A stretch of 64,000 nt of DNA from positions 1,736,001 to 1,800,000 of the forward strand of contig NZ_JACHWH010000001.1 of assembly GCF_014191255.1 (NCBI RefSeq). Direction: 5' to 3'. The stretch is from Amycolatopsis bartoniae (GTDB lineage: Bacteria; Actinomycetota; Actinomycetes; Mycobacteriales; Pseudonocardiaceae). The stretch's first letter is position 1. Every line of letters starts with the position of its first letter. Below the pieces are notes generated by a model. The model saw only the letters and a list, made by a program, of their open reading frames with translations, ran no database searches and was not told the DNA's origin. The translations under genes were made by a program, and so were the position numbers. This document shows positions 1 through 64,000 of this stretch, in pieces.

Positions 1-22
1 TACGTGAAGGAGCCGGCACCCC

Positions 23-1417
23 ATGGGCAGAACGCGTGCCCTTCTGGCGGTACTCGCCGCCTGCCTCCTGTCGGTGCTCACGGCCGTTCCGGCGGCCGCG
101 GCCTACCAGGAGCAGACGGGCCATCTGGTCACGCCGGGACAGCCGTACGGCGGCAAGTCCCGGTCCGGCGACTGGCTGGGGTCGTACCTCGTCAACGGCA
201 AGCAGGTCTTCTGTGTGCAGTTCGAGTACAAGGCCCCGGACACCGACGAGCAGTACCAGCCCGGTGACGAGCTGCGCACCAAGTGGGGCGACCCGCTGTC
301 CCCTGACGTCTCGGCCGACATCTCGTACCTGCTGCTGCGCTACGGCGACACGAAGAACCCGGACCAGGCCGCCGCGCTCGCGCACCTGCTGCATTCGTGG
401 ACGTCGCCGCCGCGCCAGGGGCACGACGACCTCAACCCGAACAACGACTTCCGCCACATCGCCTACGACGCGCCGTTCCACCTGGCGAAGCTGCCCGCGG
501 CCGCGCAGCAGGCGGTGCGGGCCCTGACGGCGGACGCCGAGGCCAACCGCGGCCCGTGGACGGCCGAGATCACCGCGCCGAGGGCCGACCAGCTGATCGG
601 CACGGCGGGCGAGTGGACCGTGACGGTGCGCAACGCCAAGGGCAAGGGCATGGCGGACGTCCCCGTCACGCTCCAGCTCACCGGCGCCGCGCTGGCGGAC
701 GGTGGGAAGAAGGCCGCGGTGACCACGGGCGACGACGGCACGGCGACGGTGAAGATCACGCCCACGGCGGCCGATCCGCAGGTGACGGCCACGCTCTCCG
801 CCCCGGCGGACAAGCCGTACGTGCAGGCGCCGGTCGACGTCGACACCCAGCGCGTGGTGTCCACCGGCGGCGAGAAGGAGCTGACCGCGAAGGCCGGTGC
901 GAAGGCGAGCACCAAGCCCGGCTCGGTGCAGGTCACGAAGCTCGACGCGCAGAGCGGCAAGGGCATCAGCGGCGTGGCGCTGCGGCTGACGGCCAAGGAC
1001 CACACGGCGCCCGCGAAGGACCAGGACGGCAAGCCGCTGACCGGTCCCGACGGGAAGCCCGCGGTGCTCACCACCGAGGGCGACGAGGGCAAGGTGACGG
1101 TCGGGAACCTGCGGACGCCGCAGGAGATCTGCGTGGTCGAGGTGAGCCCGCCGGACGGGTACGACCAGGCGTTCGACCCGGCGAACCCACCCTCGGCGTG
1201 CGGCACGGTGCAGCCCGGCGAGACGCTCGCGCTCGCGATCAGCAACGTCCCCAACCAGGTGCCCACGGCCATTCCGGCGGGTGCCGACCCGCCCACCGCG
1301 GTGCTGCACGCGAGCACCACCGTGGTCACGTCGCCGCTCGGCGTCGCGACGCTCGGTGGGCTGGCGCTCTTCGGAGCGGGGCTGGTCGGGTTCCTCGCGC
1401 GACGCCGGTTCCGGTAG
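23..1417 (+). CDS. Secreted, putatively surface-anchored protein with SpaA-like domain
   Basis: 464 aa. A signal peptide of about 27 residues ends in an Ala-rich cleavage site. The N-terminal domain has a Cys at about residue 64 (FCVQ) and a Gln at about 115 (DQAAA), spaced like the Cys and Gln of surface thioester (TQXA) domains; that match is only suggestive. Two Ig-like or prealbumin-like segments follow, the second (GKISGVALRLT-like, about 300-400) resembling SpaA/Cna-B folds. The C-terminus is a hydrophobic helix ending in RRRFR, which is the layout of a sortase substrate, but no LPxTG or LAxTG pentapeptide is visible before it. The start is supported by GAAGGAG 9 bases upstream. A sortase gene follows after 2 bases, so the two are probably one operon. 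Confidence 0.75.
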   Translation: MGRTRALLAVLAACLLSVLTAVPAAAAYQEQTGHLVTPGQPYGGKSRSGDWLGSYLVNGKQVFCVQFEYKAPDTDEQYQPGDELRTKWGDPLSPDVSADISYLLLRYGDTKNPDQAAALAHLLHSWTSPPRQGHDDLNPNNDFRHIAYDAPFHLAKLPAAAQQAVRALTADAEANRGPWTAEITAPRADQLIGTAGEWTVTVRNAKGKGMADVPVTLQLTGAALADGGKKAAVTTGDDGTATVKITPTAADPQVTATLSAPADKPYVQAPVDVDTQRVVSTGGEKELTAKAGAKASTKPGSVQVTKLDAQSGKGISGVALRLTAKDHTAPAKDQDGKPLTGPDGKPAVLTTEGDEGKVTVGNLRTPQEICVVEVSPPDGYDQAFDPANPPSACGTVQPGETLALAISNVPNQVPTAIPAGADPPTAVLHASTTVVTSPLGVATLGGLALFGAGLVGFLARRRFR

Positions 1418-1419
1418 CC

Positions 1420-2109
1420 GTGCACGGAAGGGTGGCAGGAGCGGGTCTGGTGGCGGCCGCGGCGGTGTTGCTGGCCGTTTCGACGGGAGGCGTGCTGCTT
1501 TCTCCGCCCACCGCGGCGGTGGCGGGCACGCCCCACGCGTTGCCGGTCGCCCCGGCTCCGGCCGTGATCCAGCAGACCCAGCAGGCCACCGCCTCGCCTC
1601 CCTCGCCGGTCACCACGGCACCGCCACCGGCCTCGTCCGTGGCACCGGCACCGGCCGTGGCGACGACACCGGCGCAGGCGCCGGGCACGGTGCGGCTGCC
1701 CAGTGGCAGCACGGCCCGCCTGGTCCGGCAGGAGGTCGTCGGCGGCGTGCTCCCGGTGCCCCGGAGCCTGAACGACGCGGCCTGGTGGGGCGCGGACCTC
1801 GACGCGCCACGCGGCGCCACCGTGTTCGCGGGTCACGTGAACTGGGCAGGACGGACGGGCCCGTTCGCCGAGCTGTGGACCGCGCGCATCGGCCAGGAGG
1901 TCACGGTGGTGGCGCCGGACGGGCGGCTCCTGCGGTACCGGGTGTCGCAGCTGATCAGCCTGCAGAAGGACGAGCTCCCGCACCGCGCCGTGGAGCTGTT
2001 CGGGCAGACCGGCGCGCACCGCCTGGTCCTGGTCACGTGCGGCGGCGAGTGGGTCGGTGGTGCACAGGGCTACGCCGAGAACCGCGTCGCGATCGCCGAC
2101 CCCGCCTGA
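1420..2109 (+). CDS. Class E/F-type sortase (cysteine transpeptidase)
   Basis: 229 aa from a GTG start 2 bases after the previous stop, implying translational coupling. The order is an N-terminal membrane helix (about 5-27), an extracellular Pro/Ala/Thr linker to about 90, then the sortase barrel. The catalytic triad is visible: His in FAGHVNW (about 142), Cys in LVTCGG (about 207) and Arg in ENRVA (about 222). The short C-terminus after Arg is typical of actinobacterial class E/F sortases, which join surface proteins to peptidoglycan or act as housekeeping sortases. Its adjacent likely substrate lacks a recognisable sorting pentapeptide, so the true substrate is an inference from position. 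Confidence 0.88.
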   Translation: MHGRVAGAGLVAAAAVLLAVSTGGVLLSPPTAAVAGTPHALPVAPAPAVIQQTQQATASPPSPVTTAPPPASSVAPAPAVATTPAQAPGTVRLPSGSTARLVRQEVVGGVLPVPRSLNDAAWWGADLDAPRGATVFAGHVNWAGRTGPFAELWTARIGQEVTVVAPDGRLLRYRVSQLISLQKDELPHRAVELFGQTGAHRLVLVTCGGEWVGGAQGYAENRVAIADPA

Positions 2110-2189
2110 GCAGTGGTGGTGGTTCTCACTCGACAGGGCGAGGACAATGCCCCAGAAGGTTCTGCACGTACGCGACGAAGGGTGACCCG

Positions 2190-4184
2190 ATGCCCGGCTA
2201 CCTCGTGACCGGCGCGACCGGCCTGATCGGCCGCCACTTCACCCGGCTCCTGCTCGAACGGGACGACACCGAGCACGTCCGGCTCCTGGTCCGCGCGGCC
2301 TCCCGCGACCGGCTGGAGAGCCTGGTGGCGACGTGGCCGCACCCGGAGAAGGTCTCGCTCGTGGTCGGCGACCTGTCGGCCGAGCGGCTCGGCGTGGGTG
2401 ACGAGGTCCGCGAGGAGCTGCGCGGGCAGGTCGACCACCTCGTGCACCTGGCGGCGCTGTACGACATCACGGCCGACGACGAGACCAGCGTCCGCGCCAA
2501 TGTGGACGGCACGCGCAACGTGCTCGAACTGGCCGCGGACCTGCGTGTGGGTTGTCTGCACCACGTGTCCTCCGTGGCCGTGGCCGGTGACCACGAGGGC
2601 GTGTTCACCGAGGACATGTTCGACGTGGGCCAGCGGCTGCCGACCGCCTACCACCGCACGAAGTTCGAGGCGGAACGGCTGGTGCGCCACCAGCACGAGG
2701 TGCCGTGGCGGGTGTACCGGCCCGCCATCGTCGTCGGGCACTCCGAGACCGGCGAGATGGACAAAGTGGACGGTCCCTACTACCTGTTCACGGCCATCGA
2801 CAAGCTCAACCGGCTGCCGAACCTCCCGCTGGTCGGCCCGGACCTCGGCAACACGAACATCGTGCCCGTCGACTACGTGGCCAAGGCACTGCTGGCGCTG
2901 GTCACGCGGCAGCACCTCGACGGCTGCACGTTCCACCTGGTCAGCCCGGAACCGCAGCCGGTCGTCTCGGTCTACAACGCGTTCGCCCGCGCCGCGGGTG
3001 CGCCGACCATCGACGTGCAGCTCGACGAGCGCCTGTCCAAGGGCATCGTGCGGCTGGTGAAGCTGACCGAGCACGTGCCCGGGGTGTCGCTGGTGCGCGA
3101 CGGGTTCCTCGCCCGGCTGGGCATTCCGCCCGTGCTGCTGGAGAACACGGCGTTCCCGTCGGTGTTCGCCTCCTCCGCCACGCGCAAGGAACTGGCGTCG
3201 AGCGGCGTGGAGGTGCCGCGGCTGGAGAACTACGCCGACGTGCTGTGGCGGTACTGGCGCGAGCACCTCGACCCGTTCCGTGCGCGGGTGCACGGCAGCC
3301 GCGGGGAACTGGACGGGCGGCGGATCGTCATCACCGGCGCGTCGTCCGGCATCGGGCGCGCCACGGCGCTGAAGGTCGCGGCGCAGGGCGCGGTTCCGCT
3401 GCTGGTGGCCCGGCGGCAGCACGAGCTCGAAGAGGTGCGCGACGAGATCGTCGCGGCGGGCGGCAGTGCCGCGGTGTACCCGGCGGACCTGACCGATGTG
3501 GAGTCGGTGAGCAAGCTCGTCAAGCAGATCCTCGACGAGCAGGGCCGCATCGACATGGTGGTCAACAACGCGGGCCGCTCGATCCGCCGGTCGATCAAGC
3601 TGTCGTACGACCGGTTCCACGACTACGAGCGTGCGATGGCGATCAACTACTTCGGCGCGGTGCGGCTGATCCTCGCGGTGCTGCCACACATGTCGGAACG
3701 CAAGTTCGGGCACATCGTCAACGTGTCCTCGATCGGCGTGCAGGGCATCGCGCCCCGCTTCTCCGCGTACGTGGCGTCGAAGGCGGCGCTGGACTACTTC
3801 AGCAAGATCGCGGCGACCGAGACCCATGGCGACGGGATCACGTTCACCACCATCCACATGCCGCTCGTGCGGACGCCGATGATCCGGCCGACGAAGATCT
3901 ACGACGCGTTTCCCACGAAATCGCCCGATCAGGCGGCGGACATGGTCGTGCGCGCACTGCGTGAACGCCCGAAGCACATCGGCACTCCGGAGGGGTACCT
4001 CATCCAGGCGGCGTACACGTTCCTGCCCGGAGTCGTGGATGCGCTGGCGTACGAGGGTTTCCGCATCTTCCCGGACTCCGAGGCGGCGGGCGGCACCGGT
4101 GAGATCAAGCTGGGCAAGGGGGAACGGCACCTGTCCAAGGCGGCGACGCGCCTGATCAAGCTCACGCGCGGCTTCCACTGGTGA
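2190..4184 (+). CDS. Two-domain fatty acyl-CoA reductase / short-chain dehydrogenase (AcrA1-like)
   Basis: 664 aa. Residues 1 to about 370 form an extended SDR with TGATGLIG at the start and an active-site YHRTK near 154-158, as in NADPH-dependent acyl-CoA reductases. Residues from about 378 form a classical SDR with TGASSGIG near 381 and YVASK near 526. This tandem architecture and length match the mycobacterial AcrA1 (Rv3391) type, which reduces fatty acyl-CoA to aldehyde or alcohol for wax or lipid synthesis. ATG 2190 is preceded by GAAGGGTGA. The gene stands alone; a WS/DGAT-type acyltransferase that could use the alcohol lies 40 kb away at 44295. The substrate is not determinable from sequence. 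Confidence 0.85.
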   Translation: MPGYLVTGATGLIGRHFTRLLLERDDTEHVRLLVRAASRDRLESLVATWPHPEKVSLVVGDLSAERLGVGDEVREELRGQVDHLVHLAALYDITADDETSVRANVDGTRNVLELAADLRVGCLHHVSSVAVAGDHEGVFTEDMFDVGQRLPTAYHRTKFEAERLVRHQHEVPWRVYRPAIVVGHSETGEMDKVDGPYYLFTAIDKLNRLPNLPLVGPDLGNTNIVPVDYVAKALLALVTRQHLDGCTFHLVSPEPQPVVSVYNAFARAAGAPTIDVQLDERLSKGIVRLVKLTEHVPGVSLVRDGFLARLGIPPVLLENTAFPSVFASSATRKELASSGVEVPRLENYADVLWRYWREHLDPFRARVHGSRGELDGRRIVITGASSGIGRATALKVAAQGAVPLLVARRQHELEEVRDEIVAAGGSAAVYPADLTDVESVSKLVKQILDEQGRIDMVVNNAGRSIRRSIKLSYDRFHDYERAMAINYFGAVRLILAVLPHMSERKFGHIVNVSSIGVQGIAPRFSAYVASKAALDYFSKIAATETHGDGITFTTIHMPLVRTPMIRPTKIYDAFPTKSPDQAADMVVRALRERPKHIGTPEGYLIQAAYTFLPGVVDALAYEGFRIFPDSEAAGGTGEIKLGKGERHLSKAATRLIKLTRGFHW

Positions 4185-4256
4185 GTCCAACCGGGACGAG
4201 TGGACACGCACTGACCTGACGGCGTTAACACCGTGTGCGCGGGTACCTTCTTCGGC

Positions 4257-5447
4257 ATGGTTCCCGATCGAGACAACGCGCTGCTCCCGCTGAAGCGTGA
4301 CTACAACCAGGTGTGGCACGGTTTCGACCGCGGCCAGGTGCTGCAGTACCTGGACCACGTCGAGTCACACCTGCGTCGGGTGATGGCCGATCGTGACGCG
4401 GCGATGGCGCAGGCGAGCACGATGTCCCGGGAACTGGAGAGCGCGCGTGGCGAGATCCAGCGGCTGCGCACGCGGGTCGAGGAGCTGAAGCGGCCGCCGG
4501 AGCGGATCGAGGACCTCGACGAGCGGATGCAGCGCACGATCGAGCTCGCGAACGCGCGTGCGGAGGAGATCGTGACCCGGGCGCAGGTGGCGGCCGAGGA
4601 GCACTGGGCGTCCAGCACGGACGTGTCCACCAGGTTGCGGGAGCGGTACCAGAAGCTGATCGACGCGCTGGAGACGCACGCGGAGGCGCTGGAGTCCGAG
4701 CACAAGAACGCGCTCGACGCGACGAAGCTCGAGGTCCAGAAGCTGACGACGGACGCGGCCCGGCGCCGGACGGCGCTCGACATCGAGGCGGAGCGCAAGC
4801 GCCGCACGATCGAGCACGACTTCGAGACCTCCATGGCGGCGCAGCGGGCCGCGCTGGAGAAGCACATCGCGGACCAGCAGACGGCGAGCAAGAACCAGGC
4901 CGAGCGCCGGATCGCGGAGGCGACGGCCGAGGCGAAGCGCCTGGTCGACGAGGCGACCGCCCGCGCCAACCGGCTCATCTCGGAGGCCACCGCGCAGGCG
5001 GAGCGCCGCGAGGACGAGGCGAACCGGAAGGTGCAGCGCCTCACGTCGCTGAGCGAGCAGGCCGTGGGCCGCCTCCGCAAGGCGAACGAGGTGCTGGCGC
5101 GCAGCCACCAGTCGCTGTCGCCGCTGCGGGAGGAGTCGGTGGTGGACATGACCCGCCCGGCGCCGGTCGAGCCGGCCCCGGCGCCAGGTTCCGAGGCGCC
5201 GACGGCGTACGTCAAGCCGGTGCCGACTGCCCCGGCGTCGACGGTCCCCGCCCAGAGCGCGGCGCCGAAGGCTCCGGCGCCGGTTCCGGTGACGCCCGCG
5301 CAGGTCGTGGTTCCGCCCGCCGGGGAGTCCGCGCTTCCGCAGCCGTCCAACGGCGAGAGCAAGCCGGTCACGCCGACGAAGCCCGCCCTGTCCCCGACGA
5401 AGCCCGCGCAGCAGCCAGTCGAACCGGCGTCTTCCAAGCGCCAGTAG
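4257..5447 (+). CDS. DivIVA-like coiled-coil protein with Pro/Ala-rich tail
   Basis: 396 aa from ATG 4257 (an in-frame GTG at 4233 would add 8 residues). The N-terminus, with FDRGQVLQYLDHVESHLRR, resembles the DivIVA/Wag31 membrane-curvature motif (F-x-x-G-Y-x-x-x-x-V). Residues about 25-290 form a nearly continuous Arg/Glu/Ala-rich coiled coil, and the last 100 residues are Pro/Ala/Thr-rich and probably unstructured. Such proteins scaffold polar growth or the cytoskeleton in actinobacteria. It is not the main Wag31, which normally sits beside ftsZ/sepF, so a secondary polar or filament-forming scaffold is the likely role. It is monocistronic and convergent with the amidase gene. Confidence 0.7.
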   Translation: MVPDRDNALLPLKRDYNQVWHGFDRGQVLQYLDHVESHLRRVMADRDAAMAQASTMSRELESARGEIQRLRTRVEELKRPPERIEDLDERMQRTIELANARAEEIVTRAQVAAEEHWASSTDVSTRLRERYQKLIDALETHAEALESEHKNALDATKLEVQKLTTDAARRRTALDIEAERKRRTIEHDFETSMAAQRAALEKHIADQQTASKNQAERRIAEATAEAKRLVDEATARANRLISEATAQAERREDEANRKVQRLTSLSEQAVGRLRKANEVLARSHQSLSPLREESVVDMTRPAPVEPAPAPGSEAPTAYVKPVPTAPASTVPAQSAAPKAPAPVPVTPAQVVVPPAGESALPQPSNGESKPVTPTKPALSPTKPAQQPVEPASSKRQ

Positions 5448-5454
5448 CGGCAAC

Positions 5455-5535
5455 CGCGGCGAGGGGTTGAGCCGCTCCAGCCGGGAACCACCGCCAGCGG
5501 GCGAGCCTCCCCGCCGGGTGCGGCGACCAGCGGCC
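5455..5535. repeat. Partial duplicate of the amidase gene 3' end
   Basis: The stretch from GAGGGGTTGAGCCGCTCCAG to about 5535 repeats, with scattered mismatches, the coding sequence for the last amidase residues at about 5608-5695. Read on the minus strand it still encodes LVAAPGGEAR followed by out-of-frame sequence. The copy lies beyond the amidase stop, between it and the convergent DivIVA-like gene, so it is a relic of a tandem duplication of about 155 bases. Confidence 0.75.
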
Positions 5536-5586
5536 CCAACCACACCCCCGCAGCCAGCCGAACCTGCGGCCGCCAAGGGGCAGCCG

Positions 5587-6918
5587 CTACCGCGCCCCCG
5601 CCTGGGGCAGTCGCGGCCAGGGGTTCAGCCGCTCCAGTTGGGCGGCCACCGCCAGCAGGCGGGCCTCCCCGCCGGGGGCGGCGACCAGCTGGACGCCCAG
5701 TGGCAGCCCGTTGGGGTGACGGGCGGCGGGTACGGACATCGCGGGGTAACCGGCCAGGTTCCACAGTCCCGCGAACGGCGCCACCCGCACCGAGCTGACC
5801 GCGTTCGCCAGCGCGGAGCGTTCGTGCCACCGCGCGGCCTTCACCGGCAGCGCGGCCAGCGTCGGCGTCAGCAGGACGTCGTGGTCCGCGAAGAACTCCG
5901 CCGCGCGGCGGCGCCAGCGCTCCCTCGTTCCCGGACGGACCAGGCCCGCCCTGCGCAGTGCGCGGCCCAGGCGCACGTGCGCCTGCGTCCGCGGTTGCAG
6001 CAGCGTCCGGTCCAGGTCGTCCGCCTGCTCCGACGGACCCGCGAACCAGCGCGTGAGGAGGCCGAACGTCGCCTCGTAGCCGTACCGGGGCGTGGCCCGC
6101 TCGACCTCGTGCCCGGCTCCCGCCAGCGCGTCCGCCACCCGGTCCACCGCCTCGCACAGGGGTTTCGGCACTGGGGCACGCGTCAGCGGCACGTCGACCG
6201 ACACCGCGACCCGCAGCCTGCCCGGCTCGCCCACCCGCGCCAGGTCCGGCCGGTCGCCGAGCACCGACAGCAGCAACGCCGCGTCGGCCACCGTCGTCGC
6301 GAGGCTGCCGTGCGCGGACATCCCGTACCAGCCCTCCTCGGTCAGCAGGTCCCCGCCCGGCTTGATCCCGACCAGCCCGCACATCGCCGAAGGCAACCGC
6401 ACCGACCCCGCGCCGTCCGTCCCGTGCGCCACCGGCACCAGACCCGCCGCCACCGCCGCCGCGCTGCCGCCCGACGAACCACCCGCCGTGTACTCCGGCT
6501 GCCACGGGTTGCGCGCGATCCCGCCCGGACCGTCGGTCATGGGCCACACGCACAGCTCGGGCACCCGCGTCAGCCCGACGATCACCGCGCCCGCCGCCCG
6601 CAACCGCGCGACCACATCGGAGTCCTTTGTGGACGTCTCCACGGGCGCCGCGGCCGAGCCCCAGGACGCGTACTCACCCGCGATCTCCGTGACGTCCTTG
6701 ACCGCGACCGGCACCCCGGCGAGCGGCAGCTGCGCCAGATCCGGCCGTTGCGCCACCGCGCGCGCCTCGGCCACCGCCTCCTCCGCGCGCACCCTGCGGA
6801 ACGCGCCCACCACGCGGTCCGCCGCCTCGATCCCCGCCAGCACCCGCTCGGTCAGCGCCACCGGGTCGAGCTCGCCCGCCCGGACCGCCGCCGCCAGCTC
6901 CGTCGCCGTCGCATCCAT
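5587..6918 (-). CDS. Amidase signature-family hydrolase
   Basis: 443 aa, close to the usual 450-500 of the family. The Ser-cisSer-Lys triad is present: Lys in VAVKDV (about 75), Ser in the Gly/Ser loop GGSSGGSA (about 148-154), and the nucleophilic Ser in DGAGSVR (about 172). These enzymes hydrolyse amides to acid plus ammonia (for example indoleacetamide, nicotinamide or aryl amides); the related GatA works with GatB, which is not here. No signal peptide is seen, so it is cytoplasmic. It stands alone, 71 bases from the divergent lipoprotein gene. The substrate is unknown. Confidence 0.88.
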   Translation of the reverse strand: MDATATELAAAVRAGELDPVALTERVLAGIEAADRVVGAFRRVRAEEAVAEARAVAQRPDLAQLPLAGVPVAVKDVTEIAGEYASWGSAAAPVETSTKDSDVVARLRAAGAVIVGLTRVPELCVWPMTDGPGGIARNPWQPEYTAGGSSGGSAAAVAAGLVPVAHGTDGAGSVRLPSAMCGLVGIKPGGDLLTEEGWYGMSAHGSLATTVADAALLLSVLGDRPDLARVGEPGRLRVAVSVDVPLTRAPVPKPLCEAVDRVADALAGAGHEVERATPRYGYEATFGLLTRWFAGPSEQADDLDRTLLQPRTQAHVRLGRALRRAGLVRPGTRERWRRRAAEFFADHDVLLTPTLAALPVKAARWHERSALANAVSSVRVAPFAGLWNLAGYPAMSVPAARHPNGLPLGVQLVAAPGGEARLLAVAAQLERLNPWPRLPQAGAR

Positions 6919-6989
6919 GACCGCACCCTAAGCCGTAACGGCACCGGCGCACAGCGCGACTTCCGACGGTCCGAGACAAAGGAGTCGAC

Positions 6990-7460
6990 TTGTCCACTGG
7001 CAGATTTTCGCGCCTGGCCGGGGTTCTCGCGCTAGGCGTCACGCTCGCCGCCTGCGGCGCCGCCCCGGTGCTGCCCGCGACGACGACCACCACGACCCCA
7101 CCGGCCGTCGTCAGCAGCACCAGCACGGCGACCCCGCCGTCGCTCGCGACCACGCCGGCACCTCCGCCGGTCACTTCGGACACGCCTCAGCCCGCCGCGG
7201 CCGTCCCGCAGACCCACGCCGCGGCCGTCCCGCAGACCCACACGCCCACGACGACCAAGCGCACCACGGCGGCTGCGCCGAAGGCCGCGTCGTGCTCCGG
7301 CGGCTACATCAACGTGGACGGCAACTGCGTGCCGAGCCCCACGCACGCCGCCTCACCTCCGGCGGGCGCCACCGCGCACTGCAAGGACGGCACCTACAGC
7401 TTCAGCAAGCACCGGCAGGGCACCTGTTCAGGCCACGGCGGTGTCGCCGAGTGGCTGTGA
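6990..7460 (+). CDS. DUF3761 lipoprotein
   Basis: 156 aa from a TTG start chosen because AAAGGA lies 7 bases upstream. An N-terminal lipobox (TLAACG, Cys about 23) predicts membrane anchoring after type II signal peptidase cleavage. A low-complexity Thr/Pro/Ala spacer (about 25-95), containing a short direct repeat (VPQTH twice), leads to a C-terminal Cys-rich module (CSGGYINVDGNCV ... AHCKDGTYSFSKHRQGTCSGHGGV) that matches DUF3761. Four Cys suggest two disulfides outside the membrane. Function is unknown. Confidence 0.75.
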   Translation: MSTGRFSRLAGVLALGVTLAACGAAPVLPATTTTTTPPAVVSSTSTATPPSLATTPAPPPVTSDTPQPAAAVPQTHAAAVPQTHTPTTTKRTTAAAPKAASCSGGYINVDGNCVPSPTHAASPPAGATAHCKDGTYSFSKHRQGTCSGHGGVAEWL

Positions 7461-7465
7461 CCCCC

Positions 7466-7490
7466 GTCAGTCCGTTGTGGCCGGACTGAC
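7466..7490. terminator. Bidirectional hairpin between convergent genes
   Basis: Nine-base perfect arms GTCAGTCCG / CGGACTGAC (7466-7474 and 7482-7490) with a 7-base loop, immediately after the DUF3761 gene and overlapping the last codons of the convergent transporter gene. No strong T tract, as is common in high-GC actinobacteria. Confidence 0.55.
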
Positions 7491-8747
7491 CGCCGTGCGG
7501 TCGGTGCCGAAGTTGATCCCCTTCGCCTCCTTGCCCACGAGCGTCAGCACGGTGACCACGACCAGCACCGGGATGATCGTCACGACCAGCGCGAACGGGT
7601 AGCCGTGGTGCTCGGCCAGGCTCTCCTGGATCGGCAGGTTGAACGCGGCGAGGCAGTTGCCCAGCTGGTACGTCACGCCGGGGTAGAAGCCGCGGATCGC
7701 GTCGGGCGACATCTCCGTCAGGTGCGCCGGGATGACACCCCACGCGCCCTGCACCATGACCTGCATCAGGAACGAGCCGAGGCACAGCAGCGCGGCCGTC
7801 TTCGACAACGCGAACAGCGGCACGATCGGCAGGCCGAGCACCGCGCAGAACGCGATCGTGTAGCGGCGGCCGAAGCGTTCGGACAGCGAGCCGAACACGA
7901 GACCGCCCGTGATGGCGCCGATGTTGTAGATCACCGCGATCCACGTGGCCGTCGTCGAGGACAGGCCGGCGCCGCCGGAGGTGTGCGCGGACAGGAAGGT
8001 CGGGTAGACGTCCTGCGTGCCGTGGCTCATCCAGTTGAAGGCCGTCATCAGCAGCACGAGGTAGACGAACCGGCGGATGATCTTCGGGTCGAGCAGGATG
8101 TCCTTGACCGAAGTGCGCGTCACGCGCATCTTCTGCCGCGCGCTCTCCCAGACCTCGGACTCCTTGACCCGCGCCCGGATGATCAGGCTGATCAGCGCCG
8201 GAATGATGCTCAGCGCGAACAGCCAGCGCCACGAAAGTCCCGCCCAGTGGAGGATGACCAGCGACGCGAGCGAGGCCAGCAGATAACCGAAGGAATAGCC
8301 CTCCTGCAGCACCCCGGAGAAGAACCCGCGCCGTTTCACCGGAATCTTCTCCATGGCGAGCGCCGCGCCCAGTCCCCATTCGCCGCCCATGCCGATGCCG
8401 TACAGCAGGCGCAGGATCAGCAGCACCGTGAAGTTCGGCGCGAACGCGCAGAGGAAACCGACGATCGAGTAGAACACGACGTCGACCATCAGCGGCACGC
8501 GCCGCCCGACGCGGTCGGCCCACAGCCCGAACAGCAGCGCCCCCACCGGCCGCATGATCAGCGTGGCCGTGGTGATGAACACTACGTCGGCCTTCTGCAT
8601 GCCGAAGCTCTTGGCGATGTCGGCGTAGACGAAGACGACGATGAAGTAGTCGAACGCGTCCATCGTCCAGCCGAGGACCGCGGCGATGAACGAGTTCCGC
8701 TGATCGGACGTGAGGCGCTGCCGCGCCCCTGCTGACGACTCTGCCAT
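7467..8747 (-). CDS. MFS transporter, sialate/carboxylate:H+ symporter type
   Basis: 426 aa with about 12 hydrophobic segments. The MFS loop motif [11 protein letters not shown] lies between TM2 and TM3, and its second-half counterpart [11 protein letters not shown] between TM8 and TM9. The start [21 protein letters not shown] region and [11 protein letters not shown] motif in TM4 are characteristic of the metabolite:H+ symporter group that includes Jen1-like and NanT-like carboxylate carriers. ATG 8747 is chosen at the MAESSAG N-terminus just before TM1. No catabolic genes are nearby to name the substrate; a monocarboxylate is the best guess. Confidence 0.82.
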
Positions 8748-8824
8748 GCGGATGACCTTATTTCGGCGCGCGCGTGGCAACCACCCGAAGCGGTGAGCAG
8801 TTTCCGGCCAAAGCGGACAAAATA

Positions 8825-9856
8825 CTATTTCCCGGTCTCGAATTCCGCCCGGACACCCAGCAACCGGACGGGACGGCCGTCCTCGAACCGCCCCAGCACC
8901 GCGAGCGCGGTGCGCTCCAGGACGTCCGCGTCGCTCGTCGGGGCGTCGAGGGTGACGCTGCGGGTCTGGGTGAAGAAGGGCGCGAAGCGCACCTTCACGG
9001 CCACACGCGCGGCCGGGCGCCCCTCCTCGACGACGTCCTCGGCGACCCGGCGGGCCAGCACGGCGACCTCGCGCGCGATCTCCGCCGGGTCGGTCAGGTT
9101 CTCCTGGTAGGTGACCTCCCTGCTGCGTGAGCGCGGCACGTACGGCGTCGCGGTGACCTCGCGGTCGCCGTGCCCCAGCGCGAGCAATCGGTACCAGGGC
9201 CCCATCGTCGGCCCGAAACGGGCGGCCAGCTCCTTCGGATCGCTCGCCGCCAGCTGCCCGACGGTCTCCGTGCCCAGCTCGGCCAGCTTCTTCGCCGTCT
9301 TGCGCCCGATCCCCCACAACGCCTCGACGGGACGGGCGTCCATCACCTCGGACCAGTTGTCCTGAGTCAGCCGGTAGATGCCGCCGGGCTTCGCGAACCC
9401 CGTCGCGATCTTCGCGCGGAGTCGGTTGTCGCCGACGCCCACGGCGCACGACAACCCGGTCCGCTCCGCGACGGCGGCACGCAGCCGCGTGGCCAGCTCC
9501 TCCGGGTCGTCCGTGCTCGCGCCGACGAACGCCTCGTCCCAGCCCAGCACCTCGACCACCACCGGGAACTCCCGCAGGACCGCCATGACCCGCTCCGACA
9601 CCTCCTCGTAAGCGGGCTTGTCGACCGGCAGGAACACCGCGTCCGGACACCGCTTGGCGGCCAACCGCAGCGGCATGCCGGACTGGATGCCGAACTCTCG
9701 CGCTTCGTAGGACGCGGTTGCCACCACCGCGCGCTGGGTCGGGTCACCCGTTCCGCCGACGACGACCGGCCGGCCACGCAGCTCCGGGTGCCGCATCACC
9801 TCGACGGCGGCGATGAACTGGTCGAGGTCGACGTGCAGGATCCAGTCCGCGGGCAC
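8825..9856 (-). CDS. dinB: Y-family DNA polymerase IV
   Basis: 343 aa, normal for DinB. The palm carries the metal-binding Asp in [12 protein letters not shown] (about 9-11) and the Asp-Glu pair in [10 protein letters not shown], where most DinBs have SIDEAYLD. The helix-hairpin-helix ([16 protein letters not shown]) and little-finger domains follow, ending [10 protein letters not shown]. No canonical C-terminal beta-clamp peptide (QLxLF) is seen. It carries out translesion synthesis. No SOS-box-like CGAAC-N4-GTTCG site is visible upstream. Confidence 0.9.
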
Positions 9857-9977
9857 GGTTCGAGTATGCGGGGAAAGCTCGGTTGCCTCTGCACTTGCGC
9901 GACACGATAGGGTGACGCGGGCACAAGAACGAGCTCGAGATCTTCACCTGCACGAAGGACGAGGAAGGGCACGCTCC

Positions 9978-10718
9978 GTGACGACCGCGACCCACAGTCT
10001 CGACACCACGTCGGGATCGACCACCGTCGCCGAGCTGCTGGCCCGCAACGGTGCCCGCGCCGGCCGCGCCCCGCATCGTCGCTCCCGTGCCACCACGCCC
10101 GAAGGCTCGTTCGGCGGCACGCTGCCCGCCTTCCCGCTCCCGGCGGCTGCCGAGACGGCGACGCAGTACCACTACGACAAGACCACCGTGAGCGCGCTGC
10201 TGGAGGAGGAGCCCGCCGCGGCGGTCGCGACCGCCAAGGAGAGCCGCCCGCCCCGCACCGGTCTCAAGCTCGCCGGGCTGGCCTTCGCGGGTGCCGTGCT
10301 GGTGGGCGGCTGGGCACTGGCCCACGCGCAGACCCCGCAGACCGGCGGCACCGCCTCCGGACCGGTGCCCAGCGGCACGACGCCCGAGTCCAACGCGCTG
10401 CAGGCGTCCTCCCCGATCGGCGCGCAGGTCGTGCCGCTCGCGGCCGCCACCCCGACGACGACCGCCGAGATCCCGGCACCTCCCACCCAGGCGCGGCAGC
10501 CCGACAAGGGCAAGTTCAGCGGCACGCTGCCGAAGACGAGCAAGGCCAAGCCGAAGGCGCAGACCTCGGCCCCGGCCAAGGCTCCGGCGACCGCGTCCCA
10601 GCCGACGGTGACCATGCCGAAGATCCCCACGCCGGACCAGTGGCCGTTCAACCCCGGCGGCTACGGCCCGGGCGGGGGCTGGAACGGCGGCCACGGCGCC
10701 GGGCACCACCACCGCTGA
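9978..10718 (+). CDS. Single-pass membrane protein with Pro-rich extracellular tail, unknown function
   Basis: 246 aa from GTG 9978, with GAGGAAGGG 8 bases upstream. Residues 1 to about 90 are hydrophilic and cytoplasmic. One membrane helix (LAGLAFAGAVLVGGWALAHA, about 100-119) is followed by a Thr/Pro/Ala/Lys-rich region and a Gly- and His-rich C-terminus (GGYGPGGGW ... HHHR). This resembles other actinobacterial hypothetical proteins of low complexity. I do not recognise a domain. It is divergent from dinB. Confidence 0.65.
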   Translation: MTTATHSLDTTSGSTTVAELLARNGARAGRAPHRRSRATTPEGSFGGTLPAFPLPAAAETATQYHYDKTTVSALLEEEPAAAVATAKESRPPRTGLKLAGLAFAGAVLVGGWALAHAQTPQTGGTASGPVPSGTTPESNALQASSPIGAQVVPLAAATPTTTAEIPAPPTQARQPDKGKFSGTLPKTSKAKPKAQTSAPAKAPATASQPTVTMPKIPTPDQWPFNPGGYGPGGGWNGGHGAGHHHR

Positions 10719-10727
10719 TTCTTCCTG

Positions 10728-10743
10728 GTGATCGGCGGATCAC
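10728..10743. terminator. Small convergent hairpin
   Basis: GTGATC / GATCAC arms with a GGCG loop between two convergent genes. It is short and has no T run, so it is a weak terminator candidate. Confidence 0.3.
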
Positions 10744-11465
10744 TCCGTCACGGGCAGGCACTCGGCGAGCAGGTCGACGACATCGCGCCAGGCTCGCTGG
10801 GCGTGCCGTGGGTGGTACCCGACGCCGGGGACCGTGGGATGGTCGACCGGCGGGTGGTGGAAGGCGTGCAAGGCGCCGCCATAGACCACGAGGCGCCAGT
10901 CGACGCCCGCAGCCTGCATCTCAGCGGTGAACGCGTCCCGCTGCGATGGAGGCATGATCGGGTCTTCCGACCCGACCCCGGCCCACACCGGGCAGCGAAT
11001 GCGCGCCGCCTCGCCCGGTCGGCCCGTGGTCAGTGCGTTGACCGTCCCGATCACGCGCAGGCTGACGCCGTCGCGCCCGAGTTCCAGCCCGACGGCGCCC
11101 CCGGTGCCGTAGCCGACGGCGGCGATCCGGTCGGGGTCGGTCCGCGGTTCAGCGCACAACACGTCGAGCGCCGCATGGCCGATGCCCCGCATCCGGTCGG
11201 GATCAGCGAGCAGCGGCAGGCAACGGGCCAGCATCTCCTCGGGGTCGCCCAGATAGCGCCCGCCGTGAAGGTCGAAGGCCAGCGCTACGTATCCCAGCTC
11301 GGCGAGAGCATCGGCCCGGCGGCGCTCGACGTCGCTGAGCCCCATGCCCTCCGGTCCGAGCAGCACCGCGGGCCGGCGGCCGGCACCGGCCGGGAGCGCG
11401 AGGTGCCCGATCATCGTCAAACCGTCGGCCGGATACTCGACCGTACGCGTCGTAATCGTCGTCAC
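10740..11465 (-). CDS. Dienelactone hydrolase-like protein lacking the nucleophilic Cys
   Basis: 241 aa from GTG 11465 (open frame continues upstream but has no better start). Alpha/beta-hydrolase fold of the DLH family: LGPEGMGLSD near the N-terminus, the nucleophile elbow VGYGTGGAV, Asp in GSEDPIMP and His in GALHAFHHP. In DLH proteins the elbow is GYCxGG; here the Cys position (about residue 120) is Gly, read directly from GGC. Asp and His are kept. Either another residue serves or the protein is not a DLH hydrolase. It is divergent from the ferredoxin reductase gene with LacI-type palindromes between. Confidence 0.75.
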   Translation of the reverse strand: MTTITTRTVEYPADGLTMIGHLALPAGAGRRPAVLLGPEGMGLSDVERRRADALAELGYVALAFDLHGGRYLGDPEEMLARCLPLLADPDRMRGIGHAALDVLCAEPRTDPDRIAAVGYGTGGAVGLELGRDGVSLRVIGTVNALTTGRPGEAARIRCPVWAGVGSEDPIMPPSQRDAFTAEMQAAGVDWRLVVYGGALHAFHHPPVDHPTVPGVGYHPRHAQRAWRDVVDLLAECLPVTE

Positions 11466-11565
11466 GAGACTGGACCGTAGTGATCGTCGAGTCCGGTCGG
11501 CCCGGTGTTCGCCGCCGGCGGAACAGCGCGGGTGATTTACGGAGCCGACCGCTGAGCGTGCCGTT

Positions 11566-11591
11566 GAAAGCGCTTCCCGAAAGCGCTTTCC
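11566..11591. promoter_or_regulatory. Tandem LacI-family operator-like palindromes
   Basis: GAAAGCGCTTCC (11566-11577) and GAAAGCGCTTTCC (11579-11591) are two copies of an AAAGCGCTTT palindrome with centres 13 bases apart. The core matches the CG-centred operators typical of LacI/GalR regulators. They sit in the 166-base gap between the divergent DLH-like and ferredoxin-reductase genes, 41 bases before the latter. No LacI-family gene lies in the window. Confidence 0.6.
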
Positions 11592-11631
11592 GTTGTGGTT
11601 CCTGATCTTCTTCCCCGGGTAGCCGACCCGC

Positions 11632-12798
11632 ATGACGGGAAACGACCGGTTCGTCCTCGTCGGCGGCGGGCCCGCTGCCTACGCTGCCGCACGCGCTTAC
11701 CGGGACGCGGGCGGCGACGCCGACGTCCTGCTGCTGTCGGCGGACATCGAGCCGCCGTACGAGCGGCCCCCGTTGTCGAAGGAGTTCCTGCGCGGTGAAG
11801 CCGGGGAGGACGACCTTCCCTTGGCACCGGCGGGTTTCTACCGCGAACACCGGATCGACGTGGAGCTCGGCGACCCCGTCGTCACCCTCGATCCCGGGGA
11901 GCGCACCGTCACCACCGCCGCCGGCCGCACCGTCGGCTACAGCCACTGCCTGCTCGCGACGGGGGCGGAACCGGTGCGCCCGCCGATCCCCGGCGCCGAC
12001 CACCCCGCCATCCGGACGCTGCGATCGGCGTCGAGCGGGCGGGAACTGCGGGAGGCGGCGAAGAACGCGCGCAGCGTGGTGGTCGCGGGCGCCGGGTTCA
12101 TCGGTTGCGAGGCCGCGATTTCCCTGTCACGCCTGGGTGTCCAGGTGACCGTCCTGTGTCCCGAGGAGGAGCCGCAGCAACGGCGGCTCGGCTCGGTCGC
12201 CGGACGGAAGCTGCACCGCTGGCTCCGGTGCGAGGGCGTGAGCGTCCTAACGGACACCCGGTTGCTCGGCGTCGACGACGGCTACCGGATCCGCACCGAA
12301 CTCGTGCCGCTGCTGGACACCGATCTCGTCCTGCTCGCCACGGGCATCCGGCCGCGCGGCGAACTGGCGGAACGCGCGGGGATCAGCACCTCGCAGGGCC
12401 GCGTGTGCGTGGACGAGCACATGCGCAGCAGCGAGCCCGGGGTGCTCGCCGCGGGTGACGTCGCACTCGCTTTCCACGCGTCGGCGCGGCGCCCGCTGGT
12501 CGTCGAGCACTGGGACGACGCGCTGACCATGGGCGCGATCGCGGGCCGCACCGCCGCGGGTGCCGAGGCTTCCTGGACGGCACCGCCCGGGTTCCGGTCG
12601 GTGCTCGGGGACCGGTACCTCAAGTACGCCGCGTGGGGCGACGGGTTCGACGAGGCCGAGCTCGTCCAGCACGACGACGAGGCGTTCACCGTCTGGTACA
12701 CCCGCGACGGCGTGGTGGTCGGGGTGCTCACGCACGACGCCGACGCCGACCACGAGCGCGGGGTGGCACTGGTCGAGGCCGGACGGCCGCGCCACTGA
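11632..12798 (+). CDS. FAD-dependent ferredoxin/rubredoxin reductase (AIF/CamA type)
   Basis: 388 aa. FAD-binding GGGPAAYAAA lies at about 9-18, the DxxPPYERPPLSKEFL signature of oxygenase-coupled reductases at about 40-55, the NAD(P)-binding GAGFIGCE at about 152-159, and the second FAD motif LAAGDVA at about 275. A C-terminal reductase dimerisation domain follows. It would pass electrons from NAD(P)H to a ferredoxin, typically for a cytochrome P450 or Rieske oxygenase, but neither partner is encoded nearby. Confidence 0.86.
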   Translation: MTGNDRFVLVGGGPAAYAAARAYRDAGGDADVLLLSADIEPPYERPPLSKEFLRGEAGEDDLPLAPAGFYREHRIDVELGDPVVTLDPGERTVTTAAGRTVGYSHCLLATGAEPVRPPIPGADHPAIRTLRSASSGRELREAAKNARSVVVAGAGFIGCEAAISLSRLGVQVTVLCPEEEPQQRRLGSVAGRKLHRWLRCEGVSVLTDTRLLGVDDGYRIRTELVPLLDTDLVLLATGIRPRGELAERAGISTSQGRVCVDEHMRSSEPGVLAAGDVALAFHASARRPLVVEHWDDALTMGAIAGRTAAGAEASWTAPPGFRSVLGDRYLKYAAWGDGFDEAELVQHDDEAFTVWYTRDGVVVGVLTHDADADHERGVALVEAGRPRH

Positions 12799-12807
12799 CA
12801 CAGCGGA

Positions 12808-12841
12808 AGGGCGGCTCCGGAGCGTCGCCCGGAGCCGCCCT
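12808..12841 (+). terminator. Strong hairpin after the ferredoxin reductase gene
   Basis: Thirteen-base perfect arms AGGGCGGCTCCGG / CCGGAGCCGCCCT with an 8-base loop, starting 9 bases after the stop. It also lies just downstream of the convergent secreted-protein gene, so it may serve both. Confidence 0.8.
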
Positions 12842-12867
12842 ACCTGCGGCCTGGTCCATCTACTCGA

Positions 12868-13281
12868 TCAGAGCAGGTGGATCGAACCGACGTCCAGCAG
12901 GCCACCGTCGTCGTTGTCGTTCCAGTCGCTGTGGTGGTTCCAGTGGTGGTGACCGTAGTTGTAGTCGCAGTCGTCGTTGTCGTAAGAGACCCAACCGTGG
13001 TGGTTGTCCCCGTCGTACGAGTACGAGTGGGTGCTCTCGGAGCTCGCGCCGTCCGGCCCGGCGGCGGTCGCGCCGTGGTGGTAGGCGCTCGCGTCGTCCG
13101 TCGCCCAGGAGGTGGTGCCGTCGGTGCTGGCGCCACCGGAGCCAGCGGAGGTGCTGCTGCTCGTGTAGTACGAGGCACCGGCGTTGTCGTTCGGGGTGTC
13201 GGCCGAAGCGATACCGGCGGCGCCCACCATGAGGGGCAGAGCGATGGCACTGGCCACCAGCGCGCGGCGGATGATGCGCAT
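12868..13281 (-). CDS. Small secreted His/Asp/Ser/Tyr-rich protein
   Basis: 137 aa from ATG 13281, preceded by AAAGGA at good spacing. A clear Sec signal peptide ends in GIASA-D (about 26). The mature part is extremely polar: Ser/Gly/Thr first, then a run rich in His, Asp, Asn, Trp and Tyr (SYSYDGDNHHGW, YNYGHHHWNHH, DWNDNDDGG). There is one Cys. This composition suggests metal binding or an adhesive wall role, but no family is recognised. Confidence 0.7.
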   Translation of the reverse strand: MRIIRRALVASAIALPLMVGAAGIASADTPNDNAGASYYTSSSTSAGSGGASTDGTTSWATDDASAYHHGATAAGPDGASSESTHSYSYDGDNHHGWVSYDNDDCDYNYGHHHWNHHSDWNDNDDGGLLDVGSIHLL

Positions 13282-13486
13282 GAGATGATTCCTTTCTCTG
13301 TCGGCAGACAGGGACAGGGCTCGCTCTCTCCGTTGTTCGCCCTTCGCGTGAGAGCGGGTCCTGCTTTTGTCCGGTCGGACTCTTTCGTCCGGCACCAACA
13401 GCGTTACCCGTGCGCAGGCCGCCGATACATCCTCGATCGTGTGAAGTAACCGTTTGCCCAGGAAAACGGCACTATGTGAAAGATAC

Positions 13487-13984
13487 TCAGGCGTGCAGCG
13501 GGATCTGCTGGCCCGCAGGAACCCCGTAAGCGGCGCAAATCTTGTTCAGCTCGCTCTGGTAGTACACGACTCCCACGCCGAACACGAGCATGAGCAGCAT
13601 CCCGCCGACGGCCGAACAGGTCTCGGGCAGCCCGGCGGCGCGCTGCGCGTTCCGGATGCGGTTGCCGGTGTTGTAGTAGCTGACCAGCGGCGCGATGAGG
13701 GTCCAGCTGAGGAACAACAGGACCAGCACGGGACCCGCGACCGGCACCGCGCGGCGCCGGTCGAACTCGGCCATCTCCTTGTGGATCTTGTAGTACCAGA
13801 CCAGGCTGTAGATCCCGAGCGTCAGCAGCGGCCACAACAGCCACACGAGAACCGGGTTGCGCTCCTTCATGGACAGTCCCGTCGCGACCGGCTGCCCCGT
13901 GGCGACCGGGGCGGCCGGTGTCCACGCGGGAGGCTGCGGCGACACCGGAACCGGGGTCTGCTGGTAGGGATTGGGCTGCGTCAT
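13487..13984 (-). CDS. DUF4234 membrane protein
   Basis: 165 aa from ATG 13984. An N-terminal Pro/Gln-rich cytoplasmic segment (about 1-40) is followed by three hydrophobic segments: VLVWLLWPLLTLGIYSLVWYY, VLVLLFLSWTLIAPLVSYY, and VGGMLLMLVFGVGVVYYQ. The KIHKEMAEFD and YNTGNRIRNAQRAAGLP motifs between them are typical of DUF4234. Function is unknown. The 205-base gap to the secreted-protein gene holds that gene's leader and promoter region; I see no clear -35/-10 pair in it. Confidence 0.75.
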   Translation of the reverse strand: MTQPNPYQQTPVPVSPQPPAWTPAAPVATGQPVATGLSMKERNPVLVWLLWPLLTLGIYSLVWYYKIHKEMAEFDRRRAVPVAGPVLVLLFLSWTLIAPLVSYYNTGNRIRNAQRAAGLPETCSAVGGMLLMLVFGVGVVYYQSELNKICAAYGVPAGQQIPLHA

Positions 13985-14094
13985 CGGTGGGAAGTCCTTC
14001 CTGACAAGTCCTGAATGGCCACGCCCCCGCCGGGCCTGAGTGCGCCTGTAGTTCGACGCCGCGGCGGGGTTCGTTACGGCCGGACCGATCAGGG

Positions 14095-14550
14095 TTACCG
14101 CTTCGCAACCAATGGCTTGCGCATCTCCTCGCCGCCGGTGGGCACGAAGCCGTGCCGGCGGTACAGCGCGATCGCGCGCTCGTTGCCGGGCAGGACGTCC
14201 AGCCGCAGCTCCGGTGCGCCCTGCCGCACGGCCCACTCCTCGATGGCCGTCAGCAGCAGGTCCGCGACGCCTTTTCCGCGCGCCCGCGGGCTGACCCACA
14301 CCGACCGCACCTCGGCGACGCCATCCGGATACCGAATCCCGCTCGCCAGGCCGACGACCACACCGTCGTCCCTGGCGAGGAGGTTCAGCGCGTCCGGCAT
14401 CGCGAGCCTTTCGCGCCAGCGTTGTTCGGCGCCCCGGTTCCAGTCGTCGACGGTGGTCCGGAACGCGTGCGGCGCGTCCGTGAGCGCGGCCAAGCGGACG
14501 TCACGCCAGTCGGGCCAGTCCTCAGGCGTCGCCTCCTGGAGGGTCAGCAA
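14095..14550 (-). CDS. GNAT family N-acetyltransferase
   Basis: 151 aa from TTG 14550, chosen because GGAG lies 6 bases upstream and the start overlaps the stop of the preceding gene by 7 bases. The GNAT acetyl-CoA loop is visible as VSPRARGKGVADLLL (Q/RxxGxG/A), followed by NERAIALYRRHGF, the motif B helix near the C-terminus. It acetylates an unknown amine. It is the third gene of the msrA-MEKHLA-GNAT unit. Confidence 0.82.
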   Translation of the reverse strand: MLTLQEATPEDWPDWRDVRLAALTDAPHAFRTTVDDWNRGAEQRWRERLAMPDALNLLARDDGVVVGLASGIRYPDGVAEVRSVWVSPRARGKGVADLLLTAIEEWAVRQGAPELRLDVLPGNERAIALYRRHGFVPTGGEEMRKPLVAKR

Positions 14551-14987
14551 TGGTCGCTCCAACGCGGCACCCGCGCGGCCTGGCCACGCAGCGCGCCGTC
14601 CGCGTCGACGAGGTTCCACACCGTCGCGTCCTCGAGCCAGAACCGCCTGCCCGACTTGGCGATGCGCAGGCCCCGGTAGCTTTCGACGAAGCCCTGCCGC
14701 CGCACGCCCGCCATCAGCCGGTCGCGCTCGTCCCGGTCCGGCGCCTCCGCCGAGAGCCGGGACGGCAGGCCGACGAACTCGTCCCAGCTGTACTCGAAGC
14801 AGCGCTGGGCCATCCGGTTGGCATAGACGAACAGCGGGTCGTCCGAGGTGTCGTGAGCGAGCAGCACGAACGGGGCGTCCTCGTAGAGCCATCGCGCGTC
14901 CGGCGAGCCGCCGGGCAGCAACGGCCGCCCGACGACGCGTTCGTGGCTGCTGTTCAGCAGCTGCGCGAAGTCCTCGTCGCGCTTCAC
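14544..14987 (-). CDS. MEKHLA/PAS-like domain protein
   Basis: 147 aa. A single domain (LYEDAPFVLLAHDTSDDPLFVYANRMAQRCFEYSW-type region, then LPSRLSAE, RRQGF, GLRIAKSGRRFWLEDATVWNL) matches MEKHLA, a PAS-like sensor fold found in plants and bacteria. No output domain is attached, so it is a stand-alone sensor or small-molecule binding protein. Its ATG overlaps the msrA stop (ATGA), and its own stop overlaps the GNAT start, so all three are probably co-translated. The link to MsrA suggests a redox or light role, by inference only. Confidence 0.75.
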   Translation of the reverse strand: MKRDEDFAQLLNSSHERVVGRPLLPGGSPDARWLYEDAPFVLLAHDTSDDPLFVYANRMAQRCFEYSWDEFVGLPSRLSAEAPDRDERDRLMAGVRRQGFVESYRGLRIAKSGRRFWLEDATVWNLVDADGALRGQAARVPRWSDHC

Positions 14988-15505
14988 CCGATGTACTGGG
15001 CGAAGGACTTACGCACCTTGTTGACCTTCGGCAACGCCACCGCGAGGCAGTAGCCCTGGCCGGGGTTCTTGGCGAAGAAGTCCTGGTGGTACTCCTCGGC
15101 GCGGTAGAACTCGCCGAGCGGCTCCAGCGTCGTGACGATCTCGCCCTCCCACCACTCGCTCGCGCGCTTGATGGCGGCCTCGAACTCGGCGCGCTGCGCG
15201 TCGTCGGCGTAGAACATCGCCGAGCGGTACTGCGTGCCGACGTCCGCGCCCTGGCGGTTCAGCTGGCGCGGGTCGTGCAGGGTGAAGAAGACGTCGAGGA
15301 TGACCTCCGCGGGGATGACCTCGGGGTCGAACGTGACGGCGACCGCCTCGGCGTGCCCCGTGCGACCGGTGCACACCAGCTCGTACGAGGGCCCGGCGAC
15401 GTCGCCACCCGTGTAGCCGGACACGACGTCCTGCACGCCACGCAGCGTGCGGTAGACCGCGTCCAGGCACCAGAAGCACCCGCCCGCGAGCACGAAAGTC
15501 CGCAT
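14984..15505 (-). CDS. msrA: Peptide methionine-(S)-S-oxide reductase
   Basis: 173 aa from ATG 15505, with AGGAG upstream. The catalytic motif GGCFWC sits at residues 8-13 with the nucleophilic Cys at 10. TGHAEAV, FFTLHDPRQLNRQG and GTQYRSAMFY are conserved MsrA blocks. It reduces the S-epimer of methionine sulfoxide in proteins using thioredoxin. It is first in an operon with the MEKHLA and GNAT genes. Confidence 0.95.
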   Translation of the reverse strand: MRTFVLAGGCFWCLDAVYRTLRGVQDVVSGYTGGDVAGPSYELVCTGRTGHAEAVAVTFDPEVIPAEVILDVFFTLHDPRQLNRQGADVGTQYRSAMFYADDAQRAEFEAAIKRASEWWEGEIVTTLEPLGEFYRAEEYHQDFFAKNPGQGYCLAVALPKVNKVRKSFAQYIG

Positions 15506-15793
15506 GTCACCTCTCCTTGTCAAGGGAAGTCCCAGGGTATCCCGGCTCCGGCGCGGTGGTCGCGCCCCGACGGTGATCCGTAACGCAGGTTCCGCCCTGC
15601 GCGAACCCCGTTTGACAGCCCTCCGGGCACCGGGTCATCCTGTGCGCAGGCGTCGGTCCGCCGCCCAACCTCCTTCGGCCCTCCCCGGCAGGGCCGCCCG
15701 GTGGAGGCAAAGGGGATCCAGTCCCCGGATCGCTTGTCATCCGCCTGCACGTGCTCCTCGCCGGGGGTCGAGTGGCGTGCTGCCGAGGGCCCG
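15506..15793. other. Intergenic region between divergent genes
   Basis: 288 bases with no convincing gene. A consensus TTGACA hexamer lies at 15612-15617 on the plus strand, but the best downstream hexamer (CATCCT at 18-base spacing) is weak. It could be the promoter of the gene at 15794 with a long leader. Confidence 0.3.
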
Positions 15794-16351
15794 ATGACAG
15801 CGAACAAGCACTTCAAGCGCCGCGTCCGCGAGCGCGCCCGCCGCACCGGCGAGTCCTACACCGCTGCCCTCGCCGCCCTCCGGCGTGAACTCGCCAGGAG
15901 ACAGATCATGCAGTGGCAGCGCATCGAGAAACCTGATTTCGGTTACGCCGTGCGGATTCCGCAGGGCTGGGACGAACGCCCGCCGAACCTGAAGAACAGC
16001 CCGTGGGAGACCGCGCGCTTCGGCGACCGGACCGACCGCAGGCACTCCGCCATCGTGTTCCGGCAACCCGTCCGGCCCGCCGACAGCGCGCTGGAACTCG
16101 CCGAACGCGCGCGGTCTTCGCTGGAGCACAACGGCTTCACCGACTTCGACCTCGCCGAGGCCGAGGTGGGCGGCGCTCCCGGCGCCGTGCTGCGGTGCGC
16201 GAAGCACGACGCGGGCCGCAGCTGGCACGTCATCGAGTACCTGCGCCTCGACGGAGAGGTCGTCTTCTGCCTCGGCTGCGGCACCTCCCAGCCCGCCGAG
16301 GACGACGAGCTGTTCACGGCGATGGCCGACGGCTTCGAGCTACTCGGTTAG
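15794..16351 (+). CDS. Hypothetical protein with basic N-terminal helix segment
   Basis: 185 aa from ATG 15794. The first 38 residues (KRRVRERARRTGESYTAALAALRRE) form a basic helical segment like short ribbon-helix-helix-like pieces seen in actinobacterial proteins. The rest (from about 39) is a PsbP/DUF1795-like domain (FGYAVRIPQGWDERP, SALELAERARSSLE, LGCGTSQPAEDDELF). An alternative ATG at 15908 has a better ribosome site (AGGAG, 7 bases), so two products or a shorter protein are possible. Function is unknown. Confidence 0.6.
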   Translation: MTANKHFKRRVRERARRTGESYTAALAALRRELARRQIMQWQRIEKPDFGYAVRIPQGWDERPPNLKNSPWETARFGDRTDRRHSAIVFRQPVRPADSALELAERARSSLEHNGFTDFDLAEAEVGGAPGAVLRCAKHDAGRSWHVIEYLRLDGEVVFCLGCGTSQPAEDDELFTAMADGFELLG

Positions 16352-16375
16352 CGCGAGGTCCGGGAGACTGGGCGG

Positions 16376-17338
16376 ATGAGATATCCGCCGATCGAACCGT
16401 ACGACTCCGGGATGCTCGACGTCGGCGACGGGCATTCGCTGTACTGGGAAACCTGCGGCAACGCCGATGGCAAACCGGCGCTGGTGCTGCACGGCGGCCC
16501 GGGTTCGGGGTGTTCTGCGCGCCAGCGCGGGCTCTTCGATCCCGGGCGCTACCGGATCGTGCTGTTCGATCAGCGCAACGCGGGACGCAGCGTCCCGTCA
16601 GCGGCGGCGCCTTTCGTGGACCTGTCGGCCAACACGACGCAGCACCTGATCGCCGACATCGAGCGGTTGCGCGTCCACCTCGGTGTCCCTGAGTGGCTCG
16701 TGTGGGGTGGCTCGTGGGGAGTCACGCTGGCGCTGGCCTACGCGCAGGCGCATCCGGAGCGGGTGACCGAACTCGTCCTGGCCGCCGTGACCAGCGGAGA
16801 CCGTCGGGAGACGGACTGGATCACGCGCGACATGGGACGCGTGTTCCCGCGCGAGTGGGAGCGGTTCCGCGCGCTGGTCCCCGACGACGACGACCTGGCG
16901 GCGGGCTACAGCCGCCTGCTGCACGACCCCGATCCGGAGGTACGCGCCGAGGCGGCGCGGTCCTGGTGCGACTGGGAGGACACGCACATCTCCCTCGCGC
17001 CCGGTGCCGCGCCGTACCTGTCGGTCGCGGATCCGGCGTTCCAGCTCGCCTTCGCGCGGATCGTGACGCACTACTGGTCGCAGGGCTGCTTCCTGGAGGA
17101 GGGCCAGCTGCTCCGCGACATCGGGCGGCTGGCGGGCATTCCGGGCGTGCTCATCCACGGCCGCTACGACGTCAGCGGGCCGCTCGACACCGCTTGGGCG
17201 TTGCACAAGGCCTGGCCCGGCAGCGAACTGGTCGTCCTGGACGACGCCGGGCACGGCGGAACCTCCATGACGGAGGCGATCGTCGAGGCGACGGACCGGT
17301 TCGCCCGCCCCACGCACAATCGGTTTGCCAATCAATGA
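16376..17338 (+). CDS. pip: Prolyl aminopeptidase
   Basis: 320 aa, peptidase S33. The oxyanion HGGPGSG (about 40-46), DQRNAGRS, nucleophile elbow GGSWG (Ser about 113), Asp in GRYDVSGP and His in DAGHGG form the standard catalytic set. It removes N-terminal proline from peptides in the cytoplasm. The gene starts 24 bases after the previous stop. Nothing nearby indicates a special role. Confidence 0.93.
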   Translation: MRYPPIEPYDSGMLDVGDGHSLYWETCGNADGKPALVLHGGPGSGCSARQRGLFDPGRYRIVLFDQRNAGRSVPSAAAPFVDLSANTTQHLIADIERLRVHLGVPEWLVWGGSWGVTLALAYAQAHPERVTELVLAAVTSGDRRETDWITRDMGRVFPREWERFRALVPDDDDLAAGYSRLLHDPDPEVRAEAARSWCDWEDTHISLAPGAAPYLSVADPAFQLAFARIVTHYWSQGCFLEEGQLLRDIGRLAGIPGVLIHGRYDVSGPLDTAWALHKAWPGSELVVLDDAGHGGTSMTEAIVEATDRFARPTHNRFANQ

Positions 17339-17407
17339 AATGCCCGCTGCGCCCGTGAACGTGCTCCGGCATCGTGTCCGCCACCAGAGCGTGAAAGGTG
17401 CATCACG

Positions 17408-17926
17408 ATGTGTGTTCCGCCGCCTCGCGCGGGAGGCAGCAGGAGAGGCGGACCGCTGTTCCCGGCACCGGCACTGGAGTACGTCGCGACGGTCGTCGTG
17501 GAGCTCGGGGCGCCTTTGGACTTCGGTGAGACGCCGGACGGGCACCACCGCGTGGTGCCGATCACGGGCGGCACGGTGGACGGCCCGGAGCTGTCGGGCG
17601 CGGTGCAGCCGGGCGGCGCGGACTGGCAGCGGGTCCTCCCGGACGGCACGACGCTGGTCGAAGCGCGCTACACACTGGAACTGGAGACCACCGAACCGGC
17701 GCGGCTGGTGGCGGTGACGAGCACCGGCCTGCGCACCGGCCCGCCGGACGTGCTGGCGGCACTGGCGAGGGACGAGGAGGTCGACGTGGCCACGTACTAC
17801 TTCCGCCTGTGCATCAGAGCCACGACGGCGAACGCCACGCACGGCTGGCTGAACACGAGCCTGCTGGTGGCGACCGCGGAACGCACGGCGCTCCAGGTGC
17901 GCTACGACATGCACCGGATGAGTTGA
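17408..17926 (+). CDS. DUF3237 domain protein
   Basis: 172 aa. From about residue 23 the sequence follows DUF3237 (UPF0311): LEYVATVVVELGAPLDFG, HHRVVPITGGTVDGPELSGAVQPGGADWQ, and YYFRLCIRATTANATHGWLN, a small beta-barrel. The N-terminal 20 residues (Pro/Gly/Arg-rich) may be untranslated, with the real start slightly downstream. The biochemical role of the family is not established. Confidence 0.8.
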   Translation: MCVPPPRAGGSRRGGPLFPAPALEYVATVVVELGAPLDFGETPDGHHRVVPITGGTVDGPELSGAVQPGGADWQRVLPDGTTLVEARYTLELETTEPARLVAVTSTGLRTGPPDVLAALARDEEVDVATYYFRLCIRATTANATHGWLNTSLLVATAERTALQVRYDMHRMS

Positions 17927-18010
17927 GGCGGAGGCTCACGGAGAACCGGCATCCCCAGCTCGGGACCGAGTGGCGCGCCAAGTGTCGCGGGTCATGGCGT
18001 TCGTCAGCTC

Positions 18011-18203
18011 GCCAGCATCTCCAGCCAGGCCGCACTCGAGGTGGTGGCGGCCGCGCAACGTGCCGCGGAGACGGCGGGCCAGAAGTCCGCGATCGCGGTG
18101 GTCGACGCGGCAGGTCACCTGTGCGCGTTCGTGCGCCTGGACGGTGCGCCCGCCCAGGCGAGCCAGCTCTCACAGGACAAGGCCTACACCGCGGCGGGGT
18201 GTC
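18011..18203 (+). pseudogene. GlcG/HbpS-family (DUF336) relic
   Basis: An open stretch encodes SQAALEVVAAAQRAAETAG, AVVDAAGHLCAFVRLDG and QDKAYTAAG, which are successive blocks of the GlcG/HbpS haem-binding or redox-sensing family (normally about 140 aa). There is no credible start upstream, and after KAYTAAG the family sequence stops abruptly. Only about 65 codons remain. It sits between the DUF3237 gene and the convergent CHAP gene. Confidence 0.65.
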
Positions 18204-18258
18204 GGTCGAACCAACGCTCCCGTCATGAGCGATTCCTTACGGGCCGGTTCCGACGACG

Positions 18259-18293
18259 AGGTGGGCGACCGCGTGCTGCGCGGCCGCCCACCT
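18259..18293 (-). terminator. Hairpin downstream of the CHAP gene
   Basis: Nine-base perfect arms AGGTGGGCG / CGCCCACCT separated by a GC-rich loop that can itself pair, 6 bases after the minus-strand stop at 18299. Confidence 0.6.
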
Positions 18294-18298
18294 TCGTC

Positions 18299-19756
18299 TC
18301 ACGCGGCGCCGGGGACGCTGGCGATGGAAACGGCGCTGGCCGCCATCTTCGGCGTACCGATGCCGGCCACCGGCTGGAAGTCCGTCCAAGTGCCTGCCGC
18401 GGTGCGGATCCGGTGGTAGACATTGCCGTCGTTGCCGACCGCGACCAGCTGCGCGGACCCGTCGGGAGCACCCGTGATGGACACCGCGCTCGCGGCCATC
18501 TTCGGCGTACCCACACCGGTCACCGGCTGGAAGCCCGTCCAGGCGCCGGGCTTGGTGCGGATCTGGTGGTAGACGTTGCCGTCGTTGCCAATCGCGACCA
18601 CCTGTGCCGAGCCGTCCGGGTCGGCCGATATCGACACGGCACTGGCCGCCATCCTCGCCGTGCCCACGCCGGGCACGGGCTGGAAGCCGGTCCAGTTTCC
18701 GCTCGCCTGCCGGACTTCGTGGTACACGTAACCGTCACCGCCGACAGCGAGCACCTGCGCCGAGCCGTCCGGGTCAGCGGTGATGGCGACGGCGGACGCC
18801 TTCATCACGCCGCCGGACGAATCGGTCAGCGGCTGGAACCCGCTCCAGTTCCCGTTCAGGGCACGGATCTGGTGGTAGACGCCGCCGTCGTTGCCGATCG
18901 CGAGGACCTGTGCGGAGCCGTCCGGGTCGGCCGAAATCGACACGGCACTGGCTGTCATTTTCGGCGTGCCCACGCCAGGTATGGGCTGGAAGCCGGTCCA
19001 GTTTCCGCTCGCCTGCCGGGCTTCGTGGTACACGTAACCGTCACCGCCGATGGCGAGCACCTGCGCCGAGCCGTCCGGATCGCCGGTGATGGCGACAGCG
19101 GAAGCCTTCATCACACCGCCGGACGAATCGGTCAGCGGCTGGAACCCGGTCCACCTCCCGTCGGGGTTGCGGACTTCGTGGTAGACGCCGCCGTCGTTGC
19201 CGATCGCCACCAGCTGGCCGGGAACGGGCGCGGCCAGCCCGACGGGAGCGACGTAGCCGCTGATCGTCATGCCCATGACTGAGGAATAGCCCTCCGACCA
19301 GTCGTACGGGCCGTCCTTCTGGACCCGCCCGTCACCTTCGTTGCCGCCGACCGAGACGATCGTGTGGTGGGCGGTGTCGACGCTGGTCACGATCGCCACG
19401 TGGTCCGCGTAATCGTCGGCAGCCCGGTAACCGAACACCACCGCGTCGCCGACCTGTGGGGTGCTCGACAGCGTTCCATGTGTTTTGCCGTAGTCGTAGA
19501 AGCTGGCGGCCCACGCGTTCAGCTCGCTGACATCGACACCGTTCTGCGCCCAGACCCATTTCGCGAACAGCGCACACCACTCGTAGGAACAGGCGTCGTA
19601 CTTGTCGCAGGTGTTGCCAATCTCTCCGGTCGCGGTTCGCGCGATGGCATTGCCGTCGGTCGCGGACGCGATACCACTCGTACTCACAATCATCACGAGC
19701 AACGCGAGCAGAGCCGCCAGCCCGGGTCTGTTTCGGTGGATTCGGTGTGGGGACAC
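18299..19756 (-). CDS. Secreted CHAP-domain peptidase with six-repeat beta-propeller
   Basis: 485 aa from GTG 19756, preceded by GGGAGG 7 bases away. A signal peptide (about 1-33, ending SGIASA) is followed by a CHAP domain with catalytic Cys in YEWCALFAKWVW and His in YADHVAIVTS; two further Cys (NTCDKYDAC) may form a disulfide. From about residue 185 there are six repeats of about 50 residues (VxAIGxDGxVYHxxR ... W-F-Q ... ASAVSI..DPDGSA) that look like a tectonin/PLL-type sugar-binding propeller. The repeats alternate between a SSGGVMK and a GVGTPKM variant. It probably cleaves peptidoglycan peptides or glycine bridges and binds wall glycans. Divergent from the nSTAND gene. Confidence 0.85.
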   Translation of the reverse strand: MSPHRIHRNRPGLAALLALLVMIVSTSGIASATDGNAIARTATGEIGNTCDKYDACSYEWCALFAKWVWAQNGVDVSELNAWAASFYDYGKTHGTLSSTPQVGDAVVFGYRAADDYADHVAIVTSVDTAHHTIVSVGGNEGDGRVQKDGPYDWSEGYSSVMGMTISGYVAPVGLAAPVPGQLVAIGNDGGVYHEVRNPDGRWTGFQPLTDSSGGVMKASAVAITGDPDGSAQVLAIGGDGYVYHEARQASGNWTGFQPIPGVGTPKMTASAVSISADPDGSAQVLAIGNDGGVYHQIRALNGNWSGFQPLTDSSGGVMKASAVAITADPDGSAQVLAVGGDGYVYHEVRQASGNWTGFQPVPGVGTARMAASAVSISADPDGSAQVVAIGNDGNVYHQIRTKPGAWTGFQPVTGVGTPKMAASAVSITGAPDGSAQLVAVGNDGNVYHRIRTAAGTWTDFQPVAGIGTPKMAASAVSIASVPGAA

Positions 19757-19884
19757 GGAGTTCCTCCCTGGTTTCCGGTGATGCTGCGTGTTCGGATCTA
19801 CTCCGTTCGAGTTGTGCGGTGTCGGTCGCTGGACACCGCACAACCAGGTCCGCACAATCGGTGACAGCACGGAGGGGCCTGGGG

Positions 19885-22800
19885 GTGCTGAGCGTGCCGC
19901 GACCGGAACGACCGTTGGACCCCGATGCGGGTCCGCTGCCCGAATTCGCCGATGGTCTGCGGCGCCTCCGGGAAAAGGCGGGCAGTCCCACCTATCGTGA
20001 ACTCGCCGGCCGGGCGCACTACTCGTGGTCGACTCTCGCCGACGCGGCAGCCGGCCGGAAACTGCCCAGTCTTCCGGTGACCCTGGCTTATGTGCGGGCC
20101 TGCGGCGGAGACCCCGAGGAATGGGAAAAACGCTGGCGGGAGGTGGCGGCCGAACTCGCGGATCCGCCCGTCGAGGCCACGGCGGCGGAAGCGGACGAGC
20201 GGTGCCCTTACGTGGGATTGCGTTCATTCCAAGCGGAGGACGCCGGCAATTTCTTCGGACGGGAAATCCTCACCGAGGAACTGTTCGACCGGGTGCGGTC
20301 CGCGTCCTTCCTCGCCGTGTTCGGTGCTTCCGGTTCCGGGAAGTCGTCGCTGTTGCGCGCCGGGCTCGTTCCGCGCATTTCCTCCGAAGCGCACTGGCCG
20401 ACGCTGTTGTTCGCGCCCGGTCCACATCCGCTGGAACAGACCGCGGTACGCCTGGCGGCCTGGTGCGGCCGCTCGGCCACCGCGCTGCACGAGGAACTGG
20501 CCGTCAATCCGCGCGCCCTTCACCTGACCGTGTTGCAGGCCCTGAACGACCAGCCTGGCGACGTGCCCCTGCTCTTGGTGGTCGACCAGTTCGAGGAGGT
20601 CTTCACCCTTTGCCGGGACCGGGCCGAACGCGCCGCGTTCCTCACCGCGCTGCTCACCGCGGCACAGGCGGAGAACGGCCGCACCAGATTGGTTCTGGGG
20701 GTGCGGGCGGACTTCTACCCACACTGCTCGGAGCACCCCGAACTGGTCGAAGCGTTGCGGGACAACCAACTGCTGGTGGGTCCCATGAGCACCGACGAAC
20801 TGCGCCGCGCGGTGAGCCTGCCCGCGACCCGGGTAGGGGCCACGGTGGAAAGCGCGCTACTCGCCCGCGTGGTCGCGGATGCGGCGGGCCAAGCCAACAA
20901 AGCGCTCCCGCTGGTCTCGCACGCGCTGCGCCAGACCTGGCACCGCCGCCGGGGTAACACGCTCACCCTCGCCGGTTACGAAGCGGCAGGCGGCATTCAG
21001 CACGCCCTCGCCCAGACCGCCGAGGCCGTGTATGCCGGTCTGACGGCCGAGCAGCAGCGACTCGTGCGGACCGTCCTCCTCCGGCTGGTGGCGTTGGGTG
21101 AGGGCACCGAGGACAGCAAACGCCGCGTGGCCAGGAACGAGTTCGTGCCCGCGCTCGACCCGGTGCTGGACATGCTGGCCGAGGCCCGGTTGATCACGGT
21201 GGACACGAACACCGTGGAGATCACCCACGAAGCCCTGTTCCGGGCCTGGCCGCGGTTGCACGACTGGGTCGACGCCGACCGGGCCGGTCTGCGGACCTAC
21301 CAGCAACTCATGGACGACGCCGCGGCCTGGCGGCAGGCCCCTGCCGACCGCAGCCTGCTGTACCGCGGCAACCGCCTCGCGTCGGCTCGCGACTGGGCAG
21401 ACCAGCACCCCGACGCCGTCGCCAGCAACCCCGGGGCAGCCGCGTTCCTGCGCACTTCCCTGCGTCACGAGCGCACGGTCCGGAGGTGGCGGTGGGTCAC
21501 GGTGGCGGTGGTGTGCGTGCTGGCGTTGTTCGCCGCGAGCGCGGGCGTGGTCGCGATGCAGCAGAACAGCACGGCCCAGGCCAAGACGCACGGGCTCGCC
21601 GGCGCGCAGGCGTCCGCCGAAGCCCAGCAGGTCGCCGGCAGTGACGTCTCGCTCGCGGCGCAGCTGAACCTGGTGGGCTACACCGACCAGCCGACCGCGC
21701 AGACCGAGGCCGACCTGCTCAGCACCGAGCACCAGGCGTTGTCCACGTTGCTGCCCGGGTTCTCGGACACGGTCTACGGCGTCGCGTTCAGCCCGGACGG
21801 GACCACGCTGGCCAGCGCGGACCGGGACGGCACGGTGCGGCTGTGGAACACCGCGGACCGCGGCAGCCCAAGCCCCTGGGGCCCTCCCGTGGCGGGGCAC
21901 GCCGGGCGGATCTTCGCGCTGGCGTTCGGCCCGGACGGGAAGATCCTGGCCACCGCGGGCGACGACGGCACCATCCAGCTGTGGAACGTCGCCGACCGGA
22001 CCCGTCTGGTGGCTGCGGGACCGGCGGTGCCCGCGCACTCCGGCTACGCCAACACCATCGCGTTCAGCCGGGATGGACGGCTGCTGGCCAGTGGTGGGGC
22101 GGACGGCACGGTCCGGCTGTGGAACGTCAGTGACCCCGCGCATCCCTCGGCCCTCGGCTCCCCGCTCACCGGAGCGACCGACGCGATCTTCCAGGTCGCG
22201 GTCAGTTCTGACGGGCGGATGGTCGCCGCCGCCGATCACGCCGGCCTGGTGCGTCTCTGGAACATCGGCGATCCCACGCATCCCGTGCAGTTGGGCGATG
22301 CGGCGCGGGTGGAGAGCCAGCACGCCTACGCGCTCGCGTTCAGCCCGGACGGCCGCCTGCTGGCGACCGGCGGGGACGACTACGTGGTGCGGTTGTGGAA
22401 CCTGAACGACCCGGCTCGTCCCACCGCGGTGGGCGCACCGCTCGCGGGGCACACCAACACCGTCTACGCGCTGGCGTTCAACCCGGCGGGCACCGTGCTG
22501 GCCAGTGCCGGCGCCGACCGGACGGTGCGGTTGTGGAACCTGACCAACCCAGCCGAACCGGTCGCGCTGGGCCAGCCGCTCACCGGGCACACCGGCTACG
22601 TCCGCTCGCTGGCATTCAGCCCCGACGGCACGACACTCGCCAGTGGCGACGCCGACCGCACCATCCGGTTGTGGAACCTGCCCGGCACGGTGCTGCTGGG
22701 CCACACCGATCGAGTGCAGGGGGTCGCGTTCAGTCCTGATGGGACGGTGCTGGCCAGCGGTGGGGCGGACGGCACCGTGCGCCTGTGGGACGTCACCGAT

Positions 22801-23727
22801 CCCACGCACGCCCGGCCGCTCGGGGCTCCGTTGACCGGGCACACCGACGAGGTTCGCCGGGTCACCTTCAGCCCGGACGGGCGGACCTTGGCCAGCACGA
22901 GCGCGGACGGCACGGTGCGGCTGTGGAACGTCGCCGACCCCGCGCACGCCTCCGCGCTGGGCGGCCCGTTCGGTGGCGGCGACGGCACGGTGGAAACCGC
23001 GGTGTTCACACACGACGGCCGGGTGCTGGCGACTGCCGGGAACGGCGGCTCGCTGCGATTGTGGGATCTCGCCGATCCGGTGCGGCCGGTCGAACTGGGA
23101 CTTCCCCTGGGCGGCCAGTCGAAGTTCGTCTACTGGCTGGCGCTCAGCCACGACGGCCGGATGCTCGCCAGCGCCGGTGCCGACGACACGGTGGCGCTGT
23201 GGGACATCGCCGATGTCCGGGACCCGCGTCGGCTGGCTTCGCTGCCGGTCGAGGTCAGTGGCGCGTTCGGTGTCGCGTTCGGTTCGGACGATCGGACCAT
23301 CGCGGTCGCCGGGGCCGACAGCACGGTGCGATTGTGGAACCTGAGCGATCCCTCCCGGCCCACTGCGGAGCAGCAACCTCTGACCGGGCACACGAGTTTC
23401 GTGTACTGGGTCGGTTTCAGCGCGGACGGCAGGACCCTGGCCAGCGCCGGCGGGGACGGCACCGTCCGGCTCTGGAACGTCGCCGATCCGGCCAGCCCCA
23501 CCGACCACGGCCGCCTGACCGGGCACACGGCGGCCATCGACAACGCGGCGCTCAGCCCGGACGGCCGAATCCTCGCCACCGCCGGCGACGACCACACCGT
23601 CGAGCTGACGATCATGGACGTCCACCGGGCCGCGGCACGGATCTGCACCACGACGGCAGGGAATCTCACGGCAGCGCGCTGGCAGCGGTACGTTCCCGAA
23701 CTGCCGTTCAACCCGCCGTGCGCCTAG
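19885..23727 (+). CDS. HTH-nSTAND1 NTPase-TM-WD40 membrane sensor protein
   Basis: 1280 aa from GTG 19885, supported by GGAGGGG 7 bases upstream. The order is an XRE-like helix-turn-helix (about 10-80), an nSTAND1 NTPase with CPYVGLRSFQ, P-loop GASGSGKSS (about 146-154), Walker B LLLVVDQFEE (about 230) and GVRADFY sensor, then a single membrane helix (VTVAVVCVLALFAASAGVVA, about 536-558) preceded by Arg-rich sequence, and finally 14 WD40 repeats (from about 628), each ending in DGTVRLWN-like sequence, enough for two seven-bladed propellers. Charge distribution predicts NTPase inside and propellers outside. The gene is flanked by two secreted wall-hydrolase genes. The signalling role is inferred. 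Confidence 0.85.
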   Translation: MLSVPRPERPLDPDAGPLPEFADGLRRLREKAGSPTYRELAGRAHYSWSTLADAAAGRKLPSLPVTLAYVRACGGDPEEWEKRWREVAAELADPPVEATAAEADERCPYVGLRSFQAEDAGNFFGREILTEELFDRVRSASFLAVFGASGSGKSSLLRAGLVPRISSEAHWPTLLFAPGPHPLEQTAVRLAAWCGRSATALHEELAVNPRALHLTVLQALNDQPGDVPLLLVVDQFEEVFTLCRDRAERAAFLTALLTAAQAENGRTRLVLGVRADFYPHCSEHPELVEALRDNQLLVGPMSTDELRRAVSLPATRVGATVESALLARVVADAAGQANKALPLVSHALRQTWHRRRGNTLTLAGYEAAGGIQHALAQTAEAVYAGLTAEQQRLVRTVLLRLVALGEGTEDSKRRVARNEFVPALDPVLDMLAEARLITVDTNTVEITHEALFRAWPRLHDWVDADRAGLRTYQQLMDDAAAWRQAPADRSLLYRGNRLASARDWADQHPDAVASNPGAAAFLRTSLRHERTVRRWRWVTVAVVCVLALFAASAGVVAMQQNSTAQAKTHGLAGAQASAEAQQVAGSDVSLAAQLNLVGYTDQPTAQTEADLLSTEHQALSTLLPGFSDTVYGVAFSPDGTTLASADRDGTVRLWNTADRGSPSPWGPPVAGHAGRIFALAFGPDGKILATAGDDGTIQLWNVADRTRLVAAGPAVPAHSGYANTIAFSRDGRLLASGGADGTVRLWNVSDPAHPSALGSPLTGATDAIFQVAVSSDGRMVAAADHAGLVRLWNIGDPTHPVQLGDAARVESQHAYALAFSPDGRLLATGGDDYVVRLWNLNDPARPTAVGAPLAGHTNTVYALAFNPAGTVLASAGADRTVRLWNLTNPAEPVALGQPLTGHTGYVRSLAFSPDGTTLASGDADRTIRLWNLPGTVLLGHTDRVQGVAFSPDGTVLASGGADGTVRLWDVTDPTHARPLGAPLTGHTDEVRRVTFSPDGRTLASTSADGTVRLWNVADPAHASALGGPFGGGDGTVETAVFTHDGRVLATAGNGGSLRLWDLADPVRPVELGLPLGGQSKFVYWLALSHDGRMLASAGADDTVALWDIADVRDPRRLASLPVEVSGAFGVAFGSDDRTIAVAGADSTVRLWNLSDPSRPTAEQQPLTGHTSFVYWVGFSADGRTLASAGGDGTVRLWNVADPASPTDHGRLTGHTAAIDNAALSPDGRILATAGDDHTVELTIMDVHRAAARICTTTAGNLTAARWQRYVPELPFNPPCA

Positions 23728-23963
23728 CTCCTGTCGGAGCAACCCCCGACCATGGCACCGCCTGAGACACGGTCCGCAACGGAAATCGAGGCGAAACTTC
23801 CTCCACTCCAACCCGAAGCGGCTGTAGGAGATTTTCCCACCGGTCCACGATGGCCTGTGATTTTTGAGTGTCGGATCTCTCTGTCGCCGAGAACCTGACT
23901 CGGTTTACAGTTCCCTGCGCCGAGTTCGTTCGAACCCGCGTTCCTGATCTGGGGGAGGTCCCT
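23728..23963. other. Leader region before the GH25 gene
   Basis: 236 bases between codirectional genes. I see no confident riboswitch, terminator or -35/-10 pair; the ribosome site GGGGGAGG is at its 3' end. Confidence 0.4.
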
Positions 23964-25949
23964 GTGCGCCGGTTGCGTGCGCTCGTGGTGGTGCCGGTGC
24001 TGCTGGCCGGATTGGTGTCTCCGGCACTGGTATCGGCTCCGGCCGCGCTGGCCGGGCAGAGGGGCCCGACACATCCCGACGCCGACTATCTCGGCTCGAC
24101 GGTGCAGGCGCACCAGACGATGCGTGCGATGGCCACTGCGCAGGCCCCGGCCGGGACGCCGGGGATGGACGTGTCGCACTACCAGAACACTGTGGACTGG
24201 AACGCCGCCGCGGCCAACGGGGCGAAGTTCGCCTACGTCAAGGCCACCGAAGGCACCAGCTACACCGATCCGCAGTTCACCACGAACTACACCGGTGCCG
24301 CGAACGCCGGGCTCGCCCGCGGCGCCTACCACTTCGCGCTCCCCAGCGACTCGGACGGTGCGACGCAGGCCACCTACTTCCTCGCCCACGGCGGTGGCTG
24401 GGTCGCCGACGGCCGCACCCTCCCGCCGGTGCTGGACATCGAGTACAACCCCTACGGCACCGCCGACTGGACGGGCTGGTGCTACAACCAGACCCCCGCC
24501 CAGATCACCGCGTGGATCACCGACTTCACCACCACGATCCACGACCGCACCAACCGCTGGCCCGTCCTCTACACCACCAACGGCTGGTGGTCGCACTGCA
24601 CCGCCGACTCCACCGCGTTCGCCAACGATCCACTGTGGATCGCCCCCAGCAACTCCGACATCCCCGGCTCCCCCGCCATCCCCGCCTCCTGGAGCGCCTA
24701 CACCTTCTACCAGTGGGCCACCTCCGGCGCCCTCCCCGGCGACCAGGACGTCTACAACAACGCCACCACCGATCTGGCCACCTTCACCACCGGCGACAGC
24801 CCCGACAAGATCCAGGCCCACTACACCGGCCTCGGCGCCACCACCTCCACCCTCGGCTCCCCCGTCGGCGCCGAATACTCCGTCGCCTCCGGCTGGGCCC
24901 AGGACTACGACCACGGCACCATCTACTACTCACCCAACACCGGCGCCTACGCCGTCACCGGCCCCATCCTCGACCGCTACCGCCAACTCGGCGGCCCCGC
25001 CGCACTCGGCTTCCCCACCAGCGACACCACCGCCACCGCCGACGGCACCGGGCAGTACACCACCTTCGGCATCACCTCGATCTACACCACCCCCAACACC
25101 GGCACCCACCTCATCAAGGGCGACATCCGCGCCAAATGGCTCGCCCTCGGCGCCGAACAAACCCTCGGCTACCCCACCACCGATGAGTCGACCACCCCGG
25201 ACGGTGTCGGGCGCTACAACCACTTCAGCGCCAGCGGCGGCGCGTCCATCTACTGGTCCCCCAACACCGGCGCCCACAACATCCAGGGCCCCATCCGCGA
25301 CAAATGGGCGGCACTGGGCTGGGAAACCGGCCTCGGTTACCCCACCACCGACCAGACCACCACCCCCGACGGCACCGGCCGCTACAACCACTTCAGCCTC
25401 GCCGCCGGCGCCTCCATCTACTGGACCGCCAACACCGGCGCCCACTCCATCCAAGGCGCCATCCGCGACAAATGGACCGCCCTCGGCCGTGAGAAGACCC
25501 TCGGCTACCCCACCACCGATGAGTCGACCACCCCGGACGGTGTCGGGCGTTACAACCACTTCAGCCTCGCCGCCGGCGCCTCCATCTACTGGTCCCCCAA
25601 CAGCGGCGCCCACTCCATCCAAGGCAGCATCAGGTCGAAGTGGGCCGCCCTCGGCTGGGAAACCGGCCTGGGCTACCCCACCACCGACGAGTCCACGACG
25701 CCCGACGGCCTGGGCCGCTACAACCACTTCACCAACTCGGCCTCGGTCTACTGGACCCCCTCCACCGGAGCCTGGTCGGTCGTCGGCGCCATCCGCGACA
25801 AGTGGGCCTCCCTCGGCTGGGAAACCAGCAAACTCGGCTACCCCACCAGCGACGAATACAGCGTCACCGGCGGCCGCCGCACCAACTTCCAGCACGGCAC
25901 CATCACCTGGTACAGCAACAACAACACCACCCAAGTCACCTACAGCTGA
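23964..25949 (+). CDS. Secreted GH25 muramidase with LGFP repeats
   Basis: 661 aa from GTG 23964 with GGGGGAGG 5-6 bases upstream; the longer frame upstream lacks a signal. A signal peptide (about 1-32, ending ALA) is followed by a GH25 lysozyme domain: GMDVSHYQ, FAYVKATEGTSY, GAYHFALP, PPVLDIEYN with the catalytic Asp/Glu, and FYQWATSG. From about residue 280 there are seven LGFP repeats of about 53 residues (LGYPTTDESTTPDGVGRYNHF and variants), a module thought to bind the actinobacterial wall. It would cleave between MurNAc and GlcNAc. The repeats are nearly identical at DNA level, so copy number may vary. Confidence 0.9.
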   Translation: MRRLRALVVVPVLLAGLVSPALVSAPAALAGQRGPTHPDADYLGSTVQAHQTMRAMATAQAPAGTPGMDVSHYQNTVDWNAAAANGAKFAYVKATEGTSYTDPQFTTNYTGAANAGLARGAYHFALPSDSDGATQATYFLAHGGGWVADGRTLPPVLDIEYNPYGTADWTGWCYNQTPAQITAWITDFTTTIHDRTNRWPVLYTTNGWWSHCTADSTAFANDPLWIAPSNSDIPGSPAIPASWSAYTFYQWATSGALPGDQDVYNNATTDLATFTTGDSPDKIQAHYTGLGATTSTLGSPVGAEYSVASGWAQDYDHGTIYYSPNTGAYAVTGPILDRYRQLGGPAALGFPTSDTTATADGTGQYTTFGITSIYTTPNTGTHLIKGDIRAKWLALGAEQTLGYPTTDESTTPDGVGRYNHFSASGGASIYWSPNTGAHNIQGPIRDKWAALGWETGLGYPTTDQTTTPDGTGRYNHFSLAAGASIYWTANTGAHSIQGAIRDKWTALGREKTLGYPTTDESTTPDGVGRYNHFSLAAGASIYWSPNSGAHSIQGSIRSKWAALGWETGLGYPTTDESTTPDGLGRYNHFTNSASVYWTPSTGAWSVVGAIRDKWASLGWETSKLGYPTSDEYSVTGGRRTNFQHGTITWYSNNNTTQVTYS

Positions 25950-26418
25950 CCAGACCGCCACTCTCGTCAAACCAGCAACGGGTTATCGCTTCCTGTACTC
26001 CAAAAGCGACACCACGCGGCCCAACCACCGCCGAGGGAACCGGCCGGCACGGCTCCAAGATCATGCTTCCGGCCGAACACGCGGGGCCGAGATCCGGCGG
26101 GCTGGGTGCTGTCAAGCCGCGAGCGGCCCGGATTTGCCGTGGTATCGCCGTGTTGTCGCGGAGCATGGCTCAGAGCACGTTGAGCCGTGCGACAACGTTC
26201 ACCTCGTGGCCGATCGCGGACCGTGTCAGCCGGCCTCGGGCATCAGCAGAGTTGATTCGCTATCGGACAGCATCTTCCATGAATGACCACCCATCTGCTC
26301 CTTCTTCGAGCTGGGACCGTCGGGTGACCAGGCCCTTGGGCTGTGTGCGGGGCACGAAATTAGCGAGGTGTCTGACTTCAATTCGATGATCAGCCACGCC
26401 CGTTAGGCGGTCGCTAGC
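25950..26418. other. Gene-poor decayed region
   Basis: 469 bases with lower GC and codon bias unlike neighbours. Short open frames exist (for example minus 25936-26166) but have no recognisable family, start site or coding bias. It adjoins the transfer-gene relic and probably belongs to the same decayed insertion. Confidence 0.5.
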
Positions 26419-26880
26419 TCATTGCTCGTCGAACTTTGTCGCGCCGACCCGAAGTTGCTTTCGGAGCGTCTCCACCGAGATCGGACGTCGGTAACGTCGC
26501 CAGTGGTCGGCGTCCGCGCGGCGAGCGCGCTCCACGAGGTCCTCGTCGAGAGCAGTGGCCCGGCGGAGGTCCGCTCCTACCTGCTGACCATGCGGAAAGG
26601 CCGCAGGCTCGCCCGCCTTACCCCATTGATCAGCACATACCGGGTCAGCAACGTTCAACAGCAGTGTCACCACGCTCGCCGCAAGCAGCAGGCGTCGCGC
26701 TGGCCGCAACACGTCCTCACTGGCCCCGGACCACCAGCGGCGCTACGAACACCGGTACCCGCAGCTTCAACGCCAAGTTCAACACGTTGCCGAACCCAGA
26801 GAGGAAGGTAAGCCCGATCACCAGCCCCATCGTGACCGTGACAAACCGAGCAACTGTCTGCGAGTTGGCGTTCAAGATGG
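26419..26880 (-). pseudogene. DUF2637/SpdA-like conjugative-element protein relic
   Basis: Two minus-strand frames join into one protein. The first (about 26877 to the stop at 26717) encodes SQTVARFVTVTMGLVIGLT and GNVLNLALKLRVPVFVAPLV. The second (about 26721 to 26419) encodes LRPARRLLLAASVVTLLLN, VADP, then ARRADADHWRRYRRPISVE and TLRKQLRVGA. These are the membrane segments and the C-terminal helix-turn-helix of DUF2637 proteins of actinomycete integrative and conjugative elements. An in-frame stop, a frame change and missing middle segments show it is dead. It lies at the 3' side of the tRNA at 27116, where such elements insert. Confidence 0.68.
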
Positions 26881-27115
26881 GCTCTCATCCGAGCCCGGAA
26901 GCTCGAAGCTCGCCGCGACCACTAACGTGCCGACGAAAATTCCCTGGTCAGCCCCGTTGGTAGTCCCGCCGAGGGCACCAACCCGCGCCGCAACCGAGCG
27001 CTCGCAACCGGCGGGTTCATCGGGCACCACCGCTCTTGTGGCGGTGTCGCGCAATCCGAACCGTCGCTGAAAGTCGCAGCTCACGAGGGGCGCGGTCTCG
27101 TGAGGATGCTGTGCG
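26881..27115. other. Spacer between relic and tRNA
   Basis: No supported gene. A minus-strand open stretch (GIFVGTLVVAASFELPG) may be further relic of the inserted element. I find no second copy of the tRNA 3' end that would mark an attachment site. Confidence 0.35.
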
Positions 27116-27189
27116 TGCCCCCGACGGGACTCGAACCCGCACTGAATCGATTTTAAGTCGACTGCCTCTGCCGGTTGGGCTACGGGGGC
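27116..27189 (-). tRNA. Class I tRNA with UAA anticodon (Leu codon UUA; identity uncertain)
   Basis: 74 nt without encoded CCA. Acceptor stem GCCCCCG/CGGGGGC is fully paired with discriminator A. The anticodon stem GTCGA/TCGAT closes loop CTTAAAA, giving anticodon UAA, and the T arm is GCGGG-TTCGAGT-CCCGT. The variable region is only 5 nt (TCAGT). UAA reads UUA, but bacterial tRNA-Leu is class II with a long variable arm, which is missing here. So it is not a normal tRNA-Leu (bldA-type); the amino acid cannot be named from sequence. The gene starts 33 bases beyond the ndh stop, on the same strand. Confidence 0.8.
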
Positions 27190-27221
27190 ACCGCACAGCA
27201 TAATGCGGCGCCCCGGTGACC

Positions 27222-28547
27222 TCAGGACCTGGAGGCCCGCGCGAACTCTTCCTTCGGGTTGTTGATCTGCCCCAGGGAGACGACCTCGCGGCGGAACAGG
27301 CCGCCCAGCATCCAGTCCAGCAGGATGTGGATCTTGCGGTTGAAGGTGGGCATCGCCTTGAGGTGGTAGCTGCGGTGGAACAGCCAGGCGGGGAAGCCCT
27401 TGATCTTCAGGTTCAGCGCGTCGGCCACGCCCTTGTGCAGGCCGAGGCCCGCGACCGCACCGAGGTTCTTGTGGAAGTAGTCCTTCGGCTGGCCACCGCG
27501 GAGCACGCGGATGATGTTGGCCGCCAGCACACGCGCCTGGCGGACCGCGTGCTGCGCGTTCGGCGGGCAGGTGGCCGTCGGGTCCTGCTCCGTGCGCGAC
27601 AGGTCCGGCACGGCGGCGTTGTCGCCCGCCGTCCACACGTCCGGGTGGCCCACGACCTGCAGGGCGGCCGTCGCCTCGACGCGGCCGCGCTTGTCGATCG
27701 GCAGGTCGGAGTTGGCGAGCACCGGGTTGGCCTTCACGCCGGCCGTCCAGATGATCGTGTCGCTGTCGAACTCCGTGCCGTCCGAGAGCACCACGTGCCC
27801 GTTCTCGAACGACTTCGCCGCCGTGGACAGGAACACCTCGATGCCGCGCTTCTCGAGCTGCTCGACCGTCCACACACCCAGCGTCTCGCGGACCTCGGGC
27901 AGGATCCGGCCCGCGGCCTCGACCAGCACCCACCGGATGTCCGACGGGTCGACGTTCTCGTAGTACCGCGTGGCGTCGCGGGTCATGTCTTCGAGCTCGG
28001 CCAGCGCCTCGATGCCCGCGAACCCGCCGCCGACGACGGTGAACGTCAGCAGCCGCTTGCGCAGCTCCGGGTCCAGCGTGCTGGCCGCCTGGTCGAGCTT
28101 CGTCAGCACGTGGTTGCGCAGGTAGATGGCCTCGCCGATGGTCTTGATACCGATGCCCTGCTCGGCGAGCCCCGGGATCGGCAGCAGGCGCGCCACGGCA
28201 CCGAGCGCGACCACGAGCACGTCGTAGTTCAGCTGCTCGATGTGCCCGTCCGCGGCCTCGACCGTGACGGACTTGCGCTCGTGCTCGATCTTGTTGACGC
28301 GCGCCGTCAGCACGTGACAACGCTTGAGGACCCGCCGCAGCGGCACGACCACGTGCCGCGGTTCGATGGCGCCGGCAGCCGCCTCCGGGAGGAACGGCTG
28401 GTACGTCATGTGGGGCTGGGGGTCCACGATCGTGACGGACGCTTCGTTGGCGCGGAGCTTCTTCTGGAGTCCCAGCGCCGTGTAGAGCCCGACGTAACCA
28501 CCGCCCAGGATCAGGATCCGGGTCGGTTCCGACTTCACTGCGGCCAT
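27222..28547 (-). CDS. ndh: Type II NADH:quinone oxidoreductase
   Basis: 441 aa from ATG 28547, 8 bases after GGAGG; an ATG 6 bases earlier is too close to the ribosome site. The FAD motif ILGGGYVGLYTA (about 13-24), NAD motif TVVGGGFAGIEALAEL (about 165-180) and the second FAD-binding TAGDNAAV region (about 300) are present, with a C-terminal amphipathic membrane-anchoring segment (FHRSYHLKAMPTFNRK ... LDWMLGGLF). It transfers electrons from NADH to menaquinone without proton pumping. It is followed by the unusual tRNA. Confidence 0.93.
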   Translation of the reverse strand: MAAVKSEPTRILILGGGYVGLYTALGLQKKLRANEASVTIVDPQPHMTYQPFLPEAAAGAIEPRHVVVPLRRVLKRCHVLTARVNKIEHERKSVTVEAADGHIEQLNYDVLVVALGAVARLLPIPGLAEQGIGIKTIGEAIYLRNHVLTKLDQAASTLDPELRKRLLTFTVVGGGFAGIEALAELEDMTRDATRYYENVDPSDIRWVLVEAAGRILPEVRETLGVWTVEQLEKRGIEVFLSTAAKSFENGHVVLSDGTEFDSDTIIWTAGVKANPVLANSDLPIDKRGRVEATAALQVVGHPDVWTAGDNAAVPDLSRTEQDPTATCPPNAQHAVRQARVLAANIIRVLRGGQPKDYFHKNLGAVAGLGLHKGVADALNLKIKGFPAWLFHRSYHLKAMPTFNRKIHILLDWMLGGLFRREVVSLGQINNPKEEFARASRS

Positions 28548-28658
28548 ACCCATATCCTCCCACTCCCCCGGGCCCGACGCTCGTACCCCCCGGCCAGCTG
28601 TGACCAGGGTCGCCATAGCAGGGCAAAACGATTCAGATCAACTCCGGCGAACCGGCAC

Positions 28659-29054
28659 TCAGGCCACGAGCTCCACCCGACAGTAGCTGGTCGCGGTGCG
28701 CGCGAGGCGCCGGTCGGAGGTCAGCAGCGGGATGCTCCGCGCCTCCGCCAAGGCCACGTATGCGGCGTCGGAACCGCTGATCCCGTGGCGGAGCTGCCAC
28801 ATGCGAGGCAGCAGCTCGTCCAACGAAACATGATCGACACCGAGCAACGGCAGGCGGTCCACCGCCCGTACTGCCTGCTCTTCCTTGATCTTGCTGCCGA
28901 GAGCGAGACCGCGGACAACCGACAAGACCTCTGCCTTCCAATGCTCAGGCGCAGCCCACTCGGTGTCCCGCCCGAGAACAGCACGCGCTCGGCGTCCCCG
29001 ATCGTCGGCGTATAGAAGCATGTTGGCCAACACGGACGCGTCGACCACGATCAC
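28659..29054 (-). CDS. vapC: VapC-type PIN-domain toxin
   Basis: 131 aa. The PIN active-site acids are all visible: Asp5 (MIVVDAS), Glu42 (HWKAEV), Asp96 (GSDAAY) and Asp114 (TSDRR). VapC toxins are Mg2+-dependent endoribonucleases that cut tRNA or rRNA. The ATG overlaps the stop of the upstream small gene (ATGA), the standard antitoxin-toxin arrangement. It ends 112 bases from the ndh start. Confidence 0.88.
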   Translation of the reverse strand: MIVVDASVLANMLLYADDRGRRARAVLGRDTEWAAPEHWKAEVLSVVRGLALGSKIKEEQAVRAVDRLPLLGVDHVSLDELLPRMWQLRHGISGSDAAYVALAEARSIPLLTSDRRLARTATSYCRVELVA

Positions 29055-29251
29055 GCCGCGCCACCCGCGCCGTCAGCGTCGGTGTCACCAACACGGTCCT
29101 GTCGCGCCTGGTCGAGGAGCTCGGCGGCGTCGGGGGCATCGTCACCCGCGCCACCTCCCTCGGCGAGCTCCTGTTCGATATCGAACAGGAGCTGCCGGTT
29201 GCGGCTGAATGCTGCCTGTCGTTTCAGCACACCCAGCAGGAGCGACTGCAT
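29051..29251 (-). CDS. Probable VapB-type antitoxin
   Basis: 66 aa, Gln/Arg-rich N-terminus (LKRQAAFSRNRQLLFDIEQEL) and an acidic, Gly/Ala/Asp-rich C-terminal tail, which is the usual toxin-wrapping character. It overlaps the toxin start by 4 bases. No clear ribbon-helix-helix or AbrB motif is visible, so the call rests on position and composition. Its coding sequence contains a 28-base perfect palindrome (29166-29193). Confidence 0.65.
   Translation of the reverse strand: MQSLLLGVLKRQAAFSRNRQLLFDIEQELAEGGGAGDDAPDAAELLDQARQDRVGDTDADGAGGAA
29166..29193. repeat. 28-base perfect palindrome inside the antitoxin gene
   Basis: Left arm AGCTCCTGTTCGAT is followed directly by its exact reverse complement. 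It falls in the codons for QLLFDIEQEL of the antitoxin. It could form a hairpin in the mRNA or bind the VapBC complex for autoregulation. It is not the actinobacterial SOS box, whose half sites are in the opposite order. Confidence 0.85.
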
Positions 29252-29262
29252 GCGGAGTCAAG

Positions 29263-29976
29263 TCATGAGTTCCTGACTTCCAACCCCGCCCGCGAAGCCG
29301 CGCGAGCCAGGACGTCCCGCAGCATCGCGGGGGTGAGCCTGCCCGTGAAGGTGTTCTGCTGTGACACGTGGTAGCACCCGAACAGGTGCAGCTCCCCGCC
29401 CAGGACGACCTCCACCCCGTGGCCGAACTTGGGCGCCGGCTTCGGGACCGGCCACGTCTGGGCCAGCACGGGCAGCAGCGCCTGCCAGCCGAAGGCACCC
29501 AGCACCACCACCGACTTGAGCCGGGGCTTCAGCAGCTCCAGCTCCCGCACCAGCCAGGGGCGGCAGGCGTCCCGCTCGGCGGGCGTCGGCTTGTTCTGCG
29601 GGGGCGCGCAGTGCACGGGCGCGGTGATGCGCGTGCCGTACAGCTCCAGCCCGTCGCCCTTGCGCACCGACGTCGGCTGTGACGCCAGGCCCACGTCGTA
29701 CAGCGCCTGGAACAGCACGTCCCCGGACCGGTCGCCGGTGAACATGCGGCCGGTGCGGTTCCCGCCGTGCGCGGCGGGGGCGAGCCCGACGATCGCCATC
29801 GACGCGTCGGCCGGGCCGATGCCGGGCACCGGACGGCCCCAGTACGTCTCGTCCTTGAACGCGGCCCGCTTCTTCCGCGCGACCTCCTCGCGCCACTCCA
29901 CCAGGCGGGGACAGCGCCGGCAGTCCGCGAGCGCGTCGTCGAGCTCGGCGATCGTGGTGGGTCTGATCTTCGTCAC
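29263..29976 (-). CDS. Family 5 uracil-DNA glycosylase (UdgB type)
   Basis: 237 aa from GTG 29976. Motif A GLAPAAHGGNRTGRMFTGD is diagnostic of family 5, which lacks the catalytic Asp/Asn of other families. An N-terminal CRRCPRLVEWR and later Cys residues (APVHCAPP, GCYHVS) supply the 4Fe-4S ligands. HVSQQNTFTG is the C-terminal motif. It removes uracil, hypoxanthine and related lesions. GGAGG lies only one base before the GTG, so an ATG at 30000 (adding 8 residues) is a serious alternative and would overlap the divergent peptidase start. Confidence 0.88.
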   Translation of the reverse strand: MTKIRPTTIAELDDALADCRRCPRLVEWREEVARKKRAAFKDETYWGRPVPGIGPADASMAIVGLAPAAHGGNRTGRMFTGDRSGDVLFQALYDVGLASQPTSVRKGDGLELYGTRITAPVHCAPPQNKPTPAERDACRPWLVRELELLKPRLKSVVVLGAFGWQALLPVLAQTWPVPKPAPKFGHGVEVVLGGELHLFGCYHVSQQNTFTGRLTPAMLRDVLARAASRAGLEVRNS

Positions 29977-29998
29977 CCCTCCAGCGTAAGTTGAGCTC

Positions 29999-31468
29999 AT
30001 GCCCGAGACCCCCGACGAGGAGCCCGAGAAGAAGGCTCCGGAGCCGAGCGACGACCTCGTCAGCACCCAGCACACGCTCACCGTCAAGCGCCGCAAGCTC
30101 GCGTACACCGCGAAGACCGGCCGCGTCGTGCTGCGCAAGGAGGTGCTCACCGACGGCAAGTTCGAGGGGCACCAGGCCAAGGCCGAGGTGTTCCTCACGT
30201 CGTACACGCTCGACGACGCCGAGCCCGGCTCGCGGCCGGTCACGTTCGCGTTCAACGGCGGCCCCGGCTCGGCCAGCGTCTGGCTGCACATGGGCCTGCT
30301 CGGGCCGCGGCGCGCCGTGTCGGGGGACGTCGACTCGCCCGAGCCGCCGCCGTACCGGCTGGTGGACAACCCCGAAACGCTGCTGGCGCACAGCGACCTG
30401 GTGTTCATCGACCCGGTGTCCACCGGCTACTCGCGCGCCGTCGCCGGGGAGAAGCCCAAGGACTACCTCGGTTTCACGCCGGACATCGAGTCGGTCGGCG
30501 AGATCATCCGGCTGTGGACCTCACGCAACGGCCGCTGGCTGTCGCCGAAGTACCTGGCGGGCGAGTCGTACGGGACGCTGCGGGCGGCCGCGCTCGCCGC
30601 ACACCTGCAGGAACGGCACGGGCTCTACCTCAACGGGCTGATGCTGATCAGCAGCGTGCTCGACATGGGCACCATCCGCTTCACCGAAGGCAACGACAAG
30701 CCGTACCCGCTGTACGTGCCGACATACGCGGCGATAGCGCACTACCACGGGCTGCACGGGGAGCGGCCCCTCGACGACGTGCTGGCCGACGCGGAGGAGT
30801 TCGCCGCGCGCGAGCTGCCGTACGCGCTGGAGCGCGGTGCGCGCCTGTCGGCCGAGGAGCGCACGGCGGCCGTGCAGACGCTGGCGTCGCTCACCGGGCT
30901 CGACGAGTCCTATGTGGACAGGGTGGACCTGCGGATCGAGCACGTCCGGTTCTTCACCGAGCTGCTGCGCGACCGGGGGCTCACCACAGGCCGCATGGAC
31001 GGCCGCTTCACCACCTGGGAGCCGGACGGCGGGCGCGAGCACATGAGCGACGACGCCTCGGTGTCACGGATCATCGGCGCGTACTCGGCGGCGTTCAACC
31101 ACTACGTGCGCGCCGAGCTGGGCTACGAGAACGACCTGCCGTACGAGGTCCTGTCGATGGACGTGGTGCGGAACTGGTCGTACTCCGACTTCGAGGGTCG
31201 CTCGGTGTCCGCCGTGGAGGCGCTGGGCGCGGCGATGCGGGCCAACCCGCACCTGAAGGTGCACGTGGCGCTGGGCTACTACGACGGCGCGACGCCGTAC
31301 TACGCGGCCGAGCACGTGCTGGCGCGCCTGCAGATCCCCGAGGAGCTGCGGGACAACGTCGAGACGGCGTACTACCCGGCGGGCCACATGATGTACGTGC
31401 ACGAGCCCTCGCGGGTGCAACAGTCCAAGGACCTCGGCGCGTTCGTCGCGGGCAGCAGCAACCGGTAG
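29999..31468 (+). CDS. Peptidase S10 family serine carboxypeptidase-like protein
   Basis: 489 aa. The oxyanion NGGPGSAS (about 82), the nucleophile motif LAGESYGT (Ser about 188), catalytic Asp in HVALGYYDGATPYY and His in YPAGHMMYVH are visible. The acidic, Lys-rich N-terminus has no signal peptide, unlike eukaryotic S10 enzymes, so it is probably cytoplasmic. It removes C-terminal residues from peptides. Start is ATG, overlapping the possible upstream start of the divergent UDG gene. Confidence 0.88.
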   Translation: MPETPDEEPEKKAPEPSDDLVSTQHTLTVKRRKLAYTAKTGRVVLRKEVLTDGKFEGHQAKAEVFLTSYTLDDAEPGSRPVTFAFNGGPGSASVWLHMGLLGPRRAVSGDVDSPEPPPYRLVDNPETLLAHSDLVFIDPVSTGYSRAVAGEKPKDYLGFTPDIESVGEIIRLWTSRNGRWLSPKYLAGESYGTLRAAALAAHLQERHGLYLNGLMLISSVLDMGTIRFTEGNDKPYPLYVPTYAAIAHYHGLHGERPLDDVLADAEEFAARELPYALERGARLSAEERTAAVQTLASLTGLDESYVDRVDLRIEHVRFFTELLRDRGLTTGRMDGRFTTWEPDGGREHMSDDASVSRIIGAYSAAFNHYVRAELGYENDLPYEVLSMDVVRNWSYSDFEGRSVSAVEALGAAMRANPHLKVHVALGYYDGATPYYAAEHVLARLQIPEELRDNVETAYYPAGHMMYVHEPSRVQQSKDLGAFVAGSSNR

Positions 31469-31484
31469 CCGCGGGAACGTCCAC

Positions 31485-32438
31485 TCAGGACCGGCGGGCG
31501 ACGGTGGCGGTGAACTCCTGGTCGGACCAGTAGGCGAGGTCGATCTTGCCCGTGCCCTTCGGGATGATGCAGGAGTACGCCCCCTTCTCCGGAACGGCAC
31601 GGGGTTGGCCTTCGGGGATGGGGTTGCCGCCGGTGCCCGCGTCCCAGCCCCAGTTGTAGACGCCGTAGAGCCACAGGCCGATCGGGCCCGGCGCGATGAT
31701 CAGGTCGTGCTCGTAGAGCATCGAGCAGGCGAGCGAGAACACGGCGGGCTGGTTCTGGCTGCCGCCTGCCGGGATGCGGATCATGTCTTCCTCCGTGGTT
31801 GTGCCGCCTCCCTCGCCGTCGTACAGGAAGGCGGCGAGGTCGTCTCGGGTGCCGCGGAACGCGTTGGCGTCCAACGGCGTGTAGCCCGCGACGCGGGCCG
31901 AACTGGTGAACTGGAGCAGCTGCACCGGCAGGCCGCCGTAGCCGTCCCAGTAGGAGGCCGGGACCTGCGCCCACTCGTCCGCCAGGGAACCGACGGTGGT
32001 GTCCGGATAGCGGCTCGACCACAGCGGCGGCAGTCCGGCCAGCGACGGGGAGCCGAGCTGCTGCCAGTACCAGCGCGGCAGGTACACCAGCGGCACCCGG
32101 TACCCGGCGGCGCGCGCCCGGTTCACGACGTCCTGTACCAGGCCGACGTCGCCGCTGCCGCTTTCCACGTCCGGGATGACGGGCACGTCCTGCGGCACGG
32201 TGGCGCGGATGCCGTCGACGTGCGCGGCGGCGGAGACGTTCGAGCGCTGGTACCAGTAGGCGGCGGCCAGCATGCCCGCGGCGCGGGCCTTGGCCAGGTT
32301 GGCGGCGAACCGGTCGTCGGCGCCCGTGCCCTCGCCGGCCTTGATGACGCAGAACTCGCACCCCTCGCTCCGCGCGGCGCCGAGGTCGAGCGAATCGGGT
32401 TGGTGGTGGCTGATGTCCAGCCCGAAGGTGACGGCCAT
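31485..32438 (-). CDS. GH25-like protein without signal peptide
   Basis: 317 aa from ATG 32438, with GGAGGG upstream. GH25 hallmarks: FGLDISHHQP, FCVIKAGEGT, AAYWYQRS and PVIPDVESG where the Glu of the DxE pair is retained. Residues about 220-317 form a second, unrecognised beta-rich domain (MIRIPAGGSQNQPAVFSL, EKGAYSCIIPKGTGKIDL). There is no signal peptide or membrane segment, so it either stays inside, leaves by lysis, or is phage-derived like an endolysin. It is the second GH25 gene in the window and unlike the one at 23964. Confidence 0.78.
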   Translation of the reverse strand: MAVTFGLDISHHQPDSLDLGAARSEGCEFCVIKAGEGTGADDRFAANLAKARAAGMLAAAYWYQRSNVSAAAHVDGIRATVPQDVPVIPDVESGSGDVGLVQDVVNRARAAGYRVPLVYLPRWYWQQLGSPSLAGLPPLWSSRYPDTTVGSLADEWAQVPASYWDGYGGLPVQLLQFTSSARVAGYTPLDANAFRGTRDDLAAFLYDGEGGGTTTEEDMIRIPAGGSQNQPAVFSLACSMLYEHDLIIAPGPIGLWLYGVYNWGWDAGTGGNPIPEGQPRAVPEKGAYSCIIPKGTGKIDLAYWSDQEFTATVARRS

Positions 32439-32545
32439 GTGCCCTCCTCGGCCTACCGTTGGAGTCGAGCATGCGGCGGCCGGGAGGGCTGTCACCAGGG
32501 AGCGAAACTCATTGTTTGCATGTACTGACGCTGTGTGACCGACGG

Positions 32546-33373
32546 TCAGGAGATCGCCCGCAAGGACCCGCCCGGCCGTCGGAGCGCCTCCACGGCCTGT
32601 GCGGTCCGCTCGTCCGCGGGGAGGAAGACCACCACCGACTGCCCGTCGGAGGACAGCTCCAGCGTCTCGCGGAGCAGCCGGAGCTCGGGCCCGCCGGGGT
32701 GGTTGAGCCGAAGCGGGCCGCGGCGCGGCACCACGTGGCGGTGCAGGCGGCGGGTGAACTCCGGGACCTGCGCGAGCTCCCCGGAGAGCCAGTAGGCGCT
32801 GTCCAGCGTGGACCCGAGCCACAGGTCGAAGACCTGCTCGTCGGCCACGTCGTCCCAGTCGGCGAAGAACTCCCCCGCGCGGGGGTCGGTGAAGACGTAG
32901 CGCGTGAGGTTCGGCTCGTCACCGTCCAACAGGCCCGTTCCGCTCGTCACCGTCTCGAAGCCGCTGGTGCGGGCGAGGATGTCGCCGACGCGGTTGGTCA
33001 CCACGGCGATGCCCGGTTCGAGGAGGCGGAGCGTGCGCAGGACCGGCGGGCGGACGTCGCGGCGGGGCGGGCCGGACTGCGGGTGCGTGACGCAGCCACC
33101 GCGGCTGATCTTGAAGAGGTAGCGCAGGTGGTTGCGCTGCGCGGGATCGAGGCAGAGCGCGTCGCCGAGCGCCCGCAGCACCTCCACCGACGGGTTGCGG
33201 TCCCGGCCCTGTTCCAGGCGCGTCAGGTACTCGACGCTGATGCCCGCCCGCGCCGCGAGGTCCTGGCGCCGCAGGCCCGGCGAGCGGCGGCGGCCGTGCT
33301 CCGGCAGGCCCAGCGACTCCGGCTGGACGCTGTCGCGCATGGTGCGGAGGAAGTTCCCCAGCGGCGTCCCCAT
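32546..33373 (-). CDS. XRE-family regulator with MmyB-like ligand domain
   Basis: 275 aa from ATG 33373 (MLNT extension to 33385 possible). The helix-turn-helix is RRQDLAARAGISVEYLTRLEQGR (about 35-57, shown in part), followed by the MmyB-like PAS-type domain: NRVGDILARTSGFETV, FTDPRAGEFFADWDDVA and LRLNHPGGPELRLLRE. Such regulators bind fatty acids or similar ligands and usually control a divergent SDR or reductase gene. Here the FMN reductase gene is divergent, 103 bases away, and is the likely target. Confidence 0.88.
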   Translation of the reverse strand: MGTPLGNFLRTMRDSVQPESLGLPEHGRRRSPGLRRQDLAARAGISVEYLTRLEQGRDRNPSVEVLRALGDALCLDPAQRNHLRYLFKISRGGCVTHPQSGPPRRDVRPPVLRTLRLLEPGIAVVTNRVGDILARTSGFETVTSGTGLLDGDEPNLTRYVFTDPRAGEFFADWDDVADEQVFDLWLGSTLDSAYWLSGELAQVPEFTRRLHRHVVPRRGPLRLNHPGGPELRLLRETLELSSDGQSVVVFLPADERTAQAVEALRRPGGSLRAIS

Positions 33374-33475
33374 GGTGTTGAGCATAGGCGCCGCCGGGGC
33401 GCTCAGCGTGGCCCTGCGGGGGCCAGCCTGAGCGCGGTCTGGCTGTGGTCACCTCGGGGTTCGATGGTGACAGGT

Positions 33476-34063
33476 ATGACGAACAAGTTGGTGATCATCG
33501 TCGGCAGCGTCCGGGAGGGACGGTCCGGCCCGGTCCTCGCGTCTTGGGTCGCCGAGCAGGCCCGCGCACACGGCGGTTTCGACGTGACCGTGGTCGACCT
33601 CGCCGAGATCGACCTCCCGCTCGCCCTGCCCGACGCACATCCGAAGCTCGCCGCCGACGACTACCCGCGCCCGGCGGGCATGGCGCCGCTGACCGCGGCG
33701 ATCGACGGCGCGGACGCGTTCATCGTGGTGACGCCCGAGTACAACCACAGCTATCCCGCGTCGCTGAAGGCCGCCATCGACTGGCACTTCACGCAGTGGG
33801 CGGCCAAACCGGTGGCCTTCGTCAGCTACGGCGGAACCGCCGGTGGCCGGCACGCGGCGCTGCATTTGGAGAACGTGTTCATCGAACTGCACGCCGTGCC
33901 GATCCGCGACGGTCTCTCGTTCCCGTACTACCGCCGCACGTGGCAGGACGGCAGGCCACTCGATCCGGAGACGCCGCAGTTCACCAAGACGATGCTCGAC
34001 CAGCTGACCTGGTGGGCGACGGCACTCCGGACGGCTCGGGAGGCCACTCCCTACCCGGCGTGA
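33476..34063 (+). CDS. NADPH-dependent FMN reductase
   Basis: 195 aa from ATG 33476 (ATG 33464 is an alternative). Flavodoxin-like fold with the FMN phosphate loop GSVREGRSGP (about 9-18), the TPEYNHSYPASLKAAIDW signature (about 84-101) and VSYGGTAGGRHA (about 113). It reduces quinones, azo dyes or free FMN. Likely controlled by the divergent XRE regulator. Confidence 0.88.
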   Translation: MTNKLVIIVGSVREGRSGPVLASWVAEQARAHGGFDVTVVDLAEIDLPLALPDAHPKLAADDYPRPAGMAPLTAAIDGADAFIVVTPEYNHSYPASLKAAIDWHFTQWAAKPVAFVSYGGTAGGRHAALHLENVFIELHAVPIRDGLSFPYYRRTWQDGRPLDPETPQFTKTMLDQLTWWATALRTAREATPYPA

Positions 34064-34116
34064 AGGCCGGTCTCGTCCGAAATCCAGGAGCGAAAAGCCG
34101 AGGCGTTGCACGAAAA

Positions 34117-34144
34117 CAGCCGGTCTCCCGTGGGAGACCGGCTG
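34117..34144. terminator. Bidirectional terminator
   Basis: Thirteen-base perfect arms CAGCCGGTCTCCC / GGGAGACCGGCTG with a 2-base spacer, between the stops of the FMN reductase (34063) and the convergent subtilase (34159). A run of four A residues precedes it on the plus strand, which is the T side for minus-strand transcripts. Confidence 0.88.
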
Positions 34145-34158
34145 CCTTCGCGAACCAC

Positions 34159-35877
34159 TCAGCCCCGGGTCAGCGCCCCGCCACGCGTCACCGCGGCGTA
34201 GGCGTCGACGGCACCGTGGCCGTAGAAACCGTTGAACTGAGGCGTTCCCTGGCAGGTCGCGGTGAACGACGCGTCCCGGCCCTCGTCGAGGTAGTCGACC
34301 GTCCGCGGCACCGGGCACGCGATCGGCGCGGCCGTCCCCTCGATCACCTTCTGCACGACGTCCGGGCTCAGCCCGAAACCGCCGCGGCCCGGCTTGCCGT
34401 ACTGCGAAACGATCAGCGCGGCGACACCCGTCGCGTGGGGCGTGGCCATCGACGTGCCCTGCAAGAACTGGTAGTAGCCCACGCGACCGTCCGCGGCCAC
34501 CGCCTTCTGCACGCCGAGCGCGGCACCTTCCGGCGTCACGTTGCCCGCCGCGTCGATGTTCCCTTCCGCGATCCCGACGTTCTTCGGGTACGCGGACAGG
34601 ATCTCGTTCTCGTTGGTGCGGTACCAGTCCGTGCCGAACCCGTCGCGGTAGTAACCGCCGGGCGCGGACACCGAAATCTGCTCCAGGCCGTAGTTCGAGT
34701 AGTCGGCCTTGGCACCCGACGGGCCGAACGAGCTCACCCCGATGGTGTGCGGGCCCTCGACCGGCAGCGACAGGCAGGTCGCGTTGTCGATGCCGCGGTC
34801 GTGGATCGAGTCCGCCGGGTAGTCCGGGCTCGTGGTGTCCGGCTGCGGCGCGCCGAGGTCGGTGTGCTGGTTGCCCAGCGCCACCACGGACGTGACGCCC
34901 TTGCGGTAGGCGTAGTCCAGCGCCCGGTTGATCGACTCGACGATCGTGCGCTGTTCGAGCTGCTGCTCCGGGGTATCGGCCGGGTTGTTCGCGCAGTTGT
35001 ACAGCCACGGATCGACGTAGAACGACATGTTGACCACGTCGATCCCCGCGTCACCGGCGTACGTCAGCGCGTCCACGGCGGGCTGGAGGAAGAAGAAACC
35101 CGAGTCCTGACCGGCGCGGATGTTGACGAGCGTGACGTTCGGCGCCACGCCCGAGACGCCGAAACCGTTGGCAGCGGCGGCGATCGTGCCCGCCACGTGC
35201 GTGCCGTGCCCGTTGTCGTCGTGGTCGGCCGGGTCGACGCAGCCGCGGTACTCGCACGGGCCGTCGACGACCGCGCCGGTCTCGTCGGTGGGGATGTCAC
35301 GGGTGAAGTTGCGGGAGTCGGCGGCGTCGAAGTTCGGCGCGATGTCCGGGTGCGAGCCGTCGATGCCGGTGTCGATCACGCCGACCTTGACGCGCTTGTC
35401 GCCCGGCTGCACGGTGCGCGCGAGGTCCGAGCGCACGGACTTGAGGCCCCACAGCTGGTCGTCGAGCGGGTCGGTGCCCACCGGCTTCTGCACGGACGGC
35501 TTCTTCTTGGCCGAACCGCGTTCCTTCTCGGCGACGTCCGGCTTGGCGGTCGCCTTGTCCTCCGGTGCCTTGCCGATCGACGTCGCCTTGGCGGCGCCGT
35601 AGACCGCGCGGTTCGCCGAGACCCGTTCGACGAAGCCGTTCGCGGGGGCGCTGGCGGTGATCAGCCCGACCGCGCTGTTGGTGTGCAGGACGGTGCCGCC
35701 CGCGTCGCGGATCGCCTTCTCCGCGGCGCCGACGCTCTGCCCGGCGGCCGCGAGCACGGTGAACTCCGTGGCGGCACCGGAAAGCTGCGGTTGTGCCGCG
35801 GCGGTCGGCCCGGCGACCACGATCCCGCCGATCAGCGGTACCGCGAGCGCGGCGATGAGCAACCTGAATCTCCTCAA
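34159..35877 (-). CDS. Secreted S8 subtilisin-like serine protease
   Basis: 572 aa from TTG 35877, with AGGAGGAG 6 bases upstream. A signal peptide (about 1-28), an inhibitor-I9-like propeptide and a Lys-rich linker (about 100-135) precede the catalytic domain. Asp in VIDTGID, His in NGHGTHVAGT and Ser in GTSMATPHATG form the triad. Inserts with Cys pairs (DGPCEYRGCVD; YNCANNPADTPEQ) suggest disulfides. A C-terminal PQFNGFYGHGAVDAYAAV closes the fold. It is an extracellular, probably self-processing protease. Stand-alone gene. Confidence 0.93.
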   Translation of the reverse strand: MRRFRLLIAALAVPLIGGIVVAGPTAAAQPQLSGAATEFTVLAAAGQSVGAAEKAIRDAGGTVLHTNSAVGLITASAPANGFVERVSANRAVYGAAKATSIGKAPEDKATAKPDVAEKERGSAKKKPSVQKPVGTDPLDDQLWGLKSVRSDLARTVQPGDKRVKVGVIDTGIDGSHPDIAPNFDAADSRNFTRDIPTDETGAVVDGPCEYRGCVDPADHDDNGHGTHVAGTIAAAANGFGVSGVAPNVTLVNIRAGQDSGFFFLQPAVDALTYAGDAGIDVVNMSFYVDPWLYNCANNPADTPEQQLEQRTIVESINRALDYAYRKGVTSVVALGNQHTDLGAPQPDTTSPDYPADSIHDRGIDNATCLSLPVEGPHTIGVSSFGPSGAKADYSNYGLEQISVSAPGGYYRDGFGTDWYRTNENEILSAYPKNVGIAEGNIDAAGNVTPEGAALGVQKAVAADGRVGYYQFLQGTSMATPHATGVAALIVSQYGKPGRGGFGLSPDVVQKVIEGTAAPIACPVPRTVDYLDEGRDASFTATCQGTPQFNGFYGHGAVDAYAAVTRGGALTRG

Positions 35878-35997
35878 GGAAAACTCCTCCTCACCAAAGG
35901 GTGAGCAGGAACCTACCCGGGGTTTCGGTAAAGGGGAACCAAAACCCGACTAAAGTCAGGTGCTCGAACAAGATCGACCGGATACCCTGCCGGGCCG

Positions 35998-36957
35998 TCA
36001 ATCCCCCACGAGGGAGAGCGCGATCCCGTCGAGGATGTCGTGCTCGCTGACCACGAGTTCCGTCGGCCCGCCGCGCTCGGCGAGCTGCTCCGCGAGCAGC
36101 CGCACGATCAGCGCGCCGCCGCCGATGACGTCCACGCGGCCGGGGTGGATCACCGGGTTCGCGGCGCGGGTCTGGTGGTCGGCGGCCAGCAGGTCGTCGG
36201 CGAGCCCGAAGACCTGCGCCTGCGACAGCCGGGACAGGTGGGTGCGCTCGGAGTCGTACTCGGGCAGCTCCTGCGCCACGGCGGACAGCGTGGTGACCGT
36301 GCCCGCGACGCCGATCCAGGTCTTCGCCTTCGCCACGTCCACGACGTCGAACGCCTCCCGCAGCACGCCCGTGGCGAACTCGCGGGCCGCGGCGATCTCG
36401 TCCGGCGTGGGCGGGTCGGACTTCAGCGCCCGCTCGGTGATGCGCACGCAGCCGATGTCGACGGACTTCGCGGCGGTGACCGAGGCCCGCTGCCCGTCCC
36501 AGTCGCCGAGCACCAGCTCGGTGGAACCGCCGCCCACGTCGACGACGAGGAACGGCCCGTCGTCCGGGTCCTGCTCGCCGACGGCGCCGGTGAACGACAG
36601 CCGTGCCTCCTCGTCGCCGCTGATCACCTCGGCCTCGACGCCGAGGACGTCACGCGTCATCGCGAAGAACTCGTCCCGGTTGCTCGCGTCCCGCGTCGCC
36701 GAGGTCGCGACCATGCGGACGCGCTCGACGCCCTTGCGGCGCGCGGCGACGGTGTAGTCGACCAGCGCGGCGCGGGTGCGCTCCAGCGCCTCCGGCGCGA
36801 GGCGGCCGGTGGCGTCGACGCCCTGCCCGAGCCGCACGACGCGCATCTCGCGGTGCAGGTCACGCAGGTCGACGGTGCCGTCGTGGCGGACGGTCAGCTC
36901 GGCGACCAGTAGGCGGATGGAGTTCGTTCCACAGTCGATCGCGGCAACACGGGGCAT
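35998..36957 (-). CDS. Exopolyphosphatase / pppGpp phosphohydrolase (Ppx/GppA)
   Basis: 319 aa, the short actinobacterial form. The ASKHA nucleotide-binding loops are visible: AAIDCGTNSIRLLV at the start, FLVVDVGGGSTELVLG near 135-150, and VAGTVTTLSAVAQE near 225. Family members hydrolyse terminal phosphates of polyphosphate or convert pppGpp to ppGpp. It is last in the run eno-ftsB-DUF501-transglycosylase-ppx, 9 bases after the transglycosylase stop. Confidence 0.9.
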   Translation of the reverse strand: MPRVAAIDCGTNSIRLLVAELTVRHDGTVDLRDLHREMRVVRLGQGVDATGRLAPEALERTRAALVDYTVAARRKGVERVRMVATSATRDASNRDEFFAMTRDVLGVEAEVISGDEEARLSFTGAVGEQDPDDGPFLVVDVGGGSTELVLGDWDGQRASVTAAKSVDIGCVRITERALKSDPPTPDEIAAAREFATGVLREAFDVVDVAKAKTWIGVAGTVTTLSAVAQELPEYDSERTHLSRLSQAQVFGLADDLLAADHQTRAANPVIHPGRVDVIGGGALIVRLLAEQLAERGGPTELVVSEHDILDGIALSLVGD

Positions 36958-36966
36958 ACCCGCAGG

Positions 36967-38109
36967 TTAGCCGGTGGTGCTGGAGGTGGTCGTACTCGTG
37001 TCGCTCGACGGTGTGGGCGCGCACGGGTCCGGCGTCCCGGTGGTGGTGGTCGTGGTGGTGGTCGTCGTCGACGGCGGCGACGACGACGACGGTGACGAAG
37101 ACGACGTCGGACAGGTGGGGCCGGTCGTCGGCGGAGCGTCCGATGTGGACGGTGGCGGCGTGGCCGGTGCGGAGGTGTCCACGCGCGGGTCCACAGTGGG
37201 CGTCGTCGCCGGAGGCGCCGGGGTGACCGGCACCGGTGCCGGGGCGGGCACGGCGGGAGCCGCCGGAGCCGCGGGCGCGTCCACCGGAACTGCGCTGTCG
37301 GGCAGCTGCAGGACGCCGTTGCGGTATGCCTCCGCCCACAGGATCACCGTGTTCACGTACACGTCGGAGTTGTTGTACCGGTAGATCGCCGCACGCAGCT
37401 GATCCGGGTTCGCGAGGTCCAGACCACCTGAGCACAGGTAGCGGCCTGTGGTCAGCGTCGCGTCGTAGAGGTTGTTCGGGTCCGCCACGCCGTCGCCGTT
37501 GCCGTCCACGCCGTAGACCAGCCACGTCGCCGGGATGAACTGCGTGGGCCCGACGGCGCGGTCCCACACCGTGTCGAGGTCCCAGCGGCCGCGGTCGGTG
37601 TCCGGGATCGCGGCCACCGAGCCGACGCCGTCGAGCACCGGGCCCAGGATCGGTTCGCGGGTGGTGCCGTTCGCGTCGACGTAACCGCCGCGCGCGTGGT
37701 TGGACTCGATGCGCCCGATGCTCGCGATCAACGCCCAGTCGATGTGGCAGCCCGGCTGCTCGCGCGCCATGATGTCGGCCGCGTTGTGGTACGCCTTGAG
37801 CGCCGTGCCGGGAATGCCGAGCGGCCCGCTGGGCAGCTCCTCCGGCGGCAGCGGTTCGGTGACGGCGGAGCGCTGCGACAGGCTGCCGTCGACGTTGACC
37901 TGCACGAGTTTCGGGTCGAAACCCTGGACGAGTGCGGCGTCCCGCGTGTGCTCGGTGCTCGGGGCGCTGCTCCAGTCGGACGTGCCGCCGCTCGCGATCC
38001 CGGCCGGGACGACGGCGAGCACGCCGCCGAGCGCGGCGACCAGCGTCTTGTGGCGCAGCCCGATCCGCCGCGCCTTGCGCCGGACGATGCGCACCCGCGT
38101 CAGTCGCAC
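36967..38109 (-). CDS. Lytic transglycosylase (MltB/SLT-like) with Pro/Ser/Thr tail
   Basis: 380 aa. An N-terminal basic segment and membrane/signal helix (about 20-40) are followed by the catalytic domain with CHIDWALIASIGRIESNHARGG (catalytic Glu in IES, about 133), DRAVGPTQFIPATW and DPNNLYDATLTTGRYLCSGG. The last 110 residues are Pro/Ala/Ser/Thr-rich with a poly-Thr run, probably spanning the wall. It cleaves peptidoglycan to 1,6-anhydroMurNAc ends. It lies in the eno-ftsB-DUF501 neighbourhood, which is conserved in actinobacteria. Confidence 0.88.
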   Translation of the reverse strand: MRLTRVRIVRRKARRIGLRHKTLVAALGGVLAVVPAGIASGGTSDWSSAPSTEHTRDAALVQGFDPKLVQVNVDGSLSQRSAVTEPLPPEELPSGPLGIPGTALKAYHNAADIMAREQPGCHIDWALIASIGRIESNHARGGYVDANGTTREPILGPVLDGVGSVAAIPDTDRGRWDLDTVWDRAVGPTQFIPATWLVYGVDGNGDGVADPNNLYDATLTTGRYLCSGGLDLANPDQLRAAIYRYNNSDVYVNTVILWAEAYRNGVLQLPDSAVPVDAPAAPAAPAVPAPAPVPVTPAPPATTPTVDPRVDTSAPATPPPSTSDAPPTTGPTCPTSSSSPSSSSPPSTTTTTTTTTTGTPDPCAPTPSSDTSTTTSSTTG

Positions 38110-38201
38110 ACCCCGACTCCTCCCGGTTCCGGCCCCATCGTCACGCAGGCGCTGTTAAGCGCACGTGACCGCTTGGCCTATCCCCACAGGAAGGAGCAGC
38201 G

Positions 38202-38702
38202 TTACGCCGCGCAGTCCCCGGAAGGCCAGTCGGGCTTGAGCAGTTCCAGCGTCTCGTCACCGAACGGGTTCACGCCGGGACCGCACGCGAGCGTGTGGGC
38301 GAGGTGGACGTGGAGGCACTTGACCCGGCCCGGCATCCCGCCCGCGGTGACCTGGTGCCCGAGCGGCTCGATGGCGTCGCGCTGTGCCAGGTACGACTCG
38401 TGCGCGCGCTGGTACTGCGCCGCCAGCTCCTCGTCGACCGACAGCCGCTCGGTCATCTCCTTCATCAGCCCCGACGCCTCCAGGCGCCCGACGAGCGAGG
38501 CCAGGCGCGGACAGGTCAGGTAGTACAGCGTGGGGAACGGCGTGCCGTTCTCGAGCCGGGGGCTGGTCTGCACCACCGACGGGTGGCCGCTGGGGCACCG
38601 GGCGGCGATGGCCCGCAGCGCCCGCGGCGGGCGGCCGAGCTGCTGCGCGATGATCTCGCGGTCGGCTTCCGTCACCGGCTCGAACGAAGACGTCTGTTCC
38701 AC
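38202..38702 (-). CDS. DUF501 protein
   Basis: 166 aa. The conserved blocks GRPPRALRAIAARCPSGHP, LPTLYYLTCP-like FPTLYYLTCPRL, and GMPGRVKCLHVHLAH with terminal CGPGVNPFGD match DUF501. Conserved Cys and His suggest metal binding or catalysis, unproven. It nearly always lies between ftsB and ppx in actinobacteria, as here. Confidence 0.88.
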   Translation of the reverse strand: MEQTSSFEPVTEADREIIAQQLGRPPRALRAIAARCPSGHPSVVQTSPRLENGTPFPTLYYLTCPRLASLVGRLEASGLMKEMTERLSVDEELAAQYQRAHESYLAQRDAIEPLGHQVTAGGMPGRVKCLHVHLAHTLACGPGVNPFGDETLELLKPDWPSGDCAA

Positions 38703-38726
38703 GCCCCCATTGTCGCAAGCGGCGCG

Positions 38727-39284
38727 TCAGCCCCCGACCGTGGTCCAGAACTTCTCGTACCAGGCCGCGTCCCCGGGCGTGGGCGCCTGCTGGGCCTGTT
38801 GCTGCTGGGCCTGCGGGGTGTCCTCGGGCAGCTGGACGAGGTACGGCGTCTCGCCCGGCATCACGTACCGCAGCCGGCGGCGGGCCTCGGCCTCGACCTG
38901 CGCGGGGTCGTTCAACGCGGCCTGCCGCTCCTGCAGCTCCGCGACCTGGCTCCGCAGCTCGGCCTGCCGCTGCTCCTGCGCGGTGATCTCGGACCGCTGG
39001 CTCAGGTAGGTCCGCAGCGGGACGGCGAGGGTGAAGGCCAGCGCGCACACGACGATCGCGAGCACCGCGGCCCGGCGCGTGGTGGACATGCCCAGCACGC
39101 GGGTGGCCCCGGCGCCGGGCTTGGCGGCGAACCCCCGCCGCAGCCGCGACTTCGGCGGCTCGCGCCGCACCCGCCGTGGCCTGCCCTCGACGCGTGACGA
39201 CCCGGAGGCAGGGCGCGCCGGCTGGCCGTCCGCACGGCGTTCCGTGCGGCGGCGCCTCGTGCGCTCCCTGCCTCGCTGGGTCAC
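38727..39284 (-). CDS. ftsB: FtsB/DivIC septum-formation protein
   Basis: 185 aa from GTG 39284, 4 bases after the enolase stop, so probably translationally coupled. A long basic N-terminus (about 1-65), one membrane helix (RAAVLAIVVCALAFTLAV, about 70-88) and an extracytoplasmic coiled coil (ITAQEQRQAELRSQVAELQE) ending in RRRLRYVMPGETPYLV are the FtsB/DivIC pattern. With FtsL and FtsQ it activates septal wall synthesis. Confidence 0.88.
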   Translation of the reverse strand: MTQRGRERTRRRRTERRADGQPARPASGSSRVEGRPRRVRREPPKSRLRRGFAAKPGAGATRVLGMSTTRRAAVLAIVVCALAFTLAVPLRTYLSQRSEITAQEQRQAELRSQVAELQERQAALNDPAQVEAEARRRLRYVMPGETPYLVQLPEDTPQAQQQQAQQAPTPGDAAWYEKFWTTVGG

Positions 39285-39288
39285 GGCG

Positions 39289-40617
<1,329 letters not shown>

Positions 40618-40654
40618 CTAACGGCAGGTCGCGGTCACCCGTTGGAGGCTCGGC

Positions 40655-41107
40655 TCAGTCGGTGGCCCGGATCTCCTGCCAGCCCGACGGCAGGTCCGCG
40701 GTGTCCGAAATGTGCTGCCAGAAGGTCCAGCTGTTGCCCCCGATGTCGGCGACGCTGAACACCCGGGCACCGTAGGGCTGGTTCTGCGGCGGGGAGACGT
40801 CGCAGCCCTCGCCGAGCGCGGCGCAGACACGCTCGTACTGCGCGTCGGCGTTCTCGACGTAGACCACGTTGAGCTGGCCGACCGGGTGGTCGACCCCCTT
40901 GCCCGCCCAGTAGTCCGCGCCGACGCCGGTGAGCACGATCTCGGCGTCCCCGGCCGCGACGGTGGCCTGGAACACCTGGCCCTCCCCGTCGACGTACCGG
41001 ACGCGCTCGGTGAACCCGAACACGCGGACCAGCCACTCCAGCGCCTCGGTGGCGTCGGTGTAGTAGAGGTAGGGCGACAGACCGAGGTAGCGCGGTTGTT
41101 CGCTCAT
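40655..41107 (-). CDS. VOC (glyoxalase/bleomycin-resistance fold) protein
   Basis: 150 aa from ATG 41107 (the open frame extends upstream without support). Two beta-alpha-beta-beta-beta modules: LSPYLYYTDATEALEWLVRVFGF first and LNVVYVENADAQYERVCAAL second, ending in RVFSVADIGGNSWTFWQH, the typical EPFG-like strand. Metal-ligand positions are not certain. Substrate unknown. Confidence 0.82.
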   Translation of the reverse strand: MSEQPRYLGLSPYLYYTDATEALEWLVRVFGFTERVRYVDGEGQVFQATVAAGDAEIVLTGVGADYWAGKGVDHPVGQLNVVYVENADAQYERVCAALGEGCDVSPPQNQPYGARVFSVADIGGNSWTFWQHISDTADLPSGWQEIRATD

Positions 41108-41192
41108 AACCGCACAGTGCACCACGTCGCCGTCCCGGACCTTGATCGCACCCCTGCCGAAAGCGGGCGCCGAGGGGTAACGTCGATTGTCT

Positions 41193-41588
41193 ATGGACGA
41201 CGAGAACCACACTCCGGGCCATGACCGGTTCGAGGCGTTCCGTCAGGCCGAGGCACTGGTCCAGAACCGCCGCCCGCTGGACGCGCTCAAGGCACTGCAG
41301 CCGGTGCTCGAGGCCGAGCCGGACAAACCCAGCGTGCAGCTGCTGGCCGGGCGCGCCTACTTCCACTCCGCACAGCTCAAACACGCCGAGCGCGCGTTCA
41401 CGCGGGTGCTGGAGCTGGACCCGGCGGACCACTACGCGCGTTTCGTGCTGGGCCGCACGCTGCAGCGGCTCGGGCGGCTGGTGGAGGCGCTTGGTCAGCT
41501 GCGCATGGCGTGGGCGATGAACCCGGTGCCGGAGTACCAGGACGCGCTTTCCGAGGTCAACGCCCGGGTGCGGCTGCAGGAGAGCTGA
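41193..41588 (+). CDS. TPR-repeat protein
   Basis: 131 aa from ATG 41193 (a TTG at 41187 is equally placed for the ribosome site). Residues about 10-115 make three tetratricopeptide repeats: RFEAFRQAEALVQNRR, SVQLLAGRAYFHSAQLKHAE and HYARFVLGRTLQRLGR. A soluble adaptor for protein interactions; partner unknown. It is divergent from the VOC gene and its end overlaps the convergent tetR frame. Confidence 0.82.
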   Translation: MDDENHTPGHDRFEAFRQAEALVQNRRPLDALKALQPVLEAEPDKPSVQLLAGRAYFHSAQLKHAERAFTRVLELDPADHYARFVLGRTLQRLGRLVEALGQLRMAWAMNPVPEYQDALSEVNARVRLQES

Positions 41589-42153
41589 GTCCGGCGGCCG
41601 CGGCCACCAGCTCGGCGAGCGCCTCCCGCGCCAGGTCGGCGAACTCCTCGCGGTTGCCCGGCTCGGCCCAGCGCTCGTAGGCCGTCGAGAACGCGAGCGC
41701 GGCCAGGTCCGCCGCCACCTTCGCGACGGGCTCCGGCTCGCCGCGTTCACGCAGTGCGTCCACCATCGCGCTGGTCAGCTTGGCGCGCTTGAGCAGCTCG
41801 CGCTCCAGCAGTTCGGCGTTGGCGGCGACGACGGCGCGCCGCGCGTCCGCGAAGGGCTGCCGTTCGATCGGGAAGACGGCCGCGACCCGCTCGATCGCCG
41901 CCGCGGCCACTTCCAGCGCGCCGGCCTCCGGTGGAACGGTCGCCATCCCTTCCGCGAACAGCCCCACGAACCCTTCCTGGTCGCCGAACAGCACCTCGCG
42001 CTTGTCGCCGAAGTACCGGAAGAAGGTGCGCTTGGTGAGCCCGGCGCGTTCGGCGATCTCGTTGACCGTGACCTGGTCGAACCCGCGTTCGGTGAACAGT
42101 TCGAGCGCGGCCAGCTGCAGGCGCTCCAGCGCGTTCGGTTCCCAGCGGCCCAT
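41557..42153 (-). CDS. TetR-family repressor
   Basis: 198 aa from ATG 42153. The N-terminal DNA-binding helix-turn-helix is VNEIAERAGLTKRTFFRYFGDKRE (residues about 32-55, given in part), followed by an all-helical ligand domain. Its 3' end overlaps the convergent TPR gene by 32 bases. Two similar inverted repeats lie between it and the divergent epimerase-like gene, so it probably represses itself and that gene. Confidence 0.88.
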   Translation of the reverse strand: MGRWEPNALERLQLAALELFTERGFDQVTVNEIAERAGLTKRTFFRYFGDKREVLFGDQEGFVGLFAEGMATVPPEAGALEVAAAAIERVAAVFPIERQPFADARRAVVAANAELLERELLKRAKLTSAMVDALRERGEPEPVAKVAADLAALAFSTAYERWAEPGNREEFADLAREALAELVAAAAGLSSPAAAPGR

Positions 42154-42171
42154 GTCGTCCAGTCTAGCCGG

Positions 42172-42222
42172 ATGACACCAAGTGTCATGACGCGCTACAG
42201 TGGCGATGTCACCAAGTGACAT
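42172..42222. promoter_or_regulatory. Two related TetR operator candidates
   Basis: ATGACAC-CAA-GTGTCAT (42172-42188) and ATGTCAC-CAA-GTGACAT (42206-42222) are perfect 7-base inverted repeats with the same CAA spacer, 34 bases apart, in the 94-base gap between the divergent tetR and epimerase-like genes. Confidence 0.85.
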
Positions 42223-42247
42223 CCAACTTCTCGAAGGGATCCTCCCC

Positions 42248-43150
42248 ATGCGCGTACTGGTCACCGGGGCCACCGGCCACCTCGGTTCCGCCGTCGTCCC
42301 CGAACTCCTGTCTCACGGGCACGAGGTCGTCGGCCTCGCCCGCTCCGAGAACTCCGCCGCCAAACTGAAGGAGCAGGGCGCCGAGGTGCACCTCGGCGAT
42401 CTCGACGACCTCGCCGGGCTGACCGCGGTCTCGTCCACAGTGGACGGTGTAATCCACCTGGCCTTCAAGCACGACCTGATGATCACCGGGGACTTCGAGG
42501 GAGCGATTGAAGCGGATCTCGCCGCGATCGCCGCCCTCGCGGACGGGCTGGCGGGCAGCGGCAAGCCGTTCGTCGGCACCACCGGCACCCTGATGACGAT
42601 CGGCACCGTCGACCGGACCGCGACCGAGGACGACCCGGCCGGGCAGAACCCGCGCGGGAAGGCCGAGAACGCGGTACTGGCGCTCGCCGAGCGCGGCATC
42701 CGGTCCTCGGTCGTCCGGCTCCCGCCGACCGTGCACAGCGACCTGGACAAGCACGGGTTCATCCGCCTGCTGATCGCCACCGCGCGGCAGCACGGGAAGT
42801 CCGGCTACCTCGGCGACGGCGGCAACCGCTGGCCCGCGGGCCACACCCTCGACGCCGCACGCCTCTACCGGCTCGCGCTGGAGCAGGCCCCGGCGGGCTC
42901 GCGCCTGAACGCGGTGGGCGACGAGGGCGTGCCGTTCCGGGAGATCGCGGAGGTGATCGGCAGGCACCTGGACGTCCCGGTGGTGCAGATCCCCGACGCG
43001 GAGGCGGCCGCGCACTTCGGCTTCCTCGCGAGCGTCGTCCCGCTCGACAACCCGACGTCGGCGAAGCTCACCCGCGAACGCGTGGGCTGGGAGCCGGTCG
43101 GGCCAGGCTTGATCGCCGACCTCGACGCGGGCCACTACTTCCAGGACTGA
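42248..43150 (+). CDS. NAD(P)-dependent extended SDR (epimerase-like)
   Basis: 300 aa from ATG 42248 with GAAGGGA 8 bases upstream. N-terminal MRVLVTGATGHLGSAVVPEL contains the GxxGxxG dinucleotide motif. The usual YxxxK is not clear; the region FVGTTGTLMTIGTVDRTAT fits the SDR family that reduces small substrates (NAD-dependent epimerase/NmrA-like). Likely controlled by the divergent TetR. Its 3' end has been partly copied into the repeats that follow. Confidence 0.82.
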   Translation: MRVLVTGATGHLGSAVVPELLSHGHEVVGLARSENSAAKLKEQGAEVHLGDLDDLAGLTAVSSTVDGVIHLAFKHDLMITGDFEGAIEADLAAIAALADGLAGSGKPFVGTTGTLMTIGTVDRTATEDDPAGQNPRGKAENAVLALAERGIRSSVVRLPPTVHSDLDKHGFIRLLIATARQHGKSGYLGDGGNRWPAGHTLDAARLYRLALEQAPAGSRLNAVGDEGVPFREIAEVIGRHLDVPVVQIPDAEAAAHFGFLASVVPLDNPTSAKLTRERVGWEPVGPGLIADLDAGHYFQD

Positions 43151-43535
43151 CCCGGGGGCATCGCCGCGAAGGTGTCGGCGGCGGCGAGGCGTCCTGCGGG
43201 GGCTGGGAACCGCTCGGGCCAGGCTTGATCGCCGACCGCTACCGCCGGAACCGACCGCGGGGCTACCCCGGCCTCGCCACCGCAAGGGCGCTCGCGGCGG
43301 CGAGGGTGTCCTGCCACCGCGAAGGTGTCGGCGGCGAGGATGTCCTGCGGGGGCTGGGAACCGACTGGACGGGCCTGATCGCCGCCTACCCCGGCCTCAC
43401 CGCCGCAAAGACATCGGCGGCGGCGAGGGCGTCCCCACGAAGACCGGGAGCCGCTCGGGCCGGGAACCGTCCGCCGCCTACCCCGGCTTCGCCGCCGCGA
43501 AGGTGTCAGCTGCGGTGAGGGTGTCCTGCGTGTCC
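43150..43535. repeat. Degenerate tandem repeats built from both flanking gene ends
   Basis: The 327-base gap contains several imperfect copies of two pieces. One is GGGCTGGGAACCG...CTTGATCGCCGAC, matching the 3' end of the epimerase gene (about 43085-43125), seen at about 43199, 43350 and 43446. The other is GCCGCGAAGGTGTCGGCGGC..., matching the 3' end of the next minus-strand gene (about 43491), seen at about 43160, 43275, 43318 and 43402. No gene is supported inside. Confidence 0.8.
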
Positions 43536-44137
43536 TGTTGCGACTGCGTGTAGCCGAGAACCGTTGTCCACCAACCGTTCCCGGTGCTCAGGTCGGCGCC
43601 GGTGGAGCACAGCGCCCGGGCCACCGCGTACGCCGCGTCGGCGGGGTTGCGCTGGTCCGGGCGTTTGCCGTCGTTCGTCGCCCTCGCCGCCCAGCGGTCC
43701 CACACCGCCTGCGGCACCGGCAGCGGACCCGACCCCACCGCCTGCACCTGGCCCAGCCCGGCGAGCGTCGCCCACGACAGGTGGCACGCCGGGGCTTCTC
43801 CGCGCATCCGCATCTCCGCCCGGCCGTACGCCGACACCAGGGCCGCCGGCAGCTTCGTCGGCCCCGCGAGGCTGCGCGCCCACGCGTCCAGCTCCGCCTC
43901 GTCCGACCGCGTCGGGTGGTCGACCGGCGCGGCCACGGCGGACCGGGGCGCGGCGACGACCGGCGGGGGCGCCACGGGAGGCGCCGGCGAAGGGGCGGAC
44001 TGCGCCGGGGCGTCCGGGCGCGTCGTGCCGAGGGTGAAGATCAGGACGAGCGCGGTCGCGACCAGCCCGATGACGAGCCACAACGACGTCCACGACCGCG
44101 GCGACGTGATGTCCCTCGAAGGGGTGGGCTCGACCAC
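43478..44137 (-). CDS. Lytic transglycosylase-like protein lacking catalytic Glu
   Basis: 219 aa. One membrane helix (SLWLVIGLVATALVLIFTL, about 18-36), a Pro/Ala linker, then a compact domain ACHLSWATLAGLGQVQAV, VPQAVWDRWAA, DQRNPADAAYAVARALCSTG that aligns with the transglycosylase at 36967 (CHIDWALIASIGRIESNH; LYDATLTTGRYLCSGG). The catalytic Glu position is Gln (GQVQA). It may be a binding or regulatory paralogue. Its C-terminal codons are echoed in the repeats downstream. Confidence 0.7.
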   Translation of the reverse strand: MVEPTPSRDITSPRSWTSLWLVIGLVATALVLIFTLGTTRPDAPAQSAPSPAPPVAPPPVVAAPRSAVAAPVDHPTRSDEAELDAWARSLAGPTKLPAALVSAYGRAEMRMRGEAPACHLSWATLAGLGQVQAVGSGPLPVPQAVWDRWAARATNDGKRPDQRNPADAAYAVARALCSTGADLSTGNGWWTTVLGYTQSQQDTQDTLTAADTFAAAKPG

Positions 44138-44294
44138 CGGATCAGGTTAGCGGTATCACGCTGCGCTGCCACTGCTGCGGCGCGCCGTGCCCCGCCCGAT
44201 TTCGACTGTGACCCGCGTCGGTCTGTCTTGTTTTCCCGCCTCGCGCCGGAAAAGGTGATCATCGTAGCGCTCACCCGATACGGGGGCAGGATCG

Positions 44295-45506
44295 ATGACT
44301 CGTGACGCACCGACAGCCGACCCGATGACCCACGTGTTCCTCGCGCTGGACCGGTTCGCGCCCGATCCGACGGACATGTACTTCGGCTTCCGGCTGCGGA
44401 TGGGCGGCGAGCCACCCGCGCTCGACGCCCTGCGGGAGCGGCTGGCGGACCGGGTGCGGCGGCTGCCGCAGCTGACCCACCGGCTGGTCGACGACAACGG
44501 GCAGGCCCGCTGGGAACGCGACGAGGACTTCGACCTCGCCCGGCACGTGCACGCGCTCCCGCCCTCCGACGCGGTGGTACCGGCGCGGTCGCTGTTCCCG
44601 GAAACGCCTGATCACGCCCGGCCGCGGTGGGGGCTCTGGCTGGTGCCGGGCACCGGCGGCTGGTTCCTGAACTACGTGGCGCACCACGCGGTGCACGACG
44701 CGTTCTCGATGGTCCACACCCTTGACGCGATGTTCGGCGACGCCGCACCGGCGGACGCCGCACCGCCGGTTCGCCGGTCGTGGCGCGGCGTTCCGGCGCT
44801 GGTCGCGGACGCCCTCAAGACCTACCGGCAGCCAGTCGCCTGGCCGCCGCTGGCCGCCCCGGTCGGTCAGAAGCGCCTTCTCGCGCACCACACCGTCGAA
44901 CTCGCCCGGCTCCGCACCGTGGCCGCCGCTGCCGGGGCCACGGTCAACCAGGTGCACCTCGCGGCGACGGCGAGCGCGTTGAACGAGTGGCCCGCGGCGG
45001 GTTCCCCTGGCCCGTTGCACGCACTGCTCCCCGTGGACACCCGCCTGCCCGGGGAACCGGATACGGGTAGCGGCAACAAGATCGGCCTGGTCCGGGCACC
45101 GCTGTTCACCGAGCTGCCCACGACGCGCCAACGCCTCGAAGCACTGAAAAAGGCAACGGCCCGGCAGCGGCTGACTCGCCGTCGCGCCGGGTTCCGCGCG
45201 TTCTCGAACGGCTCCGCGCAACGGCTCGTGGGCTGGGCGCTCGGACGGTTCACGAACGTCGCCCACACCGCGGTGGGCATCTCCAACCTGCGACTGGACC
45301 GGCAACTGGCGGTGTTCGGCACCCCGGTGGACGAGGTCGTCCCGCTGCCGTGGCTGCCCCCGGGCAATGCGTGCTTCTCACTGGCCGCGGGTTACCGGAA
45401 CCACTTCACCGTCTCCATGCTCGCGCACGACGGCGTGGCCGACCCGGCGGGTTTCACCGACGCCTGGGCCCAGGCCCTGGACGAACTGCAGGCCGAGTTC
45501 GGCTGA
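44295..45506 (+). CDS. WS/DGAT-family acyltransferase
   Basis: 403 aa, slightly shorter than the usual 450-470. The active-site HHxxxD motif is visible as HHAVHDA (about 130-136), with Ala instead of the common Gly after Asp. TVNQVHLAATASAL, PVDTRLP, NKIGLVRAPLF and AVGISNL are further family blocks. These enzymes make wax esters or triacylglycerol from acyl-CoA and long-chain alcohol or diacylglycerol. It is convergent with mazG. Confidence 0.82.
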   Translation: MTRDAPTADPMTHVFLALDRFAPDPTDMYFGFRLRMGGEPPALDALRERLADRVRRLPQLTHRLVDDNGQARWERDEDFDLARHVHALPPSDAVVPARSLFPETPDHARPRWGLWLVPGTGGWFLNYVAHHAVHDAFSMVHTLDAMFGDAAPADAAPPVRRSWRGVPALVADALKTYRQPVAWPPLAAPVGQKRLLAHHTVELARLRTVAAAAGATVNQVHLAATASALNEWPAAGSPGPLHALLPVDTRLPGEPDTGSGNKIGLVRAPLFTELPTTRQRLEALKKATARQRLTRRRAGFRAFSNGSAQRLVGWALGRFTNVAHTAVGISNLRLDRQLAVFGTPVDEVVPLPWLPPGNACFSLAAGYRNHFTVSMLAHDGVADPAGFTDAWAQALDELQAEFG

Positions 45507-45509
45507 GCC

Positions 45510-46445
45510 TCAGGGCCAGAACCGGCGCCAGCCGTCGACCTCCAAAGTGGACGGTTCGACGCCCGCCGCGCGGGCGTTCGCCTCCGCGGCGCGCACGTCG
45601 GCGGCGAAACGCTTCGCCACGGCACGCAGTTCACCCTCCGGGTCCACGCCCGCCCGCCGGGCCGTGGCGGCGAGCACGAACAACCGCGACGGCGCGTCCT
45701 GCCCGCCGGGGAACAGGTCCAGCGGCACGCCCGCGCGGCCGGTGCGCTGGCCGAGCTTTCCCGCGAGCGCCGCCGCGGGCTGGCCGAGCGCCACGCCGTC
45801 CACAATGGACTCACGCTGCTTCTCGACCTGCTTCAGCTCCTCCCAGCGCAGCTCCTGGTGCTCCGCCGTCGCCACGCGCTCGGACTCCGCGAACACGTGC
45901 GGGTGCCTGCCGACGAGCTTCGCCACCAGCTCCCCGGCCACCGCGTCGACGTCGAACGGGTCTTCGGCGTCCTCCGCCGCCACGCGGGCGTGGAACAGCA
46001 CCTGCAGCAGGACGTCCCCCAGCTCCTCGCGCAGCGCCGTCCGGTCGCCGTCCTCGATCGCTTCCAGCAGCTCGTACGTCTCCTCGACCAGGTACTGCCG
46101 CAGCGAGGAGTGCGTCTGCTCCGCGTCCCACGGGCACCCGCCCGGCGACCGCAGCCGGTCCATCACCTGCGCGGCCTCGACCAGCCGCGCGCCCGTCGGC
46201 TGCGCGATGACCCGCGCGCCCGGCAACGCCCGCACCGCGGGGTCTTCGGCAGATGCGGCGAACAGCACCACCGACGTCTCCGCCGCCAGCACCGCGGGCT
46301 CCGGGGCGGGCTTCGCGCCGAGCTGGTCGGTCAGTTCCTCCCCCAACCCGCTCGCGTAGACGGCCCGTGCGCCGCGCAGGTGCGGGAACGCGGCGGGCGG
46401 CACGCCCGCGCCGGGAAAGGGCAGGAGGACGACCGTGGCGGTCAA
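45510..46445 (-). CDS. mazG: Nucleoside triphosphate pyrophosphohydrolase MazG
   Basis: 311 aa from TTG 46445, whose first bases overlap the stop of the upstream gene (TTGA). An N-terminal 110-residue extension (VVLLPFPGAGVPPAAFPHL) precedes the MazG domain: MDRLRSPGGCPWDAEQTHSSL, the EEx-type metal motif YLVEETYELLEAIEDGD and LREELGDVLLQVLFHARVA. It hydrolyses non-canonical NTPs and (p)ppGpp-related nucleotides. It sits after the SurA-like and mfd genes, a conserved order in actinobacteria. Confidence 0.92.
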   Translation of the reverse strand: MTATVVLLPFPGAGVPPAAFPHLRGARAVYASGLGEELTDQLGAKPAPEPAVLAAETSVVLFAASAEDPAVRALPGARVIAQPTGARLVEAAQVMDRLRSPGGCPWDAEQTHSSLRQYLVEETYELLEAIEDGDRTALREELGDVLLQVLFHARVAAEDAEDPFDVDAVAGELVAKLVGRHPHVFAESERVATAEHQELRWEELKQVEKQRESIVDGVALGQPAAALAGKLGQRTGRAGVPLDLFPGGQDAPSRLFVLAATARRAGVDPEGELRAVAKRFAADVRAAEANARAAGVEPSTLEVDGWRRFWP

Positions 46446-47428
46446 GACTGGGCGGATCCCTTCACTGGAGCGACGAAACCGGTGCTCTCGGCGGCGCTGG
46501 GCGCCACCGCCATCGCCACCGGGTCCCACACACCGTAACGCGGGTTGATCCGCAGCTGCTCCGAGTAGGGCTGCAACAACCGCAGACCGGTGGACACCAG
46601 CTGGTCCTCCGTCGGCTCTGCCGACTGCTGCGCCGTCGACGGCACGCCCGAGTCGCGCTGGCGGACGACCGCCACCAGCCACGTGGTGTCCTGCTGGCTC
46701 GGCTGGAACGCGACGACCGTGCCCTGCGGCACCCCGAACAGGACGGTCGAGGCGGCCGCGGGCGACTGGACCGCGGAGATCTGCTGCCCGGAACCGGTCT
46801 GCACGCCCGCCGCGGCGTCCTCGCGCAGCACCTGGTCGGCGGCGGCCGGGCTCGCGGCCATCCGCTCGGCCTTCGCGAACGCCTTGTCCCGCATGCTCTG
46901 CGGCTGCGCACCACCGTCGTCGGAGGTGACCACGGTGTAGTCGTAGGTGACCGACAGCCCGCCGAAGTGCTTGCGGCCCAGCGCCTGCATCAACCCGTAA
47001 TCGGTGAAGACCTCGCGGTGGTCCCGCGCGCGGTAGGCGATCTGGCGCGCCAGCTGCGACGGGTCCACGCCGTTGGCGGACACGGGCGTGACGAGCGGGT
47101 CCTCACCCAGCAGCCCGGACACCGTCGCCTCGTCCGCGACGAGCCCCTCCTGCCGCGCGGCCTTCACCAGCAGCTCGTGCTGGGCCAGCTGCCCGACGAT
47201 CTCCCGGCCCAGCTGGTCGAGCTTGTGCTGCTGCGACAGCTGTTGCGCGGCGGGCTGTTCCCGCACCGCCTTGTCGATGAGCTGCTGCACCGTGTCCTGG
47301 GACACCTCGGTGTCACCCAGCAGGAAAGCGGCCCGCACCTGGCTCGGCCCCGATCCGCAGCCGGCGAGCAGAAGGCAGGCGGCGACGGCAGCGACGAGCG
47401 CCCGCGGGCGACTCATGATCCGCATCAC
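46442..47428 (-). CDS. SurA-like lipoprotein
   Basis: 328 aa from GTG 47428, with GAGAGGG 8 bases upstream (ATG 47425 or 47416 also possible). The lipobox LLLAGCGS (Cys about 24) predicts a lipid anchor. Residues about 35-160 match the SurA N-terminal chaperone fold (VSQDTVQQLIDKAV, LGREIVGQLAQHELLVKAA). A PPIase (parvulin) domain is not evident. It is probably an envelope chaperone or foldase relative between mfd and mazG. Confidence 0.8.
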   Translation of the reverse strand: MMRIMSRPRALVAAVAACLLLAGCGSGPSQVRAAFLLGDTEVSQDTVQQLIDKAVREQPAAQQLSQQHKLDQLGREIVGQLAQHELLVKAARQEGLVADEATVSGLLGEDPLVTPVSANGVDPSQLARQIAYRARDHREVFTDYGLMQALGRKHFGGLSVTYDYTVVTSDDGGAQPQSMRDKAFAKAERMAASPAAADQVLREDAAAGVQTGSGQQISAVQSPAAASTVLFGVPQGTVVAFQPSQQDTTWLVAVVRQRDSGVPSTAQQSAEPTEDQLVSTGLRLLQPYSEQLRINPRYGVWDPVAMAVAPSAAESTGFVAPVKGSAQS

Positions 47429-47470
47429 ACCCCGTACCCTCTCACAAGCACCGCGGTTTGGGGACCCCGG

Positions 47471-51031
<3,561 letters not shown>

Positions 51032-51199
51032 GAAAACTCCCCTGTGCGCAGACATGCGGACGTGCCTCTGCGCAGGATGGAAAGGGCGCAGCGGCTCTTC
51101 CTCCAATGTACGTCTCACCACCGACAGAAGTTCGGCTGCCTGTTGTCCTGCCCACCGATCGAGCCACCGCGGGAGCCCTGGCTGGGGCAGACTGAGCGC

Positions 51200-52360
51200 A
51201 TGCGCCGGATCGGAATCGTCCTGTTCGCCCTGCTTCTGAGCGCCTGCACGAGTTCACCCGCGGCCGTGCGGCAGCAGCCCGAGCAGCCGAACCTGCACGT
51301 CGACGTGGTCGCGAGCGGGCTGGAGCACGGTTGGGACGTCGGTTTCCTCCCGGAGGGCAAGCTGCTCGTGACGCAGCGTCCCGGCCGGCTGTCGCTGGTG
51401 GACGGCACCGGCGCGCACGACGTGACCGCCGACCTCTCCGACGTGTACGCCCGCGGCGAGGGCGGCTTGATGGGCCTGGTGGTGCACCCGGACTTCGCCC
51501 GGACCCGCCGGTTCACCGTGTGCCAGACCCACCAGGAGAACGGCCGGCCCGTCGACATCCGGCTCACGACGTGGACGCTCTCGCCCGACGAGCGCAGCGC
51601 GACCAGGGTCCAGGACCTGCTGACCGGGCTGCCGGTGAACCCCAGCGGACGGCACTCCGGCTGCCGCCCGGCGCTCGCGGCCGACGGGGCACTGCTGGTG
51701 GGCACGGGCGACACCGCGCGGTCGACGATCGCGCAGGACCGGCACAGCCTCGGCGGCAAGGTGCTGCGCATCGACCTGGAAACCGGCGCGCCGCTGCCGG
51801 ACAACCCGTTCATCTCCTCCACTGACCCGAACGAGCAGCGGATCTACACCTACGGGCACCGCAACGTGCAGGGCGTGACCGTGCGGCCGGGCAGCGGGCA
51901 GATCTTCACCGCCGAACACGGCCCGACGTTCGACGACGAGGTGAACCTGTTGCGGGCGGGCGGGAACTACGGCTGGGACCCGTCGAAGGGCGGCACCGAC
52001 AGCTCCTATGACGAGAGCGTGCCGATGACCGACACCACCCGGTTCCCGGACGCGGTCGGTCCACTGTGGACATCTGGGCAGATCACGGAGGCCATCTGCG
52101 GCGCGGCCTTCCTGACCGGCTCGCAGTGGGGCCCGCTGGAGGGGAAGCTCGCGGTGGTGGCACTCAAGGGCCAGAAGATGCTGCTGTTCGATGTGGACAG
52201 TGCCGGGAAGATCACCGGCGTCACGCTGCCGCCGGAGTTCGACGACAAGTACGGTCGCCTGCGCGCCGCCCGCACCGCCCCGGACGGCGCCCTGTACGTC
52301 ACGACTTCCGACGGCAGCGACGACAAGGTCCTGCGGATCACCCCCGCACCCGGTAGCTGA
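51200..52360 (+). CDS. PQQ-dependent sugar dehydrogenase-type lipoprotein
   Basis: 386 aa. The lipobox LLLSACTS (Cys about 16) marks a lipoprotein. The six-bladed glucose/sorbosone dehydrogenase fold is recognised by [68 protein letters not shown] and GNYGWDP. It would oxidise an aldose or similar sugar outside the membrane using PQQ. Its 3' end overlaps the convergent DHFR-like gene by 23 bases. Confidence 0.88.
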
Positions 52361-52931
52361 CGTGGGTGACGAGCGAGGTCGGCCGAGCTGACACCAGCTC
52401 CAGCTCACGGCTCGGCAGGCCCTCGAAGAGCCGCTCGCCCCCGTCAAGCACCACGGGCGCGACATGCAGGCGCACCTCGTCGAGCAGCCCGGCGGCCAGG
52501 TACTGGTTGATCGTCGAGGCACCGCCCGCGATCGAGATGTCCCGGTCGCCCGCCGCCTCGCGCGCCTGTCGCAACGCCGACTCGATGCCGTCGGTGACGA
52601 AGTGGAACGTGGTGCCGCCCTTCATCTCGATCGACTCACGCGGGTGGTGGGTGAGCACGAAGACCGGCCCGTGATACGGCGGCTCGTCGCCCCACCAGCC
52701 CTGCCACTCGCTGTCCCACTCGCCGCGGATGGGCCCGAACATGTTGCGCCCCATGATGAACGCGCCCGCGTCGCAGATCGCCTCGATCTCGGCTCTGTTC
52801 TCGTCGGCGCGTTCGAACTGCCAGCGGTGCAGCAGCTCGCCGCCTTCACCGAGCGGGTTTTCGCGACTCTGGGCGGGCCCGGCGAGATACCCGTTGACCG
52901 ACACCGACACGTCGCAGAACACCTTGCCCAT
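52338..52931 (-). CDS. Dihydrofolate reductase/RibD-C-like protein
   Basis: 197 aa from ATG 52931 with AAGGAG 8 bases upstream. MGKVFCDVSVSVNGYLAGP, GAFIMGRNMFG, PVFVLTHHPRESIEMKGGT, DISIAGGASTINQYL and DEVRLHVAPVVLDGGERLF define the RibD C-terminal/DHFR-like reductase family. NADPH-dependent substrate unknown. Divergent from an HxlR regulator with paired palindromes between them. Confidence 0.88.
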   Translation of the reverse strand: MGKVFCDVSVSVNGYLAGPAQSRENPLGEGGELLHRWQFERADENRAEIEAICDAGAFIMGRNMFGPIRGEWDSEWQGWWGDEPPYHGPVFVLTHHPRESIEMKGGTTFHFVTDGIESALRQAREAAGDRDISIAGGASTINQYLAAGLLDEVRLHVAPVVLDGGERLFEGLPSRELELVSARPTSLVTHVSYRVRG

Positions 52932-52951
52932 GACTGCTCTCCTTTTCCGAG

Positions 52952-53020
52952 AACCGGTTGCGACTTGCAACCGGTTGCCGAGAACTGTATCGGAAGCAGG
53001 ACCGGTTGTAAACTGCAATC
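52952..53020. promoter_or_regulatory. HxlR operator candidates
   Basis: AACCGGTTGC-GACTT-GCAACCGGTT (52952-52976) is a perfect inverted repeat with 10-base arms and a 5-base spacer. ACCGGTTGTAAACTGCAATC (53001-53020) is a degenerate second copy. They fill the 108-base gap between the divergent reductase and hxlR genes; the second lies 20 bases before the hxlR start. Confidence 0.85.
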
Positions 53021-53039
53021 AGAAGGAGAGGAGGCACCC

Positions 53040-53546
53040 GTGGAGGAGCGGTCCGGCTGCCCGATCAACCTCGCGGTCGAGGTGCTCGGCGACAAGTGGT
53101 CCCTGGTGGTGATCAGGGACATGATGTTCGGCAACCGCAGGCACTTCCGGGAGCTGCTGAACAACTCGGAGGAAGGCATCGCGTCGAACATCCTCGCGGC
53201 GCGGCTGCAGCACCTCACCGAGCAGGGACTCGTGACGCGGGCGCCCGATCCGGGGCACAAGCAGAAGGTGATCTACAGCCTGACGGAGGCATCGATCCAG
53301 CTGGTACCGGTGATCGCGCACCTCGGCGCGTGGGGCCGCCGCCACCTGCCCGTCACGCGGGAGCTGGCCGTGCGGGCGGAGCTGCTGGAGCGCGGGGGCC
53401 CGCAGCTGTGGGAGGAGTTCATGGACGAGCTGCGCGAGCAGCACCTGGGCATCCCGCGTCCCGCCGGGCGGGAGTCGGTGTTCGCCCGCCTGCGGGCGGC
53501 GTACGAGGCGGAGCTGGCTAACGCCCCAGGTGCGCCCCTCCGTTGA
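53040..53546 (+). CDS. HxlR-family transcriptional regulator
   Basis: 168 aa from GTG 53040 with GGAGAGG upstream. CPINLAVEVLGDKWSLVVIRDM, FRELLNNSEEGIASNILAARL and LTEQGLVTRAPDP are the winged helix-turn-helix of HxlR regulators, longer than usual because of a 50-residue C-terminal helical part. It presumably controls the divergent DHFR-like gene through the palindromes between them. Confidence 0.9.
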   Translation: MEERSGCPINLAVEVLGDKWSLVVIRDMMFGNRRHFRELLNNSEEGIASNILAARLQHLTEQGLVTRAPDPGHKQKVIYSLTEASIQLVPVIAHLGAWGRRHLPVTRELAVRAELLERGGPQLWEEFMDELREQHLGIPRPAGRESVFARLRAAYEAELANAPGAPLR

Positions 53547-54240
53547 GGTGGATGACCTGGCCGGTGAGGTGGCCCGCGCCCGGGCTCGCGAGATAGCCGA
53601 CGAGCTCGGCGACGTCGTCCGGCTTACCGGCGCGCTTCGTGCGAGTGTGCGTGACGAGCGCCTGCCGCCGCTGGTCGGTGAGGGTGCCCTGGAAGAACTC
53701 GGTGTCCTCGACGAGCCCGGGCGCGACCACGTTCGCCGTGATGCCGCGCGGCCCCAGCTCGCGGGAGATGTCCGCCGTCCACGACTCGATCGCCGCCTTG
53801 GCCGCGCCGTACGAGCCGGCGCCCTTGCTCGCCGCGATGGAGCCGAGGTTGACGATCCGGGCACCGTCCGCCAGGCGCGGGGTGAGCGCGGTGGTCACCA
53901 GCACGGCGGACAGCACGTTCGCCGCGAAGTTGGCGCGCCAGGCCTCCGCGAGCGCGGCGAGGTCGCCGGGGTCGCGGCCGAAGTCGGTGTTGCCGCCCGC
54001 GTTGTTCACGAGCACGTCGACCCGCTCCGGCAGTTCGGCGAGCGCCGCCGTCACCGCGGCGGGGTCACTCGCGTCGAAGGGCACGTAACGGGCCCCGAGC
54101 AGCACCGCGGCTTCGGCGAGCACCTGCTCGCGCCGTCCGGTGATCGTGACCCGCTCGCCCGCCTTCGCGAACCACGACGCCACCGCGAACCCGATCCCGG
54201 TGCCGCCACCGGTCACGACCACTTCTCTGGCCCCAGTCAT
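53518..54240 (-). CDS. Classical SDR oxidoreductase
   Basis: 240 aa. VVVTGGGTGIGFAVA (TGxxxGxG), NNAGGN, and the catalytic YGAAK with upstream Ser in NLGSIAASKGAGSYGAAK are intact; the C-terminus GHLTGQVIHLNGG is typical. NAD(P)-dependent oxidoreductase of unknown substrate. Its 3' end overlaps the convergent hxlR by 29 bases. Confidence 0.92.
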   Translation of the reverse strand: MTGAREVVVTGGGTGIGFAVASWFAKAGERVTITGRREQVLAEAAVLLGARYVPFDASDPAAVTAALAELPERVDVLVNNAGGNTDFGRDPGDLAALAEAWRANFAANVLSAVLVTTALTPRLADGARIVNLGSIAASKGAGSYGAAKAAIESWTADISRELGPRGITANVVAPGLVEDTEFFQGTLTDQRRQALVTHTRTKRAGKPDDVAELVGYLASPGAGHLTGQVIHLNGGAHLGR

Positions 54241-54252
54241 GGGTGACAGCCT

Positions 54253-54281
54253 AGTAGCCTATCGCTGCTTGGTTCTGGAGT
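54253..54281 (+). repeat. Solo copy of an IS630-relic left end
   Basis: TAGTAGCCTATCGCTGCTTG followed by GTTCTGG resembles the left end of the IS630 relic at 56314 (TAGTAGCGTGCCGCTGCTCA, then GTTCTGG), with about 22 of 27 positions equal and the same orientation. No transposase sequence is recognisable next to it. Confidence 0.5.
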
Positions 54282-54330
54282 GTTTGGTCGAGAGGGTTGG
54301 GTCTTGCTCGACGGCGTCGAAGAGGACCGG

Positions 54331-54924
54331 CTACTCAGGCGCGGGGACGGCGAAGAGATTGAGAACGCTACTGACAGTGAGATAGACGCCCATCAGCGCC
54401 GCGATGTCAAAGAGGCCCTGCTCGCCGAAGGTGGACAGGGCCTCGTCGTAGAGCGTCTGCTCGATGTGATGCTCAACGGTCAGCTGACGCACGAGAGCAA
54501 AGACAAGCTCTGCCTCGCGACCGAGCTGCTCCGGAGTGCGACCCGCGGCCAATGCGTCCGCATCGCCGGCGGAAATCCCCGCGGCCTGCGCCAGGATCCG
54601 GTGGGCGTAGACCTCGTAGTCCGAACCCCAGGCTGACCCGACCGCGAGAATCACGACCTCACGCAGCTGCGGCGACAGAGAGGTGTGCCGAGATTCGGCC
54701 TTGGCCAACTCCTGAAACTTTTCGGCGATCTCAGGACGGCGTAGGAACGCGTTGTACGGCCCGATCAGACGTTGGTCGTCGGTGACGAACTGAAAGCCCG
54801 CGTCCAGAGACCACGGGTACTGCTCAGCCATCGCGGCGTCGTAGAAACGCTGTTGCGTTGGGCTCAGTGCTGTGGCGTCGACGAGCGGGAGACGCCCGCC
54901 CAAATCATGATTTATGGCCGCCAT
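54331..54924 (-). CDS. Carboxymuconolactone decarboxylase (CMD/AhpD)-family protein
   Basis: 197 aa. LSPQLREVVILAVGSAWGSDYEVYAH (about 82-107, in part) is the CMD core, but the redox CxxC of AhpD is absent (GSDYEV in its place with His nearby), as in the Cys-less CMD subgroup. Likely a decarboxylase or related hydrolase of an aromatic ring-cleavage type product. Same strand as the upstream cupin gene, 172 bases away with a hairpin between. Confidence 0.8.
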   Translation of the reverse strand: MAAINHDLGGRLPLVDATALSPTQQRFYDAAMAEQYPWSLDAGFQFVTDDQRLIGPYNAFLRRPEIAEKFQELAKAESRHTSLSPQLREVVILAVGSAWGSDYEVYAHRILAQAAGISAGDADALAAGRTPEQLGREAELVFALVRQLTVEHHIEQTLYDEALSTFGEQGLFDIAALMGVYLTVSSVLNLFAVPAPE

Positions 54925-55008
54925 TGGTGTTCTCCGTTCGCTTCTGTGGTTTGAGGTTGGCCGGAATCTCGCAGAAAGTTCGAGTCGGACTGCTCCAACC
55001 GTCCTGCG

Positions 55009-55050
55009 CTCTCCTCTGCCGCTGCCGACTCAGGCGGTGGCAGAGGAGAG
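55009..55050 (-). terminator. Hairpin between cupin and CMD genes
   Basis: Twelve-base perfect arms CTCTCCTCTGCC / GGCAGAGGAGAG around an 18-base loop that can pair further, 47 bases beyond the cupin stop. It may reduce read-through into the CMD gene. Confidence 0.6.
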
Positions 55051-55096
55051 CATCGAGTCTCGAGGCCGAGCGGCCACGTCCCTGGGGTGCGCGGGA

Positions 55097-55636
55097 CTAA
55101 CGGGTTGTCGTGCGGTCCGCGCCGACCGAGACAGCGACGAGCGTGCAGGGCTCGATGCCGTAATTGCGCCACACGTGCCGGGTGCCGTTCTGGACGACTA
55201 CGTCGCCTGCCCGTAACACGGCTCGTTCGCCATCGTCGAGTTCGAGCGTGGCCTCGCCTTGCACGACCATCAGGTAGTCCATCGTGTCGGTGGTGTGCAT
55301 CCCTGAGCCGTCGGGCTCCATTGAGGCCATCACGCCGGGCATCTGCCGCTCCAGCTCGGCAGAAGCCGCGGCTGCGTCCACGTCCGGCGGTGGGGTCACT
55401 CCCTGCGGGGGATGCGTAATGATCACGAAGCGCGATCCATCCCGCGGCGGGAAGTACGTCTCGACGCCGCTGGGCGACCCGTCGTCCGGGAACGTGGGCG
55501 GCTCGTCGCGTCCCCACAGCCGGTAAGCGGCGAAGCCGGGCGTCAGCGCAGAGGTGATCGGCTCCACGTTCTGGTCGTCGACCACCCGCGACCTGCCCTC
55601 GCTGTCGTGCCCGGTGACGACCCGGCGAACAGTCAT
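55097..55636 (-). CDS. Cupin-domain protein
   Basis: 179 aa from ATG 55636. The C-terminal cupin has HTTDTMDYLMVVQGEATLEL, DGERAVLRAGDVVVQNGTRHVWRN and EPCTLVAVSVG, with His/Asp/Glu ligands. The N-terminal 80 residues (GFAAYRLWGRDEPPTFPDD) are a family-specific extension. A small-molecule-binding or dioxygenase-like role is likely. Divergent from a TetR gene with a long palindrome between. Confidence 0.82.
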   Translation of the reverse strand: MTVRRVVTGHDSEGRSRVVDDQNVEPITSALTPGFAAYRLWGRDEPPTFPDDGSPSGVETYFPPRDGSRFVIITHPPQGVTPPPDVDAAAASAELERQMPGVMASMEPDGSGMHTTDTMDYLMVVQGEATLELDDGERAVLRAGDVVVQNGTRHVWRNYGIEPCTLVAVSVGADRTTTR

Positions 55637-55685
55637 GCTGCGCTCTCCTCGAATGCGTCCAAACAAGACTCAGTGATGAGTCTCA

Positions 55686-55713
55686 GTCTCGTCACCGTAC
55701 ATGGTGACGAGAC
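55686..55713. promoter_or_regulatory. TetR operator candidate
   Basis: GTCTCGTCACC-GTACAT-GGTGACGAGAC, perfect 11-base arms with a 6-base spacer, lies 50 bases before the cupin start and 31 before the tetR start. Confidence 0.85.
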
Positions 55714-55743
55714 CGAGTCGCAATGCACCGCTATAGTGGGGTC

Positions 55744-56316
55744 ATGGCCCGCTGGCAATCGGACGCACAGGCACGGCTGGAGGACGCCGCCCTTGAGCTG
55801 TTCGCCGAGCGCGGATTCGAGGCGGTGTCGGCCGCCGAGATTGCCGGCCGCGCCGGACTGAGCAAGGCGACGTTCTTTCGCCACTTCCCCGACAAGCCCG
55901 AGGTGCTGTTCTGGGGCCAAGACCTGCTCGCCAACACCTTCCGGCAGGCCATCGCGGACGGCGCGGCAGGTGCCTCGCCACTCGAGCTCGTGCGTGCCGC
56001 GGTCCTCGCCGTCGACCCCGTTTTCGACGCCGACCGGCACCGCCATGCCGCGACCCGTCAACGCCTGATAGCTTCCTCGGCGACCTTGCACGAGCGCGCC
56101 GTGCTCAAGCGCGCCGCGCTTGCCCAGACGATGACCAAAGCGCTGCAGGCTCGGGGCGTCGCCGCCGGGACGGCCGAGCTGGCCGGACTGGCCGGCACCG
56201 CGGCGTTTGGCGCGGCATACGAGCGCTGGGCCGCAAGCCCGACCTACCGCGGGTTCGCCGGCTTCGCCCGCCGCGAACTCGACCGGACCGCCCGCGCCGC
56301 GGCCAGCCTGAGCTAG
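55744..56316 (+). CDS. TetR-family regulator
   Basis: 190 aa from ATG 55744. Helix-turn-helix VSAAEIAGRAGLSKATFFRHF (about 29-49, in part) and a helical ligand domain with the FGAAYERWAASP motif seen also in the regulator at 41557. The gene is divergent from the cupin gene. Its stop codon TAG at 56314 is the first TAG of the IS630-relic terminal repeat, so the insertion supplied the current 3' end. Confidence 0.87.
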   Translation: MARWQSDAQARLEDAALELFAERGFEAVSAAEIAGRAGLSKATFFRHFPDKPEVLFWGQDLLANTFRQAIADGAAGASPLELVRAAVLAVDPVFDADRHRHAATRQRLIASSATLHERAVLKRAALAQTMTKALQARGVAAGTAELAGLAGTAAFGAAYERWAASPTYRGFAGFARRELDRTARAAASLS

Positions 56317-56362
56317 TAGCGTGCCGCTGCTCAGTTCTGGTGCTTGGGACTGGGAGGCTGTT

Positions 56363-56388
56363 GTCCGGCAGGGCCTTTCCTGCCGGAC
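56363..56388 (+). terminator. Hairpin downstream of tetR inside the IS relic
   Basis: Ten-base arms GTCCGGCAGG / CCTGCCGGAC with loop GCCTTT, 46 bases after the tetR stop. Confidence 0.5.
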
Positions 56389-56449
56389 GGCTGACCACCA
56401 CAGGTGTGCATCCGGCATCGACGATCAGGCGGGCCCGGGTGCTACTCGG

Positions 56450-57025
56450 CGGTTGCTGGAAAAACACGTCGAACTCACCGAGGAGATCCCGAATCTGGAT
56501 CACTCCACCATCGGCCGGGTCCTAAAAAAACCGAACTGCGCCCTCATCTGAGGAAGTGCTGGAACATCCCACCGCGGGCGAACGCGGAGTTCGCTGCCCG
56601 CATGGAGGACGTGCTGGCGGTCTACGCCCGCCGCACGACCCCGCCCGGCCGGTCGTGTGTATGGACGAGAAACCCTTCCAGCTACTCGGCCAGGTCCGCG
56701 ACTGTGGTGCTGGTCATGGACAACCTCAACACCCACGGCATCGCCTCGCTCTACGAGGCCTTCGAACCCGGTGAGGCCTTCTCTCTCGCCCAGCGCCTGG
56801 AGATCCACACCCCTAAACATGGGGTCCTGGCTCAACATCGCCGAGATCGAGCTGTCCGCGCTGTCGCGGCAATGTCTCGACCCCCGCATCAGTCACCTCG
56901 GCAACCTCAACACCGAGCTCACCGCATGGCAGCACGCCATCAACGCCGAGCAACGCCAGGTCCACTGGCAGTTCACCAACGACGACGCACGCGTCAAACT
57001 CCGCCACCTATACCCCAAGAATCAG
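56450..57025 (+). pseudogene. IS630 transposase pseudogene
   Basis: Frame changes are seen at CTA-AAA-AAA (56522-56530), near 56645, between about 56697 and 56710 (with a large deletion) and near 56820. The first is a canonical in-frame A_AAA_AAA -1 slippery heptamer joining [10 protein letters not shown] to LRPHLRKCW, as used for transposase expression in some IS630-family elements; the others are decay. The conserved DNLNTH and [10 protein letters not shown] blocks identify the DDE transposase. Confidence 0.82.
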
Positions 57026-57038
57026 CCACAACACTCTA

Positions 57039-57707
57039 CTAGTGCAGCCGCAGCTTCGGTTTGTGTTCCAAATGCGAGAGCCCGTTCCACGCGAGGTTCA
57101 CCAGGTGCGCGGCCACCTCGTCGCGCTTGGGTTTGCGGGCGTCCAGCCACCACTGGCCCGTCAGCGCGACCATGCCCACGAGCGCCTGCGCGTACAGCGC
57201 CGACAGCTTCTCGTCGTAGCCGCGCGCCGCGAACTGCTGGCCGAGGATGTGCTCCACCTGGCTCGCGATGTCGTTGAGCAGCGTGGAAAACGTGCCCGTC
57301 GAACTGGCGACGGGCGAGTCGCGGACCAGGATGCGGAACCCGTCGTGCGACTCCTCGACGTACCCCAGCAACGCGCTCGCCGCCTGCTCCAGCATCGCCC
57401 TCGGGTGCCCACCGTGCAAAGTGGACACCATCCGGTCGAGCAGCACCTGGGTCTCGCGGTCCACGACGACGGCGTAGATGCCTTCCTTGCCGCCGAAGTG
57501 CTCGTACACCACTGGCTTCGAGACGTTGGCGCGGTGCGCGATCTCCTCGATCGAGGTGCCGTCGAAACCCTTTTCCGCGAAGAGGGCGCGGGCCACGTTC
57601 AGCAGTTGCTGACGTCGCTCCGCGCCCGTCATCCGCACCCGCGCCACCGGCTCCGGGGGCCGCGCCCCCGTAACCAGTTCGCGCTTCGACCTACGTCTTC
57701 CCGCCAC
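57039..57707 (-). CDS. TetR-family regulator next to the desaturase gene
   Basis: 222 aa. N-terminal basic stretch, then [19 protein letters not shown] (helix-turn-helix, about 52-70) and a helical ligand domain with [20 protein letters not shown]. It lies 10 bases downstream of the desaturase gene on the same strand, an arrangement used for regulators of fatty-acid unsaturation. Its stop TAG at 57039-57041 lies in the right end of the IS relic, so the C-terminus was probably altered by that insertion. Confidence 0.87.
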
Positions 57708-57717
57708 CGGGCAGAGA

Positions 57718-58656
57718 CTATTCCGCTTCCAGGCGGGCCAGCCGGGTCGGGGTGGGCCAGCGGACGCTGTGCACCCAGCCCAGCTTCTCGAACAGCCAGA
57801 TCACCCGCGCGGAGATGTCGATCTGGCCGCGCTTCACGCCGTGCCGCGCCGACGTCGGGTCGGCGTGGTGCAGGTTGTGCCACGACTCGCCGAAGGACAG
57901 GATCGCCAGCGGCCAGAAGTTCGCCGACTTGTCGCGCGCCGCGAACGGGCGCTCACCGATCATGTGGCACACCGAGTTGACCGACCAGGTCACGTGGTGC
58001 AGCACGCACACCCGCACCAGCCCGGCCCAGAAGAACGCGGTGACGCCGCCCCACAGCGACCACGTGACAAGCCCGCCGATGATGCCCGGCACGACCAGCG
58101 TCAGCAGCGTCCACAGCCAGAAGTACTCGTCGACCTTCTTGATCGCCGGGTCCTTGAGCAGGTCCGGGGCGAACCGCTCGGCGTTGCTCTGGTCGCGCTC
58201 GAACAGCCAGCCCATGTGCGCGTGCCAGAAGCCCTTCGCGATGGCCACCGGCGAGGTGCCGAAGGCCCAGGGCGAGTGCGGGTCGCCGTCGCGGTCGGAG
58301 AACGCGTGGTGGCGCCGGTGGTCGGCGACCCACGTGATCACCGGGCCCTGCACGGCGAGGCTGCCCGCGATGGCGAGCGCGACGCGCAGCCAGCGCTTGG
58401 CCTTGAACGAGCCGTGCGTGAAGTACCGGTGGTACGAGACGGTGATACCGAGCCCGCTGATGCAGTAGAAGACCACGAAGAGGCCGACGTCCACCCAGCT
58501 CAGCCCCCACCCCCAGGCGAAGGGAACGGCGACCGCCACCGCGAGCAACGGCAGGATCACGCCGAGGTACACGGAGAACTGGACGCCTGCGGGGCGCTGC
58601 CCGCTGGTGACCGGTTTCGGGCCTTTGGTGGGAGTCGGTTCCAGGGTAGCCGTCAT
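57718..58656 (-). CDS. Acyl-CoA (stearoyl-type) delta-9 desaturase
   Basis: 312 aa from ATG 58656. The three di-iron histidine boxes are HRYFTH (76-81), HRRHH (113-117) and HNLHH (in ESWHNLHHAD, near 250). Four membrane segments fit the family. It introduces a cis double bond into saturated acyl-CoA using O2, NADPH and an electron-transfer partner not encoded nearby. Cotranscribed with the TetR gene that follows. Confidence 0.92.
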   Translation of the reverse strand: MTATLEPTPTKGPKPVTSGQRPAGVQFSVYLGVILPLLAVAVAVPFAWGWGLSWVDVGLFVVFYCISGLGITVSYHRYFTHGSFKAKRWLRVALAIAGSLAVQGPVITWVADHRRHHAFSDRDGDPHSPWAFGTSPVAIAKGFWHAHMGWLFERDQSNAERFAPDLLKDPAIKKVDEYFWLWTLLTLVVPGIIGGLVTWSLWGGVTAFFWAGLVRVCVLHHVTWSVNSVCHMIGERPFAARDKSANFWPLAILSFGESWHNLHHADPTSARHGVKRGQIDISARVIWLFEKLGWVHSVRWPTPTRLARLEAE

Positions 58657-58699
58657 GCGCAACACTTCTTCCTGCGAAAACGACCCGGGGAAGGGTCGC

Positions 58700-58719
58700 C
58701 TTACCTACGTATGCGTAAG
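58700..58719. promoter_or_regulatory. Candidate desaturase operator
   Basis: CTTAC-N10-GTAAG, with the inner ACGTATGCGT also close to symmetric, sits 44 bases upstream of the desaturase start. It resembles the imperfect palindromes bound by TetR regulators of fatty-acid desaturases. Arms are short. Confidence 0.5.
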
Positions 58720-58819
58720 TTACGGTACAGGAGGTTTACCCCCAGGGGGAGAGCCGAAAACCAGGCCGAACCCCAGCACCGGGGGCGGTTTGCCGCGTCG
58801 GTATTCTGACCAGGCACGA

Positions 58820-58891
58820 TCCGCCGTAGTGTAATTGGCAGCACTTCAGATTTTGGTTCTGACAGTTCAGGTTCGAATCCTGGCGGCGGAG
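58820..58891 (+). tRNA. tRNA-Gln (UUG anticodon)
   Basis: 72 nt. Acceptor TCCGCCG/CGGCGGA is fully paired, discriminator G. The anticodon arm CAGA-TTTTGGT-TCTG gives anticodon UUG (Gln, CAA). T arm CAGGTTCGAATCCTG. CCA is not encoded. The next gene starts 5 bases after the last tRNA base. Confidence 0.93.
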
Positions 58892-58896
58892 CAGCC

Positions 58897-60657
58897 GTGC
58901 CCGACCCCGACGATCGAGGGGGTGCCCCCCTGCAAGGCGAGAGCGAGACGAGCAGAAGACCAGCGCTGGCCGAGCTGTCCGACGCCTGGCTGGTGGGGCG
59001 CTCCCGGGAGCTGATCGCCGCGGTCCAGCACACCGACCGCGAAGAGCAGTTGGACATCGTGCGCACGGTCGACGAGCTGCTCGACGAGACCCAGCGGCGC
59101 GGTGAGCCCGTGCTGGTCGCGCAGCTGCTGCGCGCCGCCTCGCTCGCCCGGCTCGTCACCCGCGGCCTGGCCGGGGAGTCCGAACCGCTGCTCGACGAGA
59201 TGCTGGCGCACACGCGCCGCCACGGGCTTTCCCTCTACCGCGCGGACGCGCACGCGTTGCGCGGCCGCCGGCTCGTGCTCGCCGGCCAGGAGGACGCGGC
59301 GCTCACCGAGATCGCCCGCGCGCTGGCGATCCTCGACGACTCCGACCGGCCGGACGTGCAGACACCGCGCCGCGAGTGGGCGAAGACCCGGTCCAGCGCC
59401 TTCATCGACTGCTGGCTCGTGCTCAACCAGCTCGGCGTGTACGAGGCGGCCGAGGACGTCATCGCGCGGGCGCACCAGGCGGTCCGCGAGACCGCGGGGC
59501 CGCACGAAATCACGCTCCAGCTGATGAACCGCGTCAAGATGCTGCTCGGCTGGGCGCTGCGGCTGGAGCGGGTGGACCGCCACCGCGAGGCCGCCACCAA
59601 GTTCGAGACCGCCGCGTCCATGGCCGTCGCCGTCGAGGCCCCGTTCGCGGAGTCGCTGTTCCCCCGGCGCCTCGGCGTGCCCGCGGTCGAACAGGTCGGG
59701 GTGCTCGCCGCCGCACTCGCGCTCGCCGATCCCGCCGCCGGGCACATCGACCGGCTGCAGCGGCTGCTCGTCGAGCCCGGGTACCCGCACGAGCAGGTCA
59801 TCGTGGCCATCGCGTTGGCCCGCTGCCTGGACATCGCCGGCCGCCGCGACGAGGCACTCAAGGCGCTGCAGTCCACGCGGCTGGGCCTGGAGGAGGACAA
59901 CTCGCAGCCGTCGATGCGGCTCAACCTCATCCGCGAGCTGGCCCGGCTGGACTTCGAGGAGAACGGCGAGCGCGAGAAGCTGGCCTCGTTCGTCGAGTAC
60001 GCCACGGCGCTGGAGATGGAGCTGTGGTCGCTGCGCGAGTCGCAGATCGCCACGCTCAACACGCGCCGCGAGCACGAGCGGCTCTCGGCCCAGCACGGCG
60101 CGGTCAGCCAGCAGGCGCTGCAGGACCCGCTCACCGGGTTGCCGAACCGCCGCGCGCTCGACGAGCACCTGCGCACGCTTTCGCAGTCCACCACCGCCCA
60201 GCCGCTCGCCGTCGCACTCATCGACCTCGACGGCTTCAAGGGCGTCAACGACGAGCACTCGCACGCGGAGGGCGACGACGTGCTGCGCGTGGTCGCCAGC
60301 ACGCTGCGCGACGCGCTGCGCGGCGACGACATCGTGGCCCGCTACGGCGGGGACGAGTTCGTCGCGCTGCTGCCGGGCGCGCCGGTGTCCGCCGCGAAGC
60401 AGGCGCTGATGCGTGCCGTCAACGCGGTGTCATCCCTGCCACACCACCTTTCGCACGGCGTCACGCTGTCGGTCGGGCTGGTGTCGCTGCGCCCGCAGGA
60501 GCGGGCCGACCAGGTGCTCTCCCGCGCCGATGCCGCCATGTACCAGGCGAAACGCGGTGGCGGCGACCAGGTGGCCACGGCGAACGCGGTGCCGGGCGAG
60601 ACGTCGGCGGCGTGGGCGGAAGCCGACCCGCCGCCGGCGGCCGAAGAGCTTCCGTAG
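58897..60657 (+). CDS. GGDEF-domain diguanylate cyclase with N-terminal helical-repeat sensor
   Basis: 586 aa from GTG 58897. Residues about 25-400 are TPR-like helical repeats (VLVAQLLRAASLARLVTRG, LVLAGQEDAALTEIARALA). A GGDEF domain (about 405-565) has DPLTGLPNRRALDEHL, the metal-binding DLDGFK and the active-site RYGGDEFVALL, all intact, so it should make c-di-GMP. No membrane segment is seen. The Shine-Dalgarno-like GGAG at 58888-58891 is the last four bases of the tRNA-Gln gene. Confidence 0.88.
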   Translation: MPDPDDRGGAPLQGESETSRRPALAELSDAWLVGRSRELIAAVQHTDREEQLDIVRTVDELLDETQRRGEPVLVAQLLRAASLARLVTRGLAGESEPLLDEMLAHTRRHGLSLYRADAHALRGRRLVLAGQEDAALTEIARALAILDDSDRPDVQTPRREWAKTRSSAFIDCWLVLNQLGVYEAAEDVIARAHQAVRETAGPHEITLQLMNRVKMLLGWALRLERVDRHREAATKFETAASMAVAVEAPFAESLFPRRLGVPAVEQVGVLAAALALADPAAGHIDRLQRLLVEPGYPHEQVIVAIALARCLDIAGRRDEALKALQSTRLGLEEDNSQPSMRLNLIRELARLDFEENGEREKLASFVEYATALEMELWSLRESQIATLNTRREHERLSAQHGAVSQQALQDPLTGLPNRRALDEHLRTLSQSTTAQPLAVALIDLDGFKGVNDEHSHAEGDDVLRVVASTLRDALRGDDIVARYGGDEFVALLPGAPVSAAKQALMRAVNAVSSLPHHLSHGVTLSVGLVSLRPQERADQVLSRADAAMYQAKRGGGDQVATANAVPGETSAAWAEADPPPAAEELP

Positions 60658-60703
60658 GATCGTTGCCCGGTAAGCAACGCCGCCGTCTGCAGTTTGGAGT
60701 GCC

Positions 60704-62176
60704 GTGACCGGCCCGCTGAGCACACTGGTCCTCGCCGCGGGCGAGGGCACCCGGATGCGTTCCACCACCCCGAAGGTCCTGCACCCCATCGCGGGCAGAC
60801 CGCTGGTGGAGCACGCGGTCCGTGCGGCCGCCGGCCTGGAGCCGGACCACCTGGTGGTGGTCGTCGGGCACGGCCGCGAAGCCGTCGCCGCGCACCTGGA
60901 GCAGCTGGGCAAGGCGCTGGGCCGTCCCGTCACCACCGCCGTGCAGGAGGTGCAGCAGGGCACCGGGCATGCCGTGTCGTGCGCGCTGGAGACCCTGCCG
61001 GCGGACCTGACCGGCACGGTGCTGGTGAGCTACGGCGACGTGCCGCTGCTGGACACCGAGACGTTGTCGGCGTTGCTGGCCGAGCATCGCGACGCGGGCA
61101 ACGCCGTCACGGTGCTGACAGCCGTGCTCGAAGACCCGACGGGCTACGGCCGCATCATCCGCGACGCGGACGGGGCCGTGCGCGGCATCGTCGAGCAGCG
61201 CGACGCCACACCCGACCAGCTGGAGATCACGGAGATCAACTCCGGGGTCTACGCGTTCGACGCGGCACTGCTCGCCGACGGCCTCACCCGGCTGTCGACC
61301 GACAACGCGCAGGGCGAGCTGTACCTGACCGACGTGCTCACCAACGCGTGCGCCGACGGCCGCAAGGTCGGCGCGCTCGTCGTCGACGACCCGTGGCTGA
61401 CCGAGGGTGTCAACGACCGCGTGCAGCTGTCCGTGCTGGGCGCGGAGCTGAACCGCCGGATCGTGCGCCGCTGGCAGCTGTCCGGCGTGACGGTCGTCGA
61501 CCCGGCCACCACGTGGCTGGACGCGGGCGTGACGCTCGCGCGCGACGTGCGGATCGAGCCGGGTGTGCAGCTGCACGGCGAGACCACGATCGGCGAGGGC
61601 GCGGTGATCGGCCCCGACACCACCCTGACCGACGTGCGGGTGGGCGCGGGCGCGAAGGTGGTGCGCACGCACGGTTCGGAGTCGGAGATCGGCGAGAACG
61701 CCAGCGTCGGCCCCTTCGCGTACCTGCGGCCGGGCACGGTGCTGGGCGAGGCTGGCAAGATCGGCACGTTCGTCGAGACGAAGAACGCGAACATCGGCAA
61801 GGGCTCGAAGGTGCCGCACCTGACGTACGTCGGCGACGCCACGATCGGCGAGCACAGCAACATCGCCGCCTCCAACGTGTTCGCGAACTACGACGGGGTC
61901 CGCAAGCACCACACCAGGATCGGCTCGCACGTGCGCACCGGCTCGGACACCACGCTGGTGGCCCCGGTCGAGGTCGGCGACGGGGCCGTGATCGGCGCAG
62001 GTACCGTGATCAGGCGAAACGTCCCACCGGGGGCGCTTGCGGTCTCCACCGGACCGCAGCGCAACATTGAAGGCTGGGTGGCCCGGCGCAGGGCGGGCAC
62101 ACCCGCGGCGGAGGCGGCGGAAGCCGCGCTCGCCGCCGAAGGGAACCAGGAAACCGAGCGGGAGTCGTCGAAATGA
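60704..62176 (+). CDS. glmU: Bifunctional UDP-GlcNAc pyrophosphorylase / GlcN-1-P acetyltransferase
   Basis: 490 aa from GTG 60704. The N-terminal uridyltransferase has [13 protein letters not shown] and [12 protein letters not shown]; the C-terminal left-handed beta-helix has many hexapeptide repeats ([13 protein letters not shown]) and catalytic His in [10 protein letters not shown]. An Ala-rich tail follows. It makes UDP-GlcNAc for peptidoglycan. Its stop overlaps the prs start (ATGA). Confidence 0.97.
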
Positions 62177-63153
62177 GTCCTAAGTCCGGCACGCCGAAGA
62201 AGAACCTCATGCTCTTCTCCGGCCGCGCACACCGGGAACTCGCGGAAGAGGTGGCCAAGCACCTCAACGTGACGATCACCCCGCAGACCGCGCACACCTT
62301 CGCCAACGGCGAGCTGTTCGTGCGGTTCGAGGAGTCGGTGCGCGGCACGGACGCCTTCGTCATCCAGAGCCACACCACGCCCATCAACGAGTGGGTGATG
62401 GAGCAGCTGATCATGGTGGACGCGCTCAAGCGCGCGAGCGCCAAGCGGATCACCGTGGTCATGCCGTTCTACCCGTACGCGCGGCAGGACAAGAAGCACA
62501 AGGGCCGCGAGCCGATCTCGGCGCGGCTGATCGCGGACCTGTTCAAGACCGCGGGCGCCGACCGGATCATGACGGTCGACCTGCACACCGCGCAGATCCA
62601 GGGCTTCTTCGACGGCCCGGTGGACCACCTGTTCGCGCAGAGCCTGCTGGCCGACCACATCAAGAAGACCTACGGCGACGCCGACATCGCGGTGGTCTCG
62701 CCGGACTCCGGCCGCGTGCGGCTGGCGGAGAAGTGGGCGCAGCAGCTGGGCGACCGGCCGATCGCGTTCATCCACAAGACGCGTGACCCGGACAAGCCGA
62801 ACCAGGCGGTGGCCAACCGCGTGGTCGGCCAGGTCGAGGGCAAGCTGTGTGTGCTCGTCGACGACATGATCGACACCGGTGGCACGATCGTGAAGGCGTG
62901 TGACGCGCTGCTGGCCGAGGGCGCGGCCGACGTCGTCATCGCCACCACGCACGGCATCCTGTCCGACCCGGCCACCGAGCGGCTCTCGGAGTGCAAGGCG
63001 CGCGAGATCATCGTCACGAACTCGCTGCCGATCCCGGAGGAGAAGATCTTCCCGCGGCTCACGGTGCTGTCGATCGCGCCGATGCTCGCGGAGGCCATCC
63101 AGCAGGTCTTCGAGGACGGCTCGGTGACGAGCCTCTTCGACGGCCACGCCTGA
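62173..63153 (+). CDS. prs: Ribose-phosphate pyrophosphokinase
   Basis: 326 aa, full length. [17 protein letters not shown], catalytic flexible loop [16 protein letters not shown], Mg-binding [20 protein letters not shown] and PRPP-binding [13 protein letters not shown] are intact. It makes PRPP from ribose-5-phosphate and ATP for nucleotide, His and Trp synthesis. Overlaps glmU by 4 bases and ends at a strong terminator. Confidence 0.97.
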
Positions 63154-63162
63154 TCCCCGGCC

Positions 63163-63200
63163 CACGGCGAACGACCGGTGCGAACCGGTCGTTCGCCGTG
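63163..63200 (+). terminator. Terminator of the glmU-prs unit
   Basis: Seventeen-base perfect arms CACGGCGAACGACCGGT / ACCGGTCGTTCGCCGTG with loop GCGA, 10 bases after the prs stop. The plus strand then has TCGGTCTTC. It also lies beyond the convergent gene that ends at 63218. Confidence 0.92.
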
Positions 63201-63217
63201 TCGGTCTTCGGGGCTGA

Positions 63218-64000
63218 TCAGGGAGTCAGCGCCGCGGCGACCTCGTTCTTCAGCGCGGCCGGGTCGACGGTCGCCACCGGTTCGGCCGATACGTTCGGCG
63301 TCGCGGCCACCCGCGCGGTCCCGGTCAGCTTCGGCAGCGCGAACTTCACCGAGCACGACAACGTGGAAGTCCCGTTCAGCGGTGTGACCAGCTCCTGCCC
63401 GCAGTCCTGCTCGCCGAGCCTCGGCGACGACACCGCGGTCTTCAGCACCACCCGCGCCGACGCCCTCGGCGCGTCCCCGAGCAGGTCGTTGTCGACGTGC
63501 ACGGTGTCAGTGCAGGCGCCCGAACCGGTGCAGTGCAGCGTGTGGCCGGTGACCGTGGTGGCGACCACCGGCCCGGCCACGAACGGCTGACCGAGCCCGT
63601 CCAGCGTCTCGTCGAACCGCGACCGCAGGTCCGCGAGCCGGTCGGCCACCACCGGCCGGACGCCGATGTCGGTGCGGCCGACCGTCTGCGGCACGACCGG
63701 CGCCAGCAGCGCCGACGCGAAGCTCACCACCCGGTAGGGCGGCGCCGCGGTCACCCGGAGGCCGGACAGGTCGAACACGTCCAGCCCGTCGGCCAGCGTG
63801 GCGCGCAGCGACCGGTCCACCGGCGAGACCGCCGACCGCAGCGCCTGCGCCACGGTCGCCGGCGCGAACGTCCAGCCGGGGTCGAAGGCCAGCACCGCAC
63901 GCGCCCAGCGGGCGCCGTACTCGGCCGCCCGGTCCGCCGCCATGCCCTGCTCCTGCCAGTGCGCCGCGGGCGCCCGCACGAACAGGTCACCGCCCGCGCG
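63218..64000 (-). CDS. Unknown protein, 3' part only (5' end outside window)
   Basis: At least 260 residues, open to the window edge without an obvious start. Blocks FVRAPAAHWQEQG, VLAFDPGWTFAPATVAQAL, VDRSLRATLADGLDVFDL and PQTVGRTDIGVRPVVADRLADL can be seen; four Cys (HCTGSGACTD, EQDCGQEL, STLSCSV) fall in a beta-rich C-terminal part, suggesting an extracellular domain with disulfides. I do not recognise a family. Confidence 0.6.
   Translation of the reverse strand, partial: RAGGDLFVRAPAAHWQEQGMAADRAAEYGARWARAVLAFDPGWTFAPATVAQALRSAVSPVDRSLRATLADGLDVFDLSGLRVTAAPPYRVVSFASALLAPVVPQTVGRTDIGVRPVVADRLADLRSRFDETLDGLGQPFVAGPVVATTVTGHTLHCTGSGACTDTVHVDNDLLGDAPRASARVVLKTAVSSPRLGEQDCGQELVTPLNGTSTLSCSVKFALPKLTGTARVAATPNVSAEPVATVDPAALKNEVAAALTP

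Follow-up and report, generated by a model that had tools for sequence, protein, structure and literature searches.

The window, a 64,000-nucleotide stretch of the Amycolatopsis bartoniae genome, carries an intact and conserved class I tRNA gene with the anticodon UAA, the only one with this anticodon that we found in the genome. On the features of its sequence, it is very probably a leucine tRNA, predicted to be charged by the one leucyl-tRNA synthetase (LeuRS) found in the genome and to read UUA as leucine. Although a review of non-canonical tRNA structures classes leucine tRNAs as class II and long-armed (PMC7609411), the short-armed tRNA-Leu family to which this gene belongs is widespread in Actinomycetota and is also borne by phages of unrelated hosts. 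Within its lineage, the gene itself is unremarkable; the family departs from the textbook rule and merits description. Presumably, tRNA databases already list short-armed Leu genes. In a full-text search, mostly of papers available without subscription, we found none that described short-armed tRNA-Leu as the usual tRNAs for UUA in Actinobacteria.

The UAA tRNA gene and its surroundings

ARAGORN called a tRNA-Leu(taa) at 27115-27189 on the minus strand, and the Rfam tRNA family RF00005 matched 27116-27189 (58.6 bits, E 4.3e-10). Both calls, and a reading of the sequence, agree with the preliminary description of a complete tRNA with the anticodon UAA and a variable region of 5 nt, which makes it a class I molecule, unlike the long-armed bldA-type tRNAs. 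To its discriminator base, the gene is 74 nt long, and it does not encode the CCA. The features referred to below are as follows.

27116-27189, minus strand: tRNA-Leu(UAA) gene, class I (ARAGORN, RF00005; kept in 19 of 19 genus genomes sampled)
27153-27155, minus strand: anticodon UAA (ARAGORN, anticodon position 35, and reading of the sequence)
27141-27145, minus strand: variable region UCAGU, 5 nt, class I, with U48 as its final base (ARAGORN cloverleaf, column parse)
27164-27180, minus strand: leucine-type D arm (ARAGORN cloverleaf, column parse)
27116-27116, minus strand: discriminator base A73 (sequence, column parse)
27197-27202, minus strand: putative -10 element TATGCT, 7 nt upstream of the tRNA (TA-N3-T box alignment)
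27222-28616, minus strand: upstream neighbour, pyridine nucleotide-disulphide oxidoreductase, NADH-dehydrogenase-like (Pfam PF07992, 141.8 bits)

In the ARAGORN cloverleaf, the acceptor, D and T stems comprise 7, 3 and 5 bp, respectively, while the anticodon stem of 5 bp includes one G-U pair and carries the loop CUUAAAA. Alongside its 3-bp stem, the D arm has C13 and A22 unpaired and the series A14 A15 ... G18 G19 C20 A20a G21, and positions 8-26 are identical to those of the class I tRNA-Leu(CAA) and tRNA-Leu(UAG) of the same genome. Folded alone, the tRNA was more stable than shuffled sequences (z -2.45), of which 2 in 200 were equally stable; its minimum-energy single-strand fold is not the full cloverleaf.

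The tRNA starts 32 nt from the end of the NADH-dehydrogenase-like gene, a name that we take from the Pfam domains of its product, and in most genus loci the 3' end of this gene lies no more than 80 nt upstream of the tRNA. In an alignment of 20 loci (19 from the genus and one from another genus of the family), inspection by eye showed a TA-N3-T box in every locus, 6 or 7 nt before the tRNA, which is thus likely to have its own promoter, with TATGCT as the likely -10 element. Transcription of the tRNA would then start from this promoter, downstream of the NADH-dehydrogenase-like gene. The sole other tRNA gene in the window is a tRNA-Gln(UUG) at 58820-58892 on the plus strand (ARAGORN, RF00005).

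UUA decoding in the genome and the comparison with bldA

The preliminary description had taken the gene for a second, structurally different reader of UUA and had advised that the genome be searched for a class II tRNA-Leu(UAA). In the 7.76-Mb genome (23 contigs, completeness 99.98%), RF00005 found 48 tRNA genes, all of which were read by ARAGORN, and the gene at 27116-27189 was the only one of them with the anticodon UAA. No class II tRNA-Leu(UAA) was found among the 48, and a pattern for long-armed UAA tRNAs had no match in the genome. A second UUA reader was thereby ruled out, and the premise of one was wrong, given that the UAA gene is the sole one among those found. The leucine isoacceptors of this genome are five: UAA, CAA and UAG are class I, each with a variable region of 5 nt, and CAG and GAG are class II, with variable regions of 15 and 16 nt. 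Hence, the earlier premise that a long arm is normal for bacterial tRNA-Leu already fails within this genome for the UAG and CAA species.

That UUA is very rare was borne out. In a 464-kb sample of the genome, UUA made up 9 of 12,024 leucine codons and occurred in 8 of 313 crude gene calls, made by a caller that requires high third-position GC, so that low-GC acquired genes are under-represented and UUA is understated; the codon should be commoner in such genes. Six of the eight UUA-containing genes had a Pfam match (integrase core, subtilase, amidohydrolase, cupin, LytR family and alpha/beta hydrolase), and two had none.

The UAA tRNA shares with bldA of Streptomyces its anticodon, its codon, the rarity of that codon and the position of sole UUA reader found, and is the bldA counterpart of its lineage by codon, drawn from another structural family of tRNA-Leu. 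bldA is class II, with a long variable arm, and its D arm is GGTGGAA/AGACAC. The long-armed UAA tRNAs of the order, also class II, have this D arm as well, whereas that of the class I tRNA in the window is GCCCAA/GGCAGAGGC. That the likeness extends to function, with the UAA tRNA limiting UUA translation and thereby gating late or accessory genes, seems to us improbable. The rarity of UUA and the accessory look of the six UUA genes with a Pfam match would fit such a role, but the gene caller, in favouring genes of high third-position GC, understates UUA, and a review covering 100 actinobacterial genomes argues that the developmental role of bldA may not reach beyond Streptomycineae, nearly all adpA-like genes of other actinomycetes lacking TTA (PMC4255298). 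Most likely, the UAA tRNA serves in the housekeeping translation of a codon that the genome hardly uses; for the altered decoding of UUA genes that had been suggested, our analysis gave no evidence.

Predicted leucine identity

Whether the tRNA accepts leucine or isoleucine had been left unclear. In E. coli, leucine identity is determined by A73 and the tRNA core (A14, A15-U48, G18G19, A20a and D/T-loop contacts), and leucylation requires A73, A15-U48, G18G19 and A20a while the long arm is dispensable, according to the account of these elements in PMC9976931. In the genome studied here, A73, A14, A15-U48, G18G19, A20a and unpaired 13/22 occurred jointly in 5 of 5 tRNA-Leu and in none of the 42 rows for other tRNAs, among them tRNA-Ile and tRNA-Phe. 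The position parse showed that the tRNA-Leu core also has A22 and a three-base 20-20a-21 segment, C-A-G. This element set is that of E. coli, and we infer its relevance to the LeuRS of this genome. One LeuRS was found, on contig C1 at 203217-205988 (TIGR00396, 897 bits). A second LeuRS for the short-armed tRNAs was searched for and none was found; the three remaining loci that matched TIGR00396, more weakly, were ValRS, MetRS and IleRS.

From the full core set of the UAA tRNA and the one LeuRS found, we predict that this enzyme charges the tRNA with leucine. LeuRS would recognise A73 and the core (A14, A15-U48, G18G19 with the T loop, and A20a) instead of the long variable arm, and a single enzyme could therefore serve both architectures, charging the short-armed UAA, CAA and UAG tRNAs and the long-armed CAG and GAG tRNAs alike. 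It is very unlikely that the gene instead supplies an additional UUA reader charged with another amino acid, such as isoleucine, which recodes or regulates UUA genes. The class I shape and A73 are indeed common to tRNA-Ile and others, but no other UAA tRNA was found for an extra reader to be second to, and tRNA-Ile(GAU) of the same genome lacks the leucine features (it has G15-C48, pairs 13 with 22 and differs in its D loop), so that isoleucine was rejected on the core parse. Further, the short-armed and long-armed UAA forms never occurred together among 150 genomes of the order, and a non-leucine identity would thus mean that UUA has been reassigned in much of the order.

Overall identity did not group the short-armed UAA gene with the long-armed ones, and some non-leucine tRNAs were at least as close: outside the variable arm, the UAA tRNA is 0.585 and 0.631 identical to the two long-armed tRNA-Leu of its genome and 0.723 identical to tRNA-Asn. 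The core features were passed by 352 of 388 parsed Leu rows and by 0 of 786 parsed non-Leu rows, in a tally that leaves out unparsed rows (six of them Leu) and is circular for loci fetched by their D-arm pattern, the uncircular test being the genome studied here. Among the 36 Leu rows that failed, 14 had an extra leading base in the ARAGORN call. Four order relatives with short-armed Leu(UAA) departed from the core (L387, L389, L410 and L411), two by A15-C48 in place of A15-U48 and two by U in place of A22, and these variants offer a natural gauge of how strictly the core identity set applies.

Conservation in the genus and the order

In a genus search of 41 genomes (its own and 40 relatives), the gene proved conserved as a full-length copy in 19 of 19 genus genomes sampled, with at least 93% identity and each called Leu(taa) by ARAGORN. 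The possibility raised earlier, that relatives hold only decayed copies, is thus contradicted, as it is by the covariation of the stems. Specifically, among 147 distinct bacterial short-armed Leu(UAA) sequences, fetched with patterns that fixed parts of the D arm and sometimes of the T loop, 2915 of 2940 pair cells were standard, 13-22 was never paired, and 18 of 20 stem pairs showed compensatory two-sided changes. In 71 distinct viral short-armed genes, 1363 of 1420 pair cells formed, and two-sided changes were again present in 18 of 20 pairs. Compensatory changes at this level put the tRNA structure far beyond chance, and they argue that the function of short-armed Leu(UAA) is under selection.

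In four other genus genomes (G004, G007, G014 and G015), the contig with the full copy also has partial 3' copies of the tRNA (positions 29 or 38 to 74) at a distance of about 1 to 4 kb, as expected if integrative elements use the tRNA gene as an attachment site; the window holds no such partial copy. The idea that the gene is a mobile-element relic or a tRNA pseudogene, which these copies might favour if so interpreted, as might the carriage of relatives by phages, is hardly credible and was ruled out by the genus-wide full-length copies, the retained upstream box and the strong stem covariation, in addition to which there is no second copy in the window and no other UAA tRNA was found.

Across the order, a strict short-armed UAA pattern matched in 85 of 150 genomes. 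The raw long-armed UAA pattern matched in 31, of which seven were dropped as chance, their matches not being tRNA-Leu by ARAGORN, leaving 24 genomes with long-armed UAA tRNAs (22 confirmed by ARAGORN and two judged from the matched letters). Of the 41 genomes with neither form, eight were less than 90% complete and stayed outside a retest that allowed up to three mismatches; among the 33 retested, 15 yielded a short-armed UAA tRNA (retrieved and confirmed in 13 cases). A further two, G107 and G135, were ruled out as genomes devoid of any UAA tRNA when another pattern resolved a short-armed one with a variable region one base longer. With the 17 genomes gained by looser patterns, short-armed UAA tRNAs account for 102 of 126 resolved genomes, and for UUA, therefore, the long arm held to be normal in bacteria is not the usual form in this order. 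No short-armed UAA tRNA was resolved in the other 16 of the 33 retested genomes and, since these and the eight outside the retest lack a call, the order-wide picture has gaps. The resolved genomes split by family: the long-armed form occurs in f5, f11, f13 and f15, and the short-armed form in f1-f4, f7-f10, f12 and f16.

The coexistence of short-armed UUA reading with long-armed isoacceptors in those 102 genomes, and with a single LeuRS in the one genome examined, would provide a natural, phylum-scale test of the finding that leucine identity does not need the long arm. It also warns against calling such short-armed genes misannotated or of unknown identity. Further, our results suggest that a bldA-type long-armed tRNA is not the typical UUA reader of the order, which bears on the extrapolation of bldA control to other actinomycetes. 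Small clusters of odd-looking extra tRNA genes were observed at L444, L445, L450 and L451 (G107 and G135) and at L413 (G060), and those at L444, L445 and L413 include short-armed tRNA-Leu with CAG and GAG anticodons; G107 and G135 have long-armed CAG and GAG genes as well.

Relation to other leucine tRNAs

The UAA tRNA has in common with class II bacterial tRNA-Leu of the E. coli type A73, A14, A15-U48, G18G19, A20a and unpaired 13/22, a likeness for which the class II side was read from the two long-armed tRNA-Leu of its own genome. It differs in lacking the long variable arm, with 5 nt where class II has about 10 nt or more, and in its D-stem pair 12-23, which is C-G and not G-C.

Short-armed leucine tRNAs have precedents. 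A mobile tRNA cluster of Mycobacterium mucogenicum includes a tRNA-Leu(UAG) with a short variable loop, reported as additional to a normal long-armed gene (PMC6582537), whereas every UAA, CAA and UAG gene found in the genome studied here is short-armed. Human mitochondrial tRNA-Leu(UUR) also lacks the long arm and is described as taking its identity from A73 and A14 (PMC9976931), but it is organellar, and its charging enzyme is the mitochondrial LeuRS. In M. tuberculosis, tRNA-Leu-2, 3 and 5 are the ones named as having long loops (PMC11541572) and five leucine tRNAs are counted in all (PMC6459853), so that, by implication of these two sources, two would be without a long loop.

Spread beyond the order and possible exchange with phages

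When one genome per GTDB species was scanned, at least 119 stretches matched, and ARAGORN called tRNA-Leu(taa) in 79 of the 80 loci listed. Genera among the matches listed include Mycobacterium, Nocardia, Gordonia, Rhodococcus, Corynebacterium, Microbacterium, Arthrobacter, Cellulomonas, Streptosporangium, Actinomadura and Blastococcus, and Acidimicrobiales are also among the short-armed Leu(taa) matches listed. Metagenome bins assigned to Planctomycetota, Rokubacteria, Chloroflexaceae, Deltaproteobacteria and Acidobacteria were listed too, with binning error possible. In a class-level sample of 158 genomes, 79 had a match to the short-armed pattern (with any leucine anticodon) and 157 to the long-armed one, and thus both arm forms coexist in about half of the sample. 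The short-armed pattern matched in 26 of 159 genomes of a phylum-level sample, composed mostly of lineages far from that of the window, and in none of 5,426 complete E. coli genomes; among plasmid records, it had 10 matches, all Actinomycetota by genus name.

In two of the metagenome-assembled genomes, from Rokubacteria and Deltaproteobacteria (L155 and L173), a short-armed Leu(UAA) immediately follows Gly and Cys tRNAs, in the orders Gly-Cys-Leu and Cys-Leu. This arrangement is that of the long-armed leuZ operon of proteobacteria and suggests in-place replacement or conversion. A Chloroflexaceae contig (L172; 16.5 kb, of which 8 kb was examined) carries an array of 26 tRNA genes, in which a short-armed Leu(UAA) stands alongside long-armed Leu(GAG) and Leu(CAG), and this contig may be viral.

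By distant blastn, 20 phage records matched, some of them duplicates, and five were read in detail. Phage relatives showed 79-88% identity over an aligned 76-100% of the window gene. The same short-armed family as in the window was present as Leu(taa) in Pseudomonas phage ZC03, cyanophage P-RSM6 and Bacillus phage P59 and as Leu(tag) in Enterococcus phage vB_Edu_21C1 and Gordonia phage Phendrix; unlike the window gene, the phage genes adjoin other viral tRNA genes. ZC03 additionally carries a long-armed tRNA-Leu(UAG). An IMG/VR scan gave at least 120 stretches, and the 80 loci listed contain 85 short-armed genes with the anticodons taa (52), caa (17), tag (13), aag (2) and cag (1).

In a tree built from 316 short-armed sequences (178 bacterial and 138 viral), about 30 switches between viral and bacterial labels were counted, against a mean of 103 and a minimum of 92 with shuffled labels; anticodon switches numbered 68, against a shuffled mean of 94 and minimum of 87. 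Our tRNA trees rest on 65 columns and have poor deep support, and in the tRNA tree that placed the leucine tRNAs together, the deep node had support 0.0 and one Cys tRNA fell inside. The switches suggest exchange of short-armed tRNA-Leu between viruses and bacteria, as well as anticodon switching, and a family shared with phages poses the question of which side was donor and which recipient. We offer, as a tentative history that falls somewhat short of being probable, that a lineage of short-armed leucine tRNAs, traded between phages and bacteria, displaced the long-armed reader of UUA, and patchily those of UUG and CUA, over much of Actinomycetota. The phylum would then charge two architectures with one enzyme, and the bldA lineage of Streptomyces would have kept the long arm. 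In Enterococcus phage vB_Edu_21C1 (L485), an annotated tmRNA adjoins the short-armed tRNA-Leu(UAG).
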